Assembly: GCF_004216895.1 (NCBI RefSeq)
Contig: NZ_SGXE01000001.1
Coordinates: 1,656,208-1,720,207 of the forward strand
From: Aquimarina brevivitae
Lineage (GTDB): Bacteria; Bacteroidota; Bacteroidia; Flavobacteriales; Flavobacteriaceae
Direction: 5' to 3'
DNA: 64,000 bases
Both the position numbers and the translations under genes were made by a program. Positions 1 through 64,000 of the stretch are shown piece after piece. Under the pieces are notes generated by a model. The model was not told the origin of the DNA. It saw only the letters and a program-made list of their open reading frames with translations, and searched no databases. Position 1 is the stretch's first letter. Every line of letters starts with the position of its first letter.

Positions 1-723
1 GGTTATACCAAATAATGTAGCTAAAAGTAACATTTTCTTAAGGTCTTGTGTCAATAAGTAGGCGGTGGCTGCTGGTGCAATCATCAATGCAATCACTAAA
101 ATAGCACCTACGGCATCAAAGGCGCCAACCGTTGTCACTGAAGAAACAGTCATCAGTCCATAGTGAATAATTGCCGGCGAAAAACCTAAGCTGGCAGCTA
201 ATCCTTTATCAAATGTACTTACTTTTAATTCTTTGAAAAAAGCAATAAGTAATAGTAGCGTAGTAATTAAAATACTTCCGATAATCCATAGTGATTTGGG
301 TCCGAGATCGGTAGTTCCAACGGTAATTCTATCAAAAGGAGCAAAGGCTAATTCTCCTAGTAACACCGCATCAATATCTAAATGGACATCGCTGGCATTT
401 TTAGAAATAAGAATAATACCTATACTAAACAAGGCAGGGAAAACTAATCCAATAGCAGTATCTTCCTTAACCAAACCTGTTTTTTGAATAAACTCCACCA
501 AGACAACAGTCAGTACACCACTTGCAGTGGCTAACAGAATCAGTAAAGGAGAGGAAAGATCGTGAGTTATAAAAAAACCAATAACAATTCCCGGTAAAAT
601 AGAATGGCTAATTGCATCGGTTATCAATGCCATTTTTCGAAGCACCAAGAATGTCCCTGGAATTGCACAAGCTATGGCAACCAAACTAGCAATAAGTTGT
701 ATTTCAATTTGCGCGCTATTCAT
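1..723 (-). CDS. Metal ABC transporter permease (TroD/MntD/ZnuB type), 3' end outside window
   Basis: This is an integral inner-membrane permease of a Zn/Mn/Fe uptake ABC transporter. It starts at an ATG at 723 (MNSAQIEIQLIASLVAIACA) and runs off the left edge, so the C-terminus is missing. The visible 241 codons are almost entirely hydrophobic helices. They carry family landmarks such as FLVLRKMALITDAISHSILPGI near the N-terminus and AVGAILVIALMIAPAATAYL near the end. The start overlaps the stop of the upstream permease gene by 8 nt, so the two are translationally coupled and probably form a heterodimeric channel. It is the last visible gene of the operon that begins at 4315. The exact metal cannot be told from the permease. 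Confidence 0.9.
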   Translation of the reverse strand, partial: MNSAQIEIQLIASLVAIACAIPGTFLVLRKMALITDAISHSILPGIVIGFFITHDLSSPLLILLATASGVLTVVLVEFIQKTGLVKEDTAIGLVFPALFSIGIILISKNASDVHLDIDAVLLGELAFAPFDRITVGTTDLGPKSLWIIGSILITTLLLLIAFFKELKVSTFDKGLAASLGFSPAIIHYGLMTVSSVTTVGAFDAVGAILVIALMIAPAATAYLLTQDLKKMLLLATLFGIT

Positions 724-1843
724 CGGACTTACTTATTTGATCATATAGGGTAGCGGCTTTTTCGTAGCCTGTAGGTGTCATTTGCCACATATTTCCATCA
801 AGTGATATGTAATTTTTATCTTCAAGTTGCTTTAATGTTTTTCTGGTAAACCCCTGAAAGTTGTTGAGTATTTTAATTGCGTGTGGATGTGAAATATTAG
901 CGTGATCTTTAGCAATATGATACATAAAAGAAAGGGTTTTGTGTAATTGTAAGTCTCTTCTGTTTTTTCTAAATCGTATTTCTCTAAATAACAGCCCTCT
1001 TCCGGGAGAAAACACAAATGAAAAGAGTACAAAAATAGCCGCGACTATAACAATTATAGGACCTGTGGATAAATTATTGGAACTGGCGCTTATTCCCGTG
1101 CCGATTACCCCAGATAAAGCTCCAAAGATCGCTGCTACAATGACCATAGTACTTAGTTTATTTGTCCATTGCCTTGCGGCAGCTGCAGGCGCCAAAAGCA
1201 TTGCACTCATTAATACGACACCCACTGTTTGTAAGCCAAGTACAATAGCGACAACAATAAAGGATGTGATTAGAATATCCAGAAATTTAGTATTGAAGCC
1301 AATTGTTTTGGTGAAGTCCGGATCAAAGAGCAGGATTTTTAGTTCCTTCCAAAACAGTAGTAAAATAATAAAACTAATTCCAGTAACCCCACTCATTAAC
1401 CAAACATCACTTTCCACTAATGTTGCAGCTTGACCAAATAAGTAACTTTCTAACCCCGCCTGATTAGCATTAGGAATCTTTTGAATATAGGTTAATAGCA
1501 ACATCCCAAAACCAAAAAAAGTAGATAAAATCAGACCTAAAGCGGTATCAGATTTTAAATGTGTTTTGTTGACTATTCCTCGAATCCAAAATGTACCGAG
1601 CAAACCGCTTAGTAATGCTCCGATAAGAAACACTACACTGTTCTTAGATTCGATAATTAAAAAAGCTATGGCGATCCCTGGTAAAGCAGCATGGGATATG
1701 GCATCTCCCAATAAACTTTGCTTTCTTAACACCGCAAAACTACCTAACATACCACAGATAGCTCCTAACACTGCAGTTCCTATAGATATTGTTCTTAGGG
1801 TGTAGTCCGAAATTAGAAATTCAAAATATTCTTTTAGCTCCAT
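716..1843 (-). CDS. Metal ABC transporter permease with C-terminal winged-helix domain (TroC/MntC type)
   Basis: A 375-residue inner-membrane permease of the ABC-3 family. Residues 1 to about 284 form the usual bundle of helices, with the family stretch LLGDAISHAALPGIAIAF near the N-terminus and VGVVLMSAMLLAPAAAARQW in the second half. The last 90 or so residues (about 286-375) are hydrophilic. They read like a winged helix: a helical segment, a recognition-helix-like FTRKTLKQLEDKNYI, and a wing ending in MWQMTPTGYEKA. This resembles the DNA-binding half of DtxR-family regulators, and such fusions are known in some TroC homologues. It lies 20 nt after the ATPase gene and overlaps the next permease by 8 nt. 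Function of the tail (DNA binding, or a cytosolic metal sensor) is inference. Confidence 0.9.
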   Translation of the reverse strand: MELKEYFEFLISDYTLRTISIGTAVLGAICGMLGSFAVLRKQSLLGDAISHAALPGIAIAFLIIESKNSVVFLIGALLSGLLGTFWIRGIVNKTHLKSDTALGLILSTFFGFGMLLLTYIQKIPNANQAGLESYLFGQAATLVESDVWLMSGVTGISFIILLLFWKELKILLFDPDFTKTIGFNTKFLDILITSFIVVAIVLGLQTVGVVLMSAMLLAPAAAARQWTNKLSTMVIVAAIFGALSGVIGTGISASSNNLSTGPIIVIVAAIFVLFSFVFSPGRGLLFREIRFRKNRRDLQLHKTLSFMYHIAKDHANISHPHAIKILNNFQGFTRKTLKQLEDKNYISLDGNMWQMTPTGYEKAATLYDQISKSDE

Positions 1844-1863
1844 GTAGCTTTTACTTAAAAAAT

Positions 1864-2601
1864 TTACTGCGTTATGGCAACTTTGTAATTGATTCCATAG
1901 GTTTTGGTAAGGTTATCATCATTAAAGATGTCCTTTACCGGGCCAGTAGCGATTTTCTTTACATTTAAAAAGGTAACCCAATCAAAATATTCTGGTACAG
2001 TTTGTAAATCGTGATGTACTACCACCACTGTTTTGCCGGCTTTTCTTAATTCTTTAAGAATATTGATAATTGCTTTTTCTGTGGTAGCATCTACTCCCTG
2101 AAAAGGTTCATCCATAAAATAAATAGAAGCATTTTGAACCAAAGCCCTTGCTAAGAAAATACGTTGCTGCTGCCCACCTGAAAGCTGACTAATCTGCCTA
2201 CTTTTAAAGGATAACATTCCTACTTTTTCCAAAGCTTCTAACGCTGCTTTTTTTTCTTTTTGACCTGGACGCTTAATCCAGCCAAGGCTTCCATAAGTTC
2301 CCATCATCACTACATCCAACGCGGTTGTAGGAAAATCCCAATCTACACTACCTTTCTGAGGAACATATGCAACTAGGGCTCTATTTTTTTTGTAGGGCTT
2401 ACCATAAATCTCCACGCTACCTGCTATTGGTTTTAGAATGTCCAGGATAGCTTTAATCAAGGTAGATTTTCCAGCACCGTTAGGTCCAACAATAGCCATA
2501 AGCACACCTTCAGGAATTGCCAAATCAATATCCCACAACACAGGTTTGTAATCATATGCGACAGTAAGGTCATCAATTTTTACAGCTATTTGATCTTCCA
2601 T
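1864..2601 (-). CDS. Metal ABC transporter ATP-binding protein (TroB/MntB/ZnuC type)
   Basis: A 245-residue cytoplasmic ATPase that powers metal uptake through the two permeases encoded downstream. It shows Walker [10 protein letters not shown] at residues 39-47, the ABC signature LSGGQQQR, Walker B IYFMDEPF followed by QGVDATTE, and the switch histidine in VVVVHHDL. Length is normal for the family. Its ATG overlaps the stop of the solute-binding lipoprotein gene by one base, so translation is probably coupled. The neighbours define the system as Zn/Mn/Fe importer rather than exporter. Confidence 0.93.
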
Positions 2602-3515
2602 TATTGTAGTGCGTTTATGATGGTGTCTACATTATAGGCAAACATACCCAGATAATTTCCTTCATTAGTATCAGGATTACCTAGCGCATCTGAATATAAT
2701 GTGCCACCTATAGTTACCGAGTGGTTTTTAGATTTAACAGCTTCTTCCAGGGCTTCAATCGTTCTTTTTGGAACTGAACTTTCTACGAAAATCGCTTTCA
2801 CCTCTTGTTCTATTATAAAAGTAGCTAATTTCTGAACATCTTTTACACCTGCTTCAGTAGCGGTAGAAAGTCCTTGTAATCCTACTACCTGAAAGCCGTA
2901 TGCTTTACCAAAGTAACTGAATGCATCGTGTGCGGTAACCAAAATACGCTTTTCCTTAGGTAGGGTTTCTATTTTAGCAATCAGCGATTGCTGTAATTGA
3001 TCCAATTTTTTAATATAGGTTTCGCTATTTTTTTGATATAAAGACTTGTTTTTCGGATCGTGTTCTATAAGTTTTTTGGTAGTAAACTCAGTTACTTTTT
3101 TCCAATTCGATACACTAAACCAAATATGAGGATCGTAGTTAGAAGCAAAGTAATCAGATCCGATAAGCTCCGACTTTTCAATACTTTCGCCTACCGCAAT
3201 GGTTTTAATTCCTTGGGATTCCATTTTTTCAAAAACATCTACCAGTTTTCCTTCTAGGTGCAATCCATTGTAAAAAATAAGATCTGCATTAAGCAATTTA
3301 CTTACATCTCCTTCGCTGGCTTTGTATAAATGCGGATCAACCCCAGCACCCATAAGTCCCTGTAATTCTATGCTATCACCACCTAAATTGTGTAACAAGT
3401 CTGCGATCATAGTTGTTGTCGCAACAACCTGTAGTTTTTCATTTTCTGTTTTTTGGTTGGAGTTACAAGAAAAAAGTAACGCCGATAAAAAAAGAAGAGC
3501 TATGGTATTTTTCAT
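2601..3515 (-). CDS. Metal ABC transporter solute-binding lipoprotein (TroA/ZnuA family)
   Basis: A 304-residue periplasmic metal-binding lipoprotein. The signal peptide ends in a lipobox, LLFSC, with the lipidated cysteine at residue 17. Four likely ligands sit in the family positions: His62 (VDPHLY), His130 (DPHIWF), His196 (TAHDAFSYF) and Asp276 (YSDALG). The third ligand is His, as in TroA and ZnuA, rather than Glu as in Mn-specific PsaA-type proteins. This favours zinc or mixed specificity, though that is inference from known family members. The gene follows the outer-membrane protein gene by 8 nt and overlaps the ATPase gene by one base. Confidence 0.92.
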
Positions 3516-3523
3516 ACTATCGT

Positions 3524-4315
3524 TTATTTTGGTAATCTTATACTTACACCAGCACTTAATAACAAGTTTTGATCACTTTGAATTCCGGATCCAACTGTAG
3601 CATCTAATTGGATCAAATCTGTAACCAGATAGGTTAAACCAGCATCCCATAGGTGGTTAGCCTGGCTGTCTTCCGGAAAATCTCCATATAACTCTGCATA
3701 CAACCCAAATTTATTGGTAACACTATATCCATATGCCAAGGTATATATATAGGCTGCCTCAGGAGAATCATCACCCCAAACCGCACCAATATTATAGGAT
3801 AAACTCGACTTTTCACTTAGGGTATGAGCAAAAGAAAATCTAAAATTAGTGCCTGTAGTTTCGGGTCTAAAATCCTGCGAAGCGGTAAATGGAAGGAAGA
3901 TATGCCCGATCAAACCAATTTCTGGTAGCAATCCTTTTTCTTCTGTAATATTTACTTTGGCACCAAACAATAGCGGCGACAATCCATTTTGTACTGTGTT
4001 CAGCTCTGTACCGTCAATTTCAGTTTTAATTTCGGAAAAATCCCAACCGATTCTTAACTCTAACCGTTCTAAAAGGCCGATTCGCATTAATGTAGTATTA
4101 AAAGTTGTGTTTTTTAGTACCACATTTAGGTCTTCTGATTCTTCATAGAAAGCACCGGTTTCAATTTGAACTGTACCTATAGGTACAACAGTTGGGGATT
4201 CGGTTGCATCAGGTCTGTCTGTTACTAGAGGAGGGGGTGTCGTTTCTTGTGCTATTATAGAACCGCCAATAAGCAAAGAAAAAAATGTAAGTAAACTTAT
4301 GCTATTTATTTTCAT
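3524..4315 (-). CDS. Outer-membrane beta-barrel protein, first gene of the metal-uptake operon
   Basis: A 263-residue exported protein with a signal peptide (FFSLLIGGSIIAQ, cleavage after about residue 22). It contains the phrase VTDRPDATESPTVVPIGTVQIETG that is typical of the transporter/MetA-pathway-like outer-membrane family (PF13557). The rest alternates polar and hydrophobic residues, as beta-barrel strands do, and ends in GVSIRLPK. It is the first gene of the operon, 8 nt ahead of the solute-binding lipoprotein and only 51 nt from the divergent regulator. The position suggests it lets metal, or a metal complex, across the outer membrane; substrate is not shown by sequence. Confidence 0.8.
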   Translation of the reverse strand: MKINSISLLTFFSLLIGGSIIAQETTPPPLVTDRPDATESPTVVPIGTVQIETGAFYEESEDLNVVLKNTTFNTTLMRIGLLERLELRIGWDFSEIKTEIDGTELNTVQNGLSPLLFGAKVNITEEKGLLPEIGLIGHIFLPFTASQDFRPETTGTNFRFSFAHTLSEKSSLSYNIGAVWGDDSPEAAYIYTLAYGYSVTNKFGLYAELYGDFPEDSQANHLWDAGLTYLVTDLIQLDATVGSGIQSDQNLLLSAGVSIRLPK

Positions 4316-4359
4316 TAGTATTATTAAATTTGTAATGTTATAAATGCAAAACTAGAAAA

Positions 4360-4375
4360 GTTAGTTATGACTAAC
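4360..4375. promoter_or_regulatory. Candidate DtxR/MntR-type operator overlapping the regulator start codon
   Basis: GTTAGTTATGACTAAC is a perfect inverted repeat: 6-bp arms GTTAGT/ACTAAC around TATG. It contains the start codon of the DtxR-family gene (ATG at 4367) and lies 45 bp from the start of the divergent metal-uptake operon. The arms resemble the TTAGG...CCTAA style of DtxR-family sites. A role as metal-responsive operator is inference from symmetry and position. Confidence 0.5.
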
Positions 4376-5056
4376 AAAATAAATCTACAAAATTTAACGA
4401 AAAGTGAAGAGGATTATCTCAAAGCTATTTTTCAATTATTAAATGATAATGAAAATGAAAAGGTTGGGAATAATTTATTAGCGGATTATATGAGTGTTTC
4501 GCCGGCTTCGAGTAACAATATGATTAAAAAGCTTACTTCAAAAAAATACGTTAGTAGTAAAAAGTACGGTAAGCTGGAATTAACGGAAGAAGGTCGCTTA
4601 GTAGCTGTTCGTTTAATACGTAAGCACAGACTCTGGGAAACTTTTTTGTATAATTATTTAAATTTTACCTGGGATGAAGTGCACGAAGTCGCTGAGCAAT
4701 TAGAGCATATAAAGTCTCATAAGCTTATTGATGAATTGGAGCGTTTTATGGATTTTCCGGCGAAAGATCCGCACGGTGAATTTATACCTAATGCTCAGGG
4801 GGATTATGTAGAGGTTCCAAAAGTGATGCTTTCTTCCGTTAAAGAAGGAGACACTTGCAAGCTGGTTGCAGTGAATGATGGGTCTGTGGATTTTCTTAGA
4901 TATGTGTCCAATATAGGTTTAATGCTAAGTTCAGAAATCGAAGTCTTGGAAATCCGCGAATTTGATAACTCTTTGCGTATTGGTTTTGAGAATAAAGAGG
5001 AAACCATCACCAAGAAATTTGCGGATAACGTATTTGTAAAACTAATTTCTAAATGA
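4367..5056 (+). CDS. DtxR/MntR-family metal-dependent transcriptional regulator
   Basis: A 229-residue cytoplasmic repressor. The N-terminus (LTKSEEDYLKAIFQL) and winged helix (residues about 8-70, SVSPASSNNMIKKLTSKKYV) match the DtxR family. A dimerisation and metal-binding helical domain follows (VRLIRKHRLWETFLY, EVAEQLEHIKSHKLIDELERF) and then a C-terminal FeoA/SH3-like domain (about 155-229). It is divergent from the metal-uptake operon, with 51 bp between start codons, so it most likely represses that operon when metal is sufficient. A palindrome over its own start codon suggests autoregulation. The start is supported by the conserved N-terminal motif, which leaves no room for a later ATG. 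Confidence 0.92.
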   Translation: MTNKINLQNLTKSEEDYLKAIFQLLNDNENEKVGNNLLADYMSVSPASSNNMIKKLTSKKYVSSKKYGKLELTEEGRLVAVRLIRKHRLWETFLYNYLNFTWDEVHEVAEQLEHIKSHKLIDELERFMDFPAKDPHGEFIPNAQGDYVEVPKVMLSSVKEGDTCKLVAVNDGSVDFLRYVSNIGLMLSSEIEVLEIREFDNSLRIGFENKEETITKKFADNVFVKLISK

Positions 5057-5105
5057 TTTTTTGGATTAAAATTGTGTATTATTTTACTTTCAATGTAATA
5101 CCTGT

Positions 5106-5113
5106 TATATTTG
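5106..5113 (+). promoter_or_regulatory. Bacteroidota -7 promoter element for the exonuclease operon
   Basis: TATATTTG matches the Bacteroidota -7 consensus TAnnTTTG exactly and lies 16 nt before the ATG at 5130. The -33 region (around 5083) is T-rich but has no clear TTG. The predicted leader is very short. Confidence 0.5.
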
Positions 5114-5129
5114 ACTCACACAATTAATT

Positions 5130-5909
5130 ATGGAGCTTAAACTAAATAGACCCATATGTTTTTTCGATCTTGAAACTACAGGGGTAAACATTTCAAAAGA
5201 TAGAATAGTAGAAATTTCAATTCTTAAAATTCACCCAAACGGGAATAAAGAAAGTAAAACGTGGCTAGTGAATCCTGGTATACCAATTCCGGCAGAAACA
5301 ACAGCAGTACACGGTATTGATGATGCCAAGGTTGCCAACGAACCTACTTTTAAAGAACTGGCTCCAATGATCAACGATATGATTAAAGGCTGTGATTTAG
5401 GTGGTTTTAATTCTAACCGCTTTGACATTCCTTTGTTAGCAGAAGAATTGTTACGAGCAGATATTGATTTTGACATGAAGAATGGTGTAGCGGTTGATGT
5501 ACAGACCATATACCATAAGATGGAAAAAAGAACGCTGGCTGCAGCTTATAAATTTTATTGCGATAAAAACTTAGAAGATGCACATTCTGCAGAAGCTGAT
5601 ACCTTGGCAACCTATGAAGTGTTAAAAGCGCAACTAGATAAATACCCAGAATTGGAAAATGACATTAAATTCTTGGCAGAATTTAGTTCGCGCAAGCAGT
5701 TTGCAGATTTCGCTGGTTTTATAGCCTACAATAAGGAAGGTCAGGAGGTATTTGCTTTTGGTAAACACAAAGGTAAATTAGTGGAAGATGTAATGGAAAA
5801 GGAACCGGGTTATTTTGGTTGGCTGCAAAATGCAGATTTTCCATTGTATACCAAAAAAGTACTAACTGCTGTACGATTGCGAAAATTAAATAATAGTTTA
5901 AATCAATAA
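5130..5909 (+). CDS. DnaQ-like 3'-5' exonuclease with C-terminal DUF3820-like module
   Basis: A 259-residue DEDDh exonuclease. Exo I is FFDLETTGV (Asp and Glu at about residues 12 and 14), Exo II lies around GFNSNRFDIPLL, and Exo III is HSAEADT, with the His and Asp of the DEDDh type. This domain ends near residue 175. The C-terminal 60 residues contain FAFGKHKGK and GYFGWLQNADFP, which resemble the small DUF3820 fold (a free-standing copy lies at 36110). It probably removes 3' nucleotides in proofreading or repair, but it is not the polymerase-fused epsilon subunit. It is the first gene of an operon with FAH, Hpt and cinA genes, 8 nt before the next. Confidence 0.88.
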   Translation: MELKLNRPICFFDLETTGVNISKDRIVEISILKIHPNGNKESKTWLVNPGIPIPAETTAVHGIDDAKVANEPTFKELAPMINDMIKGCDLGGFNSNRFDIPLLAEELLRADIDFDMKNGVAVDVQTIYHKMEKRTLAAAYKFYCDKNLEDAHSAEADTLATYEVLKAQLDKYPELENDIKFLAEFSSRKQFADFAGFIAYNKEGQEVFAFGKHKGKLVEDVMEKEPGYFGWLQNADFPLYTKKVLTAVRLRKLNNSLNQ

Positions 5910-5917
5910 AAAGCTAT

Positions 5918-6529
5918 ATGAAGCTAATTTGTATCGGGCGAAATTATACAGAACATATAGAAGAGTTGGCTAATGAACGGCCAGATCAACCCGTAGTTTT
6001 TTTGAAGCCCGACACTTCTATATTAGTTAAAAAACAACCGTTTTTTATTCCTGATTTTTCCCAAGATGTACATTATGAAGTTGAGTTATTGATTAAGATT
6101 AATCGTTTAGGAAAGTATATCGATAAGAAATTTGCGCATAAATATTATGAGGAAATAGGATTAGGAATTGATTTTACAGCAAGAGACCTGCAGTCTCAAT
6201 TAAAGGCAAAAGGTTTACCCTGGGAAAAAGCAAAAGCCTTTGACGGTGCAGCAGTGATAGGTAAGTGGGTCAATAAATCGAACTTCGAAGATGTTAATAA
6301 CATTGATTTTAGTCTCGAAAAAAATGGGCAGATCGTACAAAAGGGAAATACACAATTTATGCTCTGGAAAATTGATGAAATAATAGAATATGTTTCAAAA
6401 TATTTCACTTTAAAGATAGGAGATGTTATATTTACAGGAACGCCTGCAGGTGTAGGGGCTGTCAAAGCAGAAGATCAACTGAAAGGTTTTATTGACAACC
6501 AAGAATTTTTTTCAATTAAAGTTAAATAA
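5918..6529 (+). CDS. Fumarylacetoacetate hydrolase family protein
   Basis: A 203-residue cytoplasmic enzyme of the FAH superfamily, about the size of single-domain FAHD1-type proteins. It has CIGRNYTEHIEELA at the N-terminus, the acidic metal ligands in VHYEVELLIKI, GIDFTARDLQ, and KAFDGAAVIG. The C-terminal IGDVIFTGTPAGVG is diagnostic. Family members hydrolyse or decarboxylate acylpyruvates such as oxaloacetate; the substrate here is unknown. It starts 8 nt after the exonuclease stop, and its stop codon abuts the ATG of the Hpt gene. All four genes of the operon are probably cotranscribed. Confidence 0.9.
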   Translation: MKLICIGRNYTEHIEELANERPDQPVVFLKPDTSILVKKQPFFIPDFSQDVHYEVELLIKINRLGKYIDKKFAHKYYEEIGLGIDFTARDLQSQLKAKGLPWEKAKAFDGAAVIGKWVNKSNFEDVNNIDFSLEKNGQIVQKGNTQFMLWKIDEIIEYVSKYFTLKIGDVIFTGTPAGVGAVKAEDQLKGFIDNQEFFSIKVK

Positions 6530-6868
6530 ATGGATAAAGCATATAATTTAGAAGCAGTAAATGAATTGTCAGGAGGAGATGAAGAGTTCATAGCTGTGTT
6601 GGTACAAACATTTTTAGAAGAAATTCCACCAGATTTAGATGGTATGGTAAAAGCAGTAAATGAAGGTGATGCGGCAACAGCTTATCAATATGCGCACAAA
6701 ATGAAACCCAATTTACAGCTTTTTAACATTGACTTACTAACAGAAATTAAAAGAGTAGAGTCCTGGTCAAAGTCTAAAAAAAGCAAAGAAGAAATTCAAC
6801 CTACCGTAAATCATATTGTGACCACCGTTACCAAAGCAATTGGAGATCTGAAGAAGGATTTTAGCTAA
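6530..6868 (+). CDS. Hpt (histidine phosphotransfer) domain protein
   Basis: A 112-residue, all-helical cytoplasmic protein consisting of one Hpt domain. The presumed phosphorylated histidine is His56 in QYAHKMKPNLQLF, followed by the expected lysine at 57. Such proteins relay phosphate between response regulator and hybrid-kinase receiver domains. The gene begins directly at the base after the FAH stop codon and sits 19 nt before cinA, with no kinase or regulator in the operon. Its partners must therefore be encoded elsewhere; the soluble PAS kinase and lone receiver at 45414-47267 are possible but unproven partners. Confidence 0.87.
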   Translation: MDKAYNLEAVNELSGGDEEFIAVLVQTFLEEIPPDLDGMVKAVNEGDAATAYQYAHKMKPNLQLFNIDLLTEIKRVESWSKSKKSKEEIQPTVNHIVTTVTKAIGDLKKDFS

Positions 6869-6887
6869 TATATTACCCTAAGGACTG

Positions 6888-8150
6888 ATGTTTGCAGAAA
6901 TAATTACCATAGGGGATGAAATTTTAATTGGTCAAATCGTTGATACCAATTCCGTATTTATTGCCAAGGAACTTAATAAGATTGGTGTTGAGGTCTGTCA
7001 GATCACTTCGATAAGCGATGACCGACAGCATATTATCAATGCACTCGATGAAGCCAGAAAAAGAGCAGATATAATTATTTTGACCGGAGGGCTTGGTCCC
7101 ACCAAAGACGATATCACTAAGCATACCATTTGTAGTTATTTTAATGACACCTTAGTTGAAAATAAGGAGGTACTGACGCATATTGAAATGTTGTTCAAAA
7201 AATACATTTCGACTCCTATTTCTCCGTTAAATCGGGCTCAGGCTTTAGTGCCGAGTAAAGCAGTAATTCTTAAAAATGAATTTGGAACAGCCCCAGGAAT
7301 GTGGATTGAAGAAGATCATAAAGTTTTTATTTCTATACCAGGAGTTCCTTATGAGATGAAGGGCTTGATGAATTCTGCCATACTGCCCAAGCTACAACAA
7401 CGGTTTGACAGACCCTTTATCGAGCACAAAACTATAATGACCTATGGGCTAGGTGAAAGTGCTATTGCTGAACGAATCGAAGATTGGGAAAATAACCTAC
7501 CTTCTTATATCAAATTGGCTTATTTACCTAATCTTGGTAGAGTACGATTAAGACTTACCGGCAGAGGTAAGGATCTTACTGTAGTTCAAAACGGCATAGA
7601 TGCAGAAATTGAGAAGTTAAAATTATTGATAAGTGATATAATGGTAGGTTTTGACGAAGATGATCCTATCGAATTAATTATTGGTAATTTGCTAAAGTCA
7701 AAAAATGCTACCCTTGCTGTTGCAGAAAGTTGTACGGGTGGACGAATTGCTGAAAATATAACTTCTCACGCAGGGGCTTCCGCTTTCTTTAAAGGAGGCG
7801 CCGTAACCTATGCAACCCAATCCAAAACCGATATACTAGGAGTGGACCCTACAATTATTGAAAACTATTCAGTCACTAGTCATGAGGTAGCGCAAGCTAT
7901 GGCAGCAGCTTGTAAACAAAAATTTAAGTCTGATTACGCGATAGCAACTACTGGTAATGCAGGGCCACTTAAAGGCGATGGTGATGTGGCTGTTGGAACA
8001 GTTTTTATTGCCATAGCAACCCCAGAAAAGGTGTTTTCTGAAAAATTTGTATTCAGTAATAACAGGGAAAAAACAATTGGGAAAGCGGTGGCAAAAGCAT
8101 TTGAAATGTTACTTAAGGAGCTTGGTTCGGAAAAGATTGAGAGTAACTAG
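6888..8150 (+). CDS. cinA: CinA-like protein (nicotinamide-nucleotide amidase family)
   Basis: A 420-residue, two-domain CinA protein. The N-terminal MoaB/MogA-like domain (about 1-170) begins [19 protein letters not shown] and includes [12 protein letters not shown]. The C-terminal amidase domain (about 255-415) has [15 protein letters not shown] and [11 protein letters not shown]. The family can deamidate nicotinamide mononucleotide and hydrolyse ADP-ribose, salvaging pyridine nucleotides. It is the last gene of the 5130-8150 operon; no clear intrinsic terminator follows. Length is typical for the full-length protein. Confidence 0.93.
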
Positions 8151-8181
8151 ATGTCTTATCTCTAATTAGGGTATAAAAACT

Positions 8182-8583
8182 TTAATCCTTTGGTATATAT
8201 TGTTGTATCCAGTCAATGGCTTTATCTACGTTATTAAAAATAGCCATAGGAGGTCCAACAAAAACTTTTTCAAACTCTGCTGCCCGGGTATTTATTTTAT
8301 CATAAACCACAACAGCAAGGGCTTTGGCATTAGGAAACGTTTTTTCAAAATCATAATGCCCTGTGGGTTCAAACGAATACGAATGAATTCGATTAGCGAT
8401 ATACACAAAAGGAGTTGACTTGCCGTAATATTTATCAATAAGTTTATATAATTCTTTAGTGTTATCAACACTCATCGTAACACCCTCATTGATCTCAGAG
8501 ATCAGTAGATTATTGTAGAAATAAAAACTGCCAATTCCAATATCGTGTTTGCTAAGTAAGGTTTCATTAATTTTATATGGCAT
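8182..8583 (-). CDS. STAS/SpoIIAA-like protein, hypothetical
   Basis: A 133-residue soluble protein of a kind common in Flavobacteriaceae and resembling the SpoIIAA-like/STAS fold (PF11964). It shows an alternating strand-helix pattern: SFYFYNNLLISEINEGV, a helix DNTKELYKLIDKYY, FVYIANRIHSYSFEP, then LAVVVYDK and AIFNNVDKAIDWIQQYI. There is no signal peptide. It converges with cinA (31 nt apart) and is alone on its strand here. A role in protein-protein signalling is typical of STAS folds, but nothing specific can be claimed. Confidence 0.7.
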   Translation of the reverse strand: MPYKINETLLSKHDIGIGSFYFYNNLLISEINEGVTMSVDNTKELYKLIDKYYGKSTPFVYIANRIHSYSFEPTGHYDFEKTFPNAKALAVVVYDKINTRAAEFEKVFVGPPMAIFNNVDKAIDWIQQYIPKD

Positions 8584-9006
8584 AATCAGTAAACGTTAGC
8601 GTAGTAAATTTACAATAATTATGGTGTTTATGAGGCTCTATTTGCGTATTGTTGAGTTTAAGATCACTACTTTTTAACTATAATCGTTAATCCACTACAA
8701 ATCTTGACGTAATTTTAACTGTTGTTTAATTGGATGTTACAGCAAAAGTGGATCACCAAAGATGATCCACTTATAAGCTACTTAATTACCCCTTAATTAA
8801 GCAGTCAGTCACGTTCACTAAACTAACTCATTCAAAAGTAGTAGGGTTTCAGGTTTAATTAAATAGGTATAAACCCGTGTTTTTGTTATTTTTGACCTGG
8901 TTAAAAAATATTAGCTAAAAAATGCTAAACATTTTATTGGTGGTTATATAAATAATTCGTTAATTTGCACCCTGTTTTGAAATAACAACAAAATTAATAA
9001 GAAGAG
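8584..9006. other. 423-nt divergent intergenic region with two tandem hairpins
   Basis: This gap lies upstream of both flanking genes, so it should hold promoters rather than terminators. Two strong inverted repeats stand in it. One is AAGTGGATCA/TGATCCACTT (8746-8772, 10-bp perfect stem, 7-nt loop). The other is CTTAATTA/TAATTAAG (8781-8801, 8-bp stem, 5-nt loop), 8 nt further on. A 20-codon ORF starting at 8734 reads through both and is probably chance. No tRNA or conserved protein is seen. A small RNA or regulator-binding region is possible. Confidence 0.55.
8937..8967 (+). promoter_or_regulatory. Promoter of rpmB-rpmG-DUF4295
   Basis: A TTGG at 8937-8940 is followed after 19 nt by TTAATTTG (8960-8967), close to the Bacteroidota form TTG-N20-TAnnTTTG with one mismatch in the second position. 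The predicted start is about 35 nt before the rpmB ATG. Confidence 0.55.
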
Positions 9007-9246
9007 ATGTCAAGAGTTTGCGAGCTTACAGGTAAAAAAGCAATGGTAGGGAATAATGTTTCTCACGCAATGAATAAAACAAAGCGTAAATTCAATGCTA
9101 ATTTAATAAAGAAACGTTTTTATATCCCAGAAGAGGATCGTTGGGTAACGTTAAAAGTGTCAACGGCTGCTTTGAAGACAATAAATAAAAATGGGATCTC
9201 TGCGGTTTTAAAAGAAGCAAGAGCAAAAGGTTTTTTAACGAAATAA
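9007..9246 (+). CDS. rpmB: 50S ribosomal protein L28
   Basis: A 79-residue basic ribosomal protein of the large subunit. It begins [20 protein letters not shown], the classic L28 N-terminus, and continues [20 protein letters not shown]. Only one cysteine is present near the N-terminus, so the zinc-ribbon form is unlikely. It is the first gene of a three-gene ribosomal operon, 24 nt before rpmG, with its own promoter at 8937-8967. Confidence 0.97.
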
Positions 9247-9270
9247 ATTCTTTTTTAAAGAGATAGTACA

Positions 9271-9453
9271 ATGGCGAAGAAAGGTAATAGAGTACAGGTA
9301 ATATTAGAATGTACTGAGCATAAAGCTACAGGTAAACCTGGTACATCAAGATACATAACGACAAAAAATAAAAAGAACACTCCGGATAGATTAGAGATTA
9401 AGAAATTTAATCCTATTCTTAAGAAGATGACAGTTCATAAAGAAATAAAATAA
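9271..9453 (+). CDS. rpmG: 50S ribosomal protein L33
   Basis: A 60-residue large-subunit ribosomal protein. [18 protein letters not shown] and [20 protein letters not shown] are typical of L33. It has a single cysteine (Cys14) and lacks the zinc-binding CxxC pairs, so it is the zinc-independent form. It lies between rpmB and the DUF4295 gene, 7 nt before the latter, the conserved flavobacterial order. Confidence 0.97.
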
Positions 9454-9460
9454 CAGGACC

Positions 9461-9613
9461 ATGGCAAAGAAATCAGTAGCAACGTTACAAACCGGATCAA
9501 AGAGATTAACCAAAGCTATTAAAATGGTTAAGTCTCCAAAGACAGGAGCTTACACTTTTGTTGAATCTATTATGGCACCTGAAGCTGTAAATGACTTCTT
9601 GGACAAAAAGTAA
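9461..9613 (+). CDS. DUF4295 family protein (small basic protein of the L28-L33 operon)
   Basis: A 50-residue basic protein starting MAKKSVATLQTGSKRLTKAI and ending in APEAVNDFLDKK. It is the DUF4295 family, found in Bacteroidota immediately after rpmG. Size, charge and position suggest a ribosome-associated protein, but no function is established. It starts 7 nt after the rpmG stop, and a strong terminator follows 30 nt after its own stop. Confidence 0.93.
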   Translation: MAKKSVATLQTGSKRLTKAIKMVKSPKTGAYTFVESIMAPEAVNDFLDKK

Positions 9614-9643
9614 ATCTTTTACACATAACAATATCGAATAAGA

Positions 9644-9678
9644 AGCCATTTCAATTTTATTGGAATGGCTCTTTTTTT
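9644..9678 (+). terminator. Rho-independent terminator of the rpmB operon
   Basis: AGCCATTTCAAT (9644-9655) pairs with ATTGGAATGGCT (9659-9670) through 12 positions with one T-G wobble and a 3-nt loop. A run of seven T follows at 9672-9678. It separates the ribosomal operon from ftsY. Confidence 0.88.
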
Positions 9679-9713
9679 ATAAAAGCATATTAAATCATTT
9701 AGTTTTTTAGTCA

Positions 9714-10667
9714 ATGAGTTTTTTTAAAAATATCTTTTCTACAGATAAAAAAGAGACACTGGATAAGGGGTTAGAGAAAACGAAAAATTCTTTTTTTTCT
9801 AAATTAGGAAAAGCAGTTGCTGGTAAATCCAAAGTAGACGATGACGTACTGGATAATCTTGAAGAAGTTTTGGTCACTAGCGATGTTGGGGTAAAGACTA
9901 CCATAAAAATTATCGAAAGAATTGAAGATCGGGTAGCTAAAGATAAATATTTAGGTACGGAAGAATTGAACCAGATATTAAGAGAAGAAATTGCTGGACT
10001 TTTATCCGAAACCAATGTAGGGGAAGCTACAGATTTTGAAATCCCTGCCGATAAAAAACCATATGTATTAATGGTTGTTGGAGTAAATGGCGTCGGCAAA
10101 ACAACAACAATCGGTAAATTAGCCTATCAGTTAAAGAAAAAAGGTTTAAAAGTTGTTTTGGGTGCTGCAGATACCTTTAGAGCTGCGGCTATCGATCAAT
10201 TACAAGTTTGGGCAGATCGGGTAGAAGTTCCTATCGTAAAACAAGCCATGGGTAGTGATCCTGCATCCGTAGCTTTTGATACATTAACTTCAGGAAAGGC
10301 ACAAGATGCGGATGTCATTATTATCGATACCGCAGGTAGACTTCATAACAAAGTAAATTTAATGAATGAGCTTACTAAGGTGAAACGGGTAATGCAAAAA
10401 GTTATTCCGGATGCTCCTCACGACGTTTTATTAGTTTTAGATGGATCTACAGGTCAAAATGCTTTTGAACAAGCTAAGCAGTTTACTGCGGCAACAGAGG
10501 TTACTTCTTTGGCAGTTACAAAATTAGATGGTACAGCAAAAGGAGGAGTTGTTATTGGTATAAGTGACCAATTTAAAGTACCAGTTAAGTATATTGGAGT
10601 AGGAGAAGGTATTGAGGATCTTCAGGTGTTTAATAAATATGAGTTTGTAGATTCCTTTTTTAAGTAA
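9714..10667 (+). CDS. ftsY: Signal recognition particle receptor FtsY
   Basis: A 317-residue GTPase that docks the signal recognition particle and its ribosome at the inner membrane. The short N-terminal region (about 1-30) lacks the long acidic A domain of the E. coli protein. The NG domain shows G1 GVNGVGKTTTIGKLA, DTFRAAAIDQLQVW, DTAGRLHNK (G3) and TKLDGTAKGG (G4). Length is typical for Bacteroidota. It follows the ribosomal operon's terminator and is followed by its own terminator, so it is probably monocistronic. Confidence 0.96.
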   Translation: MSFFKNIFSTDKKETLDKGLEKTKNSFFSKLGKAVAGKSKVDDDVLDNLEEVLVTSDVGVKTTIKIIERIEDRVAKDKYLGTEELNQILREEIAGLLSETNVGEATDFEIPADKKPYVLMVVGVNGVGKTTTIGKLAYQLKKKGLKVVLGAADTFRAAAIDQLQVWADRVEVPIVKQAMGSDPASVAFDTLTSGKAQDADVIIIDTAGRLHNKVNLMNELTKVKRVMQKVIPDAPHDVLLVLDGSTGQNAFEQAKQFTAATEVTSLAVTKLDGTAKGGVVIGISDQFKVPVKYIGVGEGIEDLQVFNKYEFVDSFFK

Positions 10668-10696
10668 ATTTATTTTTGTTACAAAATAGTTAAATC

Positions 10697-10729
10697 AAGG
10701 CATAGTAGTTAGTTACTTTGCCTTTTTTT
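10697..10729 (+). terminator. Rho-independent terminator of ftsY
   Basis: AAGGCA...AGTA pairs with TACT...TGCCTT (10697-10724) with one T-T mismatch and a 6-nt loop, followed by T-run to 10729. An alternative ATG at 10718 for the next gene would lie inside this hairpin, which argues for the later start at 10769. Confidence 0.75.
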
Positions 10730-10768
10730 ATAGTTTTAGATGAAACATATCATTTAAAACTTATTGTT

Positions 10769-12445
10769 ATGGGAGCTCGCCTTAGTAGCCTGGTCATTAT
10801 ATTTTTATTGATTGCTTGTCAACAGCATCAAAAGAAAGAGATTAAATCAACTCAAGAATCTATCCCCTTTTGGGAGGCTTATGACGAAACTGAGGATTTG
10901 CAAAAAAGTAAAACGCTGGAGCAGGAGCGCATGCACTTAAAACTTATCAATTCTCGGGTGCGAGATAAAAACAAGATTTGGGAAGTACTCAATGCGCAAA
11001 TGGTAGATTTTAATGCGAATCGGTATCAAGAACTTAAACCTGTAGTGCTTGATAAGAGTATACCAGAGTTACAGGAATCAATACAGCAAGGAAAGCTAAC
11101 CTATACGGACTTAGTCAAGTTTTACCTGTATAGAATACGGAAGTTCGAGTCGGATAATAAATTGTCGCTTAATGCGATTATTTCTTTAAATGAAGATGTG
11201 ATTGTACAAGCAAACCGCTTAGATCAAAGCGATAAGTCTAACATAGACAAACATTCAGTCTATGGAATGCCGATCTTGTTAAAAGATAATATTGATGCCA
11301 AGGGAATGGTCACTACAGCAGGTGCTGTGGTGCTACAAAATAATCAGGTGGATAAAGATGCTTATATCACCCAAAAATTAAAATCTCAGAAGGCATTAGT
11401 CTTAGGTAAAGCAAACTTAAGCGAATGGGCTTATTTTTTATGTGCAGGATGTCCAGTAGGCTATAGTGCCATTGGTGGGCAGACTATGAATCCATATGGA
11501 AGATTGGTTTTTGAATCTGGTGGTTCTAGTTCTGGTAGTGGTGCAGCGGTAGCAGCCAACTTTTGTGTAGCGGCTATCGGTACAGAAACTAGTGGATCTA
11601 TACTTTCTCCTTCTAGTCAAAATTCGTTGGTAGGTTTAAAACCTACAATTGGTACCTTAAGTCGGAGTGGAATAGTGCCTATATCTAGTACACTTGATAC
11701 ACCAGGTCCTATGACTCGTACTGTTATGGACAACGCAATAGTGTACAAGGCAATGTTAGGAAAGGACGTTGATGATCCTGCTTCGCAACAGATTGTATAT
11801 GATAGTTTTTATGAAAAGCTTTCTAATGCAACATTGGCAGGAAAACGATTTGGTGTGGTCAAGGAGTTCCTTGAAGATTCCTTATATAGTAGAGCGGTTT
11901 CTAAAATAAAAGCATCAGGAGGACTGGTTTTTGAAATAGAACCCAAACAGCTGCCATTATCGGATTTTATAACGCTGTTGAGTGCAGATATGAAGATGGA
12001 TTTAAAAAACTATCTTAAAACCAAGGATGAACAGCAAGTGGCAGTGTTTAGTGTTACTGATATTAGGCAATTTAATTTACAGGATAGTTTACAGAGAATA
12101 CCCTATGGACAGCAGTTATTTGATGGAATAACTGAAGATTCGACTTCTATATCGCAGTTGAAATCCATTAAAAAAGAACTAGAACGGGTAGGAAGACTGT
12201 ATTTTGATGCATTTTTTGATACATACCAGCTGGATGCAGTACTTTCAATTAATAATTATCACGCAGGTTATGCAGCTGTTGCTAAATACCCTGCGCTAAC
12301 AGTTCCTATGGGGTATTCAGCTAAGGGAGAGCCAAAAGGATTGACGTTTATAGGTCAGCCTTTTAAGGAAGATCTATTATTAAGCAGTGCCAAAGCATTT
12401 GAAGAAGTAACGAAATACCGGGTAATGCCAGAGGATTATCGGTAA
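10769..12445 (+). CDS. Amidase signature family lipoprotein
   Basis: A 558-residue exported enzyme of the amidase signature family. The start at 10769 ([19 protein letters not shown]) gives a lipoprotein signal with lipobox LLIAC; an in-frame ATG at 10718 would bury it and lies in the ftsY terminator. The Ser-cisSer-Lys triad is visible: Lys in [11 protein letters not shown], the glycine-serine stretch [15 protein letters not shown], and the nucleophile region [15 protein letters not shown]. The C-terminal [11 protein letters not shown] and GLTFIGQPF are also typical. It probably hydrolyses an amide or peptide amide in the periplasm; the substrate is unknown. It lies alone between ftsY and the surface-signalling locus. 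Confidence 0.88.
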
Positions 12446-12484
12446 TTGGAATTAAAGCGGATACCTTATTTTTTAGAAGAGGAA

Positions 12485-12508
12485 AAGCCTTCAGGGTTCT
12501 GAAGGCTT
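12485..12508. terminator. Terminator-like hairpin between convergent genes
   Basis: AAGCCTTC (12485-12492) pairs perfectly with GAAGGCTT (12501-12508) over an 8-nt loop. It lies 40 nt after the amidase stop on the plus strand. On the minus strand it is followed by TTTTCC, so it could end either transcript. No good T-run follows on the plus strand. Confidence 0.4.
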
Positions 12509-12668
12509 CATACTCAAAATCAGCATTTGCAAGATTTACCGGATATTCACTATTGATTAGGATTACGTATGAAAAGTAGCTCCTACCCGATATCTTAAGT
12601 GCTAATAATTTTCAATTTGTTTAGGTTGTAGCGTGTATGATTAGGGCTACTACACGCACTTACCTTTT

Positions 12669-13781
12669 TTATCTTACTTTTCTAAAAAATAATTCATCTT
12701 TACTAATACCTTCTCCTTCTCGCTCATCCAACATTATTCTATTGGTTTTAATTTTCTTTACATTCCAGTCGATATTTAATTTGTCTAATGGTGGTTCGTC
12801 GCCAAAATCAAATTGTACTCTGAGGCTTCCATCTGCTCTCGTAAAGGCGCTCCATTGAGATACAAATTCTTCATCTGTATCTGTATTACGCACTAAGGCA
12901 GTACGGTCTGGATTGAATGTAAATATGAAGTTTCTATAGTTTCTTGTTTCGTTACTTTGATTATCCTTGTATTTTTGAACTTCCCATTCATCTTCTACAA
13001 TCACCGATTCTAATTGTAAAATAGTAGTATCGTTATCATCACAATCATCAGAAGCTTCTTCAATAGCTATTTCTAATTCTTCATTAGAGTTAACGACTAA
13101 TTCGCTTTCATCAGATAGTACCAATGTAATTGGGAAGGAGATGTTTGCAATTACGTCATCATTTAGATCTGAAACAAATGCAAATAACTCTTCATCAGAT
13201 TCTATACGTATCGTTTCAAGAATTTCTGTATCCGGATTAAAAACGGTTATATTGAAAGGATATTGAAAATCAATACATTCAATATCTTCATCTTCGTCTT
13301 CAAATACTTCTTCATCGTCATCATCGTCATCATCTGGATTATCATCTTCCTCTAATGGAGGAGTACACGCTTCAATTAGTGCTGATAATTCTTCACTGCT
13401 TTCAACAATTACTTCTTCATAATTAGAAAAGATTAGGGTGATAGGAAAAGAAATAACCACTTGATCACTGTTATTTTGAAGTAATAATTCTTCAATTGCC
13501 AAGTAATCTTCTGTAGAAGCAATGACTAATTGGTTACCATCTACAGCAACAGTTATGGGTAACTGAACTGTAAAACACGAAGAATTGTCGATAATATTAT
13601 CGATTGACCCGTCGTTTAAGGTAACTTTAGCCATAAGGCTGGTTGTTTTAGAATTAGGCTCTAAAACCTGCTCCTCAGAAGGTTGAATTAGGGTGTCAGA
13701 CTCTTGTCTACAAGAACTTATAAAAGTAGGTATTGTTAGGGACAAAAAAAGGTAAATTATAGCAGTTCTTGTATTCTTCAT
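12669..13781 (-). CDS. Acidic repeat lipoprotein, hypothetical
   Basis: A 370-residue lipoprotein (signal ending FISSC, Cys24) of unknown function. The mature part is strongly acidic and includes a run of seven aspartates followed by EEVFEDEDEDIEC. Two related halves can be seen. Each has a strand-like stretch (FTVQLPITVAVDGN; FQYPFNITVFNPDT) followed by a second (ISFPITLIFSNYEE; ISFPITLVLSDESE) and an acidic helix (SSEELSALIEAC; SNEELEIAIEEA). The C-terminal third reads like a lipocalin-type ligand or stress-sensing domain (VEDEWEVQKYKDN, ALVRNTDTDEEFVSQWSAF). It is divergent from the sigma factor gene by 107 nt, so it may belong to the same signalling locus. Cation or surface binding is a guess from charge. 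Confidence 0.8.
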   Translation of the reverse strand: MKNTRTAIIYLFLSLTIPTFISSCRQESDTLIQPSEEQVLEPNSKTTSLMAKVTLNDGSIDNIIDNSSCFTVQLPITVAVDGNQLVIASTEDYLAIEELLLQNNSDQVVISFPITLIFSNYEEVIVESSEELSALIEACTPPLEEDDNPDDDDDDDEEVFEDEDEDIECIDFQYPFNITVFNPDTEILETIRIESDEELFAFVSDLNDDVIANISFPITLVLSDESELVVNSNEELEIAIEEASDDCDDNDTTILQLESVIVEDEWEVQKYKDNQSNETRNYRNFIFTFNPDRTALVRNTDTDEEFVSQWSAFTRADGSLRVQFDFGDEPPLDKLNIDWNVKKIKTNRIMLDEREGEGISKDELFFRKVR

Positions 13782-13888
13782 CTTAATTTAATTTTCGTAT
13801 AGCCTTACATGTATAAAAACAACTAAGTTCTTAAAACTCCTTTAATTTTTTCAATTTTTTCTACATTTACTAAAAATTTAAGGGTTTT

Positions 13889-14407
13889 ATGCCAAAAGAG
13901 CTCCATAAGAATGTATGTGATGAGGCTATTTTTTCATCTATATACAAAGAATATTCAAAGGATTTACATAATTACCTTTATTATAAATATGGGGAGTCAT
14001 TAGGGCCTAATGATAAAATGCAGGATGCGTTTATAAAACTATTGGACAAATGTAAAGAAGTTACCGTGGCCAAGGCCAAAGGTTTTTTATTTACCGTAGC
14101 TAATAATATGATGTTAAACGAAATTAAACATCAAAAAGTAGTTTTAAAGTATACAGAAAACAAACCTAAAGAATACACTTACGAATCCCCAGAGTTTTTA
14201 TTAGAGCAAAAACAATTTCTAAAGAAATATCAAAAAGCACTTAGTAAATTAACAGAGGATCAGAGAACGGCGTTTTTGATGAACAAAGTAGAAGGAAAAA
14301 AACATGCTGAAATAGCTGAAATGCTGGGTACTACAAGAAAGGCAATCGAAAATCGAATTTATACTGCCTATAATAAATTAAAGGAGGAAATAGAAGGATT
14401 TAAATAA
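13889..14407 (+). CDS. ECF-type RNA polymerase sigma factor
   Basis: A 172-residue sigma-70 family protein with only regions 2 and 4. Region 2 covers about 15-80 (EYSKDLHNYLYYKYGE, DKMQDAFIKLL). Region 4 covers about 110-165 (LTEDQRTAFLMNKVEGKKHAEIAE, then TTRKAIENRIYTAYNKLK). It is the first gene of a sigma/FecR/TonB-receptor set. By family knowledge it is held by the FecR anti-sigma factor until the receptor binds its ligand, then activates the receptor gene. A near-consensus TACATTTA lies 20 nt before the ATG. Confidence 0.93.
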   Translation: MPKELHKNVCDEAIFSSIYKEYSKDLHNYLYYKYGESLGPNDKMQDAFIKLLDKCKEVTVAKAKGFLFTVANNMMLNEIKHQKVVLKYTENKPKEYTYESPEFLLEQKQFLKKYQKALSKLTEDQRTAFLMNKVEGKKHAEIAEMLGTTRKAIENRIYTAYNKLKEEIEGFK

Positions 14408-14476
14408 AAATTTTCAAATAAAAAAAGGAGTATTTGATTTTCAGTTGTTATATAGATAGAACAGAGTTATAAAAAG

Positions 14477-15397
14477 ATGGAAAAAGATAATCTTATACGC
14501 AAGTGGTTAGCCGACGAATTGACGGATGCAGAAAGAACTGCTTTCGAGCAGCAAGATGACTATAAAGATCATCTAAGAGTTGTTGAAGCAGCAAAGTATT
14601 TCAAGGCTTCTGAGTTTACAGATGTCGCTGATATCGAATCTTTTTATAAAAGATATGAAGAAGCACGCACACTGGTTCCAAAGAAGGAGAAAAAGTCTTC
14701 CTTAGGTTTAGTATTAAAGATTGTTGCTGTATTTGTGATAATGTTGGGTATTGGCTTTTTAGTAATTAACCCATTCAATGATCGCGTAAGTGCTCCACTA
14801 GCTCAAAAACAGGAGGTTGTTCTTCCAGACAACTCAGAAGTTGTATTAAATGCAGATTCTGAAATAGAATATAATGGCAATAATTGGCAAAATCAAAGGA
14901 GTTTACGTCTCAAAGGTGAAGCCTATTTCAAAGTTGCAAAAGGAAAAAGATTTGATGTGGTTACGGAGGAGGGTACGGTTACCGTATTAGGAACCAAATT
15001 TAATGTGAAGAGCAGAATAGGCTTTTTCGAGGTACATTGCTATGAAGGATTAGTTAATTTAACGCTTAGCGATCACGAATCCGTAAATCTACCGGCAGGA
15101 AGCCGATTTAGAATTATCGATGGAAAACATTATTTTGATAAAACGCCAGAGAAAGTTCCTGGTTGGATTAACAATCGAACGACTTTTAAGAGTATTCCTT
15201 ACATTCAAGTCATACGTGAATTTGAAAGACAATATAACGTTAACATCGATTTGAAGAATATCAATCAAAACCAAATTTTTACAGGAGGTTTTGTGCATAA
15301 TAGTTTAGAAGATGGCCTAAAATCTATAACTTTACCATTAGATTTAAGCTATACTGTTGATAACACGAAAAATATTACTATTACGACAAGTAAATAG
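14477..15397 (+). CDS. FecR family anti-sigma factor
   Basis: A 306-residue inner-membrane signal transducer. The cytoplasmic N-terminal part (1 to about 75) should bind the sigma factor. One membrane helix (LGLVLKIVAVFVIMLGIGFL) lies at about residues 77-97. The periplasmic FecR domain follows (VVLPDNSEVVLNADSEIEYN, LKGEAYFKVAKGKRFDV, VTVLGTKFNVKSR). The C-terminal DUF4974 domain (PYIQVIREFERQYNVNIDL) is the part that meets the receptor's N-terminal domain. It starts 69 nt after the sigma gene and its end overlaps the likely receptor start by 41 nt. Confidence 0.93.
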   Translation: MEKDNLIRKWLADELTDAERTAFEQQDDYKDHLRVVEAAKYFKASEFTDVADIESFYKRYEEARTLVPKKEKKSSLGLVLKIVAVFVIMLGIGFLVINPFNDRVSAPLAQKQEVVLPDNSEVVLNADSEIEYNGNNWQNQRSLRLKGEAYFKVAKGKRFDVVTEEGTVTVLGTKFNVKSRIGFFEVHCYEGLVNLTLSDHESVNLPAGSRFRIIDGKHYFDKTPEKVPGWINNRTTFKSIPYIQVIREFERQYNVNIDLKNINQNQIFTGGFVHNSLEDGLKSITLPLDLSYTVDNTKNITITTSK

Positions 15398-17903
15398 GCA
15401 TAGACTTTTTAGTCTATTACTTGTGTATTTTATAGGTTTCGTAGGTTTTTCGCAAGAAAGCAATACTACTAAACCACTCTCAGAGGTTTTTTTACTTCTC
15501 GAAAACCGTTTTGAGTATCAGTTTACTTATGCAGATAGCCTTGTTAGGGACATACAAATTGAAGTTCCTGACAAGGATTTGTCTTTTAAAGAGGTGCTAC
15601 AATACTTGCAGGCAAATACCGGTCTTTCGTACGAAATCATAACCAATAATTTTGTGGTAGTTAAGCAAAAGGAATATAATCGTACTATTTGTGGATATGT
15701 CAAGGAGTCAGGATCAGAGTTTGTTTTATCATATGCTACGGTTCAGGGGGATACAAATTCCGTTATTACCAATAGCAAAGGTTATTTTGAGTTAGACATA
15801 AGAGATCCTAATGAAAAGATCGTCGTTAAGTATTTAGGTTATCGACAGGTTACCCTCTTACCAAATCAATTTTCAGAAGAGGAATGTCTTACCATTTACA
15901 CACAACAAATCACGGAAAGTTTAAACGAAATTGTGCTAAGGAACTTAATCACAAGAGGAATTAGTAAAACCAGTGATGGAGGTATTCAATTGGATTATTC
16001 AGATTTTGGTATCCTTCCAGGACTTATAGAAACTGATGTTCTGCAAACTATACAAACCTTGCCTGGTATACAGAGTATTGATGAAACGGTTTCTAATATA
16101 AATGTGCGAGGAGGAACACACGATCAAAATTTGATTTTATGGGATGGTATAAAAATGTATCAATCGGGTCATTTTTTTGGTTTGATTTCAGTTTTTAATC
16201 CTAACACCATTAAAGAAGCTACCATAATTAAAAATGGTAGTAGTGCACAGTATACCGACGGAGTTTCTGGAACTATTTTGATGAATACAGCCCAAAGCAT
16301 TAGCGATAGCTTGCAATTAAGTGTAGGGACCAATCTTATCAATAGCAATGTTTTTGCGGAAATACCCACCGGAAAAAATGGGACACTTCAGATCACAGGT
16401 AGAAAAGCAATAAGTGAATTCATAGAAACCCCGACCTACTCGTCCTATTTTGATCGGATAAAACAAAATACCGAAATAGTGAACACTCCTGGTAATGGAA
16501 GTAGTTCTAACCTTAATTTTGATTTTTATGACACTAATGTAAGGTGGAACTATGCCGCTTCTCCCAAAGATAAATTAAGGGTTAACTTTTTGCTGTTAAG
16601 TAATGAATTGGTTTTTTTGGAAAACGCAGTAGTCTCCGGTAATTTTACCTCAAGACAAAGTAGTATACTTCAAAATAGTATTGCAGGTGGCCTTAACTAT
16701 GATCGACAATGGACGGACCGTTTTTCTACGAATCTACAGGTCTACAATACCGATTATCAATTAAAGGCAGAAAATGTTAATCTTGTAGAAGATCAACGAT
16801 TTTTGCAAGAAAACAAAGTTTCAGAAACCGGAATTACATTAAACACCATACAAACGTTTAAGCCAGGCTTTAAACTTCGGTTGGGGTATCAATTTATTGA
16901 AACCGGAATCACAAACTTAAATGATATTGATAACCCGCAGTTTGTTGATGAAAAGGTAAGGGTAACAAGAGCGCACGCTTTATTTTCAGAAGCCATACTG
17001 AAGTCCAAAGACAAAAACACTAACCTTATGGTTGGGGCGCGTTATACTTACAATGATAAGCTTAAAAGACACTTTGTAGAGCCTCGATTGAGTGTGAGTA
17101 GAAAGTTTAATGACTTTTTTTCATTTGAGATTTTAGGAGAGTTTAAGCATCAATATACCTCGCAGGTTATTAATTTTCAAAATGATTTTCTCGGTGTAGA
17201 AAAAAGACGCTGGGTATTGTCCAATGATCAAGATATTCCGGTGATCCAAGGTAAACAAGTTTCTACTGGACTTACATATAACCAAAATGATTTATTGGTG
17301 AGTATTGAAGGGTATTATAAAAATGTAGATGGTATTACGGCTAGGAGTCAGGGTTTTCAAACCAAATATGAATTTGAAAATGGTATTGGTGCGTATGATG
17401 CGTATGGAGCAGAGCTTTTAATCAGTAAAAAGGTAATGGATTTCAATGGTTGGTTTGGGTACACTTTTACTAACAATAATTATACGTTTGACAATTTAGA
17501 GGACGTAGTTTTTCCAAATAACACCAATATTACCCACGCAATGACTGCGGGTGCGTCCTATGATTTTAATAAGCTCAAAGTTTCTTTGGGATTAAATTGG
17601 CACTCGGGGTTACCAACTTCAAGAGCTTTATCCGTGCCGGTAGATGATCGACCCAGTATTCAATATGGTGAGGGAAATGCTGCGAACTTAGCTCCTTATT
17701 TTAGAGCGGATTTTTCAGCAGTGTATAAATTTAATATCGGCAAAAAGATTGCGGCCAAGGCAGGGGTTTCTATTTGGAATCTTACCAATAATAATAACGT
17801 AATTGGAGACTATTATTCATTGAATGATCAGGATTTACCGATTCAAAATGAAAGAACAGCATTAGGATTTACACCAAACGCAGTACTTAGACTTGCTTTT
17901 TAA
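15357..17903 (+). CDS. TonB-dependent receptor with secretin/TonB N-terminal (STN) signalling domain
   Basis: An outer-membrane receptor of up to 848 residues. After a signal peptide (LFSLLLVYFIGFVGFSQ) comes an STN domain (about 45-107), which contacts FecR. A carboxypeptidase-regulatory-like domain follows (ICGYVKESGSEFVLSYATV), then the plug (GIQSIDETVSNINVRGG, NGSSAQYTDGVSG) and a 22-strand barrel ending in PNAVLRLAF. No ATG precedes the signal peptide; a TTG at 15357 inside the fecR gene is the only good start, giving a 41-nt overlap and translational coupling. No SusD gene follows, so this is FecA-like rather than a SusCD glycan system. Ligand (siderophore, haem, other) is unknown. Confidence 0.9.
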   Translation: MITRKILLLRQVNRHRLFSLLLVYFIGFVGFSQESNTTKPLSEVFLLLENRFEYQFTYADSLVRDIQIEVPDKDLSFKEVLQYLQANTGLSYEIITNNFVVVKQKEYNRTICGYVKESGSEFVLSYATVQGDTNSVITNSKGYFELDIRDPNEKIVVKYLGYRQVTLLPNQFSEEECLTIYTQQITESLNEIVLRNLITRGISKTSDGGIQLDYSDFGILPGLIETDVLQTIQTLPGIQSIDETVSNINVRGGTHDQNLILWDGIKMYQSGHFFGLISVFNPNTIKEATIIKNGSSAQYTDGVSGTILMNTAQSISDSLQLSVGTNLINSNVFAEIPTGKNGTLQITGRKAISEFIETPTYSSYFDRIKQNTEIVNTPGNGSSSNLNFDFYDTNVRWNYAASPKDKLRVNFLLLSNELVFLENAVVSGNFTSRQSSILQNSIAGGLNYDRQWTDRFSTNLQVYNTDYQLKAENVNLVEDQRFLQENKVSETGITLNTIQTFKPGFKLRLGYQFIETGITNLNDIDNPQFVDEKVRVTRAHALFSEAILKSKDKNTNLMVGARYTYNDKLKRHFVEPRLSVSRKFNDFFSFEILGEFKHQYTSQVINFQNDFLGVEKRRWVLSNDQDIPVIQGKQVSTGLTYNQNDLLVSIEGYYKNVDGITARSQGFQTKYEFENGIGAYDAYGAELLISKKVMDFNGWFGYTFTNNNYTFDNLEDVVFPNNTNITHAMTAGASYDFNKLKVSLGLNWHSGLPTSRALSVPVDDRPSIQYGEGNAANLAPYFRADFSAVYKFNIGKKIAAKAGVSIWNLTNNNNVIGDYYSLNDQDLPIQNERTALGFTPNAVLRLAF

Positions 17904-17985
17904 GCCATTACCTTTTAGAAAATCTTTGTAATGAAAGAATAACTAGGTTTTAGCAATAAAATTCTCCTACTTTTCAGAATCATTG

Positions 17986-17994
17986 TATCTTTGC
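17986..17994 (+). promoter_or_regulatory. Promoter -7 element of rimO
   Basis: TATCTTTGC matches TAnnTTTG exactly, 20 nt before the rimO ATG. The expected -33 element near 17963 is only TTC, so strength is uncertain. Confidence 0.55.
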
Positions 17995-18013
17995 AAACCT
18001 TTATAATAAAGCT

Positions 18014-19315
18014 ATGAGAACTAAGAGTTTAAAGAAGAACAGGATTAATGTAGTTACGCTAGGTTGTAGTAAGAATGTTTATGACAGTGAAGTGTTAATG
18101 GGACAACTAAGAGCTAATAAGAAAGAAGTAGTCCACGAACAAGAGGGTAATATAGTTGTAATTAATACGTGTGGTTTTATTGCTAACGCAAAGGAAGAGT
18201 CAATTAATACTATTTTACAATATGTGCAGCAAAAAGAAGAAGGTGAAGTTGATAAGGTATTCGTTACTGGATGTTTGTCTGAGCGTTATAAACCAGATTT
18301 AGAAAAGGAAATTCCTAATGTAGATCAATATTTTGGAACAACAGAATTACCTGGACTTTTGAAAGCTTTAGGTGCTGATTATAAGCACGAGTTGATTGGG
18401 GAGCGATTAACGACAACACCTAAAAATTATGCATACCTAAAAATAGCTGAAGGTTGTGATCGTCCTTGTTCTTTTTGTGCTATACCGCTGATGAGAGGTA
18501 AACATAAATCTACACCCATTGAAGATTTAGTTACGGAAGCAGAGAAACTTGCTGCAAATGGAGTTAAAGAATTAATTTTGATCGCACAAGACCTTACTTA
18601 TTATGGTTTAGACTTATATAAGGAAAGAAAATTAGCAGATTTATTAAAGGCTTTAGTAGCAGTTGATGGAATAGATTGGATTCGATTACATTATGCATTT
18701 CCTACAGGTTTTCCAATGGATGTATTAGAAGTTATGCGTGCTGAGTCCAAAATTTGTAATTATATCGACATACCATTACAACATATTGCAGATCCTATTT
18801 TGAAATCTATGCGTCGTGGAACGACAAAAGCAAAAACCACTAAGCTATTGCAAGAGTTTAGAGAAGCTGTACCTGAGATGGCTATTCGTACCACACTTAT
18901 TGTAGGGTATCCCGGTGAAACAGAAGAAGATTTTAATACCTTAAAACAGTGGGTTAAAGAGATGCGATTTGAGCGATTGGGTTGTTTTACCTACTCTCAC
19001 GAAGAAAATACACACGCCTTCAATCTCGAAGATGATGTACCCGAGGAGGTGAAAATGCAAAGAGCAAACGAAATCATGGATATTCAATCTCAAATATCTT
19101 GGGAGTTGAACCAAGAAAAAATAGGTAAAACTTTTAAGGTGTTAGTGGATCGCAAGGAAGGTAATTATTATATCGCACGTACTGAATTTGATTCTCCGGA
19201 TGTGGATAACGAAGTGCTTATTGACGCAACCCAGCAATACTTAAAAACCGGAGAGTTTACTAAGGTTGAAATTTATGAAGCTGAGGATTTTGATTTATAT
19301 GGTAAAGTAATCTAG
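18014..19315 (+). CDS. rimO: Ribosomal protein S12 methylthiotransferase RimO
   Basis: A 433-residue radical-SAM enzyme that adds a methylthio group to an aspartate of ribosomal protein S12. The N-terminal UPF0004 domain carries three cluster cysteines (TLGCSKN, INTCGFI, VTGCLSE). The radical-SAM motif CxxxCxxC is GCDRPCSFCAIP. The C-terminal TRAM domain (FKVLVDRKEGNYYIART) binds RNA or protein. It has its own promoter and converges directly with the next gene, their stop codons touching at 19315/19316. Confidence 0.96.
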   Translation: MRTKSLKKNRINVVTLGCSKNVYDSEVLMGQLRANKKEVVHEQEGNIVVINTCGFIANAKEESINTILQYVQQKEEGEVDKVFVTGCLSERYKPDLEKEIPNVDQYFGTTELPGLLKALGADYKHELIGERLTTTPKNYAYLKIAEGCDRPCSFCAIPLMRGKHKSTPIEDLVTEAEKLAANGVKELILIAQDLTYYGLDLYKERKLADLLKALVAVDGIDWIRLHYAFPTGFPMDVLEVMRAESKICNYIDIPLQHIADPILKSMRRGTTKAKTTKLLQEFREAVPEMAIRTTLIVGYPGETEEDFNTLKQWVKEMRFERLGCFTYSHEENTHAFNLEDDVPEEVKMQRANEIMDIQSQISWELNQEKIGKTFKVLVDRKEGNYYIARTEFDSPDVDNEVLIDATQQYLKTGEFTKVEIYEAEDFDLYGKVI

Positions 19316-19816
19316 TTATTTTACTGGTTTATAATCACCATCAAACACTATAACCCAGGTTTTACCTTGGTCATTACTTTGATACCAAGTCTGTCGAACC
19401 TCATTATTATTGATAGGTTTCCAAATTATTTTATTAAGGGATGTCTTAGTAGTATCCTGTAATACCATGGCATTGTCAATATAATTCCCTTTTAGGAAAA
19501 GGGTAACTCCACTAGTATCCACCCAGAACTGTTCCCAGCGGTCTAGTTTTGGGTTGTATTTTGTTAAACTGACTCCTTTAAAATTGGTCTTATAGGAGCT
19601 GTAGTTTTCCTCTAACGCTTTATCATCAACAATTGTAGTGATGGTATTGTAACCAACAAGCGTGTCTGTATTATGTTTATACACTTGCCATTCTCCTTTC
19701 CAAAAATCGAATTCTTTGTACTTAGCTTCTAGATTTTCTTGTGCTGAAGTAGAGTGGAAAGAGATTATAGATATTACGCCATAAATGAAAATGAATTTTG
19801 TTGTAGAAGTCTTCAT
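19316..19816 (-). CDS. Secreted hypothetical protein, DUF1579-like
   Basis: A 166-residue exported protein. The start is placed at 19816 (MKTSTTKFIFIYGVISIISF) because this gives a clean signal peptide ending near TSAQ; an upstream ATG at 19858 adds a hydrophobic extension. The mature part has FDFWKGEWQVYKHNTD and SLTKYNPKLDRWEQFWVDT, the pattern of DUF1579/lipocalin-like proteins that form small beta-barrels. No enzymatic motif is visible. The gene is convergent with rimO, with no space for a terminator. Confidence 0.72.
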   Translation of the reverse strand: MKTSTTKFIFIYGVISIISFHSTSAQENLEAKYKEFDFWKGEWQVYKHNTDTLVGYNTITTIVDDKALEENYSSYKTNFKGVSLTKYNPKLDRWEQFWVDTSGVTLFLKGNYIDNAMVLQDTTKTSLNKIIWKPINNNEVRQTWYQSNDQGKTWVIVFDGDYKPVK

Positions 19817-19935
19817 AAGTTGGGTTGTAAAAATAAAAAAGGGAATGCAAAATTGCATTCCCTCTAAAATACTAAAAACTCTCCTTAACTTTCGTGGCTA
19901 ACTCTAAATTATAAAAGAGTATATCGTATTAATTC

Positions 19936-20106
19936 TTATAAACCTTTGTTTCCGTCGATATAGATATCAACTTCACCGTCATTATCGTTTTCGTTTTCGA
20001 TTTCTTGATCATCATTTTGAATCAATACTGCTTCTTCAACTGATTCTGACTCACAAGCGATAAACCCGATAGATAATACTAGTAAAAATGAAAGTTTTTT
20101 TAACAT
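19936..20106 (-). CDS. Small acidic lipoprotein (56 aa), hypothetical
   Basis: A 56-codon gene found by reading the minus strand. The N-terminus (MLKKLSFLLVLSIGFIAC) is a textbook lipoprotein signal, lipobox GFIAC, Cys18. The mature 39 residues are very acidic, beginning ESESVEEA and including ENDNDGEVDIYIDG. The latter resembles the DxDxDG calcium-binding loops of EF-hand or thrombospondin-3 repeats. An exact TAnnTTTG element with TTG at 21 nt lies about 60 nt upstream. Function unknown; acidic residues after the lipidated cysteine can act as a surface-export signal in this phylum, but the match is loose. Confidence 0.72.
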   Translation of the reverse strand: MLKKLSFLLVLSIGFIACESESVEEAVLIQNDDQEIENENDNDGEVDIYIDGNKGL

Positions 20107-20587
20107 GACTTGAACTTTTTTGTTGTTGTTATTAAATTTTTGTTTCCCGTTTTAAATTCTGGTGCAAATGTATCTAAAAAGTTCAATAGAAAACAACTTG
20201 AAAAGCTTCCAATCCCTTGTATAACGGTAGTTTAAGCGATTTTTGTGTTTTTATTCTGCAACATTTTGGGCTAAACTTTACGAACTTAGAATCACTTATT
20301 GAAGAAAGCATGATTTTAATGTAAAAAAAAATCGTTTTTTATGAATTTTAGATAAAAATACAAAAGAGTGTAAAAAAACAATTCTTTAACGATTTGGTAA
20401 CATATGAGGTGTATTACAACTTTTGATTTAATATTTTTCAATAAATACGCACTTTAGTTACGAATATTTTAATCAAAAACAACTAAATCTCATCTATTGA
20501 CAAGCCTTTTATTCAGTTATTTGTAAACTGAATAATAGAAAACCAAATGAACGTATGAAAATATGGGCTTTTTTAAGTGCTTTGATG
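20107..20587. other. 481-nt AT-rich gap with one long hairpin
   Basis: Apart from the promoter at 20165-20196, the gap holds no ORF with coding character. At 20509-20535 there is a perfect 10-bp inverted repeat, TTATTCAGTT/AACTGAATAA, with a 7-nt loop. It lies 53 nt after the pirin stop on the minus strand and may end that transcript, though no T-run follows. Confidence 0.4.
20165..20196 (-). promoter_or_regulatory. Promoter of the small acidic lipoprotein
   Basis: On the minus strand TACATTTG (20172-20165) matches the -7 consensus exactly, and a TTG lies 21 nt upstream (20196-20194). It is 59 nt before the ATG at 20106. Confidence 0.6.
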
Positions 20588-21307
20588 TTATTCCAGAAGC
20601 ATAGGGATATCCATTAATAGAAATTTAGAGTCTTCTTTGGCTTTAATTTCTAACTCCTCGCCATTGTCCCAAATACCAATTGCATCTCTAGTGTTTAATA
20701 TATTATCTACTATAGTTAGTTGTCCTTCTAACACAAAAAGGTAGATTCCATTAGCTTCTTTCTTAATTTTATACGATAAGGATTTATCCTTGGACAATGA
20801 GGCCATATAAAACCAGGCGTTTTGATAGATCCACACGCCTTCATCGTCAGGATTAGGAGAAAGAATTTGTAGAAGTTTGTTTTGATAGTCTTCAGATTTG
20901 ATGCTTATTTGATCATATCTGGGTGTCACATTCTTTTGGTTCGGGATTACCCAGATTTGTAAAAACTTGACGGGTTGATCTTTGTTTTTATTGTATTCAC
21001 TATGAAAAACACCAGTCCCAGCGCTCATCACCTGTATGTCTCCAGATTTAATTACCGTAGTGTTACCCATACTGTCTTGATGTTCTAGATCGCCTTCTAA
21101 AGGTATGGATATGATTTCCATATTTTCGTGTGGGTGTTTGCCAAATCCCATACCGCCAGAAACGGTATCGTCATTTAAAACTCGAAGTACTCCGAAGTTT
21201 ATTTTGTTGGGGTCATAATAGTTGGCAAAACTAAAAGAATGGTAAGAGTCTAACCATCCGTGATTGGCGTGTCCTCTTTGTGCTGCGGGGTGTAAAACTG
21301 TTTTCAT
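20588..21307 (-). CDS. Pirin family protein (YhhW-like, putative quercetinase)
   Basis: A 239-residue bicupin. The start at 21307 (MKTVLHPAAQRGHANHGWL) matches the family N-terminus; an ATG four codons earlier is possible. Metal ligands are present in the first cupin: His58 and His60 (GKHPHENME), His102 and Glu104 (FHSEYN), as in human pirin and E. coli YhhW. Family members can open flavonol rings with dioxygen, but the physiological role in bacteria is unclear. It follows the alpha/beta hydrolase gene by 55 nt on the same strand. Confidence 0.9.
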   Translation of the reverse strand: MKTVLHPAAQRGHANHGWLDSYHSFSFANYYDPNKINFGVLRVLNDDTVSGGMGFGKHPHENMEIISIPLEGDLEHQDSMGNTTVIKSGDIQVMSAGTGVFHSEYNKNKDQPVKFLQIWVIPNQKNVTPRYDQISIKSEDYQNKLLQILSPNPDDEGVWIYQNAWFYMASLSKDKSLSYKIKKEANGIYLFVLEGQLTIVDNILNTRDAIGIWDNGEELEIKAKEDSKFLLMDIPMLLE

Positions 21308-21362
21308 TTTTAGGTACAAGATATTGATAAACTAATATACCACTTACAACCTTATATAATTT

Positions 21363-22304
21363 TTAAGAAGCTTTTTCAATAAATGCTATGATTGGTGGCA
21401 TAAGAGAAGGGTGTAAAGGTAAATCAGGGTTACTATAAGTTTTTAAATTCTTTGTTCTGTCAGATTCAGCATCTTTGAGTACATGATTCATACCTTCTAT
21501 AATAAGTAACTCCGCTTTTTCATTGCCTTCAGCTAGTGTTTTAGCATTTTCAACACTAATTTGGATATCAGTTGTCCCCTGAACGATTAAAGCGGGTATG
21601 GATAGCTTCTCAATTTCTGATTTAGGATCATAACTTAAAAAGGATTGAAGATAGTTTTGGATTTGCGGTCTAAAAACACTCATTAAATAAGGAGGAATAC
21701 TATCCACTTTTTGACCAGCTTTAATCTTATCTAAGATAGGAAGCGCTGTATCGGTTACAAATTTCGGTTGATTTTGGAGTTGTGTTTTAAGCGTATTGTA
21801 GGCAGAATCGCCTAAACCGGCCAATGTTATGATTTTGGTTACGTTAGTCTTTTGAGCGGCTAAGATAGCTACCAAACCTCCTTGACTATGCCCGGCAATA
21901 ATGATTTTGGAATACCGCTCGGATAAAAAGTGAACCCATGCTATGGCATCATTTACAAACATATCAAAAGTTAAGGTTTCTTCTTTGATAGAGGTAGTAT
22001 TACTTTTTCCTATCCCTCTTTTATCGTATCGTAGAGATGCGATGTTTTTTTCAAATAGAGCTTCGGCAACCATTTTAAGGCTGTTATTTTCTAACAAGGT
22101 GGTTCCCACTAGCGAATTTCCATTTCGATCGGTATTACCGGACCCCGAAATAAGTAATACCACTGTCTTCGTGTTCTTAGGATTTAATAAGGTACCGCTT
22201 AAGTTGATATTGTTTGAATTGATGGTGACCTCTTCTTGCGCAAGAATTGCTGAAGTAAAAGGAAGTAGTAGTAAAAAAGTAAGTATTTTAATAAGGCGTT
22301 TCAT
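21363..22304 (-). CDS. Secreted alpha/beta hydrolase
   Basis: A 313-residue exported serine hydrolase. The signal peptide is FLLLLPFTSAILAQ. The oxyanion region is LLISGSGNTDRNG, the nucleophile elbow is AGHSQGGLVA (GxSxG), an acid is available in VQGTTDIQIS, and the catalytic His is in EGMNHVLKD. It resembles periplasmic dienelactone-hydrolase-like or acyl-transfer hydrolases; substrate unknown. It starts 3 nt after the stop of the coiled-coil lipoprotein gene, so the two are cotranscribed. Confidence 0.87.
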   Translation of the reverse strand: MKRLIKILTFLLLLPFTSAILAQEEVTINSNNINLSGTLLNPKNTKTVVLLISGSGNTDRNGNSLVGTTLLENNSLKMVAEALFEKNIASLRYDKRGIGKSNTTSIKEETLTFDMFVNDAIAWVHFLSERYSKIIIAGHSQGGLVAILAAQKTNVTKIITLAGLGDSAYNTLKTQLQNQPKFVTDTALPILDKIKAGQKVDSIPPYLMSVFRPQIQNYLQSFLSYDPKSEIEKLSIPALIVQGTTDIQISVENAKTLAEGNEKAELLIIEGMNHVLKDAESDRTKNLKTYSNPDLPLHPSLMPPIIAFIEKAS

Positions 22305-22307
22305 TGT

Positions 22308-22787
22308 TTAAGTTTCTTCTACGGAGTATTCTTCTGCGTGTGGTGAATTTAAATTATATTCCAAATCTTCAAAACTTTGTTGCAATTGCTTATAGGCTTC
22401 TTTAAGCAGTTCAAAATCTTTATTAATAATTTTGCGATCAGCTTTTAATTCTTCAGTAGGTTTAGTGTTTTCTAACAGCTTTTCTTCGAGTATCAGTTGT
22501 TTTTGAAGCAACTCATTTTGTTTTTTTATTAGAAACGTACTTTTGTCAATAAAGTTTTGGTAAGCAGATCCAACCGCCTTATATAAAGAATCATTGGAGG
22601 CCTTAATTTCATCTGATTTTTGCTGGTAATTTTTGGCTGCAGTTTTAAGCTTAGTAAGCATTGTCTTCATTTCTTGGCTATACAAAGGAGAAGCCTCTTT
22701 TTGCTCAGTAACTGATGTGGTTGTTCTTTCATTACAGCTACAGACAACCAGGAGAATTAATAAGGCTAGGCTATGGGCATATTTCAT
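22308..22787 (-). CDS. Small coiled-coil lipoprotein, hypothetical
   Basis: A 159-residue lipoprotein with signal LALLILLVVCSC (lipobox around Cys16-Cys18). The mature part is almost wholly charged helix, LKTAAKNYQQKSDEIKAS through LLKEAYKQLQQSFEDLEYN, predicting a long coiled coil. No catalytic motif is present. It is the first gene of a two- or three-gene unit with the alpha/beta hydrolase and perhaps the pirin. A structural or periplasmic spacer role is conceivable; nothing specific can be supported. Confidence 0.75.
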   Translation of the reverse strand: MKYAHSLALLILLVVCSCNERTTTSVTEQKEASPLYSQEMKTMLTKLKTAAKNYQQKSDEIKASNDSLYKAVGSAYQNFIDKSTFLIKKQNELLQKQLILEEKLLENTKPTEELKADRKIINKDFELLKEAYKQLQQSFEDLEYNLNSPHAEEYSVEET

Positions 22788-22876
22788 AAAATAAACGAAT
22801 TAATTGGCAAAATTTAAGATACTTATCTTTTATCAAATGCTAAACACTTAACTAGTTTTTATAAGTTTAAAAATAC

Positions 22877-22903
22877 AAAACCCGGCAGTATTACCGGGTT
22901 TTT
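22877..22903 (-). terminator. Terminator of the M3 peptidase gene
   Basis: AAAACCCGG (22877-22885) pairs with CCGGGTTTT (22894-22902) over an 8-nt loop. Read on the minus strand it follows the peptidase stop by 8 nt and is trailed by TGTATTTTT. Confidence 0.8.
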
Positions 22904-22909
22904 AGTTTG

Positions 22910-25075
22910 TTAATTTTGAGGAACAGGGAAACCTCTATCTCGCATAAGTGCATCAATTTTAGCATCTCTACCTCTAAATTTCCTATAGGCCTCAGCAGGA
23001 TCCATCGCATTTCTTGGTGCAAATAAATAGTTGACAAGCTTGGCAGCTACCACCTTATCATAAAACCCATCCGGTGCCTCAGCAAAGGCCTCAGCCGCAT
23101 CAGAGGTTAAAACATCTGCCCACATATATCCGTAATAGGCTGTAGCATAGCCTTCACCAGAAAACACATGTCCAAATTGAGGGGTTCTGTGACGCATTAC
23201 CAATTCCTTAGGCATATGTAAACTAGCCAGCGTTTCTTTTTCAAAGTTGGCGACATCTATAGTATCCGGGTCTGCTAAATGTAACTTCATATCCATCATT
23301 GCCGAAGCCAAATATTCTGTGGTAGCAAAACCTTGGTTGAATGTGGCTGCATTTTTAATTTTTTGTACCAGTTCTTTTGGCATAGGTTTGCCGGTTTCAT
23401 AATGAACAAGGTAATTGTTAATCACAGGATCTGTCGACAGCCAACGCTCCAATAGTTGCGATTGAAACTCCGTGTAGTCTCTTACTCCGCTATTAAGAGT
23501 TGGATATTTTACTTCTGAAGAGAAGAAGTGCAAGGCATGTCCAAATTCGTGAAAAAAGGTTTCTGCATCATCCCATGATACTAATACAGGCTCACCAGGT
23601 GCAGGCTTTACAAAATTAGAGTTATTGGATGCTAATACGGTTTCTTTGCCATTAAATGTTGTATGACTTCGATAGGTGGTCGCCCAGGCACCAGATCGTT
23701 TACCTTGTCTGGCAAATGGATCTAGATACCAAAGTCCAATATGCTCTCCAGAATCTTTATCAGTCACTTCCCATACATTTACATCAGGATGAAAAACTGG
23801 TACAGTACCCTTCGCTACTGTCGCAAAATTGTAATTAAATAATTCTCCTGCGACAAAGAACATCGCTTCTCGTAGCTTATCTAATTGCAAATAGGCCTTT
23901 ACTTCATCTGAGTCCAGGTCGTATTTCTTTTTTCGCACTTTTTCTGCATAATATCGATAATCCCAAGGCTCAATTATAATGTCTTTTCCTTCTGCATCTG
24001 CTATGGCTTGCATATCAGCCACTTCTTCTTCGACACGTGCAATGGCGGCAGGCCATACAGCATTCATTAATTGTAATGCATTTTCTGGTGTTTTAGCCAT
24101 TCTGTTTTGTAATCTCCATTCGGCATAATTGTCATAGCCCAATAGACCAACACGTTCTTTTCTTAATTGTAAAATTTTAGCTATGATTTCTTTGTTGTCA
24201 TGCTCATCATTATTATCGCCTCTTGAATAATAGTTTTTCCATACCTTTTCTCTCAATGCGCGCTCATCGGAATAGGTTAGAAAAGGATCCATGGAGGATC
24301 TCGTATTCGTTACAGCGTATTGACCTTCTTTGCCTCTATCTGCAGCAGCTTTTGCATATGCTTTTATTAAGGGCTCTGACAAGCCGCTTAATTGATCTTT
24401 GTTTAAGTAGGTAACATACCCCTCTTCGTCGGCTAGCACATTATTGGAGAAATTGGTATACAGCTCTGATAATTCTTTATTGATTGCTGCATAACGCTTT
24501 TTCTTTTCTGTGTTTAATTCAGCGCCATTCATTGCAAATTCTTCATAAATAAGTTGAACAACACGCTGTTGATCTGGTGCTAATTCCTTTTCTTTTGAAG
24601 CTTCATATACAGTTTTGATCCTTTGAAAAAGTTGTTCGTTTTGGGAGATCTTAGACTGAAACTCGGAGAGTTTGGGTGCCATTTCCTGTTGTACTTTTCT
24701 AAACTCGGGTGATGATATATTGCTGCTGTAAATCCCGTAGTACGTAAAAACGCGATCTAGAGTTTTACCAGATTTTTCCATAGCTACGATGGTATTCTCA
24801 AACGTGGGTGGTGCTTCGTTATTAGCAATTGCTTCAATCTCCTTAAGATTAAGTTCCATTGCTTTTTCCAGTGCTGGCTTTACATCTTCGACTTTCATTT
24901 TGTCAAATGCTGGTACCCCGTCAAAAGGACCTTCCCATTCTGCTAATAATGCATTCTGCGTGGATTTGTTATTATCCATAGTTTTTTCTTCTTCTGTGTT
25001 TTTGCAAGAATAAAAAAGTACGGTAGCTGTTAAAGCTAGCATACTTAAACTCTTAAGTGTATTGTTGATTTTCAT
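22910..25075 (-). CDS. M3 family zinc oligopeptidase, lipoprotein (Dcp-like)
   Basis: A 721-residue thimet/dipeptidyl-carboxypeptidase-type metallopeptidase. The signal peptide ends in a lipobox, LFYSC, so it is membrane-anchored in the periplasm. The zinc motif is FFHEFGHALH, and the downstream Glu ligand lies in the following helix. VRDYTEFQSQLLERWL and FGHVFSGEGYATAYYGYMW are conserved M3 features. It degrades short peptides. It is preceded on the same strand by the M14 peptidase and its partner gene, making a local group of secreted peptidases, and ends in a clear terminator. Confidence 0.93.
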   Translation of the reverse strand: MKINNTLKSLSMLALTATVLFYSCKNTEEEKTMDNNKSTQNALLAEWEGPFDGVPAFDKMKVEDVKPALEKAMELNLKEIEAIANNEAPPTFENTIVAMEKSGKTLDRVFTYYGIYSSNISSPEFRKVQQEMAPKLSEFQSKISQNEQLFQRIKTVYEASKEKELAPDQQRVVQLIYEEFAMNGAELNTEKKKRYAAINKELSELYTNFSNNVLADEEGYVTYLNKDQLSGLSEPLIKAYAKAAADRGKEGQYAVTNTRSSMDPFLTYSDERALREKVWKNYYSRGDNNDEHDNKEIIAKILQLRKERVGLLGYDNYAEWRLQNRMAKTPENALQLMNAVWPAAIARVEEEVADMQAIADAEGKDIIIEPWDYRYYAEKVRKKKYDLDSDEVKAYLQLDKLREAMFFVAGELFNYNFATVAKGTVPVFHPDVNVWEVTDKDSGEHIGLWYLDPFARQGKRSGAWATTYRSHTTFNGKETVLASNNSNFVKPAPGEPVLVSWDDAETFFHEFGHALHFFSSEVKYPTLNSGVRDYTEFQSQLLERWLSTDPVINNYLVHYETGKPMPKELVQKIKNAATFNQGFATTEYLASAMMDMKLHLADPDTIDVANFEKETLASLHMPKELVMRHRTPQFGHVFSGEGYATAYYGYMWADVLTSDAAEAFAEAPDGFYDKVVAAKLVNYLFAPRNAMDPAEAYRKFRGRDAKIDALMRDRGFPVPQN

Positions 25076-25098
25076 AATATAATAGTAATTGATGAATT

Positions 25099-25725
25099 TT
25101 ATGGTAAAATGTGAAGTTCAAATTCTATAAAGTGTTCGATTTCAGCCAGCTTCATCCATTTGTTTATCGTATACGGATGATTTCCGTCAATCATTACTGA
25201 GGGATCTTCATTAAAAAAATAAGGACTGCTATAAATGAATAAGGTAACACGATTTGTAGATCGATCTTCTTTTCGTTCACCGTAAGGATTTATGATGAAA
25301 TATTGTTTTGTAAGCTCTTTGATATAGGTTTTTTGAGATAACTCAAAGTGATGATAATCTGTCCAAGACCTTTTAATGTACCATTTGGATTTCAGTACGT
25401 CCTTAGTTTGCTTGCTTAAAAAAGTCAAAAGAATACTTCCATCTTTCTCAAGAATTCTATTAATATCAAGTCTTGAAATAGTATCTGTTTTGGTTAATTT
25501 TTCATTCCAAAATGTTTTTGTAATTATCAAAATCTTTGTTCCCTGATCTTTTATTCCATTTACTTTAAGGTCTAATCGCTCGACACCTTCAAAATCATAC
25601 AATTGTTGAACCTCTTTGGTAGATGCTATTGGTAAGAACTCTATAGTAATTGCTTCTTGAGCTTTTAATGCTGCATCAGAGAAACATACTATAAAACATA
25701 CTAAAAGAGTTTTTATAAAATTCAT
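25099..25725 (-). CDS. Secreted hypothetical protein coupled to M14 peptidase
   Basis: A 208-residue protein with a signal peptide (LLVCFIVCFSDAALKAQ). No domain is recognised. The mature part mixes beta-strand-like stretches (ITIEFLPIAST, LDLKVNGIKDQGTKILIITK) with lysine- and aspartate-rich segments. Its ATG overlaps the stop codon of the M14 carboxypeptidase gene (TAATG), so the two are translationally coupled and may act together. It is followed by the M3 peptidase gene 23 nt later. Confidence 0.7.
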   Translation of the reverse strand: MNFIKTLLVCFIVCFSDAALKAQEAITIEFLPIASTKEVQQLYDFEGVERLDLKVNGIKDQGTKILIITKTFWNEKLTKTDTISRLDINRILEKDGSILLTFLSKQTKDVLKSKWYIKRSWTDYHHFELSQKTYIKELTKQYFIINPYGERKEDRSTNRVTLFIYSSPYFFNEDPSVMIDGNHPYTINKWMKLAEIEHFIEFELHILP

Positions 25726-28205
25726 TAGAGTCTAAACTTGTTATTATTGGTTAAAAAGACCGCGTTTACAAAAAACAGCTTACCATTTTCCCAAAAGGAA
25801 CGAAATAATGGGTTGTCAACCATATAAATCACGCTTCCTTGCCCCATTCTAGCTTCACCAAATACTAATGAATTCTCTAAGCTTTTTTTCGCGTCCTCTC
25901 CTGCAAAACCAGATACGCTTTCAGGGGTAGTGATATAGGATATGTTATATCCATTTTGTAACAGCTGGTAAGAATCACTACCTAGCTTTAGGGTAAAATA
26001 GGTGTCATTATACCCAAATGCCATAGGGTGAGAGGGATCAACCTGCGTTTTAAAGATGCTTCCTGTAATGAAGTCTTTAACACTTTCTTTTTCGCGCTGA
26101 TCATAGGGTGTCAAGTTTCCAGTAGAATCTTTTTCTTTAGTATTGGATTTGTTTTCTTTGAGATCAAATCCTTTTTTATCACTAAATGCGGCTACAGCGT
26201 TTCCAATTGCAATCAGTTTACCTCCTTGTTGTACCCAATTAGAAATGGATTCCATAGTGTCCTTATCAAGGTAGCCACCATAATATCCATTAGGAAGAAT
26301 CAAAACGTCAAATTGTGATAATTCAATGTTTTTGAAATAATCAGTATCAATCGAGGTTACCGGATACCCTAATTGCTGTTCAAAGAAATGCCATATCTCA
26401 CCGTAACTTAAGGATGAAATGTAATTGCCTTTAAGAACGCCAACTTTTGCTTTTGTTATGAGTTTGATATCTGGGGATCCAAAATCAATACCCTTATTAG
26501 CAAAACTTGTTGGTGTAGCGTATAACTTCCTGTTATGATTATTAGCTATTGAGATTAATTTTTGATCGTAGTTTGTAGTAGCCTTATTATCGCTTTTGGT
26601 AATTATTAAACTCCCTTTTTTAAACTCAATTCCGTTATTCACAAAATCTTTTTCTGAAAATCGAACACGTATGTCGTTCTTTAATAAGTCTGCTAAGAAA
26701 GTGGCGTCCATAAGACTATTCCATTTAGCAATATATCCCGCTGCGGATTGATCCACCGTATTTTTTGTTGTCGTTTGTATTGCTTTAGTATAGGGTATAT
26801 CTGCAGTAGAAGCTACAGCGTCTAATCCGTAGGCATAAGGAATACTCCAGGCCGTAATATCATAGGTTAAAGGATTGCTTAATGCTGCTTTAGGCTCAAA
26901 AAGCACTTTGACCATTTTGCCTTTAGGTTGCGAGGTAGGTACAACGAGTGCGTTAGTTACATTAACATTACCTTTTTGTTGTTCCTTATACACAAATCCT
27001 GATACTTTTCCGGATGCTAAATATCCATATTGGATTTCGTGTTTGTCCAACAGCTGTGATAAGGCTCTAATTTTATCAGCCTCACCTTGTAATACATAGC
27101 TTTTATAGGTTAAATCTTCATTATTAAAAAATTTTTGAAACTCTGTATTAATTTTTGCTGCATTTTTTGAAGCAACTTCTACTGTTGATAATCCGGTAGT
27201 TAGATGATGTAGTGCTCTATCTTTTAAGGTAAGTACATACCCTTCATCCGTGTCAATACCCAATCCTGCACGTCCGTGGCCAGCCTGTTCATAGGTCATA
27301 CCAATTGCTCCCATAAATGTAGGGTAGGTGTCCCCATAACTAGGGTACAGTAAATCAAAACGTTCTCTAGTAAAAAATAGCCACCCGTTTTCATCGAAAT
27401 ATTTAGCGTGATTTTTACCAATTTGAGTTTGAAGATCACGCTGCCAAGGTGTTATGATTTCGTGAAAAGGTTCTGCAGCAGGTGCAAAATAGTAAGGTTC
27501 GTTGATCCCTTGTTCATGGAAATCTACGTGGATATGAGGCATCCATTGGTTATATATGTGGAGACGAGATGCGGTTTCTACCTGAGTGGCCCAGGCCCAG
27601 TCTCTATTTAAATCAAACAGATAATGATTCGGTCTTCCACCCGGCCAAGGTTCGTAATGTTCGGCTGCAGTTTGGCTTGTGTTGAACGGGGTAGCTTTAA
27701 CCATATTATACCAATTCGCATATCGATCTCTACCATCGGGGTTAATGCAAGGGTCGATAATGACTACGGTGTTTTTAAGCCACTCTTGTTTTTGAGTAAT
27801 AAGCTTGTATACCATGGCCATTGAGGCTTCGGTACTTGAGGCTTCATTGCCATGTACATTATAACTTAGCCAAACAATTGCAATATCCTTCTGGGTTGCA
27901 TCCCCATTAAGTAAACCAATATTTTTAAGGTTATTTTGTCTAATAGTTTCAATGTTTTTTAGGTTTTCCTCGGTGGATACAATAGCATAGGTTAGCGGTC
28001 TTCTTTCATTGGTCTGGCCATAGCGATGATAGCTGACCATAGGAGAGTTATTGGCAACGTGTTCAAAATAATTAACAACATCGGCGTGTCTTGAAAATTG
28101 TTCACCAATTTCATACCCTAAGAATTCTGCCGGAGATTTAGGACTGCTTTGGGCAACAGATAGGAAAGGAAGGTAGATAAATAAAACGAAGAGTAATTTT
28201 TTCAT
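25725..28205 (-). CDS. M14 family zinc carboxypeptidase
   Basis: An 826-residue secreted metallocarboxypeptidase. The signal peptide is FVLFIYLPFLSVAQ. The M14 domain occupies about residues 25-340. The zinc motif HxxE is in NVHGNEASSTEASMAM, the third ligand is the His of HVDFHEQG, NPDGRDRYANW is the substrate-binding stretch, and the catalytic Glu is in MTYEQAGHG. The C-terminal half contains a glutamine-amidotransferase/DJ-1-like region (FDVLILPNGYYGGYLD, WVQQGGKLIAIGNA), as in many Bacteroidota M14 proteins. It is the first gene of the operon with the 25099 and perhaps 22910 genes. Confidence 0.9.
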   Translation of the reverse strand: MKKLLFVLFIYLPFLSVAQSSPKSPAEFLGYEIGEQFSRHADVVNYFEHVANNSPMVSYHRYGQTNERRPLTYAIVSTEENLKNIETIRQNNLKNIGLLNGDATQKDIAIVWLSYNVHGNEASSTEASMAMVYKLITQKQEWLKNTVVIIDPCINPDGRDRYANWYNMVKATPFNTSQTAAEHYEPWPGGRPNHYLFDLNRDWAWATQVETASRLHIYNQWMPHIHVDFHEQGINEPYYFAPAAEPFHEIITPWQRDLQTQIGKNHAKYFDENGWLFFTRERFDLLYPSYGDTYPTFMGAIGMTYEQAGHGRAGLGIDTDEGYVLTLKDRALHHLTTGLSTVEVASKNAAKINTEFQKFFNNEDLTYKSYVLQGEADKIRALSQLLDKHEIQYGYLASGKVSGFVYKEQQKGNVNVTNALVVPTSQPKGKMVKVLFEPKAALSNPLTYDITAWSIPYAYGLDAVASTADIPYTKAIQTTTKNTVDQSAAGYIAKWNSLMDATFLADLLKNDIRVRFSEKDFVNNGIEFKKGSLIITKSDNKATTNYDQKLISIANNHNRKLYATPTSFANKGIDFGSPDIKLITKAKVGVLKGNYISSLSYGEIWHFFEQQLGYPVTSIDTDYFKNIELSQFDVLILPNGYYGGYLDKDTMESISNWVQQGGKLIAIGNAVAAFSDKKGFDLKENKSNTKEKDSTGNLTPYDQREKESVKDFITGSIFKTQVDPSHPMAFGYNDTYFTLKLGSDSYQLLQNGYNISYITTPESVSGFAGEDAKKSLENSLVFGEARMGQGSVIYMVDNPLFRSFWENGKLFFVNAVFLTNNNKFRL

Positions 28206-28348
28206 AAGGATACTGACTTGTTTTGAATAAAAAATTTAAGATCCGGTAAATTAGGTTGTTCATTTAACTCTATAAATCGTATTAACTAAAATTTAGGATT
28301 TCAGAAAATAAAGAGCTGTATCTTTAACCTCTAAAACTGATTAATTCT

Positions 28349-29944
28349 ATGTCTACGGAGTCTATTCCTTTTAGAGATACCAATTACTTTTCTTCTTTAT
28401 TATGTGATTATCTTGATGAAAAAGAGCAGCTACAATCGTGTTATGATAATTTTCCGCATTTAGCCAACTTTAAAGATCAGATAGATGCCAAAGGCAAATC
28501 GTTCTCTTTAGAAAATAGAGCAGTTTTAGTTCAAGTTTTACAAAAGCAATACCGTAAGATTGAGACTACCAAAAAGGTCAATGCTAATATTGATAGTTTA
28601 GGAGCATCCAATACGTTTACTATTACAACAGGACATCAACTAAATTTATTTACGGGACCGTTATACTTTTTATATAAAATAATTTCTACCATAAATCTAT
28701 GTAAGACATTAAAAGAAGAATATAAGGATCAAAATTTTATTCCGGTATATTGGATGGCAACTGAAGACCATGATTTTGATGAGATTAAATATTTCAATTT
28801 ATATGGTAAAAAGATTCAGTGGAATAGAACCTCCCAAGGTCCAGTAGGTAGATTGACAACAAAAGGATTAGACAAAGTTTATGAAATATTTGCTGCGGAA
28901 ATTGGAGTAGGTAAAAATGCAGATTATTTAAAAGCTCTTTTTAAGAAAGCTTATTTAGAATCTGCAACTTTAGCGGAAGCGACACGATATATTGCCAATG
29001 AACTTTTTGGAGTACATGGATTGGTGGTGATTGATGCCGATGATAAAGATGTAAAAAACCTTTTTGTACCCTATATGCAAAAAGAACTATTGCAAGGAAC
29101 TACCGTTAAAGCTATCGAGCCAACTATTAAGACCTTACAAAAATCAGGATATAACATTCAAGTAAATCCAAGGGATATTAATCTATTTTACATCACGGAT
29201 ACCCTTAGGGAGCGTATTATTAAAAAGGAAAATACTTTTTATGTCAATGATACCGAAATCGTTTGGCAGGAAACTGAGCTCATAAAAGAGTTACACGAAA
29301 ACCCAGAGCGATTTAGTCCTAATGTACTTTTAAGACCATTGTATCAAGAAGTGATGCTACCAAATCTCTGCTATATTGGCGGAGGTGGTGAGTTAGCTTA
29401 TTGGTTGGAGCTTAAAGAACTTTTTGTTGAAATGGAAGTTCCGTTGCCGATCTTACTGCTAAGAAATTCTGCACTATTGCAAACTGCAAAACAGTCCAAA
29501 AAGATGGTTAAGCTTGGGGTAACTACACAGGATCTGTTTTTAAAACAACACGAATTGATTAACAAAAAGGTGAGGCAAATTTCTAATATCGATATTGATT
29601 TTGGTCCTCAAAAGGAACACTTGCAGCAACAGTTTCAAGACTTGTATGCGTTAGCAGAGCAAACAGATGCTTCTTTTATAAATGCAGTAAAAGCACAAGA
29701 GGTCAAACAATTAAAAGGGTTGGCGAATTTAGAACAACGTTTGTTAAAAGCACAGCGGCTTAAATTAAGTGATCAGGTAGCGCGTTTAACTTCCTTACAA
29801 AATGAACTTTTTCCTAACCAAAACTTACAGGAGCGTGTAAAAAATTTTTCCGAATTTTATTTGGAGTATGGAGAGGATTTAATAGCTGAATTGATGGAGT
29901 ATTTACATCCTTTAAATGCCGAATTTGTTGTTCTGACAAATTAA
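28349..29944 (+). CDS. bshC: Putative cysteine ligase BshC (bacillithiol biosynthesis)
   Basis: A 531-residue cytoplasmic enzyme that joins cysteine to glucosaminyl-malate in the last step of bacillithiol synthesis. Recognisable stretches are TITTGHQLNLFTGPLYFLYK, VYWMATEDHDFDEI, GRIT-like VGRLTTKGL and NLCYIGGGGELAYWLELK. The C-terminal third is a coiled-coil helix hairpin (LEQRLLKAQRLKLSDQV). Length matches flavobacterial homologues. A near-consensus TATCTTTA lies at 28319-28326, and a terminator follows the stop. The other bsh genes are not in the window. Confidence 0.92.
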   Translation: MSTESIPFRDTNYFSSLLCDYLDEKEQLQSCYDNFPHLANFKDQIDAKGKSFSLENRAVLVQVLQKQYRKIETTKKVNANIDSLGASNTFTITTGHQLNLFTGPLYFLYKIISTINLCKTLKEEYKDQNFIPVYWMATEDHDFDEIKYFNLYGKKIQWNRTSQGPVGRLTTKGLDKVYEIFAAEIGVGKNADYLKALFKKAYLESATLAEATRYIANELFGVHGLVVIDADDKDVKNLFVPYMQKELLQGTTVKAIEPTIKTLQKSGYNIQVNPRDINLFYITDTLRERIIKKENTFYVNDTEIVWQETELIKELHENPERFSPNVLLRPLYQEVMLPNLCYIGGGGELAYWLELKELFVEMEVPLPILLLRNSALLQTAKQSKKMVKLGVTTQDLFLKQHELINKKVRQISNIDIDFGPQKEHLQQQFQDLYALAEQTDASFINAVKAQEVKQLKGLANLEQRLLKAQRLKLSDQVARLTSLQNELFPNQNLQERVKNFSEFYLEYGEDLIAELMEYLHPLNAEFVVLTN

Positions 29945-29964
29945 CAATCGATTTTTTGTTCTTT

Positions 29965-29988
29965 ATAGCTATCAAAGCTATCTTTTTT
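29965..29988 (+). terminator. Terminator of bshC
   Basis: ATAGCT/AGCTAT (29965-29981, 5-nt loop) followed by C and six T (29983-29988), 20 nt after the bshC stop. The stem is short. Confidence 0.6.
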
Positions 29989-30149
29989 AAAACCTATTTA
30001 ATTAAGGGTTTACGTTTAGAATTCCATAGTTTATGCACCTTAAAATCATAATTTTTAAATATAATACAGTAGATTTTGTAAGAGTGATAAAACTTTAGGT
30101 AGTAAGCAATAAGTGTCTGAAAATAAACATATTGTACGCTAAATTTCTT

Positions 30150-30157
30150 TAACTTTG
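30150..30157 (+). promoter_or_regulatory. Promoter -7 element of the 55-residue gene
   Basis: TAACTTTG matches TAnnTTTG exactly, 38 nt before the ATG at 30196. The nearest TTG (30132) is 15 nt upstream, shorter than usual. Confidence 0.5.
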
Positions 30158-30195
30158 AATTATAAATAGTGTTTAATAATTAAAGCTAATTAACT

Positions 30196-30363
30196 ATGAG
30201 TACTGCAACTTTAAATAAAAATATCTCAAGATCAAGAGCGATAATTACCTCTTTTTTTAATGTATTCAATTTTTCAATTGAAGAGGCTTCTTCAGAATTT
30301 TCAAAGGAGATGGAAAATAATACAATTCAAAGTTTTAATAATGTGATGTACAAGAAAGAATAA
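30196..30363 (+). CDS. Small hypothetical protein (55 aa)
   Basis: A 55-codon gene in an otherwise empty 763-nt gap. The protein begins MSTATLNKNISRSRAIITSF, is basic near the N-terminus and acidic and polar in the second half (SIEEASSEFSKEMENN). It could form an amphipathic helix (FFNVFNFSIEEAS). No signal peptide or membrane helix is evident. An exact -7 promoter element lies 38 nt upstream. No homologue is recognised; codon use and the promoter support it being real, but a conservation search is lacking. Confidence 0.6.
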   Translation: MSTATLNKNISRSRAIITSFFNVFNFSIEEASSEFSKEMENNTIQSFNNVMYKKE

Positions 30364-30707
30364 TACTATAGAATTCTATTTTTGAGCATGAATTGCTATA
30401 CATTTTAGTTGCAAAGGTAACCTGAATAAGGTATAACTACTTTTCAATATCGTGAACTATTCAAAATTTATGATGGACAATTAAGTGAATAATTCATAAG
30501 GGTATGTGCTTTTGATTACACAGCTCAGTACTACATTATACTATTGTAGTTTTATCAAACCACCTGGGATTATTCATTCTTGTATTAATAGCCTAAAGCT
30601 AAAGTGGAATAATATTGGGTTTAAATATGTAATGCTGTCGTAATGTATACATCAAGGTATTTTTATCGTAACCTAAAATGCAAATTAAAATGGGTTACAA
30701 ACTTCAT
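30364..30707. other. 344-nt gap with no recognised feature
   Basis: AT-rich sequence between the 55-residue gene and the convergent flavoprotein gene. No ORF with coding character, tRNA or strong T-tailed hairpin was seen. Confidence 0.5.
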
Positions 30708-31253
30708 TTAAGGGACTATAAAGCTTCCATCCCATCCACCGCCTACTCTTTTAAAACAAGCTCTAACGTGGTTAGGTCGCTTCAATTTTAAATATTCTAC
30801 TTTATCCGGCACAAACTTGAGTATAGTAAAGAAATCTTTTTTATCAAGGTAATCAACTATTTCTGGATTTTGGATTTCTTCTCCTGGCTTTTGAATGGTA
30901 GTATAATCTCTTTTGGATTTTTCAGGAATTTGTTGCCAGGCTCTTGCCAAGCTCTTGTCATCGTCAATGATATAGGCTTTTGCCCGGATTACTACCTGCA
31001 TTAATTTTTCTGGATCATAGAACAAAGCACTTACCCATTCTCTTTCGATGATGTGTGTTATTTTTTTTGATCTTTTGTCGGTATAAATGTACAGATTGAA
31101 ATCCTCATCAAAATCTCTTAAGACTACGGTTCTAAGTCTGGATCTTCCACTGATGTCAGAGGTAGCCATGGTAAAATATCTAAAAGGATGTTTTTTATCC
31201 GTAAGCGCCGATGATAGCTCTTTTTTAATAGTGTTGAAAATAAGGTCAGTCAT
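30708..31253 (-). CDS. Pyridoxamine 5'-phosphate oxidase family flavoprotein
   Basis: A 181-residue cytoplasmic protein with the split-barrel FMN-binding fold. It shows PFRYFTMATSDISGRSRLRTVVLRD, LYIYTDKRSKKITHI and WVSALFYDPEKLMQVVIRAKA, the strand order of PNPOx-like proteins. It is shorter than true PdxH and lacks a clear PdxH C-terminal RxxR motif, though it ends in FKRVGGGWDGSFIVP. It probably binds FMN and acts on an unknown substrate. It is divergent from guaA and stands alone. Confidence 0.85.
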   Translation of the reverse strand: MTDLIFNTIKKELSSALTDKKHPFRYFTMATSDISGRSRLRTVVLRDFDEDFNLYIYTDKRSKKITHIIEREWVSALFYDPEKLMQVVIRAKAYIIDDDKSLARAWQQIPEKSKRDYTTIQKPGEEIQNPEIVDYLDKKDFFTILKFVPDKVEYLKLKRPNHVRACFKRVGGGWDGSFIVP

Positions 31254-31403
31254 AAATAAGGATTAGGAATTGTCCTTATAAATTTAATTATTTATGGTGC
31301 ACTTTCAAAAGGTAAATAAATTTAAATCGCTTTATTTTTTTCAAAATTAACTCCACGAATTAAAAATATACGAAATCTGATTTCTGAGTTGTCAATTTAA
31401 TTT

Positions 31404-31411
31404 TATTTTTG
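31404..31411 (+). promoter_or_regulatory. Possible guaA promoter -7 element implying a leaderless mRNA
   Basis: TATTTTTG (31404-31411) matches TAnnTTTG exactly but ends only 3 nt before the guaA ATG at 31415. If used, transcription would begin at or within a few bases of the start codon. No TTG lies at the expected -33 distance, so the call is tentative. Confidence 0.35.
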
Positions 31412-31414
31412 CCT

Positions 31415-32947
31415 ATGCAAAAAAACAACGTACTTATATTAGATTTTGGGTCACAGTACACCCAGCTAATAGCCAGAAGAGTAAGAGAACTTAATATTTA
31501 CTGCGAAATTCATCCTTTTCATAAGATTCCCGAATATGTTGCAGATTTTAAAGCCGTCATTTTATCAGGATCTCCGTTTTCTGTTCGTGCAGAGGATGCA
31601 CCGCATCCAGATCTTTCTGAAATTCGAGGAAAAGTACCGTTGTTAGCTGTTTGTTATGGAGCGCAATACCTAGCACATTTTAGTGGAGGAGAAGTAGCAC
31701 CTTCGAACTTGCGGGAGTATGGTAGAGCTAATTTATCATTTATAAAAGATGGGGAGTTATTTTTTGAGAATATTACGGAGGGTTCTCAGGTATGGATGAG
31801 CCATAGTGATACGATTAAAGAATTACCTACTGGCGCAATACGATTAGCAAGTACGTATGATGTTTTAAATGCAGCGTATAAAATTGAAGGCGAAGAAACC
31901 TATGCAATTCAATTTCACCCAGAGGTGTATCACTCTACGGATGGAAAGCAGCTGTTAGAAAACTTCTTAATTAAAATTGCTAAATTAGAATCCGATTGGA
32001 CACCAGATTCTTTTGTAGAGAGTACAGTTGATGAGTTAAAAGCAAAATTAGGGAACGACAAAGTGGTCCTAGGATTAAGCGGTGGTGTAGATTCTACAGT
32101 CGCTGCCGTTCTATTACACAAAGCTATTGGTGAAAATTTGCATTGTATTTTTGTCAATAATGGTTTGCTTCGCAAAAATGAATTTCATTCTGTATTACAG
32201 CAATACGAAGGAATGGGGCTTAATGTGAAAGGAGTTGATGCTTCGGCACGCTTTTTGTCTGCTTTAGCAGGTATTAGTGATCCAGAAGAAAAAAGGAAAG
32301 CAATTGGAAGAGTGTTTATCGAAGTGTTTGATGATGAAGCACATCAAATCGAAGATGCTAAGTGGTTAGGACAAGGAACCATCTATCCAGATGTTATAGA
32401 ATCTGTTTCGGTGAATGGACCGTCAGTAACCATTAAATCGCATCATAACGTAGGTGGACTTCCTGATTTTATGAAGTTAAAAGTGGTAGAACCGCTTCGC
32501 ATGTTATTTAAGGATGAGGTGAGAAGAGTAGGAGCCTCAATGGACCTTGATCCAGAATTATTAGGTAGACATCCTTTCCCTGGACCTGGATTAGCTATAC
32601 GAATACTTGGGGATATTACAGAAGAAAAAGTAAGAATATTACAAGAGGTGGATGCTATATTTATCAACGGATTAAAAGAAAATAATTTATACGATCAGGT
32701 GTGGCAAGCAGGGGCAATATTACTACCGGTTCAAAGTGTTGGAGTAATGGGAGATGAAAGAACCTATGAAAATTGTGTTGCATTGAGAGCTGTAGAAAGT
32801 ACAGATGGTATGACAGCAGACTGGGTGAATTTACCTTATGAGTTTTTGCAGAAAACATCTAATAAAATAATTAATGGGGTTAAAGGGGTAAATCGAGTGG
32901 TTTATGACATAAGTTCGAAACCACCTGCTACTATAGAATGGGAATAG
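31415..32947 (+). CDS. guaA: GMP synthase (glutamine-hydrolysing)
   Basis: A 510-residue cytoplasmic enzyme converting XMP, glutamine and ATP to GMP. The start at 31415 ([20 protein letters not shown]) fits the family; a TTG six bases earlier is not needed. The GATase domain has its nucleophile Cys in LLAVCYGAQ and the His-Glu pair in QFHPEVYHS. The ATP pyrophosphatase domain has the P-loop [12 protein letters not shown]. The C-terminal dimerisation domain ends [10 protein letters not shown], as in all GuaA proteins. It is followed after 97 nt by a LysM protein gene, an order common in flavobacteria. Confidence 0.97.
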
Positions 32948-33044
32948 TAGCGCAGAAAATTTTGTAGCTATTTTAAAAACTAACAAAATTAAGAACAGAA
33001 TTGATCGTTATAAGAAGAGAACGATCTTAAAAGAGACAACAAAC

Positions 33045-35207
33045 ATGAAGAACATTTTAGTGTTTTTAATGGTATGCATAGGTAGTATTACTATTTCATT
33101 TGCGCAGAATTATAAATCACATAAGGTCCTTAAAGGCGAAAATGTGTATAGAATTGCGAAAAAATACAATACCACAGTTGATGCTATTTTAAGAATTAAC
33201 CCCACTGCCAAAGAGGGAATTAAAGAAGGTCAAATTCTTGCTGTTCCCGTTACCGGAGATCAACAATTTGAAATCCATGAAGTTGTTGATGGTGATACTG
33301 TTTTTAGTTTGGCAAAGCGCTATAATACTACAGAAGATGCCATTTATATGCTTAACCCAGAGTCTGTTAATGGAATAAAAGCGGGCCAAATTCTGCGTGT
33401 TGGTAAAGTTGAAAAACCAGTAAATACTGCAGAAGATGTAGAGCAAACACTAAATGACGATAAGGAGCGTATAATAGACAGCTTAAAGGCTACAGCATCA
33501 TCACCAAAAATAATTGGTTACAAAACTCATAAAGTAAAGCGCAAAGAAACTTTGTTTGGTATTGCAAAAGAATATGGAGTTTCCATAGAGGATATAAAAA
33601 GAAGTAACAAAAGATTGTATGCTGAGCAATTAAAGAAAAAGGATAAGATAAGAATTCCAATTTTTGCTAAAGAACAAACTGTAGTTAATACCCCTGTAGA
33701 TACTATCACTACAGGTAGGGTATCAGCGCTAACTACTTATGTCATTAAACCAAAGGATACCAAATTTAGTATTGCCAGAAGACATGGGATTACTATTGAA
33801 GCGTTTGATAAGTTAAATCCAAATCTAGACCCTTCTTTTCCGATAGGAGAAAAAATAAAAGTTCCTTCCACTATCTTCGTACCTTTAGAAGAAACAGTAG
33901 CCTCAGGGTTTGAATTGTATGAAGTAAAACCTAAAGAAACCATTTACGGCATATTAAATAGGTTAAAAATACCAGCTGATTCTTTGTTTAAAATGAATCC
34001 GTATTTAAAAGATGGTTTAAAAGCAGGGTCTGTTATTGTTATTCCTAAAAAAACGATAGATACATCTACCTTTGTGGGAATTAAGGAGAATAGAATTGTT
34101 GACTTAACAGATAAGCTTTATAACTTTAAAACTAAGAAAATAGGGGTAATGTTTCCATTTAACCTTGAAGAATTGAATTTTGATGAGGTAAATGAAACTG
34201 AGGAGTACCTTAAAAAGAAGCAAAGCCTAAGAATAGCTGTAGATTTTTATCAAGGTGTACAAATGGCTGTTGATTCAGCTAAAACCTTGGGTATTTCAAC
34301 AGAAGTTTTTGTGTATGATACCAAAAAAAATAATAATACGGAGTATATAAAAGGAGTCATAGCAGAAAATGATTTTGAAAGTCTTGATGCAGTAATAGGG
34401 CCATTATATCCGGCAAACGTTGAAACGGTGGTTAAGGAATTAAAACCGTTTAACACGCCTGTTTTTTCTCCAATTTCAAAAAAAGACGCAGATTCGTTTG
34501 ATAATTTCTTTCAAACCAGGCCATCGGATGATATTTTACAGGACAAATTGATCAGTTATATTAAAAAAGATACTACAGATAAGAATATCGTACTTATTGT
34601 ACAACAAGGAAAGAAGTTTGATTCATTACGTGCCAAATTGAATACTGTTTTTCCAACTGCTAAAACAGCGAAATTACAAGAAGGAAATTATTTATATGAA
34701 GTTGATTTAAACAAGGTGCTAGACGAAAAAAAGAAAAACTGGGTGATTTTGGAGTCTGATGATGTGGCTATGATAAGTAATGTAACTCCATTTTTAAACG
34801 CTAAGGCGGAATCCCATCAGATTACATTGTTTACTACTGATAAGAATTCAGCTTTTGATGATGACAGTATCAACAATGAGCACCTATCAAAGTTGCAGAT
34901 GCATTATCCCTCTATTGATAAAGAATCCGAAGATGTTGCTGAGGGTAATTCCTTCGTAAAAAATTATAAGGCCAAGTATGGGATAGCCCCAAACAAATTT
35001 ATTGTGCGTGGTTTTGATATTGCTTATGACGTATTATTACGCTTAGGAACGGCAGAGAGTATGTATCAAGCTGCTGATTATCGAGCAACGACAGAATATG
35101 TAGAAAATAAATTTGATTATAAAAAAGAGGAAAAAGGAGGGTTTTACAATGAAGCCGTATACCTTATTAAATTTAACGAAAACCTGGAACTGAATATTAT
35201 TGAATAA
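33045..35207 (+). CDS. Five-LysM peptidoglycan-binding protein with periplasmic-binding-like domain
   Basis: A 720-residue exported protein with signal peptide CIGSITISFAQ. Five LysM modules can be counted, each with the pattern of a starting Tyr/His stretch, KxxETxxxIAKxY and an asparagine-proline turn. They begin near residues 24, 76, 160, 230 and 293 (for example KVLKGENVYRIAKKYNTT; KVKRKETLFGIAKEYGVS). The C-terminal half (about 365-720) reads like a type 1 periplasmic-binding-protein fold: IAVDFYQGVQMAVDSAK, DAVIGPLYPANVETV, FNTPVFSPISKKD. LysM binding to peptidoglycan is established; the ligand of the second half is unknown. Such LysM/ABC-substrate-like proteins are common in Bacteroidota. 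Confidence 0.88.
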   Translation: MKNILVFLMVCIGSITISFAQNYKSHKVLKGENVYRIAKKYNTTVDAILRINPTAKEGIKEGQILAVPVTGDQQFEIHEVVDGDTVFSLAKRYNTTEDAIYMLNPESVNGIKAGQILRVGKVEKPVNTAEDVEQTLNDDKERIIDSLKATASSPKIIGYKTHKVKRKETLFGIAKEYGVSIEDIKRSNKRLYAEQLKKKDKIRIPIFAKEQTVVNTPVDTITTGRVSALTTYVIKPKDTKFSIARRHGITIEAFDKLNPNLDPSFPIGEKIKVPSTIFVPLEETVASGFELYEVKPKETIYGILNRLKIPADSLFKMNPYLKDGLKAGSVIVIPKKTIDTSTFVGIKENRIVDLTDKLYNFKTKKIGVMFPFNLEELNFDEVNETEEYLKKKQSLRIAVDFYQGVQMAVDSAKTLGISTEVFVYDTKKNNNTEYIKGVIAENDFESLDAVIGPLYPANVETVVKELKPFNTPVFSPISKKDADSFDNFFQTRPSDDILQDKLISYIKKDTTDKNIVLIVQQGKKFDSLRAKLNTVFPTAKTAKLQEGNYLYEVDLNKVLDEKKKNWVILESDDVAMISNVTPFLNAKAESHQITLFTTDKNSAFDDDSINNEHLSKLQMHYPSIDKESEDVAEGNSFVKNYKAKYGIAPNKFIVRGFDIAYDVLLRLGTAESMYQAADYRATTEYVENKFDYKKEEKGGFYNEAVYLIKFNENLELNIIE

Positions 35208-35548
35208 AATTTTTGGTTTTTCTCTTTCTAGTTTCCAAAATTATATTATTTTTAACTAATCATAAAACACAAGGTCGGATTAATAATTTGGGTTTTATAA
35301 TTAGAACTATCTCTTAACTCACACACATTTTTAAAATACATTGTTCAGTTTTACGTTATAAGTAAGGTTGGCATAGATATTGTGTGAAGTAAAGAGATTT
35401 TTTGATTTAATGTGGAAGTAATTTTTGAAGTACTTCTTGATAATGAAATTTTATTTTTGTATCTCTTATTAGTACTTGCCCCGTCCTAATAATTTGATAT
35501 TGAAATTAGTAAAACAAATAACGGTAACTGGGCATAATTAGTTCAATT
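35208..35548. other. 341-nt gap with a possible promoter
   Basis: No ORF with coding character. TATTTTTG at 35452-35459 matches the -7 consensus exactly and may serve the metalloprotease gene at 35549, leaving a leader of about 85 nt; no clear -33 element is placed correctly. No intrinsic terminator for the preceding LysM gene was found. Confidence 0.4.
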
Positions 35549-36106
35549 ATGAGTAAATTCTTTACGATTTTATTGATTTTAGTTTTTGCTAATAATGGTT
35601 ATGTTGAACGCTTTTCTTATGCAGAAAAAAGTAATTTAGACTGGTCAGACTTTAGAGGTAAACCTGACTTAAGTAGTAATTTTGATTCTGCAGTAAATAC
35701 CGGTATTACTTATCAATGGTCGTATAGTAAAGATCAAAATGACTTAGAGCTTAAGTTTGAAGTAGATAGTTTTTGTTATCCATCACTCTCTTGGGTTAAA
35801 AAAGGTCAAATGACTGATTATTTACTGGCACACGAACAATTGCATTTTGATATTTCTGAAGTACATGCTAGGATGATGCGCAAAAGGCTAAAGGAATATA
35901 AGCCAGGTAAAAATATACGCAAGGATTTAAATCAAATGTATAAGCTGGTTGAACGAATGCGAGTCAATATGCAGGAGCGATACGATGAGGAGACCGATCA
36001 CTCTCGAAACAAAGAAGCCCAGAAGAAATGGGAAAAGAAAATAGAAACGTTGATGTGGTTTTATAGAGACCACAAAAAAAAAATTAACTACTTCGTAACT
36101 CCATAA
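35549..36106 (+). CDS. DUF922-type putative secreted zinc protease
   Basis: A 185-residue protein with a short signal peptide (FFTILLILVFANNGYVE). The motif AHEQLHFDISEVHAR holds HExxH followed by a Glu and further His, matching DUF922 (PF06037), predicted zinc-dependent proteases. LDWSDFRGKPD before it is also typical of the family. The C-terminus is a charged helix (RYDEETDHSRNKEAQKKWEKK). The next gene starts 3 nt after the stop, so the pair is cotranscribed. Protease activity is inferred from the motif only. Confidence 0.8.
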   Translation: MSKFFTILLILVFANNGYVERFSYAEKSNLDWSDFRGKPDLSSNFDSAVNTGITYQWSYSKDQNDLELKFEVDSFCYPSLSWVKKGQMTDYLLAHEQLHFDISEVHARMMRKRLKEYKPGKNIRKDLNQMYKLVERMRVNMQERYDEETDHSRNKEAQKKWEKKIETLMWFYRDHKKKINYFVTP

Positions 36107-36109
36107 ACG

Positions 36110-36337
36110 TTGAATACGGGTTTAGATACTTCATTTCTCACAAAACTTTCCAAAGCCAAAATGCCTTTTGGTAAATACAAGGACAGATATTTAGTCGATT
36201 TACCTGAATATTATTTAGTTTGGTATAAGAACAAAGGTTTTCCCAAAGGGAAATTAGGCGAGCAATTACAATCGATATATGAAATTAAATTGAATGGTTT
36301 AGAATATTTAATTCGTAATATTCAAAAGTTCTCTTAA
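36110..36337 (+). CDS. DUF3820 family protein
   Basis: A 75-residue soluble protein. It begins at a TTG 3 nt after the preceding stop; the first ATG (18th codon) would remove the conserved N-terminal helix. The core MPFGKYKDRYLVDLPEYYL and GFPKGKLGEQLQSIYEIKLN matches DUF3820. The same FGKxKG pattern closes the exonuclease at 5130-5909. In other proteins this module accompanies nucleases, so a nucleic-acid role is possible but unproven. Translational coupling with the DUF922 gene would explain the TTG start. Confidence 0.78.
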   Translation: MNTGLDTSFLTKLSKAKMPFGKYKDRYLVDLPEYYLVWYKNKGFPKGKLGEQLQSIYEIKLNGLEYLIRNIQKFS

Positions 36338-36471
36338 TTAAATACTAGTATTGCCAAGGTTGAAGTTTATAACCTTTTAAATATACCTGCTACAAAGCTT
36401 TTTAAGCAAATTAATAATACGGGCACTAAAGATTCATTATATTTACCATACTGCACCATGTATTCTTAATT

Positions 36472-38040
36472 ATGACGAAATTAGTTCAATCTTTTACTTT
36501 ACTTATTGTATTTACTTCTACTTTTTTCTTAAGCGCTCAGCAATTGCAAGAAGGTCCGTTTACTCAATTAATCATAAGAGGAGTTACGATTATTAATGGA
36601 AATGGAGCTCCTCCTCGGGGACCCATGGATATTGTAGTCGAAGGAAACGTCATAAAAGAGATTGTACCGGTGGGTTATCCTGGAGTTTCTATAGAAAAGT
36701 CAAATAGACCTGTTCTCAAGGCTGGTGGAAAGGAATTAAATGCAGAAGGAATGTATATTTTGCCGGGCTTTATCGATATGCATGGTCATATTGGTGGAGT
36801 TGCGCAGGGTGCAGATTCGGATTATGTATTTAAGCTTTGGATGGCGCACGGCATCACTACGGTTCGAGAACCTAGCGGAAGAGGATTAGACTGGACCTTA
36901 AAACTGAAGGCTAAAAGTGAAACAAATGCAATTATAGCCCCTAGAATTTATGCCTATACTGGTTTTGGTCAGGGAAGTAAAGACGGAATTAGTACCCCAG
37001 AGATGGCTGTTGATTGGGTTAGGAATAACGCAAAACAGGGAGCAGATGGAATTAAGTTTTTTGGGGCTCCTCCGGCTATTATGGAAGCAGCCTTAGCGGA
37101 AAACAAAAAATTGGGGTTAAAGTCTGCTTGTCATCATGCTCAGATGGATGTAGGTAGGTGGAACGTTTTGCATTCTGCCAGAGCTGGATTAACATCTATG
37201 GAGCACTGGTATGGATTGCCAGAGGCATTATTTGATGATCGCACCGTACAGGATTATCCCTTAGATTATAATTACCAAAATGAACAGCATAGATTTGAAG
37301 AAGCAGGTAAATTGTGGAAGCAAGCTGCGCCTCCATATTCCGAGCACTGGAATAATGTGATGAACGAATTGATTGCTTTGGATTTTACCATTGATCCCAC
37401 ATTTAATATTTACGAAGCTAGTCGCGATTTACATCGCGCTCGCCGGGCAGAATGGCACGAGGATTATACACTACCTTCTCTTTGGCGATTCTATCAACCG
37501 AGTAAAGTATCACACGGGTCATATTGGCACGATTGGGGTACGGAGCAAGAGGTGGCTTGGAAAGAAAACTATAGATTATGGATGACTTTTATCAATGAAT
37601 ATAAAAATAGAGGAGGTAGAGTTACTACAGGTTCAGATTCTGGATTTATATTTCAGTTGTATGGGTTTGCTTATGTTAGGGAACTAGAGCTATTAAGAGA
37701 AGCAGGGTTTCATCCTCTTGAAGTTATTAGAGCAGCTACACTTAATGGTGCTGAAGCGTTAGGTGTTGCAGATAAATTAGGTACTATAGAGGTTGGTAAA
37801 CTTGCAGATTTTGTATTGATCGATGAAAATCCATTACAGAATTTAAAGGTTTTGTACGGCACGGGCGCTATACGTCTAACAGAAGAAAATGAAGTGGTAC
37901 GAGTGGGAGGAGTTTCCTACACGATAAAGGATGGAATAATTTATAATGCTAAAATGCTACTAGAAGATGTAAAAACGACCGTCAAAGAAGCTAAAGAAAG
38001 AGAAAACTTTAGCATTCTTCAACCTGGCGTTAAGCGATGA
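36472..38040 (+). CDS. Secreted metal-dependent amidohydrolase
   Basis: A 522-residue exported hydrolase with signal peptide LLIVFTSTFFLSAQ. The amidohydrolase fold shows YILPGFIDMHGHIGG (HxH metal pair), a later HHAQMD and the acid in TTGSDSGF. The C-terminal GKLADFVLIDENPLQNL is the conserved closing strand region of the superfamily. It resembles imidazolonepropionase- and dihydroorotase-like enzymes of Bacteroidota that are secreted, often with peptide-like substrates, but substrate is unknown. A near-consensus TATATTTA lies about 30 nt upstream. Confidence 0.88.
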   Translation: MTKLVQSFTLLIVFTSTFFLSAQQLQEGPFTQLIIRGVTIINGNGAPPRGPMDIVVEGNVIKEIVPVGYPGVSIEKSNRPVLKAGGKELNAEGMYILPGFIDMHGHIGGVAQGADSDYVFKLWMAHGITTVREPSGRGLDWTLKLKAKSETNAIIAPRIYAYTGFGQGSKDGISTPEMAVDWVRNNAKQGADGIKFFGAPPAIMEAALAENKKLGLKSACHHAQMDVGRWNVLHSARAGLTSMEHWYGLPEALFDDRTVQDYPLDYNYQNEQHRFEEAGKLWKQAAPPYSEHWNNVMNELIALDFTIDPTFNIYEASRDLHRARRAEWHEDYTLPSLWRFYQPSKVSHGSYWHDWGTEQEVAWKENYRLWMTFINEYKNRGGRVTTGSDSGFIFQLYGFAYVRELELLREAGFHPLEVIRAATLNGAEALGVADKLGTIEVGKLADFVLIDENPLQNLKVLYGTGAIRLTEENEVVRVGGVSYTIKDGIIYNAKMLLEDVKTTVKEAKERENFSILQPGVKR

Positions 38041-38067
38041 TTTTTTATTTTAAAAGCGCTCGAGCTA

Positions 38068-39300
38068 TTATTCAGCTAATTGCGGTTCTTTTTCAAAAAT
38101 TGGAGCACTAACCTGATTTTTTATCAAGTCGTCAAAGGTCTCTCGAGCTCTAATCACATAATCTTTCCCTTCATACCAAAGGACTTCTGCGGGTCGATAT
38201 CGAGAGTTGTAATTGCTAGCCATCGAAAAACAATACGCACCCGCATTTTTAAAAGCGAGTATATCTCCTTCAGTAATTTCATTGATTCTTCGATTTGAAG
38301 CAAAGGTGTCCGTTTCGCAGATGTAGCCTACAATAGAATAAAACCGCTCTTTTCCATCAGGGTTAGAAAGGTTTATAATTTGATGTTGCGCGTTATAAAA
38401 CATAGGGCGGATAAAATGGTTGAATCCTGTATCGATGCCTGCAAATACGGTGGAAGTAGTTTGTTTAACTACATTAACCTTAGCTAAGAAATAACCGGCT
38501 TCACTAACCAAAAATTTACCAGGCTCAAACCCTAGGGTTAAGTCTTTACCATAGCTTTTACAAAAGGAATTAAACCTTTTGGACAGTTTATCACCTAATT
38601 CTTCAATATTCGTTTCTATATCCCCTTCTTTATAAGGTACTTTGAACCCACTTCCGAAATCAATAAAATCTAAATCTTTAAAATGAGTTGCGGTTTCGAA
38701 TAATATTTCACTAGCGTATAGAAAAACTTCGATATCCAGAATATCACTACCCGTGTGCATATGTACTCCGTTAATAGTCATGTTAGTGTTTTCTACTATA
38801 CGTAGTATATGTGGGATTTGATGGATTGATATTCCAAATTTACTATCAATATGACCAACTGATATTTTAGAATTACCACCAGCCATTACGTGAGGGTTGA
38901 TTCGAATACAAACCGGTATGTTTGGATGTTTGGTACCGAACTGCTCTAATATAGATAAGTTGTCGATGTTTATTTGAACCCCCATCGCAGCTACTTCTTC
39001 GATTTCAGTCAGCGACACTCCGTTAGGCGTATAAATAATATCTTCTGGTTGTACACCAGCCAGCAACCCCAGTTTTACCTCTTGTATCGAAACCGTATCA
39101 AGACCAGCGCCATATGAATTTAGAAGCTTTAATATAGAAAGATTCGATAGCGCTTTAACGGCATAATTTATTTTAAGGTGTTTTACCTTTGTAAAAGCAT
39201 TACATAATCGATTGTATTGACTTTCTATTTTTTCGGCGTCATATACATACACCGGGCTTCCGTGTTGTTCCGTTATAGCTATGAGATCTTGATAATTCAT
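38068..39300 (-). CDS. lysA: Diaminopimelate decarboxylase
   Basis: A 410-residue PLP-dependent enzyme making lysine from meso-diaminopimelate, the last step of the pathway. The Schiff-base lysine is Lys49 in INYAVKALSN. HMHTGSDI, the glycine loop FGSGFKVPY and GAYCFSMASNYNSR are all present. The catalytic cysteine is in YICETDTF. It converges with the amidohydrolase gene and is divergent from the Lon N-domain gene. A consensus TAATTTTG sits 22 nt upstream on the minus strand. Confidence 0.96.
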   Translation of the reverse strand: MNYQDLIAITEQHGSPVYVYDAEKIESQYNRLCNAFTKVKHLKINYAVKALSNLSILKLLNSYGAGLDTVSIQEVKLGLLAGVQPEDIIYTPNGVSLTEIEEVAAMGVQINIDNLSILEQFGTKHPNIPVCIRINPHVMAGGNSKISVGHIDSKFGISIHQIPHILRIVENTNMTINGVHMHTGSDILDIEVFLYASEILFETATHFKDLDFIDFGSGFKVPYKEGDIETNIEELGDKLSKRFNSFCKSYGKDLTLGFEPGKFLVSEAGYFLAKVNVVKQTTSTVFAGIDTGFNHFIRPMFYNAQHQIINLSNPDGKERFYSIVGYICETDTFASNRRINEITEGDILAFKNAGAYCFSMASNYNSRYRPAEVLWYEGKDYVIRARETFDDLIKNQVSAPIFEKEPQLAE

Positions 39301-39321
39301 TAATTTATGATTTTAAAACCT

Positions 39322-39329
39322 CAAAATTA
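39322..39329 (-). promoter_or_regulatory. Promoter -7 element of lysA
   Basis: On the minus strand TAATTTTG (39329-39322) matches TAnnTTTG exactly, 21 nt before the lysA ATG at 39300. No clear TTG at the expected spacing. Confidence 0.45.
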
Positions 39330-39380
39330 TTAATAATTGTATATATAATAACTTTAAATACTAAAATATAACAGATCAGT

Positions 39381-39388
39381 TATATTTG
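39381..39388 (+). promoter_or_regulatory. Promoter -7 element, Lon N-domain gene
   Basis: TATATTTG matches the consensus exactly, 85 nt before the ATG at 39474, in the gap shared with divergent lysA. Confidence 0.45.
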
Positions 39389-39473
39389 TTTAATTAGTTA
39401 ATATACTATTACAAAGATTATGCTTAATTTTAGGACTGACTATTGATCCGTTACTTACAACAAATAATTTATT

Positions 39474-40109
39474 ATGCTTCCACTTTTTCCCTTACAGTTA
39501 GTTGTTTACCCTAAAGAAGAATTAGCGTTGCATATTTTTGAGGATCGGTATAAACAATTAATATTTGATTGTAACGACAAGGGAATTCATTTTGGAATCC
39601 CAACTTTTCTTAATAAACGCTTAGATTATGGTACAGAGGTTTATTTGGATAAGGTAGTCAAAGAATATCCAGATGGGAAGTGTGATATTATTTGTAAAGG
39701 TATTCGTGTTTTTCAAATTGTAGATTTTCATCATCAATATCCCAATAAGGGGTATGCTGGTGCTGAAGTAAATTTTTTTGAAGATGATTTAGTAACAGAT
39801 CTAGATCTACAAGAAGAGTTGTTGAATTATATTGCCAAGCTTTATGTAGAGTTGGCAATTGAAAAACCACCTATTTTTAAGCGTCCGGTTTTGAGTTACC
39901 AAGTGGCGCATAAAATAGGTCTTTCCTTTGAGCAAGAATATCACTTGTTAAAAATCAGGAATGAAAAAGAACGATTGGCGTATCTGATCGGTCATTTAAA
40001 AGGTACTATACCTGTAGTAAAAGAAATGAATAGGGCTAAAAAAGTAATTCAGATGAATGGTCATTTTAAAAATTTAGATCCTTTGGACTTAAAGGATTTT
40101 AAGATCTAA
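39474..40109 (+). CDS. Lon N-terminal (substrate-binding) domain protein
   Basis: A 211-residue cytoplasmic protein made of the Lon LAN domain alone, without ATPase or protease. MLPLFPLQLVVYPKEELALHIFEDRYKQLI is the family hallmark, followed by FGIPTFLNKRLDYGTEVYL. The C-terminal half is helical (LLNYIAKLYVELAIEKPPIF). Such proteins may bind misfolded chains or act as adaptors; no activity is known. It stands between lysA and sucC, each with its own promoter. Confidence 0.88.
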   Translation: MLPLFPLQLVVYPKEELALHIFEDRYKQLIFDCNDKGIHFGIPTFLNKRLDYGTEVYLDKVVKEYPDGKCDIICKGIRVFQIVDFHHQYPNKGYAGAEVNFFEDDLVTDLDLQEELLNYIAKLYVELAIEKPPIFKRPVLSYQVAHKIGLSFEQEYHLLKIRNEKERLAYLIGHLKGTIPVVKEMNRAKKVIQMNGHFKNLDPLDLKDFKI

Positions 40110-40161
40110 AAGCCATAATTGGCTATATTATTAGTTTAATAACTAACTTACTCAAAAAAGA

Positions 40162-40193
40162 TTGGCACAGAACCTTCACTTTTCCTATTTTTG
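40162..40193 (+). promoter_or_regulatory. Promoter of sucC (consensus match)
   Basis: TTGG at 40162-40165 and TATTTTTG at 40186-40193 are separated by 20 nt, a full match to the Bacteroidota promoter. The leader to the ATG at 40287 is about 85 nt. Confidence 0.7.
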
Positions 40194-40286
40194 AAACTCC
40201 TTTTTCAATAAGGAAAAAAACACGTTTTATCAAGGTGATTTTTTGGACCATCGGGATTAACGATTTAAAAAAACAAATACATAAAG

Positions 40287-41480
40287 ATGAATTTACACGA
40301 ATATCAGGGTAAAGAAATACTTAGTAGTTTTGGAGTACGTATCCAAAGAGGGATTGTTGCTCGTAACGCCAATGAAGCGGTTAATGCGGCAAAGCAATTA
40401 ACAGAAGAAACAGGTACGGGATGGCATGTGATAAAAGCACAGGTCCACGCAGGTGGACGTGGTAAAGGTGGTGGAGTTAAACTTGCCAAAAACCTTAAAG
40501 AAGTTGAGGAAATAGCAGGTCAGATTATTGGAATGAATTTGGTAACTCCTCAAACCTCTGCAGAAGGTAAAAAAGTGCATCAAGTTTTAGTGGCTGAAGA
40601 TGTGTATTATCCTGGAGATAGTGAACCAGACGAATTTTACATGTCTGTGCTTTTGAATAGGAGTACTGGTAAGAATATGATTATGTATTCTACTGAAGGA
40701 GGTATGGATATTGAAACAGTGGCAGAAGAAACACCACATCTAATATTTACTGAAGAAGTAGATCCAACAGTTGGATTAATGCCTTTCCAAGCAAGGAGAG
40801 TTGCATTTAATCTTGGTCTTAGCGGTACGGCTTTCAAAGAAATGGTGAAGTTCGTAACAGCGCTTTACAAAGCATATATTGAATCAGATTCTTCGCTTTT
40901 TGAGATCAATCCTGTATTAAAAACAAGTGACGATAAAATTATGGCAGTAGATGCTAAGGTTACCTTAGATGACAATGCTCTTTTCCGTCATAAGGATTAT
41001 GCAGAAATGCGCGATGTACGAGAGGAAAATCCTATTGAAGTAGAAGCTAAAGAAGTAGGACTAAATTATGTTGACCTTGATGGTAACGTAGGTTGTATGG
41101 TAAATGGAGCTGGATTGGCTATGGCAACTATGGATTTAATTAAGCAAGCAGGTGGTGAGCCCGCTAACTTTTTGGACGTAGGAGGTACAGCTGATGCAAA
41201 ACGGGTAGAGACTGCGTTTAGAATAATCTTAAAAGACCCTAATGTAAAAGCAATATTAATCAATATTTTTGGTGGTATTGTACGTTGTGACCGAGTTGCG
41301 CAAGGGGTAGTAGATGCGTATAAGAATATGGGTGACGCTATTAAAGTACCTATTATTGTAAGATTACAAGGAACGAATGCTGATATAGCAAAAGAACTGA
41401 TTGATACTAGTGGATTGGATGTTCAAAGTGCTGTTGAATTCCAAGAAGCTGCAGATAAGGTGCAGGCTGTTTTTGCATAA
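40287..41480 (+). CDS. sucC: ADP-forming succinyl-CoA synthetase beta subunit
   Basis: A 397-residue ATP-grasp subunit of succinyl-CoA synthetase, which makes ATP in the citric acid cycle. The start MNLHEYQGKEILSSFGV is family-standard. IKAQVHAGGRGKGGGV and EINPVLKTSDDKIMAVDAKV belong to the ATP-grasp half; FLDVGGTADAKRV and NIFGGIVRCDRVAQG belong to the ligase half. The alpha subunit gene (sucD) is not adjacent, as in many Bacteroidota. It has its own promoter and terminator. Confidence 0.96.
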   Translation: MNLHEYQGKEILSSFGVRIQRGIVARNANEAVNAAKQLTEETGTGWHVIKAQVHAGGRGKGGGVKLAKNLKEVEEIAGQIIGMNLVTPQTSAEGKKVHQVLVAEDVYYPGDSEPDEFYMSVLLNRSTGKNMIMYSTEGGMDIETVAEETPHLIFTEEVDPTVGLMPFQARRVAFNLGLSGTAFKEMVKFVTALYKAYIESDSSLFEINPVLKTSDDKIMAVDAKVTLDDNALFRHKDYAEMRDVREENPIEVEAKEVGLNYVDLDGNVGCMVNGAGLAMATMDLIKQAGGEPANFLDVGGTADAKRVETAFRIILKDPNVKAILINIFGGIVRCDRVAQGVVDAYKNMGDAIKVPIIVRLQGTNADIAKELIDTSGLDVQSAVEFQEAADKVQAVFA

Positions 41481-41500
41481 ATAATTTAAAGTATATTAGT

Positions 41501-41527
41501 AAAAAGTAGCCTTAGGGCTGCTTTTTT
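41501..41527 (+). terminator. Terminator of sucC
   Basis: GTAGCC/GGCTGC (one T-G wobble, 4-nt loop, 41506-41521) flanked by five A and six T, so the A-T stem continues to 41526. Confidence 0.85.
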
Positions 41528-41545
41528 GTTTTTAATAAAACCTTA

Positions 41546-42055
41546 ATGAAAACTCAAGATAGAATTGATGAACTTACAACTGGCTTAGGATTATTGCCAC
41601 ATCCTGAAGGGGGATTTTATAAAGAAACCCATAGAAGTCCGATTAAAATTAAAAAAAAGAACCTCCCTGATACTTTTTCTGGTGATCGTAATTGCAGTAC
41701 TGCGATTTACTTTTTATTAACCTCAGATAATTTTTCTGCTTTTCATAGAATCCAACAAGATGAAGTTTGGCATTATTACGAAGGTTCTCCACTCGATGTG
41801 CACGTTATTGATAAAGAAGGTGCTTATACCAAATACGAGGTGGGTCTTGATCTTCGTAATGGGGCTGTGCCGCAATTGGTAGTTCCTGCAGGAGTTTGGT
41901 TTGCTTCTAGTGTAAGAAATGAAGATGACTATTCTTTCGTGGGTTGTACCGTTTCGCCTGGATTTGATTTTGATGATTTTGAGCTGGCGGATAGAAAGGC
42001 ATTGAGTTTGCGGTATCCAGAACATCGAAAAATAATATCAAGATTAACTAGATAA
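41546..42055 (+). CDS. Cupin family protein, DUF985
   Basis: A 169-residue cytoplasmic protein of the DUF985 cupin family (PF06172). It has LLPHPEGGFYKETHRS, STAIYFLLTSDNFSAFHRI, DEVWHYYEGSPL and VPAGVWFASS, the expected cupin strand motifs with a His near the centre. The C-terminal GCTVSPGFDFDDFELADR is also diagnostic. Substrate and metal are unknown. It follows sucC's terminator by 19 nt. Confidence 0.88.
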   Translation: MKTQDRIDELTTGLGLLPHPEGGFYKETHRSPIKIKKKNLPDTFSGDRNCSTAIYFLLTSDNFSAFHRIQQDEVWHYYEGSPLDVHVIDKEGAYTKYEVGLDLRNGAVPQLVVPAGVWFASSVRNEDDYSFVGCTVSPGFDFDDFELADRKALSLRYPEHRKIISRLTR

Positions 42056-42178
42056 CCGGTGTTCTTATAACTATCTAGGTATGTGATTGTTAATATCTGT
42101 TAAAAATAACTATGTAGTGTAACAATCTTGAGCTTGTTGTCGTCTTATAGATAAATAATCATTAAAAACGAACAAGTC

Positions 42179-42514
42179 ATGAAAAAAATCAAAGTATTTT
42201 TTGCAGCCGCTGCATTAATCATTAGTAGCACTGCTATCGCAGGAACACCAACAGAGCCAACCCAAGAGCAACAATTGAACAAAGAAATTCACCAATTATT
42301 AGATGAGCCGTCTTTTAATGTGGATGGAGAAATGACTGCTTTTGTAACGTTTACCCTAAATGAAAAAGGAGAAATCGTTGTTTTAAACGTGGATTCTGAG
42401 AATCTAACTGTTGAAAGTTTTATCAAAAGTAGATTGAATTACAAGAAAGTAGCAATGAAACTTAATCCAACTATTAAGTTTTACAAAGTGCCGGTACGAT
42501 TGGTATCCGCATAA
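42179..42514 (+). CDS. Small secreted protein with TonB-C-like domain, hypothetical
   Basis: A 111-residue exported protein with signal peptide VFFAAAALIISSTAIAG. The mature part (TAFVTFTLNEKGEIVVLNVD, VESFIKSRLNYKKVAMK, YKVPVRLVSA) follows the strand-helix-strand plan of the TonB C-terminal domain, as seen in many small flavobacterial proteins. It lacks a membrane anchor and proline-rich linker, so it is not TonB itself. The stop is followed by a clear terminator shared with the convergent methyltransferase gene. Confidence 0.75.
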   Translation: MKKIKVFFAAAALIISSTAIAGTPTEPTQEQQLNKEIHQLLDEPSFNVDGEMTAFVTFTLNEKGEIVVLNVDSENLTVESFIKSRLNYKKVAMKLNPTIKFYKVPVRLVSA

Positions 42515-42531
42515 CAACAAAAAATTATTTG

Positions 42532-42563
42532 AAAATCCCGGCTTCATCAACCGGGATTTTTTT
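42532..42563. terminator. Bidirectional terminator between convergent genes
   Basis: AAAATCCCGG (42532-42541) pairs with CCGGGATTTT (42551-42560) over a 9-nt loop. T-runs on both sides allow use by the small secreted protein gene (+) and the methyltransferase gene (-), whose stop codon begins at 42562. Confidence 0.88.
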
Positions 42564-44169
42564 ATTCCCTTATATAATTAATACTTACCGTAGCCAATTC
42601 AGAATCTGGGAATTTAGCAAAGTGCTTTGGGTCACTTTGCAATCCTATTTCTTGGATCACTTTTAAAAAGCTTTCGATTTCCAATATATATTGGTCAGAA
42701 AACCCGTGGGTTGCATCGTAAGCAGTTGCGGCTGTTTTACCCAGGTTATCTGCGGTTAACGAGGGGGCTATGGTGTGTAATTCTATAACAATAAGACCAA
42801 ACCTGCGAATATAAGGAGCCCATTTTGAAAAATGATCCTTAAGGTTTCGCTCCACATCAGTATTGTGAAGCCTTTTGCCGCGATAGGCAAATGCTCCTGT
42901 GGAAGTACTAGGTGTATCTAAGCTTAATTCAGGTGCTTTCCAAACCCTATTATGATCTAAAAACGTGCGCACCGAAAGCAAGTCCTTTAAGTTAATCTTA
43001 TAGTTTTCTTGTAAATCTTTTTGAAGCTGGTCAGGATTTCCAATATCACCCCAAATGACTTTAGCCCAAATATCGGCCTGTATAATATTGGCTCTAGTGA
43101 CTTTTAATGCCGCAGTATTAAAATCCGCACCAACAAGAAACAGTGGGTGTTCATCAAGATGTTTACCTCTCAATGTCTTGGATTCTATAGTGTCAAACAA
43201 ATGAATCAAAAAAGCTCCATTGCCGCATCCCATATCTAATATTCCTTTGGGTTGTTCTTCTAAAGGCTTATTAAACAAGTCAATGATAATCTCATCAATT
43301 TTTTTGAAGTAAGCTGCGTGCGCTCCACCGCTTCCCCAAACATTCATCTCGCGATCCACGTGAATTTCATCTTCAGACTTGTGTTCCCATAATATTTTAG
43401 GATTACCAAAAATGAGTTCCTCGATTTTTCTGAACATCGGTATATACGATACCGTGACCCCGTAGGCTGCTGCTCTCTTAGCAAAAAATAAACCTTTTTC
43501 AGTAAAAGAGTAATGCTTGTCATTTTTAATAAACCAACCTCTATTGCTTAAAAATGTAAGGATTTTGTCAAAACTTTCAGGATGCTGGTGGTACTCATCT
43601 GCAGTAAAAGAAGCTTCCATAAAATATTTATGAAACATACCACCCATTCCAAGGCGAACAATCGTTGGACCGATTAAAACACCTTCAATATGCATTAATA
43701 CTTGGTGTTTTAATTCTTTTGACGCATCGCTCGTTGAAAGATTAAATTCAGCTTCATAGGCATCAAAAAGCTTTTCGAGCGCATAAAAGGGTTCTAATTC
43801 AAATTTTCGGGGATGATAGTTTCCTGAAAGTTGGATGAGGTCAACAACGCCTTTATATAAAGGGAACAGACTGAAAGCCTCTGGTGAAGTTGCATTTGTT
43901 TTAATAGTGACCAGCTCATTTTTTACAGTATAGTCAAGCCAACCCTGAGCGGCTAAGGTTCGCAAGGCAACATTAAGGTAACCTTCGTTAGCATTAAACG
44001 TTTTAACAAGATCTGCTAAACTTATTGCTTCATGCTGCTGTATATAGCTTGTTACTCCTTCATTATAGAGACTATAGGCTATGGGGGCAGTTACAATTCC
44101 ATCCAAATGTCTAAAAAGTTCTTCTCTGTATTGTTTTTTTTGTTTGTTATCAAGCATTTTTTGAGTCAT
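42562..44169 (-). CDS. SAM-dependent methyltransferase with duplicated N-terminal winged-helix region
   Basis: A 535-residue cytoplasmic protein. The C-terminal class I methyltransferase domain starts near residue 305; the SAM loop is ILDMGCGNGAFLIHL (310-324) and the acid that holds the ribose is in VGADFN. Before it lie two similar units. The first covers residues about 20-110 (HLDGIVTAPIAYSLYNEGV, TLAAQGWLDY) and the second about 160-255 (HIEGVLIGPTIVRLGMGGM, FLSNRGWFI). Both read like the winged-helix/dimerisation region of O-methyltransferases. Substrate is unknown; the gene has no biosynthetic neighbours. Convergent terminator at 42532. Confidence 0.8.
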   Translation of the reverse strand: MTQKMLDNKQKKQYREELFRHLDGIVTAPIAYSLYNEGVTSYIQQHEAISLADLVKTFNANEGYLNVALRTLAAQGWLDYTVKNELVTIKTNATSPEAFSLFPLYKGVVDLIQLSGNYHPRKFELEPFYALEKLFDAYEAEFNLSTSDASKELKHQVLMHIEGVLIGPTIVRLGMGGMFHKYFMEASFTADEYHQHPESFDKILTFLSNRGWFIKNDKHYSFTEKGLFFAKRAAAYGVTVSYIPMFRKIEELIFGNPKILWEHKSEDEIHVDREMNVWGSGGAHAAYFKKIDEIIIDLFNKPLEEQPKGILDMGCGNGAFLIHLFDTIESKTLRGKHLDEHPLFLVGADFNTAALKVTRANIIQADIWAKVIWGDIGNPDQLQKDLQENYKINLKDLLSVRTFLDHNRVWKAPELSLDTPSTSTGAFAYRGKRLHNTDVERNLKDHFSKWAPYIRRFGLIVIELHTIAPSLTADNLGKTAATAYDATHGFSDQYILEIESFLKVIQEIGLQSDPKHFAKFPDSELATVSINYIRE

Positions 44170-44297
44170 TTAAATGAACCTACTAGTTCAATAGTAAAGT
44201 AAGTAAAATTGATTGAATTTGATTACAATTTTTTTATCAGCTTTATAAGTCCCAAAGGAATGTCAGAAAATATGTTATTTTGCCATTAAAAAATATA

Positions 44298-44702
44298 ATG
44301 GGATACAGTAAGAAAGAAAAACTAAGTCTGTTATCAGAAATGATTCAGTTTGCGCAAGCGGATAATAATTTCAAAAAATTAGAGTATGACTTTATTGTAG
44401 CCGTAGCGGAACAGCTTGGAATAAATAAAATGGAAGTCGATGAGCTCAGGGTTACAAAAATTGAAAAAACTCCACTTAAATCTGAACCCCAACGCATTCT
44501 TCAATTTCACAGATTAGTCCTATTGATGAACGTAGATCAAGAGGCTAACGCTCAGGAGTTGTTAACCATTAAAAACCTTGGATTACAGATGGGATTGCGA
44601 CCGGAGGCTATTGAAACAGTGCTGACGGAAATGCATAACTACCCTAATAAAGTTATACCTCCCCAGGAACTGATTACCATATTTTCTCGTTTTTATAACT
44701 AG
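44298..44702 (+). CDS. TerB-like protein
   Basis: A 134-residue all-helical cytoplasmic protein. It is MGYSKKEKLSLLSEMIQFAQADNNFKKLEYDF-type: the acidic Asp-Asn-x-x-x-x-x-Glu pattern and helical repeats match TerB-like domains. The start is placed at the ATG at 44298; a TTG at 44280 would overlap a promoter-like TTATTTTG. TerB proteins are named from tellurite resistance but here only the fold is supported. It is alone between the methyltransferase and hsp20. Confidence 0.75.
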   Translation: MGYSKKEKLSLLSEMIQFAQADNNFKKLEYDFIVAVAEQLGINKMEVDELRVTKIEKTPLKSEPQRILQFHRLVLLMNVDQEANAQELLTIKNLGLQMGLRPEAIETVLTEMHNYPNKVIPPQELITIFSRFYN

Positions 44703-44789
44703 GGAATTGAGTATCTTCTACTAGATATAGCGTTTGCAGTCATCTTTCGAACGGTCAATTTTAAAGCATCTATTGCTACGAAAGCGTCA

Positions 44790-44857
44790 ATATGACACAA
44801 TAATCTCGTTTAAATATGACAAAAAGTCGTGTTTTTTGAAGTGGAATTCATTTTGCT
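44790..44857 (+). promoter_or_regulatory. Candidate sigma-54 promoter of hsp20 with upstream direct repeats
   Basis: TGGAATTCATTTTGCT at 44842-44857 has GG and GC at the exact spacing of sigma-54 promoters (TGG-N8-TTGC; TTGC at 44853-44856). The expected start is about 35 nt before the hsp20 ATG. Upstream lie two direct repeats of ATATGACA (44790-44797 and 44814-44821), 24 bp apart, that could bind an enhancer-type activator. The first repeat sits in a GTCA-ATA-TGAC palindrome. Whether the genome encodes RpoN cannot be seen here. Confidence 0.5.
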
Positions 44858-44903
44858 ATGTATGAGTTGTAAAATTGAAATAAACCTTTAAAAACATACA
44901 ATT

Positions 44904-45341
44904 ATGACTTTAGTAAAAAGAACAGACAGATTTCCGTCAGTATTTGACGATTTATTTGCAACCGATTGGTTTGGGGGAGTAACCAAAAATGGAACAGGTA
45001 ATTTTAATACACCTGCGGTAAATATTAGAGAGAATGAAGATAGTTTTATGGTAGAATTAGCTGCTCCTGGATTAAATAAAGCTGATTTTAATATAGAATT
45101 GGATAACGACCTTCTTTCAATATCTTCAGAGAAAGAAGTAGAGCGTGAGACTAATGGAAATGATGCAAATTATACCCGAAAAGAATTTTCCTATACCTCT
45201 TTTAAGCGTTCGTTTACGCTTCCAGAAACGATTAATCCTGAGGCTATAGAAGCTTCTTATAAGGATGGAATTTTGTTGATTACGTTGCCTAAAAAGGAGG
45301 AAGCTAAGGTTCAACCTAAACGATTGATTGAGATTTCATAA
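44904..45341 (+). CDS. Hsp20/alpha-crystallin small heat-shock protein
   Basis: A 145-residue holdase chaperone that binds unfolding proteins in the cytoplasm. The alpha-crystallin domain spans about residues 36-140: VNIRENEDSFMVELAAPGLNKADF, LLSISSEKEV, SFKRSFTLPETINPEAI and the conserved close GILLITLPKKE. Length is standard. The promoter region has a sigma-54-type element and two direct repeats. A strong terminator follows. Confidence 0.95.
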   Translation: MTLVKRTDRFPSVFDDLFATDWFGGVTKNGTGNFNTPAVNIRENEDSFMVELAAPGLNKADFNIELDNDLLSISSEKEVERETNGNDANYTRKEFSYTSFKRSFTLPETINPEAIEASYKDGILLITLPKKEEAKVQPKRLIEIS

Positions 45342-45384
45342 ATAAGTTTGATTTGAGACTTAATTTAGTTAATTAATGTTTTTG

Positions 45385-45410
45385 AAAAGCGCTCTAAAAG
45401 AGCGCTTTTT
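45385..45410. terminator. Bidirectional terminator between hsp20 and response regulator
   Basis: AAAAGCGCTCT (45385-45395) pairs perfectly with AGAGCGCTTTT (45399-45409) over a 3-nt loop. It lies 43 nt after hsp20 and immediately before the stop of the convergent regulator gene at 45414. Confidence 0.9.
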
Positions 45411-45413
45411 AAT

Positions 45414-45821
45414 TTATATGGCTGTCATTAATTTTTCTAATTCATTTTCTGTAATGGGTTTAATAAAGTACCCCGACACTTCTTTAAATTCCTTTACCCT
45501 TGCAATATCATGCGGATTGTCCGATGAGGATAAAATATAAATGGTAATTTTTTTATTTAATGAGGGAAAAATGGATTTATACTGCTCTAAAAATTGCCAT
45601 CCGTTCATTATGGGCATGTTGATATCTAACAGTATGATATCAGGTAATTCATCGTGGTTAGATATTGCATTTTTTAAATAGGTAATTGCTTCTAGCCCGT
45701 TGGAGAAGACCAAAACATTTTTTTCAAAATCTGCGGGTATACCAGCTATCATTTTTTTGATAATAAACTGATGAATCAAATCGTCATCAATTACGCAGAA
45801 TGTTTCTTTTGTTTTACTCAT
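45414..45821 (-). CDS. Single-domain response regulator
   Basis: A 135-residue receiver domain without an output domain. The acidic pocket is in CVIDDDLIHQF, the phosphorylated Asp is in ILLDINMPIMNGW, the Thr/Ser is in YILSSSDNPHD and the Lys is in YFIKPITENEL. Its ATG abuts the stop of the histidine kinase gene. Such lone receivers act as phosphate shuttles, controlling a partner protein or passing phosphate to an Hpt protein (one is encoded at 6530-6868). Confidence 0.93.
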   Translation of the reverse strand: MSKTKETFCVIDDDLIHQFIIKKMIAGIPADFEKNVLVFSNGLEAITYLKNAISNHDELPDIILLDINMPIMNGWQFLEQYKSIFPSLNKKITIYILSSSDNPHDIARVKEFKEVSGYFIKPITENELEKLMTAI

Positions 45822-47267
45822 TTAAAGGTTAAGATTAATCGTAAATTTAGTACCTTTCTCTAGGGTACTCGAAACTTTGATGGTTCCATTAAGAGCTTCT
45901 ATCTGTGATTTAGTCATAAAAAGTCCTAAACCTTTTGCATCAATATTATTGTGAAAGGTTTTCTTGAATCCAAAAACTTGATTCTTATATTTTTCTAGAT
46001 CAATTCCTATTCCATTATCGCTAAATGTTAATTGTATCGAATTTTTTAATCTTTTAGCTGTTATATTAATCACAGGTTTACGATCTGGAGATTTATATTT
46101 GAGTGCATTCGATATAAGGTTAAGGAAAATACTTCTTAAAAAGATTTCAGAATATCTCACAATGCTCACGTCGGAGAAGTCTGTAGTAATTTCTGCTTTA
46201 CTTGACATAATTTCTCCACTTAATTGATTGGTTACTTCTTTTACTATTTTTTCTAAGGAAACCTCGACTAATTTTGTGTTATCCTTGTTATGGATCTGAA
46301 TAACTTCTATGAGGTCATGCAGGGTTTGGTTTAAGATCCGGGTAGAGTCTGTAAGCAGCTTAGTTAACTTTTCCTGTTCCTCAGAAAGTTGCGTTTCTTC
46401 TAAAAACTTGGTGAGCATAGCAATATTTGCCACCGGAGCTCGTAAGTTATGAGAGGTAATATAGGCAAAGTCTTCTAGTTGTTTATTTTTAGCTCTTACC
46501 TCCTTAAGCGTTGCTTGTTCCCTTATTTTTTGTTTTTTTTGGGCGGTGGTATTTCTTGCAATCGCAAAGATATCACCAGTTTGATCTACGGATGTTGCAT
46601 TCCACTCCAACCAAACGGATTCACCGGATTTAGTTTGGTATCGATTTTCAAATTTAATGGCTGTAGTACCTTCCATTTGTTTCCTCACCATAGTAGTGGT
46701 TTTACTGCGGTCATCTGGATGAATAAATTCCATAAACGGCGTGCTTAATAATTCAGCTTCTGAATACCCTAATATTTCAATCCATTTGGGATTCACTTTT
46801 TTGAAATATCCGTCAGCGTTTGCAATAACGATGAGATCTTCACTAAGTTCAAAGAGATCTTCTAGTTTTTTGCTTTTTTCTTTAAGATCCTTAGTAAAGG
46901 CTTCATAAGTCAATTGTTGCCTGGTCTGGTCCGAAATGTCTTTTCCTATGGCTATGATATCCTCCGTGGAATCTATTTTTAAAAATCGCCATTTGATCAA
47001 CAATATGTCTCCGTCTTGAGATACTAAACGATTTTTAAGCTCAGATGCAGTATTGCTAAATTCATCAGCCGCAATAAAATTTTTAGTTTCAGCTTGATCT
47101 TCAGGATATATCAAATTTACAAAAGGAGTTTGAATAAGCTCTTCCTTAGAAAACCCCAATTCTTTCCATTTGTCATTCACTTTTTTAAAATTTCCGTCGC
47201 TATCTATGATCATTAAAAAATTATCAGACAGATAAAAAAAACTTTGAAATAACAAATTTGTATACAT
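45822..47267 (-). CDS. Soluble PAS-PAS sensor histidine kinase
   Basis: A 481-residue cytoplasmic sensor kinase without membrane helices. Two PAS domains are seen: about residues 12-118 (MIIDSDGNFKKVNDKWKELG, IAIGKDISDQTRQQ) and about 133-248 (VIANADGYFKKVNPKWIEILG, FAIARNTTAQKK). The HisKA-type dimerisation helix with the phospho-His is DFAYITSHNLRAPVANI. The ATPase domain has NLISNALKYKS (N box), FSDNGIGIDL (G1) and KGLGLFMTKSQI (G2). It is cotranscribed with the lone receiver that follows directly. The stimulus is likely a small ligand or redox signal; unknown. Confidence 0.92.
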   Translation of the reverse strand: MYTNLLFQSFFYLSDNFLMIIDSDGNFKKVNDKWKELGFSKEELIQTPFVNLIYPEDQAETKNFIAADEFSNTASELKNRLVSQDGDILLIKWRFLKIDSTEDIIAIGKDISDQTRQQLTYEAFTKDLKEKSKKLEDLFELSEDLIVIANADGYFKKVNPKWIEILGYSEAELLSTPFMEFIHPDDRSKTTTMVRKQMEGTTAIKFENRYQTKSGESVWLEWNATSVDQTGDIFAIARNTTAQKKQKIREQATLKEVRAKNKQLEDFAYITSHNLRAPVANIAMLTKFLEETQLSEEQEKLTKLLTDSTRILNQTLHDLIEVIQIHNKDNTKLVEVSLEKIVKEVTNQLSGEIMSSKAEITTDFSDVSIVRYSEIFLRSIFLNLISNALKYKSPDRKPVINITAKRLKNSIQLTFSDNGIGIDLEKYKNQVFGFKKTFHNNIDAKGLGLFMTKSQIEALNGTIKVSSTLEKGTKFTINLNL

Positions 47268-47450
47268 CGGCGAATTATTTAATTGTAATCTGCTTTGGTT
47301 TGTTTTTGGGTAGTATAGTTAGATAAATATACTCCAAAAAAGCCTTAGAATTAGGAATACAAATATTTTATTTCATCTCGAAATGTAAAGTTAGCTATTG
47401 TTTGTGGTTTGTGGAGGAAGCAAAAACGTAATTTTATTACGTCCCAACCA

Positions 47451-49457
47451 TTATATACTTGTATTTTTAACCTTTTCTTGTAACATTTTTATTTCATCGC
47501 GTAGTTTCGCCGCCATCATAAAATCAAGATCTTTAGCTGCTTTTTCCATCTCTTTTCTAACCGTTCTAATCCTAGCTTCTAATTGTTCTTTCGTATAATA
47601 CGCTGTTTCCTCCTCAGCTGCTTTAAGTGTTGGTGCTGCTTCAAATTGATAAGGTTCTGGCTTTTTACCAGCTAAGGCACTATCTAATGATTTTTTGATA
47701 GCTGTAGGTGTAATGTTGTGCTTTACATTGTAGGCAATCTGTTTTTCTCTACGGTAGTTGGTTGCATCAATAGTCTTCTGCATACTTTCTGTTATTTTAT
47801 CAGCATACATTATTGCTCTACCGTTGACATTTCTTGCTGCTCTACCTACGGTTTGCACCAAAGATCTATTATTTCTCAGAAAGCCTTCCTTGTCTGCATC
47901 CAATATAGCGACCAAAGAAACTTCGGGTAAGTCCAAGCCTTCTCTTAATAAGTTTACACCGATAAGTACATCAAAAAGTCCTCTTCTTAAATCTTGCATA
48001 ATTTCTACACGTTCCAGGGTATCAATGTCACTATGAATGTAGCGACAGCGCACATCAATGCGTGTAAGGTATTTTGCGAGTTCTTCTGCCATTCTTTTGG
48101 TCAATGTTGTAACTAAAGTACGTTCGTCTTTATCGACTCTTTTTTGAATTTCTTCGATGAGGTCATCGATTTGATTAAGACTGGGTCTTACTTCAATTTC
48201 TGGATCTAATAATCCGGTAGGGCGAATAATTTGTTCCACGTAAGTACCTTCACTTTTTTGTAATTCATAATCTGCAGGGGTGGCACTAATATATATTACC
48301 TGATTTTGAAGCACCTCAAATTCTTCAAATTTTAAGGGTCTATTATCCATGGCGGCAGGTAATCTAAATCCGTATTCTACTAAATTTTCTTTTCGGGATC
48401 GATCTCCACCATACATAGCGTGTACCTGCGGAATAGTCACGTGACTTTCATCCACGATCATCAAATAATCATCCGGAAAATAATCAAGTAAGCAGAATGG
48501 TCTTGTTCCTGGCGCTCTTCCATCCAGATATCTAGAATAGTTTTCAATACCAGAGCAATAACCAAGTTCTTTGATCATTTCCAGGTCAAAATTCACTCGT
48601 TCTTCTAGTCGCTTGGCTTCTAATGGTTTTCCTATTTCTTTAAAATAAGCGACCTGTTTACCAAGATCTAATGCGATTTGATCAATTGCATTGTGTAGTA
48701 CTTCCGGAGAAGTAACAAACATATTTGCGGGATAAATATTCAATCGATCGTACTTTTCTAACACTTCATTCGTTTGCACATCAAACGCTTCAATTTCTTC
48801 AATTTCGTCACCAAAAAAATGTATCCTGAAGGCGTCATCGGCATATCCCGGAAAAACATCAACCGTATCTCCTTTAATTCTAAAATTCCCATGCTTAAAT
48901 TCGGCTTCAGTTCTAGAATACAAGCTTTGAACTAAGCGGTGGAGCAGCGCAGTTCGGGATACAAATTGACCCTGGGCAATGGAGATTACATTTTTTTGAA
49001 ACTCAATAGGGTTGCCGATACCATATAAACAGGAAACGGATGCAACAACAAGTACATCTCTTCGACCTGAAAGTAAGGATGAGGTAGTGCTTAAGCGTAA
49101 TTTTTCGATTTCATCATTAATGGATAAATCTTTTTCGATGTACGTCCCAGTGGTTGGGATATAGGCTTCAGGCTGGTAGTAATCATAGTAGGATACAAAG
49201 TATTCTATAGCATTATTAGGAAAAAACTGTTTAAACTCTGAATACAGCTGAGCGGCAAGGGTTTTATTATGTGCTAATACCAGTGTTGGTTTTTGCACAC
49301 TTTCTATGACATTAGCTGCTGTAAATGTTTTACCAGAACCCGTCACCCCCAGTAAGGTTTGATGTTTTTCACCAGAGGTGATGCCACCTACTAACTGCTT
49401 TATGGCTTGTGGTTGATCTCCTGTTGGGCTAAATTCTGATTTTATATTAAATTTCAT
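47451..49457 (-). CDS. uvrB: Excinuclease ABC subunit B
   Basis: A 668-residue helicase-like damage-recognition subunit of nucleotide excision repair. It starts MKFNIKSEFSPTGDQPQAI. Walker A is GVTGSGKTFTAAN, the DNA-probing beta-hairpin is SYYDYYQPEAYIP, and helicase motifs MIVDESHVT and QTVGRAARN follow. The C-terminal UVR domain (LEARIRTVRKEMEKAAKDLD) contacts UvrC. Length is typical. It is monocistronic; partners uvrA and uvrC are elsewhere. Confidence 0.97.
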   Translation of the reverse strand: MKFNIKSEFSPTGDQPQAIKQLVGGITSGEKHQTLLGVTGSGKTFTAANVIESVQKPTLVLAHNKTLAAQLYSEFKQFFPNNAIEYFVSYYDYYQPEAYIPTTGTYIEKDLSINDEIEKLRLSTTSSLLSGRRDVLVVASVSCLYGIGNPIEFQKNVISIAQGQFVSRTALLHRLVQSLYSRTEAEFKHGNFRIKGDTVDVFPGYADDAFRIHFFGDEIEEIEAFDVQTNEVLEKYDRLNIYPANMFVTSPEVLHNAIDQIALDLGKQVAYFKEIGKPLEAKRLEERVNFDLEMIKELGYCSGIENYSRYLDGRAPGTRPFCLLDYFPDDYLMIVDESHVTIPQVHAMYGGDRSRKENLVEYGFRLPAAMDNRPLKFEEFEVLQNQVIYISATPADYELQKSEGTYVEQIIRPTGLLDPEIEVRPSLNQIDDLIEEIQKRVDKDERTLVTTLTKRMAEELAKYLTRIDVRCRYIHSDIDTLERVEIMQDLRRGLFDVLIGVNLLREGLDLPEVSLVAILDADKEGFLRNNRSLVQTVGRAARNVNGRAIMYADKITESMQKTIDATNYRREKQIAYNVKHNITPTAIKKSLDSALAGKKPEPYQFEAAPTLKAAEEETAYYTKEQLEARIRTVRKEMEKAAKDLDFMMAAKLRDEIKMLQEKVKNTSI

Positions 49458-49567
49458 ACGAGTTTATTACTAGCAATTTGAGAGGATGGTATTAATTCCG
49501 TTTCGCTAAATTAAGAGTTACGGAATAAAAAACTCTTTAAGAAACTATAAAAGGATAGGGTACGATT

Positions 49568-52500
49568 TTATCGAATTAACGAAAAACTTCCAGTGGATAA
49601 TCTACCATCTTCTAGCTGAACTCTAAACCAATATTCATCAGAGGGCATCAATCTTCCATTAAAAGTTCCATCCCAACCGTTTCCTCCTGGAGACAATTGC
49701 TTCAATAATTTTCCTTGTCGATTAAAAATGTAAATAATGGAATTGCCCAATACATCACTAGAAATTCCTTCTACCGACCAAGAATCGTGAATACCGTCAC
49801 CATTTGGAGTAAAATAACCTGGAAATCCAATAACCGAAATATTGCGAGTTACAATGGGTTGGCATCCATTTATATCTCTTATGTACACGGTATGAAAACC
49901 TGGTGGCACATTTGTAAATATGGTACTATCTTGATAATTGAGGATGCCTTGGTTATCAACATCAATGGTGTACTCATAATCGCCTGGACCTTCAGTATTT
50001 ATAGTAACACTATTATTCGTTGTGGCGTCAACAATTACAATAGAGGATATACTAGCAGGTCCAGAAATTTCTACGCTCACCGTCCTTACTTCAGCACAAC
50101 CCGTGTTGTTATTAGTAACGATCACTGAATAGTTGCCTGGTGCATCTACGGTGATGTTTTCTGTGGTTTCTCCTGTGGACCAACTATAACTAAAATCCCC
50201 TGGATTTACTCCAACGGGTAACCCAGCATCAAGCTGTATTTGCGGACCATTGGAACAGCTAAAATAAATAGCTTCCCTCTCGATAGCTGGTAGTTCATAT
50301 AAAAAGAGTGCAACTTCATTGATGCCAAAACACTGATTGCTACTATTTTCTACACGAGCATAGACTATATCTGTACCTTGGGTGTAGGGAGTGGTATTAG
50401 TAATGGTAGTAATAGGATTAATTTCTGCTAGTGCTTCATCAAGAGTTGTGTAATAGCTTACCGATAGATCTGGATTATTGAGACCTGATAGAATTTGAGT
50501 ATCCGCTAAGGTCAGGTCAAAAACTTTAAAGCCGTCTTCGTTTCCGTCATCATCACATTCCCTAAATTCAATATCATTGGCGTTGGTTAAACTTACGGCT
50601 AAACTCACTGTGCTTATCCTGTAGCATCCAGTATTATTATTGATGACACGAACATATAACATTTGATTGGCCGAAGTATTAGCATAGGCTAAAGTGTTAT
50701 TGATAGGATTGATATCGTTTTGAGCATCTACTAAGCTTTCGTAAAAAATCAAGTTTCTATCGGGTATGGCACCTGTAAGCTGATCATAAACCTGATCAAG
50801 ATTAAAAATGGTGTTTCCGTCATTGGGGTCTTGAAAAGCATCGCACTGCGTTAATGTAGAAGGGATTGCTTGTGGCAGCGGATTGATTGTAACCGGAATT
50901 TCAGTGGTATCATAACAGCCCGGATTAGCAGAGTTTTGAATTCTTGCAAATACAGCAGAGGTATTTCCATCAAATAAAAAAGTCGTTGGGTTAGGTATGG
51001 GATTGGTGTTGTTGTCTGCATCAAGCTGATTGGTGAAATACTGAATGTTAAACTGCGCATTATCCTGACCGTTGTAAATTATACTATTTAATTGTGTTAG
51101 GTCATAGTTAATGGCTCCATTAGTATCATCTCCATCGTCTGCATTATCACATTCGATAATCGGTTCAACTCGATTAGCTGTAGGTGTATCAAATATTTCT
51201 ACGGAAAAGTTTGTGGTGTCAAAGCAAGATGGATTACCATTGTTTTGTATACGGATCGCTATGTTTTGTGGATTATTTTCAGTTGTAAAAATTTGAGGTA
51301 ATGGATTGCTTCCTGATACAGCGTCCGTAAGTGTTCGATAGTAGCTTACCTGAAAGGTAGTTGGGTCTTGAGTTCCTAAAATGTCAGCCGTGTACGAGGA
51401 AAGATCAAGGTCAAGGCTGCCATCGTTGTCTGAATCACATAGTTGTTGAGTAGTTGGCGTAGTTTGAACTGTAGGTACTTCAAAAAAAGTAGCGTTTGCT
51501 GCTCCAATTAGTGGGCAACTACCATCATTGAGATCAACTTCTAATCTATAATTACCAGTGGTATTTATGGTTAAGCTATTCGTAGTGTTAGCAATTGCCA
51601 CGTCATTAACAAACCAGGTATACGTTGCTGTTGCAATGTTTTGATAACTTAGGGTGTAGTTATCGCCTTCACAAAGGTTTAAATTTATATCATTCGGTGT
51701 GCCACTATTCACGATATCAATGGAACGTGCAAATATGGATTGAATGAACGGGGGTAAACCGATACGAGAACCACGCAGTCCATCAGTATCCACTAAAATG
51801 CCCCGATCGCTGTAATTTACATTAGCGGCATCCGCTTCGGGATTTTGAAGTACACCAAGGTAATTGTCATCTCCGTTATTAAAGTTAAAAAGTGCTCTGT
51901 AGATCCTACCGTCAGGACCCAGCTGAATAGCCCCTGCACTAAATGGTGTAATATCTTGACCATTTTCATTGGCTATACGGGTACCACTAGCTGCAATTTG
52001 AGTGGGAGGTAGGGTTAGATCAAACTGCATTAAAAAACCGTCTCCGGAGCCGTCACTACCAATACCTATGGTAGTATACAATTTTTCGCCACTCTGAGAA
52101 AATTCAACTCCATAGGGGGCATCTCCATCGTAGAGTTCAATTTCATTACTTATAGAACCGGTTACATTGTCAAAATCATACAGCAATACTTTTCCAGGAC
52201 CGTTGCCTCCAGTAACTGTAGCTAATCCAAGATGTGCCACTGCAATTTTATCCCCTTCAGGAGAAGCTTTCATGTATCCCAATGCATTTCTTCGATACCC
52301 CGAAATTGGAACTTCAACACCAACTTGCGATGTGACAGGATTTGGGTCTACACCCGTTTGATCCACTCTAAACGCATAAAAGGTATCTATAAAATGGGTA
52401 ATGACCCAAAAAGCATCACAGTCGTCACTTTTAACTGCAGTAATTTTTTCGGAACACTTATAAGAGCTTTCATCAAAACTTGAGGGGTCGTAAGTTACCA

Positions 52501-53020
52501 ATGGGATATTTTTTTCTGTGGGAATGACATCTCCAAGGCCTCCATTGAGATTCATGTCTACCACAGAATAGGTAAAGCCATTATTGAACCCGTCATCTTC
52601 ATTGACACTAAAGTCCGTGTTTTGGTTAGGATATGTAGCCGCATTTTCGTGATGTGGTTCATCAACGGCAAAAATAAAATAACGTCCGGGAGTATTGGGT
52701 TGAGGCACGATCAATGCACTTGACGTACTCGAGGGGTCTCCTAGCAGTCCGTTGCCTGCATTGTAATTAGCATTTGGCATAATTACCCCATTTCTATCCC
52801 AGACCGAGCGTCCGTCCGTGTAAAATAATAAGGCACCAGTTGCATCAGATATCGTGGTACAGCCTTCTAAGGTATTTAGCTGTCCATTGGTTAATGCTGA
52901 GGGAGGTGTGGTTCCAAAATTAAGCCCTGCGTTTTGACCAAAGTACCAAAAATTAGCTTCTCCCTGACCATAAAAGATAAGGGAGAAGAGTAATAGTATA
53001 ACTGTAAGAATGTATTTCAT
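49568..53020 (-). CDS. Large secreted protein with T9SS type B sorting domain
   Basis: An 1150-residue secreted protein. Signal peptide: ILTVILLLFSLIFYGQG. The first 440 or so residues look like a beta-propeller (NFWYFGQNAGLNFGTTPPSA, LLFYTDGRSVWDRNG, IAVAHLGLAT). The middle part is a series of beta-sandwich repeats of about 80-100 residues (CDSDNDGSLDLDLSSYT; CDNADDGDDTNGAINYDLT; CDAFQDPNDGNTIFNLDQ; CDDDGNEDGFKVFDLTLAD), the kind of Ig-like or PKD-like stalk that carries calcium-type loops. The C-terminus, YFTPNGDGIHDSWSVEGI to GNGWDGTFNGRLMPSDEYWF, is the type B sorting/gliding-associated domain. It is exported to the cell surface or medium by T9SS. Confidence 0.9.
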   Translation of the reverse strand: MKYILTVILLLFSLIFYGQGEANFWYFGQNAGLNFGTTPPSALTNGQLNTLEGCTTISDATGALLFYTDGRSVWDRNGVIMPNANYNAGNGLLGDPSSTSSALIVPQPNTPGRYFIFAVDEPHHENAATYPNQNTDFSVNEDDGFNNGFTYSVVDMNLNGGLGDVIPTEKNIPLVTYDPSSFDESSYKCSEKITAVKSDDCDAFWVITHFIDTFYAFRVDQTGVDPNPVTSQVGVEVPISGYRRNALGYMKASPEGDKIAVAHLGLATVTGGNGPGKVLLYDFDNVTGSISNEIELYDGDAPYGVEFSQSGEKLYTTIGIGSDGSGDGFLMQFDLTLPPTQIAASGTRIANENGQDITPFSAGAIQLGPDGRIYRALFNFNNGDDNYLGVLQNPEADAANVNYSDRGILVDTDGLRGSRIGLPPFIQSIFARSIDIVNSGTPNDINLNLCEGDNYTLSYQNIATATYTWFVNDVAIANTTNSLTINTTGNYRLEVDLNDGSCPLIGAANATFFEVPTVQTTPTTQQLCDSDNDGSLDLDLSSYTADILGTQDPTTFQVSYYRTLTDAVSGSNPLPQIFTTENNPQNIAIRIQNNGNPSCFDTTNFSVEIFDTPTANRVEPIIECDNADDGDDTNGAINYDLTQLNSIIYNGQDNAQFNIQYFTNQLDADNNTNPIPNPTTFLFDGNTSAVFARIQNSANPGCYDTTEIPVTINPLPQAIPSTLTQCDAFQDPNDGNTIFNLDQVYDQLTGAIPDRNLIFYESLVDAQNDINPINNTLAYANTSANQMLYVRVINNNTGCYRISTVSLAVSLTNANDIEFRECDDDGNEDGFKVFDLTLADTQILSGLNNPDLSVSYYTTLDEALAEINPITTITNTTPYTQGTDIVYARVENSSNQCFGINEVALFLYELPAIEREAIYFSCSNGPQIQLDAGLPVGVNPGDFSYSWSTGETTENITVDAPGNYSVIVTNNNTGCAEVRTVSVEISGPASISSIVIVDATTNNSVTINTEGPGDYEYTIDVDNQGILNYQDSTIFTNVPPGFHTVYIRDINGCQPIVTRNISVIGFPGYFTPNGDGIHDSWSVEGISSDVLGNSIIYIFNRQGKLLKQLSPGGNGWDGTFNGRLMPSDEYWFRVQLEDGRLSTGSFSLIR

Positions 53021-53039
53021 CTATTTGACCCCAAAGTGT

Positions 53040-53047
53040 CAAATATA
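53040..53047 (-). promoter_or_regulatory. Promoter -7 element of the type B T9SS gene
   Basis: On the minus strand TATATTTG (53047-53040) matches TAnnTTTG exactly, 19 nt before the ATG at 53020 and directly after the end of the ABC permease gene. Confidence 0.5.
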
Positions 53048-53884
53048 TTATAAATCTCTCTTTTTTAGAAGTAAATAGGATAGCCAAATAAAAATTGAAG
53101 TCCAAACCAGTACAATTAAGAACTGATACCAATGTACTCCATAGTCTTTTTGAAAAGATTCACCTAATTGATTTGCAGCGGATTGAATAAAATTAAGTCT
53201 GGTGAAAGGTTCTTTTATTAAATTCCCCATTGACTCTAAAGGAAAAAATTGAATGATAGAATCAGCAATAGTAGTCCCTTTAAAAACTTTAAATTTCATT
53301 AAAGCATATAAGATGTTTTCTATAACCCACCAGATAAATAAAAATCCTAATGCAAAGGCTGATCGCTTTACAAAAACACCTAAAAACATGCAAAAAGCAA
53401 AGAATCCTAGTAATTTTACAAAATAGGCGATAATGTATTCGAAATCAGAAAAGATAATGCCTATCTCAGTATAATCTGAAAAGCTAAGGCCTAAAATCAT
53501 AGAAACACAGAACAAAAACAGGGTAGAGATTAAAGCAAAAGCAATAACAGTTAGAAATTTGGAGGCAACAAATTCTTTTTTACTTAGGCCATCAATTAAA
53601 TTCTGTTTTAAGGTTCTATTGCTGTATTCGTTAGACATCATAGAAACGATTACGATAGCTAAAAAGAGCTTAGCCCAAGCTGCTATAAATGCATTGAAAT
53701 GCCAGATGTAAGGAAAGTTGAAAATGCCTTGATCTGCAATTCTAAAGTTAATACCGCCAAATTTAAATTCGATAGAGGCTATAAGAGCGATAAAGGTGAT
53801 CAATACAAAATATGTAATGGATATTACCTTTGCAGATCTACTATATTTAAGTTTATGAAATTCTATATTTAGTAATCGTAGCAT
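53048..53884 (-). CDS. ABC transporter permease (ABC-2 type)
   Basis: A 278-residue inner-membrane protein with about six helices. The start is set at 53884 (MLRLLNIEFHKLKYSRSAKV), which leaves a 4-nt gap after the ATPase gene; an in-frame ATG at 53929 would overlap it by 41 nt. The stretches SNEYSNRTLKQNLIDGLSKKEF and GVFVKRSAFALGFLFIWWVIE belong to the ABC-2 family, usually exporters of drugs, lipids or polysaccharides. Together with the ATPase it forms an export or membrane-maintenance complex of unknown substrate. Confidence 0.88.
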   Translation of the reverse strand: MLRLLNIEFHKLKYSRSAKVISITYFVLITFIALIASIEFKFGGINFRIADQGIFNFPYIWHFNAFIAAWAKLFLAIVIVSMMSNEYSNRTLKQNLIDGLSKKEFVASKFLTVIAFALISTLFLFCVSMILGLSFSDYTEIGIIFSDFEYIIAYFVKLLGFFAFCMFLGVFVKRSAFALGFLFIWWVIENILYALMKFKVFKGTTIADSIIQFFPLESMGNLIKEPFTRLNFIQSAANQLGESFQKDYGVHWYQFLIVLVWTSIFIWLSYLLLKKRDL

Positions 53885-53888
53885 GGGT

Positions 53889-54788
53889 TTAGTTTTGGTT
53901 GTTGGTAAGTTGTAAAAATTGTTCCTCAAGGCTTTCTTTTCGTTTCACCAAATGGGTTAATACGATCCCAGCCTCGAACGCTTTTTTATTGACTTCAGAA
54001 GCCTCTAGTTCTTCATTAAGAAAAGCGGTAATTTTATCTCCTTCTTCCTTAAGGATACCAAAGGAAGGTTGTGAAGCTAACCAATCTTTAAGTTGATTCA
54101 TATGATGACTCTTTAACTCAAAGTAACCATAGCTTGCATTCATTTGATCAACTGGTCCGGAGTAAAGTTTCACTCCTTTGCGTATGATAACCACGTGAGT
54201 ACAAACTTTTTCTACTTCATCTAGCAGGTGAGAGGCTAATAAAATAGTCGTTCCTTGTGCAGCGATTTTTCTTATAATTTCACGTATTTGATGAATTCCT
54301 TGTGGATCGAGTCCATTAGTGGGCTCATCTAATATCAAGATTTCAGGATCATTTAATAGGGCGGAAGCAATAGCTAATCGTTGTTTCATCCCTAAAGAAA
54401 ATGTACTAAACTTGCTATCTTTTCGGTCTAACAATCCTACAACCTCTAATTTATCGTCGATTTTATCCGTTGTAACGCCTTTAATCTTACAGACTAATTT
54501 AAGATTTTGGGCAGCGGTCATATAAGGATAAAAGTTAGGTCGCTCAATGATGGCTCCAACCTTTTTTAAGGCATCGTGGGTAGAGGTATTTCCATCAAAC
54601 CAGGTAAAGTCACCTGAAGTTTTATTTACAACGTTAAGTACAATACCCAAGGTAGTAGATTTACCACTTCCGTTAGGCCCTAAGATACCATACACATTCC
54701 CTTTTTGAATCGTAAAAGACAAATCTTTTACCGCAGTTATGCGACCAAAGTTTTTGGTAAGATTGTTAATTGTAAGTATGTTTTCCAA
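53889..54788 (-). CDS. ABC transporter ATP-binding protein
   Basis: A 299-residue ATPase of the ABC-2 exporter type (CcmA/NatA-like). Walker A is GPNGSGKST, the signature is FSLGMKQRLAIA, and Walker B is ILILDEPTNGLDPQG. The C-terminal extension of about 80 residues (SYGYFELKSHHMNQLKDWL) is typical of exporters with an added regulatory domain. The permease gene starts 4 nt later. The gene lies after the terminator at 54866 and has no close upstream partner. Confidence 0.93.
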   Translation of the reverse strand: MENILTINNLTKNFGRITAVKDLSFTIQKGNVYGILGPNGSGKSTTLGIVLNVVNKTSGDFTWFDGNTSTHDALKKVGAIIERPNFYPYMTAAQNLKLVCKIKGVTTDKIDDKLEVVGLLDRKDSKFSTFSLGMKQRLAIASALLNDPEILILDEPTNGLDPQGIHQIREIIRKIAAQGTTILLASHLLDEVEKVCTHVVIIRKGVKLYSGPVDQMNASYGYFELKSHHMNQLKDWLASQPSFGILKEEGDKITAFLNEELEASEVNKKAFEAGIVLTHLVKRKESLEEQFLQLTNNQN

Positions 54789-54865
54789 TTGCTTGTTTTT
54801 TGGTGGTTCTATAAGACTAGACGAACCTATCGCTAATTTGTTACATTGCTTAGTTGTGTTAAATC

Positions 54866-54892
54866 AAAAACACCTCCCGGTAACAGGAGGTG
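54866..54892 (-). terminator. Terminator of the M28 peptidase gene
   Basis: CACCTCC/GGAGGTG (54871-54892) with an 8-nt loop. Read on the minus strand it comes 38 nt after the peptidase stop and is followed by TTTTTGATTT. Confidence 0.75.
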
Positions 54893-54930
54893 GTCAAGCT
54901 TAAATTTTTGAGAAAAGGAAATATTAATAC

Positions 54931-56370
54931 CTAGTTGACAACTAGTTTCTTATAGATCGTTTTTCCACCCTCCAAATTTGCGGCGACGATATAAATTCCG
55001 GGGCTTATGGCTTGTAAAGCGATGGCACCCGATCTATCTAAATCATTTTCTTTTAGTATCGTTTTTCCTTGCATATCAAACAAGATGATGTTGGTTAACT
55101 GAGGACTTGAAGATTCAGCCGTATAGATTAAGGTTCTATTTGCTGTATACAAGGTATACCCCGCTTGTTCAAAATCATTTACAGAAAGGCTTTCATCCGA
55201 TTTTGCAATTTCTATTAAGAATTCTGTACACAGCTTCGCAAATTTAGTGGCGTGATTTGCAGTACCTGATATACTAAACGTGTCATTAGCCGTGTGAATG
55301 TTAGGATTGTAGGAAGAAAAACTAGCTTCAAAAGGGAAGGTAGCTTTAAACCCTTCTCGATGCCAACTAGCGTGATCAGAGCAACCATAATTACAAAAGG
55401 CTGTGCCGTAAGTTAGTTGGTGGGTTCCTGAAGCATTGTAATGGTCTATTAATTGTTTAAAAAAACTATTTAACGATGCATCTGTGTTATCTTCAATAAA
55501 ATAAACATCATTACCAGATCCCTGGTAATTTGTCATATCAAACTGGGAAACCGCAATAACATTAATATCATTGGTACTGTATTCTTGCGCTATTTCAGTA
55601 GAACCTACTAAACCCACCTCTTCTGCAGCATAAGCCATGACTTCGATTGTTCTTCTGGGTTTAAAATCAATTTCGAATAATGCGCGAACGGCTTCGGTAA
55701 TTGTAGCAATTCCAGAAGCATCATCATCAGCTCCCGGTGCATTATCGTTGCCTTGTGATGAAGTGGAATCTAAATGACCTCCAACGACCACATAATCATC
55801 AGGAATTTCTGTCCCTGTAATGGTCATAATTACAGAAGGCATACCGGTATTTGTATGGTTGTATAACCGAACGCTAACATCAGTTCTACCGTAGTTTGCA
55901 GCCATAGTTTCCCATTTAACCTTAAGATCTTCTGCAGATTGTGTTGCATTTGCTCTGGTGTGGTATCGAGTGCCGTAATTTTGTAGCTCTAGTATATGGT
56001 CTTCAATATTTTGTGTATTGATGGCATTCATTGCAGCGTTTACCGTAGCATCTTCAGTAATGCTAAAGTTTACTTTGGGGGAACTTTTAACACTGGTAGT
56101 GAGGTTTTTTATAGCGTTCTCTTTGGAATTTCTATAGATATAACCAGGTCCGTGCACTAAAACCCTTCCGTGTAGTTCATGGCTTACCTCTTCACTCATA
56201 TACACAGCCACTTCGTTACCTACAGATTTCAGTAATTCAATTTCTCTAGGGAAATCTTTTTGGAGCTCATACGCGTCTTGTAAATTCATCGTTGCATAGA
56301 ACCATTTGCCAGTTTCTTGAGCAGTCAATAAAGAGAAAGAAAATAGTAATATTGTAAATATAGGCTTCAT
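54931..56370 (-). CDS. M28 family aminopeptidase with T9SS type A sorting domain
   Basis: A 479-residue secreted zinc aminopeptidase resembling Vibrio leucine aminopeptidase. Signal peptide: FTILLFSFSLLTAQ. Zinc ligands are visible: His in VVGGHLDST, bridging Asp in PGADDDASG, catalytic Glu pair in AYAAEEVG, Asp in SQFDMTNY and His in NIHTANDTF. Two cysteines in TAFCNYGCSDHASW probably form a disulphide. The last 80 residues (YTLYTANRTLIYTA, GIYIVAANLEGGKTIYKKL) are a type A C-terminal sorting domain for the type IX system. A terminator follows. Confidence 0.93.
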   Translation of the reverse strand: MKPIFTILLFSFSLLTAQETGKWFYATMNLQDAYELQKDFPREIELLKSVGNEVAVYMSEEVSHELHGRVLVHGPGYIYRNSKENAIKNLTTSVKSSPKVNFSITEDATVNAAMNAINTQNIEDHILELQNYGTRYHTRANATQSAEDLKVKWETMAANYGRTDVSVRLYNHTNTGMPSVIMTITGTEIPDDYVVVGGHLDSTSSQGNDNAPGADDDASGIATITEAVRALFEIDFKPRRTIEVMAYAAEEVGLVGSTEIAQEYSTNDINVIAVSQFDMTNYQGSGNDVYFIEDNTDASLNSFFKQLIDHYNASGTHQLTYGTAFCNYGCSDHASWHREGFKATFPFEASFSSYNPNIHTANDTFSISGTANHATKFAKLCTEFLIEIAKSDESLSVNDFEQAGYTLYTANRTLIYTAESSSPQLTNIILFDMQGKTILKENDLDRSGAIALQAISPGIYIVAANLEGGKTIYKKLVVN

Positions 56371-56466
56371 AATATGTTGTAGCTTAAATTTTGATTTTGA
56401 GTATAATTGGGCTATAAAATTACATAAATAATATTTGGCTTACACAATTTTGCTATTTTTATCCTT

Positions 56467-57534
56467 ATGGAAGAAAAGTTGATGTCAAAGAAAAAACCAA
56501 CCTATCCCATTAGTGAGCGATTAGAGGAATATTTGTTGGAGTGTAATCGAAAAATAAAGATTCCGGTGTTTTACGACGATCTATTACGTTTTTCGGGTTC
56601 GGTTGTGGTTTATGATAGTAATGATGAGGATACTTTATGGGTTAGAGTGTATTATGAAGAGCACGAGCGTCCGGAGATCGAGCAAAGCTTAAAAAAAGTA
56701 TATACGATTTTACACTCTGATGGAAACGAAGATGCAATTGAATTTCTTAATGTAGATGCGATTGACTATTGTACCTTTGGGAATTCTAAACCGTTTCGGA
56801 TTAAAATACGTAATATTTTAAATGACAACTTTACGTATATCTATGTGAAGAAAGCAGACGCTTCACGAATCTACGGTCTAGAGCTCGAACATATTTTTTC
56901 GCCCAATAGGATTAACTTTTTGGTTTATAAAAATACGCTTATAGAAGAGCATATTGCAGGTATACCGGGAGATGTTTTTATTAAAGATTTTTTACCCAAT
57001 CTTGGTGATCAGGCTAAATCACAGATAGCAAAAGAATTTGTAAAATTCAACGAACGTTGTCAAATGCGGTTGCTGGGGGATATGCGATCCTATAATTATG
57101 TTATTGTGCCTACTCACGATTTTGATCACGTAGAATACAGGCTAAGAGCGATTGATTTTGATCAGCAGTCTTATGAGGGAAAATTAAAAGTATATCAACC
57201 CCAGTTTTTTAAAGAAAATTTTGAGATGGTCAATCTGGTGATGACTAAACTGCAACCAAACTCTATCGAACAATACAAAAAGGAAGAACGTTCTATATTG
57301 GCTAAACGAATGCTTAATGCCAGAGATCGTTCTGAAACTTTAATTGATTGTATGTGTGCAGATCGAATTTCTACGGATCAGAATATTGAAGAGTTACGAG
57401 AGCATTTGTATAACTTTACATTGGATCTTAAATTTAGAAGAAGTGCGACAATGGGCGAAATTTTGAAAACTGCACTGGATTTTGTCCGTAGAAATTATGA
57501 AAATGTGAATATGAGGCGATTGCTGGAAGGATAA
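56467..57534 (+). CDS. Hypothetical protein with kinase-like residue arrangement
   Basis: A 355-residue soluble protein, not recognised as any named family. The middle carries residues in protein-kinase-fold order. Lys128/Lys129 are in the strand TYIYVKKAD, Glu139/Glu141 in the following helix GLELEHIF, and a hinge-like NTLIEEHIAG comes next. Asp205 and Asn210 are in RLLGDMRSYNYVI (the D-x4-N of catalytic loops), and Asp230 is in AIDFDQQSYEG, where kinases have DFG. This resembles HipA/aminoglycoside-kinase-like folds. The first 100 residues and the C-terminal helical region are unassigned. The ATG at 56467 lies 5 nt after a near-consensus TATTTTTA, so the leader is minimal, unless Met6 is used. 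Kinase activity is inference. Confidence 0.78.
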   Translation: MEEKLMSKKKPTYPISERLEEYLLECNRKIKIPVFYDDLLRFSGSVVVYDSNDEDTLWVRVYYEEHERPEIEQSLKKVYTILHSDGNEDAIEFLNVDAIDYCTFGNSKPFRIKIRNILNDNFTYIYVKKADASRIYGLELEHIFSPNRINFLVYKNTLIEEHIAGIPGDVFIKDFLPNLGDQAKSQIAKEFVKFNERCQMRLLGDMRSYNYVIVPTHDFDHVEYRLRAIDFDQQSYEGKLKVYQPQFFKENFEMVNLVMTKLQPNSIEQYKKEERSILAKRMLNARDRSETLIDCMCADRISTDQNIEELREHLYNFTLDLKFRRSATMGEILKTALDFVRRNYENVNMRRLLEG

Positions 57535-57612
57535 AAAATTTGTGTGGTACATTTATTTTGTTTATATTTATAATATCGAAATGATCGAAGCATCAGTTTC
57601 GTGGTTTAATAG

Positions 57613-57637
57613 CCGGGCATCAAGCCCGGTTTATTTT
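57613..57637 (+). terminator. Terminator of the kinase-like gene
   Basis: CCGGGC/GCCCGG (57613-57629, 5-nt loop) followed by TTTATTTTTT. It overlaps the stop of the convergent phospholipase-like gene at 57631. Confidence 0.8.
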
Positions 57638-58914
57638 TTGTATTTACTCAAGGATATTCTTTCCCAAATGGTTTCAAAGTCTAAAATGAACTGAGTTGCC
57701 AGAGCTTTTTTATTTCTAAATAAAATACGATGTTCCCAATGTCTATCGGTGGCGTCTGTAGTCATATTAGCAGTTCCGGTAACGATATCACCAGTGGATA
57801 TATTAACCAAATATTTTTGATGCATCACCTTTTTTCCTGATCGGATTTTAATATGTAGTCTTTCTTTGGAAGCTGTTTTTTGAAGCTTATCCATTACCTC
57901 TTCATTTGCGTTTCGATCAAGAATATACCGTAATCGTACGCCTCGTCTTGCCGCTTGCAATAAAGCGTTATATTCTGCAGTGCGATAGGAGAGTGCAAAC
58001 ATAGCAAGGTAAATCGTCTCATTTCGTTTTGCAGCATTGATTAGATCCAACGTTAGGGTTGTTATGGTAATGGGTGCTTTATGCACAATGCCTGAGGTTT
58101 TTCGAAGGTTAAAAGAGCGCGAACTATTGTATTGGTGAAAGCCATTCCCATTTTCTTGTGACGGATACTTACTATTAAAACCAACTAATATGGAGGAGTC
58201 TATTTCACTTTTTGGTAATGTTTTTTGTTGTAGTGTATTCTCTTGGATATCGTCATTAGTTAAGCCGAAAGGAAGTGCTACTTCCTTATTTGATTTTAAT
58301 TCATTTGCAAATTTGTCTAAATATTGCAAACCACTTTTAAAGGATAGTGTAAGAGAAGTATTGCTCCATAAAAATGTGAATTCTTTTTGAAAACATTTTA
58401 AGAGTTCGGTATTATCTTTATTACTGTTGGTTGATGAGAATTGGATGATGTTTTCATAATTTCGATTCGCTTGTTTTGTCCAGTTATAGCTACCAGATTG
58501 TAAAGCTATAGGTTGATTATTTTTGAGTACCAATAGCGTGCGATGATGCAACATCCCCAAACTAGCGTTATAGTTCCATAAGAGCTTTTGCTGAGCTGTA
58601 TCCCAAAGGTAAGGCTGATCATATTTTAATCGAACTCTTAAGTTGGGCAGGTTGAGTTTGGCCAAGAGATGAATTTTACGATCATTTTCTTGAGAAATAT
58701 TACCCCAATCGGCTAATATCTTGATGGTCATCTTAGGGTTTTCGAGGGCGATTGTTTTTATCCGCTCATAAATGAGCTCCTCTGTAAAATTAAAGCACAT
58801 AATTTGTAGCTCCACAGTGTGTTTTTTACTGAGTACAACAGCTTCATTCAATAGGTCGATAACCACTTGATATAGAAGTTTAGTGGTCGTGCTTGAAAAA
58901 TAGGGAGTGATCAT
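57631..58914 (-). CDS. Phospholipase D-like protein with a degenerate first HKD motif
   Basis: A 427-residue cytoplasmic protein with two PLD-type halves. The first motif is LHHRTLLVL (about 122-130), with Arg where the lysine of HxK should be, followed by QSGSYNWT. The second motif is VMHQKYLVNI (HxK intact), followed by GTANMTTDAT. In both halves the aspartate of HxKx4D is missing. Both G-S/T-x-N pairs survive. The usual PLD enzymes need two histidines from the two halves; both are present here, so activity is possible but uncertain. No signal peptide is seen. Convergent with the kinase-like gene. Confidence 0.82.
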   Translation of the reverse strand: MITPYFSSTTTKLLYQVVIDLLNEAVVLSKKHTVELQIMCFNFTEELIYERIKTIALENPKMTIKILADWGNISQENDRKIHLLAKLNLPNLRVRLKYDQPYLWDTAQQKLLWNYNASLGMLHHRTLLVLKNNQPIALQSGSYNWTKQANRNYENIIQFSSTNSNKDNTELLKCFQKEFTFLWSNTSLTLSFKSGLQYLDKFANELKSNKEVALPFGLTNDDIQENTLQQKTLPKSEIDSSILVGFNSKYPSQENGNGFHQYNSSRSFNLRKTSGIVHKAPITITTLTLDLINAAKRNETIYLAMFALSYRTAEYNALLQAARRGVRLRYILDRNANEEVMDKLQKTASKERLHIKIRSGKKVMHQKYLVNISTGDIVTGTANMTTDATDRHWEHRILFRNKKALATQFILDFETIWERISLSKYKK

Positions 58915-58990
58915 GCTTAGGCTAAGAGTTTAATCCTAAGGTACACAAATTTGTAGAGTTGTTAAATTGTTCGGTAATAGGTAAAAACAA

Positions 58991-59028
58991 AAAATCAAAG
59001 ACCGAAGTTGAAATCATTACTTCGGTCT
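58991..59028 (-). terminator. Terminator of the fibre-like gene pair
   Basis: AGACCGAAGT/ACTTCGGTCT (58999-59028) is a perfect 10-bp stem with a 10-nt loop. On the minus strand it comes 17 nt after the stop at 59045 and is followed by TTGATTTTTTG. Confidence 0.88.
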
Positions 59029-59044
59029 CTTGATACTTTAAAAA

Positions 59045-60718
59045 TTATTTTATTCTCTGCTCTAATTCAGCATTTTTCTTTTTTAACTGTTCAACTTCTT
59101 TTTGAAGTTGTGCTGTCTTTTTGTTTTGCTCAATCATATAAAGTGTAAGCTCTTCAATTTTTTGCAGGAGTTTGGCATTCATTTCACCCAATTGAACACC
59201 TTCTTTTTCCACTTCTGCCGCAGAGGGGATGTTTTGCAGGTGACCTTTTTCATTAATATGTTGTTCAACTTCTTGCAGAGTAGGTAAATTATACTCAGGT
59301 TCAAAAACATAGTCTGGCCATCCTACCAGGTCCACTTTTACTTCTTTACTATGAATGGTGCCATTGACAGCTAATTTAGCGTCTGGGGTATAAGTCCCTA
59401 TGCCCACATTTCCATTAGTTCCAGAAACATTAGGGTCTAAAACGATGTGATTTTGGGAGGAAAGTACTAAATCAGTTATGTTAGAATTACTAGTACTTCT
59501 GGTAGCTTGAATTTCAAAACGTCCATCAATATCAGTCTTAAATCTAGCTAAGGAATGTAAACCTTGCACTCTTAACTTTGCATCTGGGTTTGTAGAGCCT
59601 ATACCGACATTACCGCTTGCTGTTATTAAAAGTTTGTCATCACCTCCATTGGTTCTAAAACTTAAGGAGTTATCCGAGTTATTATATCGTATACCTCCCA
59701 TAGCTCCACCATCTTTATCTCCAAAAAAGAAACTAGCTCTTCCTTCTGTTCCTGAAATAATATTTGCAGAAGTATAATATCCTGGCGCAGAATTACTTTG
59801 AAAAGTTGCCACATTACCAGCAATGATAGGAGCATTTCCTTGGCCATTACTTTTTGAAACATGAAGATTAACATCTGGGTTTACAGTCCCAATACCCAAA
59901 TTACCATTTTGCATTAGGGACATTTTGCTACTTCCATCAACCTGAAATCCAAATCGAGAGTTTGCGGTGCCACCAGTCATATTCATATAGGCATTTCCAT
60001 CTCCTGCGGTGAATAAAGTAATAGATCTATTATTATCATAAGATGTTTTAATTCCTCCTCTTACCTCAAGTTTAGAAGTAGGTGATATTGTTCCAATACC
60101 CAAATTACCATTTGCAGACATGGTCATTAGCTTTTGGTCAAAATTTGTCCATTGAAATAAAGATCTATTCGTTATTCCTTGATCATTAGTAGATCTTCTA
60201 GTGTCAAATCTCATAATACTATTGTCACTTGAATTGTCATTTGTAGCATCAGTAGACCCAATAAATATCAAAGAGCTTATATTTGCAGACTGTACATTTC
60301 CTTTAATAGCAGGTAGAAATCTGTTGCTAACACCAGTGATATTAAATATTTGCAGATAATCCGAGGGAGCATCAGATACTTTAAAGCGCATAAAACTTTC
60401 TGTTTGATTTAGTGCGGTATTTGAAAGTATATCTAATCGAGACCCGGGATTAGTGGTGCCAATACCTAAATTTCCATTAGGATTTAATGTCATTAGGTGG
60501 TCGGTTCCTTTATTAAAAAAATAAATATTTCCTATTGTTTTTTCAACACTACCGATATATAAATGATTAGAGCCATTAAGGCCAAAAGCTCTTGTATAAT
60601 CAGTTTCACCAGCTTTTTGAACTCTAATGTAGTCTGTAGCATTGCTTAAATTAATATTTTGTGCTTTAGATATTCTCGTGCACAATAATAAGATAGATAC
60701 AAGAATAATTCTTTTCAT
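59045..60718 (-). CDS. Tail-fibre-like repeat protein, paralogue A
   Basis: A 557-residue exported protein with a short signal peptide (LVSILLLCTRISKAQ). It carries five copies of the repeat GN[LV]GIG[TS]xxP (LNPNGNLGIGTTNP, SANGNLGIGTISP, MQNGNLGIGTVNP, TASGNVGIGSTNP, GTNGNVGIGTYTP), typical of fibre-like beta-solenoid proteins. The last 110 residues hold a conserved closing block (GWPDYVFEPEYNLPTLQEV, GHLQNIPSAAEVEKEG) and a coiled coil (KLLQKIEELTLYMIEQ). Residues from DAKL to MIEQ (86 aa) match paralogue B at 81 positions. It begins 7 nt after paralogue B, so they form one operon. Function unknown; an adhesive or surface fibre is plausible. Confidence 0.85.
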   Translation of the reverse strand: MKRIILVSILLLCTRISKAQNINLSNATDYIRVQKAGETDYTRAFGLNGSNHLYIGSVEKTIGNIYFFNKGTDHLMTLNPNGNLGIGTTNPGSRLDILSNTALNQTESFMRFKVSDAPSDYLQIFNITGVSNRFLPAIKGNVQSANISSLIFIGSTDATNDNSSDNSIMRFDTRRSTNDQGITNRSLFQWTNFDQKLMTMSANGNLGIGTISPTSKLEVRGGIKTSYDNNRSITLFTAGDGNAYMNMTGGTANSRFGFQVDGSSKMSLMQNGNLGIGTVNPDVNLHVSKSNGQGNAPIIAGNVATFQSNSAPGYYTSANIISGTEGRASFFFGDKDGGAMGGIRYNNSDNSLSFRTNGGDDKLLITASGNVGIGSTNPDAKLRVQGLHSLARFKTDIDGRFEIQATRSTSNSNITDLVLSSQNHIVLDPNVSGTNGNVGIGTYTPDAKLAVNGTIHSKEVKVDLVGWPDYVFEPEYNLPTLQEVEQHINEKGHLQNIPSAAEVEKEGVQLGEMNAKLLQKIEELTLYMIEQNKKTAQLQKEVEQLKKKNAELEQRIK

Positions 60719-60725
60719 GATTTAT

Positions 60726-62090
60726 TTATTTTTTCAATTCTTTTATTTCTTTTTGTTGATCTAATACTAGCTCTTTAAGTTGATTCATTTTTTTATCCTG
60801 CTCAATCATGTATAGCGTTAGCTCTTCAATTTTTTGCAGGAGTTTGGCATTCATTTCCCCTAATTTAACACCTTCTTTTTCTACTTCTGCAGCAGAAGGG
60901 ATATTTTGCAAGTGACCTTTTTCATTAATATGTTGCTCAACTTCTTGCAGGGTAGGTAGATGGTAATCGCTTTCAAAAACATAATCAGGCCATCCGATTA
61001 GATCAACTTTTACTTCCTTAGAATGTATAGTGCCATTAACCGCTAATTTAGCGTCTGGTGTTGTGGTGCCTATACCAAGATTACCATTTTGGGTAAGATA
61101 CATTTTAGTACTGTAATTAGAAAAATTATTGTCATCGTGTGTTCCAGTCATACTAAAAGCTAATCCATAACTTCCCATACTATTTTCAGTATGTAAAATT
61201 GCAGATTGATATAAACTCCCACTTCCTAACCATCTAGAAACAAATAGGGCAGGTTCTCTGCTTCCTTGATTCAATTGTAATGTTCCTATAGAGGTTTTCA
61301 TTCTATTAAAAGCTCCGTCTACAATTTGTAACTTTCTTCCTGGATTTGAAGTTCCAATCCCGACATTACCTGTTGCGAAATTATGATAAGAAGCTTGATA
61401 ATGTATAGGTTTCCAGGTATTATTATTCCAATCGCGAGCACGTACTAACCCAAAATCAGATGCACTATAGGCAAGGTTCATCGTTACACCACTTGTAGGA
61501 TTGGTAATTCCTGTTACATCAATAGACTGAGAGGCACGAATACGCCCAATAACGTCTAGTTTTTCAGAAGGGTTAGTTGTTCCAATACCCACATTACCAT
61601 TATTGGTTAAAACGGTAAAAAAAGGAGTGTTTGAGCTGTCTCTGATATTTATCTTACCACCTAGATAATCAATCCAAGCTTTATTTTGTCCATTTTCTCT
61701 AAACAAAAAACGTCCAGGGAACCCTGTAGCTGGGTCAACAACGATGTTAGCTGCTCCCAAACTCCCATTACTTATAGCTTTCGCAGCAATACCACTCTCT
61801 CCCGTAAATTGAACTGTTAATCTTTGAGGAGGATTAGTGGTTCCTATACCTACATTACCACCAGGAAGTATAGTTAATCTTTCGTTGGCACTGGTAGCAT
61901 CTTCAAAAACACCCCAGCGATCAGCTGTTATCATTCCGGTTGCCCAGATGCCATTGCTTGAGGTGCTTTGGAATAAGCTGACACCGGTAGGAGACTGAAG
62001 ATCTATTTTTTCATTAGTAGAGGTTTCTGTTTGTGCAAAACTTATTCTTGTTAATAGTATAAAAGTCGCTATGGCTATTATATTTTTCAT
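60726..62090 (-). CDS. Tail-fibre-like repeat protein, paralogue B
   Basis: A 454-residue exported protein with signal peptide ATFILLTRISFAQ. It has four GN[LV]GIGTxNP-type repeats (LPGGNVGIGTTNP, TNNGNVGIGTTNP, FATGNVGIGTSNP, TQNGNLGIGTTTP) and the same C-terminal block as paralogue A (GWPDYVFESDYHLPTLQEV, then the coiled coil ending KELVLDQQKEIKELKK). The middle regions of the two differ, so the ends are conserved while the shafts vary. It is the first gene of the operon, under a consensus promoter with a palindrome. No S74 autocleavage chaperone motif was recognised. Confidence 0.85.
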   Translation of the reverse strand: MKNIIAIATFILLTRISFAQTETSTNEKIDLQSPTGVSLFQSTSSNGIWATGMITADRWGVFEDATSANERLTILPGGNVGIGTTNPPQRLTVQFTGESGIAAKAISNGSLGAANIVVDPATGFPGRFLFRENGQNKAWIDYLGGKINIRDSSNTPFFTVLTNNGNVGIGTTNPSEKLDVIGRIRASQSIDVTGITNPTSGVTMNLAYSASDFGLVRARDWNNNTWKPIHYQASYHNFATGNVGIGTSNPGRKLQIVDGAFNRMKTSIGTLQLNQGSREPALFVSRWLGSGSLYQSAILHTENSMGSYGLAFSMTGTHDDNNFSNYSTKMYLTQNGNLGIGTTTPDAKLAVNGTIHSKEVKVDLIGWPDYVFESDYHLPTLQEVEQHINEKGHLQNIPSAAEVEKEGVKLGEMNAKLLQKIEELTLYMIEQDKKMNQLKELVLDQQKEIKELKK

Positions 62091-62395
62091 ATTAAATAAT
62101 TTGATTGTACTTTAAGTAATGTGTCTTAAAGGGAGGAAATGTTACCGTTATTTTGGGTAAAAAAAATTAAAAAGCAAAAATATAACCTTGTATATCATTA
62201 TACAAGCTATGTTAATGAATTATTAAAATAAGATTATCGGTAGTAGAATTTCATCATCAGTTTGTTAACGATATAGCGTTATGACAGGAGTAATGCATTG
62301 GATATAGATTACTTTATTAGGTAATCCAAGTAAGGATATGGTACTGCATTTTGTTGATCTCTATAACTGCCTAGAGAACTTCAATTAAATTTACG
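62091..62395. other. 305-nt gap: promoter and operator plus AT-rich sequence
   Basis: The right half (62207-62395) has no ORF with coding character. The left half holds the operator-promoter described at 62175-62206. No terminator for the nucleoid-associated protein gene (ends 62396) was recognised. Confidence 0.5.
62175..62206 (-). promoter_or_regulatory. Consensus promoter of the fibre pair with embedded 20-bp palindrome
   Basis: On the minus strand TTG (62205-62203) and TATTTTTG (62182-62175) are separated by 20 nt, a full promoter match. The perfect palindrome CTTGTATATCATTATACAAG (62187-62206, 8-bp arms, 4-nt spacer) covers the -33 element and most of the spacer. A repressor bound there would block the polymerase. 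The leader to the ATG at 62090 is about 80 nt. Confidence 0.62.
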
Positions 62396-63454
62396 TTACC
62401 CTTTAACTTCTTTATTGAAATACACCAAATAGTAGTACATTTGCTTTTCTTCATCCCAACCTTTTTCTACAAATTTCTCTGCTGACTCTGGATTGATAAA
62501 ATCCATTTTGATTTGCACATTCGTATCTAAACTGATGAGATTTTTTATCTTTTTGCGAGCAGCAGACACTGCATTGTTAGCAATAGGAAAGGTGGTCAAA
62601 TCTTCGATTTGATACTTTGGAGCCTTTTCTGTTTTATAGTTCTTAAATTCAGGTATAAGATTAGGATTGTCGATTACTTCATTTAAAAACGCAGTTTCCT
62701 CAAAATTATCGTTTTTTGCAAAGTGATTGATTGCTCTATTCATAAACATCACTTCTTCCTTCTTATCCTCAGCAGGTAGCACTACGTCTTTTGCAAAATC
62801 CTGGCAGAATTTCATATACTTTTTAGTATAAAAATTCTCATCTGCAAAGGCCTCAACGCCTAAAAAGTGTTCCAACCAATACTTGGTATCGTATTTATTA
62901 GAATCTACAGATAGTATCTTATACCCTTCTTCTTTTTTGTGATTAAAAATTAGACAGCCTTTATCAAGTTTGTTAAGGTTAACCCCTTGCTGGATTAATA
63001 ACTCTATATGCGATTCTTTCTCTTCAAACTGTAAAAAGTCGTGCTTTAATTCTGATTTAAATATACCAACAGCACTAGTTTTTTCATTATCAATGGTTAC
63101 GTTATCTAAATAGGCTACATAAACTTCTCCGCTTTTGATATGAGGGTGTTGTGATTGTTCATATAATAAAGAAGCTATACGTCTCGATTTTTCGTGAACT
63201 GAAGAAGGATGATCGAAAATTTCGGTGACAATTTTATACAGCGGATTAAATTCCACATCTACCTCATTGGCAAACTGAAAGTAGTTTTCTTCTTTCTCTC
63301 TAAAGGGTTTAAAGAAATACTCTTTTAACAGTGCTATCAGCTCATCATTAAGTTGGTAGGGTACATCTGATAAAAAAATATTTTCATTTCTACTTTTGTT
63401 ACCAATACGATGAACCGAAAGGGATTCAATCTGAGTGCTGTATAAGTTGATCAT
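62396..63454 (-). CDS. Nucleoid-associated protein (NdpA/YejK family)
   Basis: A 352-residue cytoplasmic protein of the 37-kDa nucleoid-associated family (PF04245). It begins MINLYSTQIESLSVHRIGNK, and PFREKEENYFQFANEVDVE, SGEVYVAYLDNVTIDNEKTSAVGIFK and GCLIFNHKKEEGYKILSVDS are typical. Family members bind DNA or the nucleoid, with an obscure role. No signal peptide is present. It ends about 200 nt from the fibre-pair promoter and starts 54 nt from the partial gene at the window edge. Confidence 0.9.
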   Translation of the reverse strand: MINLYSTQIESLSVHRIGNKSRNENIFLSDVPYQLNDELIALLKEYFFKPFREKEENYFQFANEVDVEFNPLYKIVTEIFDHPSSVHEKSRRIASLLYEQSQHPHIKSGEVYVAYLDNVTIDNEKTSAVGIFKSELKHDFLQFEEKESHIELLIQQGVNLNKLDKGCLIFNHKKEEGYKILSVDSNKYDTKYWLEHFLGVEAFADENFYTKKYMKFCQDFAKDVVLPAEDKKEEVMFMNRAINHFAKNDNFEETAFLNEVIDNPNLIPEFKNYKTEKAPKYQIEDLTTFPIANNAVSAARKKIKNLISLDTNVQIKMDFINPESAEKFVEKGWDEEKQMYYYLVYFNKEVKG

Positions 63455-63508
63455 TGCTCTAGGCTATTAAAAAGGTGTGGTCTATAAAAGTATAATTTTA
63501 GAATTAAA

Positions 63509-64000
63509 TTAATTCCAATTTTCGTCAAAATCTAAGTCATCATAATCATCTAGATTCATGACATCTTCATCATTTACATCGTCATCAAAACTATCATCTG
63601 CAACAAACTCCTTGTCTGGCGCTTGGTCGGGTAATTGTCCGTGTACAAACATTACATTAGGATATTCTCTACCGTTCTCATATTCGGCTATCTCTGCCAG
63701 TTCTACAAAAAAGGTCCACATACTAAGAAAGTCGTAAACGTAAATCATCTTGGGAGACGCTTCAGTGACAATATCATTTATCGTAGTTTCGTTCATAAGT
63801 TTTACAGGAACACTGCCATCACTCATATCAAACAACGAAATTTCTTCTCCCTGGTTCCAGTCCTCGTCACTGGCGTAAAATGAAGCAACCTCATTGCCAT
63901 CAAATCCAAAAGATTGCGTAATTACATTATGGAACTGCTCTAATGTAGCTTCTTCCTCAATTTCTATGTCTCTAAACACATCTTCTTCGGTATCCAATAT
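63509..64000 (-). CDS. pRiA4b ORF-3-like family protein, N-terminus outside window
   Basis: A partial gene; its 5' end lies beyond 64000. An in-frame TTG at 63997 is unlikely to be the start, since homologues have a further N-terminal strand before ILDTEEDVFRDI. The visible 163 or so residues (ATLEQFHNVITQSFGFDGNE, FYASDEDWNQGEEISLFDM, YVYDFLSMWTFFVELAEI) match the IS1096/pRiA4b ORF-3-like fold (PF07929). The last 30 residues are highly acidic (DDSFDDDVNDEDVMNLDDYDD). Function is unknown; despite the name no transposase is present. Confidence 0.8.
   Translation of the reverse strand: MLDTEEDVFRDIEIEEEATLEQFHNVITQSFGFDGNEVASFYASDEDWNQGEEISLFDMSDGSVPVKLMNETTINDIVTEASPKMIYVYDFLSMWTFFVELAEIAEYENGREYPNVMFVHGQLPDQAPDKEFVADDSFDDDVNDEDVMNLDDYDDLDFDENWN

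Follow-up and report, generated by a model that had tools for sequence, protein, structure and literature searches.

In classical integrons the gene cassettes carry no promoters of their own and rely on one leading promoter. The exported fibres closest to those treated here are the MAT (mosaic adhesive trimer) proteins of Bdellovibrio, for which surface display and ligand binding were demonstrated (Caulton et al. 2024, PMC10769870). In the portions of that paper drawn on here, a signal peptide is followed by a conserved beta-rich N-terminal domain of ~130 aa, and this conserved N-terminus is combined with varied C-terminal tips or an S74 chaperone. Fibres of such kind serve a predatory bacterium in prey recognition. 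For promoter architecture, the nearest described case is F. psychrophilum, where the consulted part of the source gives a median leader of 24 nt (PMC9723704).

Here a pair of fibre-like genes from Aquimarina brevivitae was analysed within a window, meaning the whole 64,000-nt stretch of DNA. We favour, with moderate confidence, the view that the pair encodes exported fibre proteins with MAT-like shafts, that its two genes share one transcript started at a sigma-A type promoter, at a conserved two-box promoter element or at both, and that it belongs to an Aquimarina-wide regulon in which a repressor on the upstream palindrome has no part.

Layout and spread of the fibre genes

The features of the gene pair are as follows:

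60726 to 62090, minus strand: ORF A, the leading gene with 454 aa, predicted exported fibre-like protein with four GNxGIG repeats
59045 to 60718, minus strand: ORF B, second gene of the pair, 557 aa, predicted exported fibre-like paralogue with five GNxGIG repeats (one GIGS)
60804 to 61061, minus strand: constant C-terminal block of A, residues 344-429, 81/86 identical to B
59132 to 59389, minus strand: constant C-terminal block of B, residues 444-529, aligned with the block of A

The two genes lie on one strand with a gap of 7 nt. The best ungapped 86-residue block joins A344-429 to B444-529 with 81 identities, exactly as a sequence-only reading of this locus had stated for two paralogues with a common closing block. 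The same reading had counted five against four GN[LV]GIGT repeats. The counts hold, with GNxGIG at residues 82, 204, 272, 369 and 436 of B and at residues 78, 165, 241 and 336 of A, but the motif at B369 ends in GIGS and not in GIGT. The N-termini of both proteins, judged by eye, read like type I signal peptides. Neither protein matched a Pfam family above cut-off or any NCBIfam model, and tail-fibre families of PHROGs are matched through the repeats.

Eight copies of the C-terminal block were found in the genome, in three clusters, namely the A/B pair and one group of three genes each in C4 and C7. The family itself is a common one: A was matched in 47/52 Aquimarina genomes, with up to 16 matching places per genome, and the C-terminal block is present in 34 of the 148 genomes of the order (own genome counted). 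Among 35 family members the invariant columns fall within residues 336-431, Q20 being the sole exception. Among relatives that carry a name, Aquimarina sp. NAT579 is the nearest. A syntenic orthologue of A, located behind the same NdpA gene in Aquimarina genome G047, shows 65-68% identity and has 533 aa with six GIG motifs, as against 454 aa and four in A; the variation in shaft length that had been suggested for examination is thus seen between species. A search of literature titles returned nothing on this protein family.

The neighbourhood was also considered. None of the six neighbour proteins scanned was a phage protein, in agreement with the earlier statement that no phage genes are near (the rest of the window was covered by the ORF list only). 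An RHS/YD-like protein sits at the fibre cluster in C7. Similarity to it was detected in 2/13 other fibre loci checked (L064 and L066), and therefore this adjacency is not general.

Homology of the shafts

A profile built from the 35 family members matched solved Bdellovibrio MAT fibres of five distinct sequences, namely Bd2133 (8ond, E 4.9e-20), 8oml (8.8e-9), 8ojn (3.8e-8), 8ol4 (1.7e-6) and 8on4 (1.5e-4). The next matches were two Myelin regulatory factor entries with E >0.4; according to the text of Caulton et al. consulted here, the capping-loop motif of MATs itself finds Myelin regulatory factor (PMC10769870). By this profile comparison the shafts of A and B are homologous to the solved MAT fibre shafts. 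The AlphaFold model of the fibre protein, computed as a single chain, was poor (pLDDT 59, pTM 0.26), as we would expect if the protein were one chain of an intertwined trimer. When this low-confidence model was used for a fold search of the PDB, the first 14 matches were MAT chains, and tail-fibre and S74 proteins were among its structural matches from viruses. The profile matches, together with the fold search made with the low-confidence model, support the earlier description of the proteins as fibre-like.

These relationships suggest how the proteins may be built. A and B would be exported proteins whose shafts are homologous to trimeric MAT shafts, and the beta shaft would be intertwined, with a loop at its edge probably formed by each GN[LV]GIGT..P motif. 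The C-terminal block is constant and contains a long helix; it is likely the end that forms the trimer or the anchor, and variation would fall on the repeat number and the N-terminal side of a fibre presumably located at the cell surface.

Two other origins were considered and rejected. A phage origin of the pair (the distant past of the shaft set aside) was dropped since only 4 of 50,697 phage records matched A by tblastn, at 26-32% identity; one of the four, a Thermus phage record, covers residues 174-451. The C-terminal block was also considered as a degenerate S74 domain. The S74 domain occurs in 18/52 Aquimarina genomes, and Pfam found none in A, in B or in the whole own genome (0 hits). 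An hhalign comparison of the family with S74 that included the shaft gave 94% (29 S74 and 35 family sequences). The first cut free of shaft gave 20.5%, on a 15-column helix match between 24 and 22 sequences with the family badly aligned over 150 columns. A clean cut made by alignment columns (25/29 S74 sequences and all 35 family sequences) gave a probability of 0.3% and a score of 12.7, no better than shuffled columns can reach (11.6 on average, 19.3 at most), and this idea was rejected.

Upstream promoter match and palindrome

Two features overlap upstream of A:

62175 to 62205, minus strand: sigma-A type promoter match, TTG-N20-TATTTTTG, full
62187 to 62206, no strand assigned: palindrome of the sequence-only reading, two 8-bp arms around TCAT, unconserved and near chance level

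The consensus promoter that had been proposed upstream of the pair was recovered as a full sigma-A type match, TTG-N20-TAnnTTTG, at 62205-62175 on the minus strand. Across nine fibre leaders, a full TTG-N17-21-TAnnTTTG was found in three and the -7 box in six. A sigma-A type promoter at the spot of the palindrome is plausible on this basis.

It had further been claimed that a perfect 20-bp palindrome covers the -33 box and spacer of this promoter and places the pair under operator control. In such a scheme, fibre display would be toggled by a repressor that occupies the CTTGTATA/TATACAAG repeat at the -33 box. The arms (62187-62194 and 62199-62206) are each perfect over 8 bp and do overlap the -33 box and the spacer of the full sigma-A type match, but the central TCAT is not self-complementary, so that the repeat consists of two 8-bp arms and is not a perfect 20-bp palindrome. 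When the 306-nt intergenic stretch was dinucleotide-shuffled 1000 times, 129 of the products (13%) contained an equally strong inverted repeat (arms >=8, spacer <=8), and arms of such quality, with differing sequences, occur in 3/9 fibre leaders. In the window TTGTATAN4TATACAA was found once with <=2 mismatches, against 1.2 expected. The proposed search for further copies turned up no second exact 20-mer in the own genome, and three matches with 3 mismatches were dropped as further operators since all of them lie inside ORFs (L027 6034-7035, L027 7042-8508 and L028 1840-2427).

Conservation speaks against the repressor as well. The palindrome together with the -7 box was present in 1/56 genomes, the own one, and absent from the 55 others; the palindrome is also absent from the leader of the G047 syntenic orthologue and from those of the two remaining own clusters. 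It is in fact unconserved, the outcome that the sequence-only reading had named as its refutation. None of the six scanned neighbour proteins is a regulator. Control of the pair by a repressor at this repeat is, in view of these results, highly improbable, and no repressor on the palindrome is included in the scheme that we propose.

A conserved two-box element

Comparison of the leaders revealed another feature closer to the gene:

62119 to 62146, minus strand: two-box promoter-like element GGTAAC-N15-GACACAT, conserved, ending 28 nt before the ATG of A

GGTAAC-N15-GACACAT was present in 4/4 leaders compared (those of the own C1, C4 and C7 clusters and of G047), which form the discovery set. 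The own genome holds nine exact matches and seven with one mismatch; the reversed pattern gave two at <=1 mismatch. Its extended consensus is GGTAACAWTT-N11-GACAC[A/G]TAnnTnwA. The form GGTAACNNTT-N11-GACACRT was found at 402 sites in 40/52 Aquimarina genomes, with 0 for the reversed control; the rest of the order gave 1 site in 147 genomes, where the reversed control gave five. Nothing on the GGTAAC-N15-GACAC[A/G]T element was found in a search of literature titles.

The spacing of the boxes is fixed. In 112 loci not chosen by motif (498,647 bases with overlaps), the exact element with a spacer of 15 occurred at 11 distinct sites, 4 of them being the discovery set, and no site was seen with a spacer of 8-14 or 16-24, nor with any of three rearranged controls. 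The position in operons was evaluated for 42 distinct fibre ORFs with 250 nt upstream, a sample consisting mostly of best matches and not the whole family. With <=1 mismatch allowed, a script placed the element before 8 of the 27 ORFs that appear to lead their fibre operon, or before 9/27 when L026, whose start codon the script had placed too early, is added by hand; 18 of the 27 first genes examined are without it. It precedes 0/15 internal fibre genes (letter-shuffled motifs: mean 0.007, maximum 2).

The genes downstream were inspected at 66 unique sites, a non-random sample that was fetched by pattern, by protein or picked as non-cassette, one site coming from beyond the genus. A crude rule, the presence of AAACGTT or a close variant <=20 nt away, classed 27 as cassette and 39 as non-cassette sites, several of the latter nonetheless resembling cassette junctions. 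A same-strand ORF of at least 90 aa starts <=250 nt downstream at 34/39 non-cassette sites and at 22/27 cassette sites, whereas the mirrored test gave 3/39 and 2/27. In a set of 17 loci with 18 sites, the ORF behind the site has at least 96 aa in every case but one, L133, where it has 47 aa. The genes preceded include those for GIY-YIG proteins (L118 tested, others by eye), for an exported protein (L125) related to the own RHS/YD-like protein of C7 (28% identity, E 3e-32), and dtd, encoding D-Tyr-tRNA deacylase (L120 and L126, and the own genome's L084 at one mismatch).

An ECF promoter would present two dissimilar boxes, separated by a short constant distance and pointing toward a gene, and the element does so (spacer 15; 34/39 vs 3/39). 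GGTAAC is a box that we take to resemble the -35 boxes of ECF promoters. We read GGTAAC-N15-GACAC[A/G]T, from its sequence properties, as a genus-specific promoter of an alternative, ECF-like sigma factor. A and B would then be transcribed as one unit, from the sigma-A type promoter and/or the conserved element, and an ECF-like sigma factor reading the element would place the operon in an Aquimarina-wide regulon. A self-regulated sigma gene was sought as a pointer to the regulator. The element was found at 0/24 Sigma70_r2 loci of the genome with <=2 mismatches allowed, and therefore the usual self-regulated sigma gene is missing among them. This, like the deviation of the second box from the CGT box of F. 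psychrophilum SM6, speaks against a plain ECF assignment, and the 18/27 first genes without the element count against the proposed scheme.

A different function is conceivable, in which the element is no promoter and sits in a leader transcribed from a sigma-A promoter, where an RNA-binding protein or a DNA-binding regulator would bind it. In 6/9 leaders the element is preceded by a sigma-A type -7 box (in 3/9 by a full match), and therefore it could sit in a transcribed leader. The distance from element to ATG also ranges widely, from 5 to 203 nt, and before two dtd genes the element ends 5-6 nt from the ATG, so that the promoter reading would imply a leaderless mRNA there. Against this explanation, the rigid 15-nt gap, the unlike boxes and a distance to the ATG that is mostly 20-80 nt fit -35 and -10 boxes with short leaders, and no consensus structure was detected in the nine leaders (0 pairs) and no Rfam family on the element. 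A leader RNA was rejected on these two results, and the explanation as a whole appears rather unlikely. The sole Rfam match in the stretch, to a microRNA family, was weak; it falls within ORF A, with E 0.1 and a score short of the gathering threshold.

Element copies in cassette arrays

The same element occurs at cassette junctions of integron-like arrays. One such site, in C2 of the own genome, has a tyrosine recombinase 2 kb away. The recombinase scores above the NCBIfam cut-off for NF040815 (site-specific tyrosine recombinase/integron integrase) and below the cut-off of the integron integrase model TIGR02249. A literature search by title showed nothing on arrays of this kind from Aquimarina, which does not prove their absence from print.

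The many copies in cassette junctions, with a nearly fixed spacer (27/66 unique sites by the simple rule), might suggest that the element is a mobile junction piece copied about the genus with no regulatory role at the fibre operons. However, outside the arrays the spacer sequence and the flanks change, but both boxes persist at their distance of 15 nt, and so does their orientation toward the following gene (34/39 vs 3/39). In several species, moreover, the element is retained ahead of genes that open a fibre operon and not ahead of internal ones. A mere junction piece is thus an improbable explanation, and we retain the promoter reading for the fibre operons.

If the element is a promoter, the genus has a regulon that sequence by itself reveals and that includes exported fibre proteins, and the genes captured at its cassette-junction copies would, unlike those of classical integrons, need no single leading promoter. 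As a tentative proposal, to which we give somewhat less weight than to its negation, a promoter class restricted to Aquimarina and served by an alternative sigma factor would join MAT-like fibre operons, RHS/YD-like exported proteins and cassette arrays with a promoter per junction, so that a captured cassette would enter the regulon at once.

Comparison with known systems

The putative promoter element resembles the ECF-type motif SM6 of F. psychrophilum, as far as the consulted part of the source describes it, in having two boxes at short spacing before genes that include those for envelope and export functions (PMC9723704). It differs from SM6, which was compared by its description and not by its logo, in that the -10 region of SM6 has a CGT box and the element has GACAC[A/G]T (PMC9723704). 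Unlike flavobacterial ECF-type promoters, it was found outside Aquimarina in only 1/147 genomes of the order.

The fibre proteins resemble phage tail fibres and S74 proteins in their repeat-based PHROGs matches and in the viral fold matches, and are unlike phage tail fibres in that so few phage records (4/50,697) match A, at 26-32% identity. With the MATs of Bdellovibrio, as presented in the parts of the paper used, they share a putative signal peptide, a long repeat-bearing beta shaft after it, and many paralogues per genome (PMC10769870). Surface display and ligand binding were demonstrated for MATs (PMC10769870); for A and B, surface display is presumed. The conserved N-terminal end and diversified C-terminal tip reported for MATs are not seen in A and B, whose 81/86 identity is C-terminal; compared with the MATs described there, the layout is reversed, with a constant C-terminal block and a varying N-terminal side. 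Because of the inverted layout and the lack of an S74 domain, A and B are better said to work like a MAT fibre than to be MATs, and the pair would add to the MAT-type shafts a Bacteroidota branch with an inverted layout.

Genomic contexts of the promoter-like element

The small ORFs of integron-like cassette arrays were mostly preceded by the two-box promoter-like element GGTAAC-N15-GACAC[A/G]T (22 of the 27 examined). In these arrays, which lie next to a tyrosine recombinase of the XerA/integron type, all the ORFs share the same strand, and neighbours are separated by a repeat with terminal GGTAACATTTTGCCCTGCTACGACACATATATTAAACGTT that contains an imperfect inverted repeat, which we read as attC-like. 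One such array is found in locus L211 (C2:1-6500) of the A. brevivitae genome itself, with these features:

L211 1934-1961 (-), promoter-like element in the array
L211 3912-4979 (-), tyrosine recombinase of the XerA/integron type, beside the array

Further integron-like arrays were observed at loci L134, L135, L212 and L213.

The element also occurs between rsgA-like and dtd genes at three loci (L120, L126 and L084), the latter genes being identified by PF02580. It ends 5-6 nt from the dtd ATG in two genomes, where, if it is a promoter, a leaderless dtd mRNA would follow.

Neighbours of the fibre genes

An exported RHS/YD-like protein and relatives were found as follows:

L027:8531-12022 (+), A. 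brevivitae contig C7, downstream of the fibre-gene trio; PF05593 match 22.6 bits (cut-off 22)
L066 from 4415, with the element at L034:3717
L125 and L127

A relative lies downstream of a fibre trio in genome G029, and another, at L125, has the promoter-like element upstream.

The fibre pair in the window is flanked by:

62396-63454 (-), upstream, 37-kD nucleoid-associated protein (NA37/NdpA, PF04245)
63509-64000 (-), upstream, PRiA4_ORF3-like protein
57631-58914 (-), downstream, PLD-like protein in which PLDc_2 (PF13091) matches two stretches

The position of NdpA upstream of the fibre genes is kept in genome G047. Compared with the DISARM DrmC model, the PLD-like protein showed a weak likeness, far below the cut-off.
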